A model generated the notes under the pieces. That model was given only the letters and a program-made list of their open reading frames with translations. It searched no databases and was not told the DNA's origin. Made by a program: the position numbers and the translations under genes. This document shows positions 1-8,199 of a stretch of 8,199 bases of DNA, piece by piece. How positions within the stretch are numbered: the stretch's first letter is position 1; each line of letters opens with the position of its first letter. The stretch is from Nocardioides sp. (GTDB taxonomy: Bacteria > Actinomycetota > Actinomycetes > Propionibacteriales > Nocardioidaceae), in assembly GCA_023252065.1 (NCBI GenBank), contig JAHEXO010000066.1, positions 1 to 8,199 on the forward strand. Reading direction: 5' to 3'.

Positions 1-72
1 CCGCAGCGTCGGCAGCACGAACCACACGAAGCCGAGGACCAGCAGGGTGGCACCGACCATGATCAGCGTCAT
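1..72 (-). CDS. N-terminal fragment of an unidentified membrane protein (cut by window edge)
   Basis: The minus strand has an ATG at 70-72 followed by 24 open codons to the edge. The peptide starts MTLIMVGATLLVLGFVWFVL and is almost wholly hydrophobic, so it is a membrane segment or uncleaved signal anchor. A purine-rich AGGGAG (plus-strand 78-83) lies 5 bases before the ATG and is a credible ribosome binding site, which supports this start. The gene follows hisF on the same strand after 86 bases, so it could be a downstream operon member or an independent gene. I do not recognise the family from 24 residues. hisI, which often follows hisF in actinobacteria, does not begin like this. Confidence 0.5.
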   Translation of the reverse strand, partial: MTLIMVGATLLVLGFVWFVLPTLR

Positions 73-97
73 GGCGACTCCCTTCTTCTCTGCTTCG

Positions 98-103
98 AGA
101 CTA
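98..103 (-). promoter_or_regulatory. Possible -10 box for the left-edge membrane protein gene
   Basis: The minus strand reads TAGTCT here, a match to the actinobacterial TAnnnT -10 pattern. It would place a transcript start near 91, giving a short leader of about 19 bases that contains the AGGGAG site. No convincing -35 box is visible. The remainder of the 73-158 gap holds only short weak inverted repeats (TACCG/CGGTA around 116-127 and GGTCCG/CGGACC spanning the hisF stop) and no U-run terminator. Confidence 0.25.
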
Positions 104-158
104 CGACTGCTGGTTACCGTCCGGTAGGGGAACAGGTCCGGTGTAGCCGACGCAACAC

Positions 159-920
159 TCAGCGGACCGGGTGACCGGTGTCGGCCAGCGCCTGCTTCAC
201 CTCGTGGATCGACACCGTGCCGAAGTGGAAGACCGTGGCCGCCAGCACCGCGTCGGCTCCGGCGTCGACGGCCGGCGGGAAGTCGGCCGCAGCGCCGGCA
301 CCGCCGGACGCGATCACCGGCACGGAGACGGCGGCCCGGACCAGCCTGATGACGTCGAGGTCGAAGCCGGCCCGGGTGCCGTCGGCGTCCATCGCGTTGA
401 GGAGGATCTCCCCCGCGCCGAGGTCGGCGGCCCGGGTCACCCACTCGATCGCGTCGAGGCCGGCGGACTTGCGGCCGCCGTGGGTGGTCACCTCGAAGCC
501 GGACGGGGTGCCGGCAGCACGGCGTACGTCGAGCGACAGCACCAGCACCTGGTTGCCGAACCGGTCGGCGATCTCGGCCACCAGCTCGGGGCGCTGGATG
601 GCGGCAGTGTTGACCGCGATCTTGTCGGCGCCGGCGCGGAGCAGCCGGTCGACGTCGTCGACCGAGGCCACTCCCCCGCCGACCGTCAGGGGGATGAAGA
701 CCTCCTCGGCAGTCCGGGAGACGATCTCGAGCGTGGTCGCCCGGCCCTCGTGGGAGGCCGAGATGTCGAGGAAGGTCAGCTCGTCCGCGCCCTCCGAGTC
801 GTAGCGGCGTGCGAGCTCGACGGGGTCTCCGGCGTCGCGGAGGTTCTCGAAGTTCACGCCCTTGACGACCCGGCCGGCGTCGACGTCGAGGCAGGGGATG
901 ACGCGAACGGCGAGGCTCAC
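159..920 (-). CDS. hisF: Imidazole glycerol phosphate synthase cyclase subunit HisF
   Basis: HisF is the cyclase half of IGP synthase. It takes ammonia from HisH and converts PRFAR to imidazole glycerol phosphate and AICAR in the cytoplasm. The 253-residue (beta/alpha)8 protein has the family's usual length. The sequence shows the opening [16 protein letters not shown] with catalytic Asp12, LSLDVR with catalytic Asp131, phosphate-binding loops LTVGGGV (79-84) and VIASGGAG (202-209), and the NAMDADGT loop (175-182). The start is a GTG at 918-920 that overlaps the hisA stop (GTGA), so translation is probably coupled to hisA. Its partner hisH lies three genes upstream on the same strand. All key residues seen are intact. 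Confidence 0.97.
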
Positions 921-1654
921 CCGCGTCCGCCCTCGCGGGTGAGGGCGAGCGCGTCCTCCAGGGTGAAGCGGCCCTCGTAGAGCGCGGTCCCGATGATCGC
1001 GCCCTCGACCCCGTCGGCCATCAGGCCTGCGAGCGCGGCCAGGTCGGCCAGCTCGGTGATCCCGCCGCTGGCGACGACCGGGCGGTCGGTGGCCGCGCAG
1101 ACGTCGCGCAGGAGCTGGAGGTTGGGGCCCTGGAGCATGCCGTCCTTGTTCACGTCGGTGACGACGTAACGGGCGCAGCCCTCGTCGTCGAGGCGGGACA
1201 GGACGTCGTAGAGGTCGCCCCCCTCGCGGGTCCAGCCGCGTGCGGCGAGGGTGCGGCCGCGGACGTCGAGGCCCACGGCGACCCGGTCACCCCATGTCGC
1301 GATCGCGGCTGCGCACCACTCCGGGCTCTCGAGCGCCGCCGTACCGATGTTGACCCGGCGACAACCGGTGGCCATCGCCGCCGCCAGAGACTCGTCGTCG
1401 CGGATGCCACCGCTGAGCTCGACCTGCACGTCGACGGTGCCGACGATCGTGGCCAGCAGGTCGCGGTTGTGGCCCCGGCCGAACGCCGCGTCGAGGTCGA
1501 CGAGGTGGATCCACTCGGCGCCGGACTCCTGCCAGCGCAGGGCGGCCTGCACCGGGTCTCCGAAGCGCTTCTCCGACCCGGCGACCCCCTGCACGAGCTG
1601 GACAGCCTGGCCTGCGGCGACGTCGACAGCGGGCAGGAGCTCCAGGCGCGGCAC
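917..1654 (-). CDS. priA: Phosphoribosyl isomerase HisA/PriA (ProFAR isomerase, possibly also PRA isomerase)
   Basis: This enzyme catalyses the Amadori isomerisation of ProFAR to PRFAR. In actinobacteria that lack trpF, the PriA form also isomerises phosphoribosyl anthranilate for tryptophan. The 245-residue protein is clearly of the actinobacterial PriA type: ELLPAVDV with Asp11, [14 protein letters not shown] (48-61), [13 protein letters not shown] (78-90), VGLDVRG with Asp130, an RGW segment (Arg139, Trp141), VTDVNKDG with Asp171, and ASGGI. Asp11 and Asp171 are the expected acid/base pair. Position 19 is Gln, whereas the PriA and HisA sequences I recall have Arg (AVRL versus AVQL here). 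The start is GTG at 1652-1654, nine bases after the preceding stop, with a -10-like box at the leaderless spacing. hisF overlaps its end. Whether it serves tryptophan synthesis depends on the rest of the genome. Confidence 0.95.
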
Positions 1655-1660
1655 CCGGCG

Positions 1661-1666
1661 ACTCTA
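1661..1666 (-). promoter_or_regulatory. Candidate internal -10 box for hisA-hisF (leaderless)
   Basis: The minus strand reads TAGAGT, then six bases (CGCCGG), then the hisA GTG. This TAnnnT box includes the TAG stop codon of the upstream kinase-like gene. The spacing is identical to that of the hisD and LON-domain gene boxes in this window, so a transcript would begin at the start codon itself. No clear -35 box is seen. There is no obvious Shine-Dalgarno sequence in the nine-base gap, which fits a leaderless start. Confidence 0.45.
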
Positions 1667-2203
1667 GCGACGCGGCGAGCGCAGTCGGGTGGGTGTCTCG
1701 CCGCGTACGGCGACGACGAGGTCGTCGAGAGCCACCGGTCCGCTGGTGTCGACCACGACCGTCCGCGGTGCACCCAGCGCCTCGGGACGGGCGGCGGCGT
1801 CACGCACCCGGGCCAGCATCTCCTCGTCGGCAGGCAGGTGTGGCAGGCCGCGGCTCCGCGCGGCGTACCGCTGGGCCGCGAGGTCGGGCGGCACCTGGCA
1901 GCGGACCTCGACCAGGGTCGGCCACCAGGGGCGGAGCAGCCCCGAGACCCGCTCGACGTCGCGCCGGGGAGCCACCCAGATGTCGACGACAGCCTCGCCG
2001 TCGACGCCCTCGAACCGCCGGACCAGCTCGGCCTCGGCGTCCTCGCGCAGCCAGTGGCGGGGCGTGTCCGGGGCGTCGGCCGCCAGCTCCTCCTTGATCT
2101 CGTCGAGGGACACCAGGGCACAGCCGAGACGCTCGGCCAGCGCCACCGACAGCGTCGACTTGCCTGCGCCGGGTGCCCCGGTGACGACCACGAGCCGGTT
2201 CAT
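1664..2203 (-). CDS. P-loop ATP-binding protein, small kinase-like (function unknown)
   Basis: This is a 179-residue soluble protein with a Walker A motif near the N-terminus, VTGAPGAGKST (residues 7-17). An SLDEIKEEL segment (about 32-40) follows, where small nucleotide or sugar kinases carry an acidic catalytic residue. The size, single P-loop and mid-protein VVDIWVAP strand (about 73-80), followed by an Arg-rich stretch around 113-118 that could form a lid, fit the broad AAA_33/zeta-toxin/chloramphenicol-phosphotransferase-like kinase group. No specific substrate can be read from the sequence. The ATG at 2201-2203 overlaps the stop of the small membrane protein gene (ATGA), so the two are probably co-translated. 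A longer frame reaching back to 2398 exists but would run through the membrane protein gene. It sits inside the his operon between hisH and hisA, but nothing links it to histidine synthesis except position. Confidence 0.85.
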   Translation of the reverse strand: MNRLVVVTGAPGAGKSTLSVALAERLGCALVSLDEIKEELAADAPDTPRHWLREDAEAELVRRFEGVDGEAVVDIWVAPRRDVERVSGLLRPWWPTLVEVRCQVPPDLAAQRYAARSRGLPHLPADEEMLARVRDAAARPEALGAPRTVVVDTSGPVALDDLVVAVRGETPTRLRSPRR

Positions 2204-2523
2204 CGGCGCGAGACCAGCAGCCGGACGACGGGAAACACCAGCACGCTCACGACCAGCGCGCCGAGCCGCGCCGCCCAGTCGGGCCGGACCAGCCAGACCA
2301 GCAGGTTGAGCAGGAGGAGCAGGCCGATGGTCACCATCAGCTCGGTACGACGACGGGCGGCCAGCACGCCGGGTGTCAGGTGCGGCTTCGGCATCCACCC
2401 GGTCAGCGCCTGCCGGCGGGCCCGTGACCGCGACCTGCGCTCGAACTCACGCTCGCGGGCTGCCCGCCGGATAGCGGCCTCCTGCTCTCGCTCGGCTCGC
2501 CGCCGGGCACGCTCCTTGCTCAC
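2200..2523 (-). CDS. Small basic two-helix membrane protein (hypothetical)
   Basis: This is a 107-residue protein of unknown function. Residues 1-40 are extremely charged, mostly Arg, Glu and Ala, and could form a long amphipathic or coiled-coil helix that probably faces the cytoplasm. A Pro-containing linker follows (GWMPKPHLTPG, 42-52). Two hydrophobic helices come next, at about 62-79 and 85-104, separated by a short turn (RPDW). The protein ends in basic residues. The start is GTG at 2521-2523, preceded by a GAGGGGG Shine-Dalgarno-like run about 7 bases upstream. Its stop overlaps the ATG of the kinase-like gene by 4 bases. It lies 157 bases after hisH, the only sizeable gap in the his cluster. 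I infer a membrane-anchored partner for the kinase-like protein, but this is unproven. Confidence 0.75.
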   Translation of the reverse strand: MSKERARRRAEREQEAAIRRAAREREFERRSRSRARRQALTGWMPKPHLTPGVLAARRRTELMVTIGLLLLLNLLVWLVRPDWAARLGALVVSVLVFPVVRLLVSRR

Positions 2524-2680
2524 CGGGCTGCCCCCTCGAGCTCCGGGGCGGTGGTCCTACCCGCCCCACTGGCCGCACGGCGTACGGGCTCCTGGCGTTT
2601 CCAAGGCGTTGCACCGGCCGAGAAGTGCGCGAGTCGCCGGTGAACCGGCGACTCCAACCACGCCCCCCACCCCCGGCCGA
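2524..2680. other. Non-coding gap inside the his cluster
   Basis: This 157-base stretch between hisH and the small membrane protein gene is the only long interruption of the cluster. It holds the strong palindrome at 2631-2654 and a C/G-run tract beside hisH. The ribosome binding site of the next gene is at its other end. A weak TAGGAC (minus strand, about 2554-2559) could be a -10 box, but it lacks the final T. I see no open frame with coding character here. Confidence 0.5.
2631..2654. repeat. Perfect palindromic hairpin (possible REP-like element or RNA processing site)
   Basis: Ten-base arms GAGTCGCCGG (2631-2640) and CCGGCGACTC (2645-2654) flank TGAA. The outer T and A of the loop can also pair, giving an 11-base stem. 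A second arm CACCGGC (2612-2618) can pair with GCCGGTG (2635-2641), so two alternative folds are possible. Neither strand has a U-run after the stem, so it is not a classical intrinsic terminator. The adjoining CGAGAAGTGCGC resembles dispersed repeats I associate with Nocardioides-like genomes, but this is recollection, not a count. Confidence 0.6.
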
Positions 2681-3310
2681 TCACAGCGAGTCCACCCAGT
2701 TGCGGAGGAGAGCGGCGCCGGCGTGACCGGACTTCTCGGGGTGGAACTGGGTCGCCGAGAGGGGGCCGTTCTCGACCGCGGAGACGAACCGGTCGCCCCC
2801 GTGCTCCGACCAGGTCACCAGCGGCGGGCGGGTGTGGCCTTCGGTGCGCAGGTCCCACGTCCGCGCGGCGTAGGAGTGGACGAAGTAGAACCGCTCGTCC
2901 TCGAGCCCGGCGAAGAGCCGCGAGCCGGTGGGCACCTCGACGGTGTTCCACCCCATGTGCGGCACGACCGGCGCCTGCAGCCGCTCCACGACGCCCGGCC
3001 ACTCGTCGCAGCCCTCGGTCTCGACCCCGTGCTCGGCCCCGCGGGCGAACAGGATCTGCATGCCGACGCAGATGCCGAGCACCGGCCGACCGCCGGCGAG
3101 CCGCCGGTCGATCGCGCGCGGACCGTCGACCGCGCGGAGCCCCGCCATGCATGCGGCGAACGCTCCGACCCCGGGTACGACGAGCCCGTCGGCCGCCTCG
3201 GCGGCGTGCCGGTCGGCGGTCAGCTCGACCGACGCACCGGCCCGCTCCAGAGCGCGCACCGCGGAGCGGAGGTTCCCCGACCCGTAGTCGAGGACGACCA
3301 CGCTCGTCAC
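2681..3310 (-). CDS. hisH: Imidazole glycerol phosphate synthase glutaminase subunit HisH
   Basis: HisH is the class I glutamine amidotransferase that releases ammonia from glutamine and channels it to HisF. With a GTG start at 3308-3310 the protein has 209 residues, the normal length, and opens with the family signature [13 protein letters not shown]. The catalytic triad is visible: Cys81 in GICVGMQ, and His190 and Glu192 in QFHPEKS. VPGVGAF (45-51) is the oxyanion-side loop, and the VPHMGWN and FVHSYAA segments are typical. An upstream frame to 3409 overlaps hisB and is not needed. The gene begins 28 bases after the hisB stop, with no strong ribosome binding site, so it may depend on coupling to translation through hisB. 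That matters because hisB carries a stop codon. Confidence 0.95.
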
Positions 3311-3338
3311 CGCAGCTCGACCATCGGGAGCGCCCTGG

Positions 3339-3938
3339 TCAAAGGGATCCCTTGGTGGAGGGCACCCCGGTCTCGCGAGGGTCGATCGCCACCGCGTCGC
3401 GGAACGCACGGGCGAAGGCCTTGAACTGCGCCTCCACCAGGTGGTGAGGGTCGCGCCCGGACAGCACCCTGACGTGCACGGCGATCTGCGCGTGGAAGGC
3501 GAGCGTCTCGAAGACGTGCCGGGTCAGCGACCCGGCGTAGTCGCCACCGATCACGACGTAGGCCTGCCCGTCGGGCTCGCCGACGTGGACGCAGTAGGGC
3601 CGGCCGGACACGTCGACCGCGCACTGCACGAGCGCCTCGTCGAGCGGCACCATCGCGTCGCCGAACCGGCGGATGCCGGCCTTGTCCCCGAGCGCCTCGC
3701 GCAGGGCCTGGCCGAGCACGATCGCGGTGTCCTCGACCGTGTGGTGGGCGTCGATGTGGGTGTCGCCGTCGGTGGTCACGGTGAGGTCGACCAGGGAGTG
3801 TCGTGCGAACTACGCCAGCATGTGGTCGAAGAACCCCACCCCGGTCGAGACGTCGGAGCGGCCCGAGCCGTCGAGGTCGACCGTGACGTGGACCTTGGAC
3901 TCCTTGGTCTCGCGGTCCAGGCTGGCCGTGCGGCTCAT
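3339..3938 (-). pseudogene. hisB: Imidazoleglycerol-phosphate dehydratase HisB, interrupted by an in-frame amber codon
   Basis: HisB removes water from imidazole glycerol phosphate to give imidazole acetol phosphate, using two Mn ions. The frame starts at ATG 3936-3938, overlapping the hisC stop, and would give 199 residues, the normal actinobacterial length. Metal-binding motifs are all present: DHML (38-41), DAHHTVEDT and DPHHLVEAQ, and the usual C-terminal STKGSL. However, codon 43 (plus-strand 3810-3812) is TAG. The protein reads [20 protein letters not shown], where the family normally has Gln after MLx. The parts on either side are in the same frame, so a single C-to-T change (CAG to TAG; plus-strand base 3812) explains it. 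The 42-residue product would be inactive. Restarting at the GTG at 3777-3779 would give 146 residues lacking DHML. It could be a true null mutation, a sequencing error or a suppressed codon. Confidence 0.9.
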
Positions 3939-5020
3939 GTCCGTGCCTCCGTGTCCGTCACCGAGCTGAGTGCGTCCCTGAATGCTGCCATCTCCGCCGG
4001 CGTGCCGATGGAGACCCGCAGCCATCCGTCTGGCCCGGTCTCGCGGACGAGCACACCGCGGTCGAGCAGACCCTGCCAGACGGCGTGCCGGTCGGCGAAG
4101 TGACCGAACAGCGCGAAGTTCGCGTCGCTGTCGGCCACCGTGAACCCCTGCGCCCGCAACCACTCGACGCATCCGTCGCGCTCGGCCCGCAGGTCGTCGA
4201 CCCGGCCGAGGAGCTCGTCGGCGTGCCGGAGGGCGGCCAGCGCGACCGCCTGGGTGACCGCCGACAGGTGGTAGGGCAGCCGGACGACCCGCAGGGCGTC
4301 GCAGACCTCGGTGGAGGCGGCGAGGTAGCCGACCCGGGCCCCCGCCAGGGCGAACGCCTTGCTCATCGTGCGGGTCACGACCAGGTTGGGGTGGCGGGGC
4401 AGCAGCTCCAGCGCGCTGGAGGTGCCGGCGCGGCGGAACTCGGCGTACGCCTCGTCGACCACCAGCACTCCGTCGTCCAGCGCCTCGCACAGGACCGTGA
4501 CGGCCGACAGCGGGAGAGAGGTGCCGGTCGGGTTGTTCGGCGACGGCAGCAGTACGACGTGGGGTCGCCGCTCGCGGACCAGCGCGACCGCGCGGTCGAC
4601 GTCGAGCGTGAAGTCGTCCTCGCGCCGGCCGGTCTCCCAGGTGGTGTGGGTGTCGCGGGCGTACTCGGGATACATCGAGTAGGTCGGGGCGAAGCTCAGC
4701 GCCAGCCGGCCCGGTCCACCGAAGGCCTGGAGGAGGTGGAGCATCACCTCGTTGGAGCCGTTGGCGGCCCAGACCTGCCCGGCGGTGACGCCGTGGCCGA
4801 GGTAGTGCGCCAGCGCTTCGCGCAGCGCCACGAACTCACGGTCGGGGTAGCGGTTGAGGTCGCGCGCAGCCTCGGCGACGGCGCGTTCGATGTCCGCGAC
4901 CACGGCGGCCGAGGGCGGGTAGGGGTTCTCGTTGACGTTGAGCAGGACCGGGACGTCGAGCTGCGGTGCGCCGTAGGGCTCGATGCCGCGCAGCTCGTCC
5001 CGCAGCGGCAGCGGCGTCAT
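3935..5020 (-). CDS. hisC: Histidinol-phosphate aminotransferase HisC
   Basis: HisC is a PLP-dependent class I/II aminotransferase that transfers the amino group from glutamate to imidazole acetol phosphate, giving histidinol phosphate. The 361-residue protein has the usual length and order of motifs: an N-terminal [10 protein letters not shown] substrate segment (28-37), a NRYPD loop (56-60), an ANGSNE cofactor phosphate-binding segment (86-91), SPNNPTG (160-166), VVDEAYAEF with Asp189 and Tyr192, [13 protein letters not shown] with the PLP Lys221 and Arg229, and RVSIGT with Arg335 for the substrate carboxylate or phosphate. The ATG at 5018-5020 overlaps the hisD stop by 4 bases, and its own TGA overlaps the hisB ATG. 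It is intact. Some HisC paralogues act on aromatic keto acids, but the operon context favours histidine synthesis. Confidence 0.97.
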
Positions 5021-6312
5021 CCGGGAAACCGGACCTGCACGGCGGCGCCGTGGCCCGGCAGGTCCTCGGCCTCGGCCAGGGTGACGACGTGGTCGGCCAC
5101 CTCGGCCAGGGCGTCGCGGGAGTAGTCGACGACGTGCACTGCCTTGAGGAACGACCGCACCGACAGCCCCGAGGAGTGGCAGGCACAGCCCGCCGTGGGC
5201 AGCACGTGGTTGGACCCGGCGCAGTAGTCACCGAGCGACACCGGCGCGTAGGGCCCCACGAAGATCGCGCCGGCGTTGTGGACCCGGGCCGCGACGGCAG
5301 CCGGGTCGGAGGTGTGGATCTCGAGGTGCTCGGCGGCGTAGGCGTTGATGACCTCCAGGCCCTGCTCGAGGTCATCGACCAGCACGATGCCCGACTGCCG
5401 CCCACCGAGGGCGGTGCGGATCCGCTCGGTGTGTCGGGTCGCGAAGACCTGCTTGTCGAGCTCGGCCTCGACCTCGTCGGCCAGCCGGAGCGAGTCGGTG
5501 ACCAGCACGCTCGCCGCCTGGGGGTCGTGCTCGGCCTGGCTGACCAGGTCGGCGGCGACGTACGCCGGGTCGGCGGTGTCGTCGGCGAGGATCGCGATCT
5601 CGGTGGGGCCGGCCTCCGAGTCGATCCCGATCCGGCCCTTGAGCAGGCGCTTGGCCGCGACCGTGTAGATGTTGCCCGGACCGGTGACCAGGTCGACGCG
5701 CGCGCACTCCCCCGCGCCGTAGGCGAACATCGCGATCGCCTGCGCACCGCCGACGGCGTAGACCTCGTGCACCCCGAGAAGCGCGCAGGCGGCCAGGATG
5801 GTGGCGGCCGGAAGCCCGTCGTTGTCCCGGTGCGGCGGGCTGGCCAGAGCGATCGAGGAGACACCCGCGACCTGGGCGGGCACGACGTTCATCACCACGC
5901 TGGAGACCAGCGGAGCGATCCCGCCGGGTGCGTAGAGCCCCACCCGCCGGATCGACACCATCCGGTGGGTGACCGTGGCGCCGGCACCGAACGAGGTGGT
6001 CACGTCGTGCTCGAGCTCGGCCTCGCAGCTGTGGCGCAGGCGCGAGATCGACTCCTCCAGCCCGGCCCGTACGGCTGGGTCGAGGTCGGCCAGCGCCCGG
6101 TCGAGCGACTCCTGCGGCACTCGCAGGTGCTTCGGTGCGACCCCGTCGAACCGCAGGGAGAGCTCCTCGATCGCCTCGACCCCGCGGGCGCGGACGGCCT
6201 CGCAGATCGGTCGGACCGCCTCCACCGCCGCATCCACGTCGAGCTCCGCGCGCGGTACGACGTCGCGGTAGTCCGCGGGCGCGCTCCCACGCAGGTCGAT
6301 TCGCCGGATCAT
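5017..6312 (-). CDS. hisD: Histidinol dehydrogenase HisD
   Basis: HisD is a zinc enzyme that oxidises L-histidinol to L-histidine in two NAD-dependent steps, the last reactions of the pathway. The 431-residue protein is full length. Visible motifs are RVGLYAPGG (123-131), [13 protein letters not shown] (187-199), [14 protein letters not shown] (209-222), DSEAGPTE (231-238), SQAEHD with Gln259 and His262, AEHLEI with Glu328 and His329, [13 protein letters not shown] with Asp362 and His369, and a C-terminal His421. These match the zinc and substrate residues known from E. coli HisD. The ATG at 6310-6312 is the first gene of the cluster. It has a -10 box six bases upstream and no Shine-Dalgarno sequence, so the message is probably leaderless. 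Its stop overlaps the hisC start. Confidence 0.97.
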
Positions 6313-6318
6313 GCCCCG

Positions 6319-6324
6319 ATTCTA
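6319..6324 (-). promoter_or_regulatory. hisD operon -10 box, leaderless geometry
   Basis: The minus strand reads TAGAAT, then six bases (CGGGGC), then the hisD ATG. This is a good TAnnnT box, and transcription would start at or next to the A of the start codon. There is therefore no room for a leader peptide, attenuator or T-box in the message. A short inverted repeat, CGGCGC/GCGCCG (6329-6334 and 6341-6346), lies between the -10 and where a -35 box would sit. It could be an operator, though in such GC-rich sequence it may be chance. Confidence 0.6.
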
Positions 6325-6370
6325 CGAACGGCGCCTCGGTGCGCCGCCCGGTGCCCACGGAGGGGACGAC

Positions 6371-6376
6371 TACGCT
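6371..6376 (+). promoter_or_regulatory. -10 box of the LON-domain gene, leaderless geometry
   Basis: TACGCT is followed by six bases (CGCCCC) and the ATG at 6383. This mirrors the hisD box on the other strand. No Shine-Dalgarno sequence precedes the ATG and no good -35 box is seen, so a leaderless transcript is likely. The two outward-facing boxes lie 46 bases apart inside a 70-base spacer. Confidence 0.55.
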
Positions 6377-6382
6377 CGCCCC

Positions 6383-7048
6383 ATGAGCGACACGCTCCCG
6401 ATGTTCCCGCTGAACACCGTGCTGTTCCCGGGGATGAGCGTGCCGCTGCGGGTCTTCGAGGACCGCTACCGGGCGCTGGTCCACCACCTCCTCCGGGTCG
6501 ACGACCCGACCGAGCGGGTCTTCGGGTCGGTCGGCATCCGTGAGGGCTACGAGGTGGGCGAGCACGGCGCACAGTGGCTGTTCCGCATCGGCTGCCGGGT
6601 GAAGCTGACCGAGGTCGAGTCGCTGCCCGACGGCACCTTCGAGGTGGAGGTGCTGGGCCTCGACCGGATCGAGCTCGAGCACCTCGACACCACCGGCACC
6701 TACCCCGTCGGGCGGGTGACCCCCCTCAGTGAGCAGCACGTCACGGTTCCCGAGACGGTCACCGTGGACGCCCGCGAGACGTGGGCGTCCTACTGCGAGG
6801 CGCTGCTCGAGATCGACCGCGAGCCCCCCGCCTCCGAGCTGCCGCACGACCCGGCGTACCTCTCCTGGGCGCTGGCCGCGCTCGCCCCGCTCAGCCTGGC
6901 CGAGCGTCAGGCGCTGCTCGAGGCCGAGGACACGACCGGCCGGTTGCGGATGGTCACCGACGTGCTGCGCGGTGAGCTCCGGGTGATGAGCGTCTTCCCG
7001 TCGCTGCCGGCGACCGAGGTCGCCCGCACCCGCTGGTCCCCCAACTGA
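6383..7048 (+). CDS. Stand-alone LON substrate-binding-domain protein
   Basis: This 221-residue protein has the N-terminal domain of Lon proteases (LON/PUA-like fold, PF02190) and nothing else. The hallmark opening is seen at residues 5-25 (PMFPLNTVLFPGMSVPLRVFE, with the PL..VLFPG core), followed by an RY-hh segment, a GSVGIREG strand and VEVLGLDRIELE. The second half is helical, with an RQALLEAEDTTGRLRMVTDVLR segment (about 178-200). There is no AAA ATPase module and no Ser-Lys protease domain, so it cannot be a protease on its own; a substrate-recognition or adaptor role is inferred. The ATG at 6383 is chosen over an in-frame upstream ATG at 6311 because the latter would overlap hisD and the promoter region. 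From memory, a gene like this lies next to hisD in other actinobacteria, including Streptomyces. Confidence 0.88.
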   Translation: MSDTLPMFPLNTVLFPGMSVPLRVFEDRYRALVHHLLRVDDPTERVFGSVGIREGYEVGEHGAQWLFRIGCRVKLTEVESLPDGTFEVEVLGLDRIELEHLDTTGTYPVGRVTPLSEQHVTVPETVTVDARETWASYCEALLEIDREPPASELPHDPAYLSWALAALAPLSLAERQALLEAEDTTGRLRMVTDVLRGELRVMSVFPSLPATEVARTRWSPN

Positions 7049-7066
7049 GCGCGCAGCCGTTGGGCC

Positions 7067-7130
7067 GTTGCCGCTGGTTGAGCAGGGCGCTCTGCGCTGT
7101 TGCCGCTGGTTGAGCAGGGCGCTCTGCGCT
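7067..7130. repeat. Two identical 32-base tandem units
   Basis: Units at 7067-7098 and 7099-7130 are identical base for base. Each starts GTTGCCGCTGGTTGAGCAGG and ends GCGCTCTGCGCT. A third, diverged start of the unit follows at 7131 and leads into the full palindrome at 7139-7176. The units look like truncated copies of that element, because they share the GCTGGTTGAG lead and the GGGCGCTC core but lack the CTCGAAACCA end. Confidence 0.85.
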
Positions 7131-7138
7131 GTTGCCGC

Positions 7139-7176
7139 TGGTTGAGGAGGGCGCTCCTGCGCCCGTCTCGAAACCA
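7139..7176. repeat. Palindromic intergenic repeat (REP-like, TGGTTGAG...CTCGAAACCA)
   Basis: The outer arms TGGTT and AACCA and then GAG and CTC pair around an inner stem GGGCGC (7149-7154), TCCT loop, GCGCCC (7159-7164). Together they form one long imperfect hairpin. Elements with these ends are, from memory, common between genes in Nocardioides and some other actinobacteria. The position between two convergent gene ends is typical for such repeats. Confidence 0.75.
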
Positions 7177-7217
7177 AGGCGCCCGACCACCACCCTCCTC
7201 GAACCCTGCTCCAGGCA

Positions 7218-7247
7218 CCGCCGGTTCCAAGACCAACGGAACGGCGG
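7218..7247. terminator. Bulged hairpin between convergent genes, possible terminator
   Basis: CCGCCGGTTCC (7218-7228) pairs with GGAACGGCGG (7238-7247) with one bulged G. It lies just after the stop of the minus-strand gene at 7256. There is no U-run on either side, so termination would have to be of the actinobacterial type that lacks one. Confidence 0.35.
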
Positions 7248-7255
7248 GTTCCGCG

Positions 7256-8199
7256 TCAGTTGGTGCTGACCCGGAACGTGAGGTGGCCGAGGTCGCCGTC
7301 CACCCAGGCCGAGAACCCCAAGGCCTCCAGGGGCTTGACGTTGTCGAGGGTCTGCGGGTCGGAGCCCGCGCCCTCGGCGATGGACTTCTCGAACCGGTCG
7401 ACGTCGACGAAGAGGATCTCGGAGGCGTGGTCGGGAGCCGGTACGACGTCCTGGAACGCCCGGGTGTTGCCCAGGTGACCACCGGCGAGCAGCTGCTGCC
7501 GATAGTCGGAGGACGGCCCGATGGCGACCAGGTCACCGGAGCTGTCCGACCCGAGCAGCTCGGCGAGCGGGGCCGCATGGCTGCGGAGCTTGTCGAGCAC
7601 CGGCTCGATCCGGCTCGGGTCGCCCTTCACGACGGCACCGATCGGGATGTGTGAACCGTCGCTGGCGTTGCTCAACGCCGCGTAGTCGATGTCGCCGCCC
7701 ACCGCGAAGGTGGTCGAGTCGCCGAGCATGGCCTCGACGTCGTCGGGCACTCGGAGGCCGGTCGACTGCTCGATCTGGTGGGTCATCTGGCTGCTCGACA
7801 TGCCGGCACCCAGGGCGCCGGACATCCGGCCGAGAACGGTCTTCAGCCAGCCCTTCTGCAGTGAGAGCCCGAACGCCGCTGCCGTGTCGTCGGGCAGCCG
7901 CGTGACACCGGCACCGGCCTGGTCACCGACGAACCCGGCGGAGCCGGGCAGGTTCGCCTCGGAGACGGCGGCGAGCTCGAGGCCGTTGCTGTTGAAGCGG
8001 ATCGTGGCCGCCGCACCCTTGAAGGAGCGCAGCTCACGGGTGAGGTCGCCGCTGGGGTCGATCGCAGCCGAGCCGGACGGCATCAGCTGAGGACTGGTGA
8101 AACCCGAGGACGGGTCGGTCAGAAAGCTCGACCACCGGTCGAGCTGGCCGGCGAGGTAGATCCCCGCCTGGGGTGCGGCGTACATGTTCACCACCCCGG
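7256..8199 (-). CDS. DUF3352-like protein, C-terminal part (5' end outside window)
   Basis: The frame is open from the right edge to the TGA at 7256-7258, so at least 314 codons are present and the start lies beyond the window. The GTG at 8192-8194 is not taken as the start, because the frame continues upstream without a stop. The protein has small-residue-rich segments (GLELAAVSEANLPGSAGF, LPDDTAAAFGLSLQKGW), then VPDDVEAMLGDSTTFAVGG, then IPIGAVVKGDPSRIEPVLDKL. It ends with FQDVVPAPDHASEILFVDVDRFE and LEALGFSAWVDGDLGHLTFRVST. This pattern (repeat-like beta units, a 'cumulative allowance' strand pair, and a closing LxALGhSAxVDGD strand) matches my memory of actinobacterial DUF3352 proteins, which usually have an N-terminal membrane helix and an extracytoplasmic domain. 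Function is unknown. It faces the LON-domain gene tail to tail. Confidence 0.75.
   Translation of the reverse strand, partial: GVVNMYAAPQAGIYLAGQLDRWSSFLTDPSSGFTSPQLMPSGSAAIDPSGDLTRELRSFKGAAATIRFNSNGLELAAVSEANLPGSAGFVGDQAGAGVTRLPDDTAAAFGLSLQKGWLKTVLGRMSGALGAGMSSSQMTHQIEQSTGLRVPDDVEAMLGDSTTFAVGGDIDYAALSNASDGSHIPIGAVVKGDPSRIEPVLDKLRSHAAPLAELLGSDSSGDLVAIGPSSDYRQQLLAGGHLGNTRAFQDVVPAPDHASEILFVDVDRFEKSIAEGAGSDPQTLDNVKPLEALGFSAWVDGDLGHLTFRVSTN

Follow-up and report, generated by a model that had tools for sequence, protein, structure and literature searches.

The hisB gene of the histidine cluster studied here is interrupted at codon 43 by an in-frame amber codon, which we read, with a probability of roughly 0.48, as an isolated single-base artefact of the contig, located where a functional hisB formerly had a serine codon. 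On this reading it would be the base call that is at fault and not the allele, in that the serine codon would have become TAG in the consensus either through an error or through the inclusion of a rare variant, while the population of the organism would keep an intact hisB and would not be auxotrophic for histidine. This probability, as well as the likelihoods worded below for the other explanations, is a judgement and was not computed. The preliminary description had posed the choice as one between an error and a real null, which is the right framing for an isolated TAG in a constrained gene, and the codon is probably ordinary in either case (i.e., as a sequence error or as a young broken allele).

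The window (i.e., the whole stretch of 8,199 nucleotides of Nocardioides sp. DNA that was analysed, apparently one entire contig) carries hisB, encoding imidazoleglycerol-phosphate dehydratase, on its minus strand, running from position 3938 down to 3339 over 199 codons. Codon 43 reads CTA on the plus strand at positions 3810–3812, and thus TAG on the minus strand, where the stop had indeed been placed. Except for this TAG the frame is open, and when the stop was taken as a residue the translation matched the NCBIfam HisB model NF002110.2 from end to end (model positions 1–199; 331.9 bits vs. a curated cut-off of 266), so that both flanks do share one frame of normal length. Membership of this family was reached only with the TAG read as a residue.

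The remainder of the cluster is intact as well, as had been proposed, with hisD (5017–6312), hisC (3935–5020, overlapping the start of hisB by 4 bases), hisH (2681–3310, starting 28 bases behind hisB), hisA/priA (917–1654, above the cut-off of TIGR01919), and hisF (159–920) all open on the minus strand and carrying a terminal stop only. The minus-strand order is hisD-hisC-hisB-hisH-(small gene)-(kinase-like frame)-hisA/priA-hisF, in which the small gene (2200–2523) and the kinase-like frame (1664–2203, minus strand, with weak family matches of which none is above cut-off) lie within the his cluster, from hisH to hisA. Elsewhere in the window, a 32-base unit occurs three times in tandem (7061–7156 and 7139–7175; copies 91–100% alike) between a Lon-like gene and the next gene, and this array terminates in a TGGTTGAG...CTCGAAACC stretch, a pattern that was found in none of 96 loci, mostly loci around hisB. 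At Rfam gathering scores, no RNA element was detected in the window.

The TAG had been explained by one C-to-T transition at position 3812 from a CAG codon, on the premise that homologues mostly have Gln at this position, and relatives support neither point. Among the best 120 proteins listed, column 43 of HisB is Ser in 111, Ala in 8, Thr in 1, and Gln in none, and in 36 aligned Nocardioidaceae loci the residue is Ala in 19 and Ser in 17 (encoded by GCC in 13, TCG in 12, GCG in 6, and TCC in 5). These 36 loci were picked from 96, as those titled with Nocardioidaceae genera or as Nocardioidaceae bacteria together with the genus genomes L081–L094, from which only two known duplicates were taken out, so that further duplicates may remain. 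A contig scan yielded at least 591 stretches, at least 571 of which were confirmed and 80 kept. The solved chain 7fcy_A has Ala aligned to codon 43. Judged from these alignments, the simplest origin of the TAG would be one transversion inside a serine codon, which would suffice. Since no Gln occurs among these relatives, the proposed check for a G at position 3812 probably aims at the wrong base, and the case is a caution in that the residue expected for the protein family (Gln) misfits this genus.

The expected Gln does have a counterpart further afield. E13, H39, H47, H65, H66, and E69 of the window's HisB correspond to E21, H47, H55, H73, H74, and E77 of Arabidopsis IGPD2 at an offset of 8 that is constant across all six residues, which equates codon 43 with Gln51 of the plant enzyme, one of the residues hydrogen-bonded to phosphate according to the available text of PMC4509728. 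At the level of sequence, the DHMLxQ pattern invoked in the preliminary description therefore fits the plant enzyme at least, and not the genus of the contig. An amber that is a real and tolerated allele, with Gln inserted at this phosphate-binding position (Gln in Arabidopsis, Ser or Ala in the genus) such that HisB would be throttled and not lost, strikes us as very improbable.

The sequence of hisB shows no clear sign of decay. In the 36-locus comparison, none of the 92 HisB positions that are invariant in the other rows was altered, and dN/dS against the six nearest loci was 0.073–0.159 (Nei-Gojobori with Jukes-Cantor), in agreement with the earlier suggestion that selection has acted on the whole protein until very recently or still does. 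The part 3′ of the TAG had a pN of 0.019–0.074 (pS 0.26–0.49), and the 42 codons 5′ of it a higher pN of 0.090–0.172 (pS 0.21–0.39), while T19, present in 1 of the 120 closest listed proteins, was the lone unusual residue besides the TAG. For the other genes, altered invariant positions numbered 2/159 in hisD, 1/127 in hisC, 0/80 in hisH, 0/118 in hisA, and 3/136 in hisF, which brings the six his genes together to 6 private changes over 712 invariant positions; these changes fall inside the range of the other loci, although for hisC, hisD, and hisF they exceed the median. Since the nearest genomes are distant (with aligned pieces ca. 83% identical), such constraint measures average over a long time and show only that any loss is recent. 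That HisB is constrained like the product of a living gene favours the artefact. Likewise, the unaltered invariant positions and the low pN 3′ of the TAG make it most doubtful that hisB is an old pseudogene whose role is now filled by another hisB copy or by uptake of histidine, the more so because hisB is usually present in a single copy (see below).

Should the TAG be real, little function would be expected to survive it. The 42 codons ahead of the stop (3813–3938, minus strand) contain E13 and H39, which by motif spacing equal the catalytic E21 and the Mn1 ligand H47 of IGPD2, and H65, H66, and E69 lie behind it at the spacing of H73, H74, and E77; the presence of the catalytic Glu and of the metal-binding His and Glu residues was judged by this spacing at these five positions, which precede the later ligands H145, H169, H170, and E173. 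The first in-frame start 3′ of the TAG in the list of open reading frames is a GTG at codon 54, from which a product of 146 amino acids (3339–3779, minus strand) would be made that lacks E13, H39, and H47 (E21, H47, and H55 in IGPD2, the last of these a phosphate ligand) and that on its own scores 249.2 bits against NF002110.2 (i.e., below 266). A restarted or two-fragment HisB was rejected since residues 43–53 would be in neither piece, including R46, H47, and D51, which are identical in all 120 closest listed proteins.

A real and very recent nonsense mutation, after which HisB would stop after 42 residues, dehydratase would be absent, and external histidine would be required in a cluster that has not yet decayed, is a substantial possibility, to which we assign somewhat less than an even chance. 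In its favour are the deficient restart product, the inactivity of the E21Q variant of Arabidopsis IGPD2 (as given in the available text of PMC4509728), and the apparent accuracy of the contig elsewhere (see below). Against it, the 36-locus comparison revealed no second sign of decay, and a null allele would have to dominate the sampled population in order to reach the consensus.

The stop is not shared by the relatives compared either. The genus of the contig was inferred from these relatives, in that the best-matching genomes belong to the genus of G002 (with a locus titled Nocardioides islandensis). An internal stop occurs in none of 150 hisB matches listed for 215 genomes of this genus, nor among the matches listed from 98 genus genomes overlapping with those 215, nor in any of the 36 aligned Nocardioidaceae loci. 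Protein databases, for their part, cannot reveal such stops. Of the 215 genomes, 209 have one hisB match, four have two (in G001 and G177 as overlapping pieces on two contigs), and two have none, so that hisB is single copy as a rule and no additional copy would be expected to rescue the function. Intact hisB is thus found throughout the genus, and its retention in 213 of the 215 genomes, together with the lack of internal stops in the 150 listed matches, again favours an artefact and speaks against a recent null. The two genomes without a hisB match (G151 and G173) also had only weak hisC matches (5.7e-67 and 3.6e-46), reflecting either incompleteness of the assemblies or genuine auxotrophy for histidine in these members of the genus.

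No near-identical sister strain emerged for hisB among the 215 genus genomes (best match 94% at the protein level) or for hisC among 341 family genomes (best match 87%). In the protein database, near-identical HisC was present at 99% in two JGI contigs (P0169 and P0170; largest contigs of the records 5,542 and 1,559 bases), at 97% in an NCBI Nocardioides metagenome-assembled genome (P0171; largest contig 29,555 bases), and at 96% in P0172 (from a record with a largest contig of 273,391 bases). A protein search with the 146-amino-acid fragment revealed no match above 96% identity among the best 120 of 8000 scored, and this is weak evidence since the database is clustered at 90% and the window's own fragment is absent from those 120, though the window's HisC is listed in its own search. 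A near-identical intact or truncated HisB may hence be hidden in one of the clusters, e.g., in P0003 with its 109 members. Among the proteins listed, P0126 is a HisB of 150 amino acids (93% identity; largest contig of the record 9,024 bases) that starts at the GTG of the window's restart frame, and is possibly a second interrupted hisB, with a contig end or a mispredicted start as the alternatives. P0002 is a HisB of 317 residues with a long tandem-repeated stretch on a contig of 1,130 bases, and is possibly an assembly artefact.

The quality of the contig bears on the choice between artefact and mutation from two sides. Compared with five HisC proteins that are 95–99% identical, the window's HisC has a single private residue (V176, where the other proteins have Ala in 112/119 and Val in 2/119), indicating that the contig is not noisy. 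Moreover, of all one-base substitutions across the six his genes, 2.1% are computed to create a stop and 71% to be missense, so that numerous missense changes should accompany the TAG if there were many random errors, which leaves one isolated event, be it an artefact or a mutation. The clean contig, with one private HisC residue, 6/712 pooled changes, and no other internal stop, and the fact that just one isolated error is left to account for the TAG thus disfavour an artefact. Nevertheless, the TAG was selected for study as a stop, and a single isolated error is therefore enough.

Closer to the TAG, the preliminary description had suspected poor local quality on the grounds of three neighbouring codons with less GC-rich third positions, and this point holds weakly for GCA and CGA and fails for TTC, which ends in C. 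Codons 45 and 46 (GCA and CGA; 3801–3806, minus strand) are each matched at their position in 1 of the 36 loci, lie within 11 bases of the TAG, and belong to the 8 of 199 hisB codons that end in A or T, none of which is situated 5′ of codon 45. For at least two such codons to fall among the six that lie closest to the TAG, the p-value is ca. 0.02 by a test chosen after looking, and the CGA of codon 46 recurs in one locus, L081, which belongs to the genome whose hisB is closest, a fact that weakens the argument. Given this sharing and the post hoc test, the rare A-ending pair adjoining the TAG leans slightly towards a poor local consensus, and to that extent favours the artefact. The latter is further favoured by precedent, since 28 of the 73 interrupted genes examined in Mycobacterium smegmatis were sequencing errors (PMC1852416, 2007, in its available text).

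Finally, the TAG might be real and partly read through, by a suppressor tRNA or by near-cognate decoding, with a reduced level of HisB, which we consider unlikely. Near-cognate decoding of UAG can insert Gln, the residue that occupies this position in Arabidopsis IGPD2, and constraint on both sides of the TAG would be in line with readthrough. However, the kinase-like frame of the same cluster ends in TAG, so that this codon apparently serves for termination, and no tRNA gene lies within the window. PylS was above cut-off in 0 of 209 genus genomes and in 1 of 14 control genomes, and the PylS C-terminal model gave weak matches in 31 of the 209 while matching 13 of 14 in the control set. The base directly 3′ of the hisB TAG is a T, a context that is not known to be leaky.

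The meaning of the TAG is small unless reads prove the allele real, in which case it would show, in an actinobacterium, either a loss of histidine synthesis caught at a very early stage or a candidate case of natural amber suppression. Conserved in-frame stops under purifying selection have been reported in bacteria (PMC7918605), and the hisB TAG resembles them in lying inside a constrained gene; according to the available text of that study, however, stops were retained there only when present in at least two genomes, whereas the hisB TAG is present in one contig only, with none in the 36 loci or the 150 listed matches, which argues against readthrough. A further likeness is to the interrupted coding sequences (ICDS) of, e.g., M. 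smegmatis, where the available text of PMC1852416 likewise describes a gene that is conserved apart from a single interruption, due to either an error or an authentic mutation, although hisB here carries a nonsense codon without a frameshift, in a contig that is probably metagenomic. The protein itself is of the NF002110.2 type represented by 7fcy_A and 4gqu_A, to which residues 2–199 align when the TAG is read through, and it differs from that type in having a stop at codon 43.
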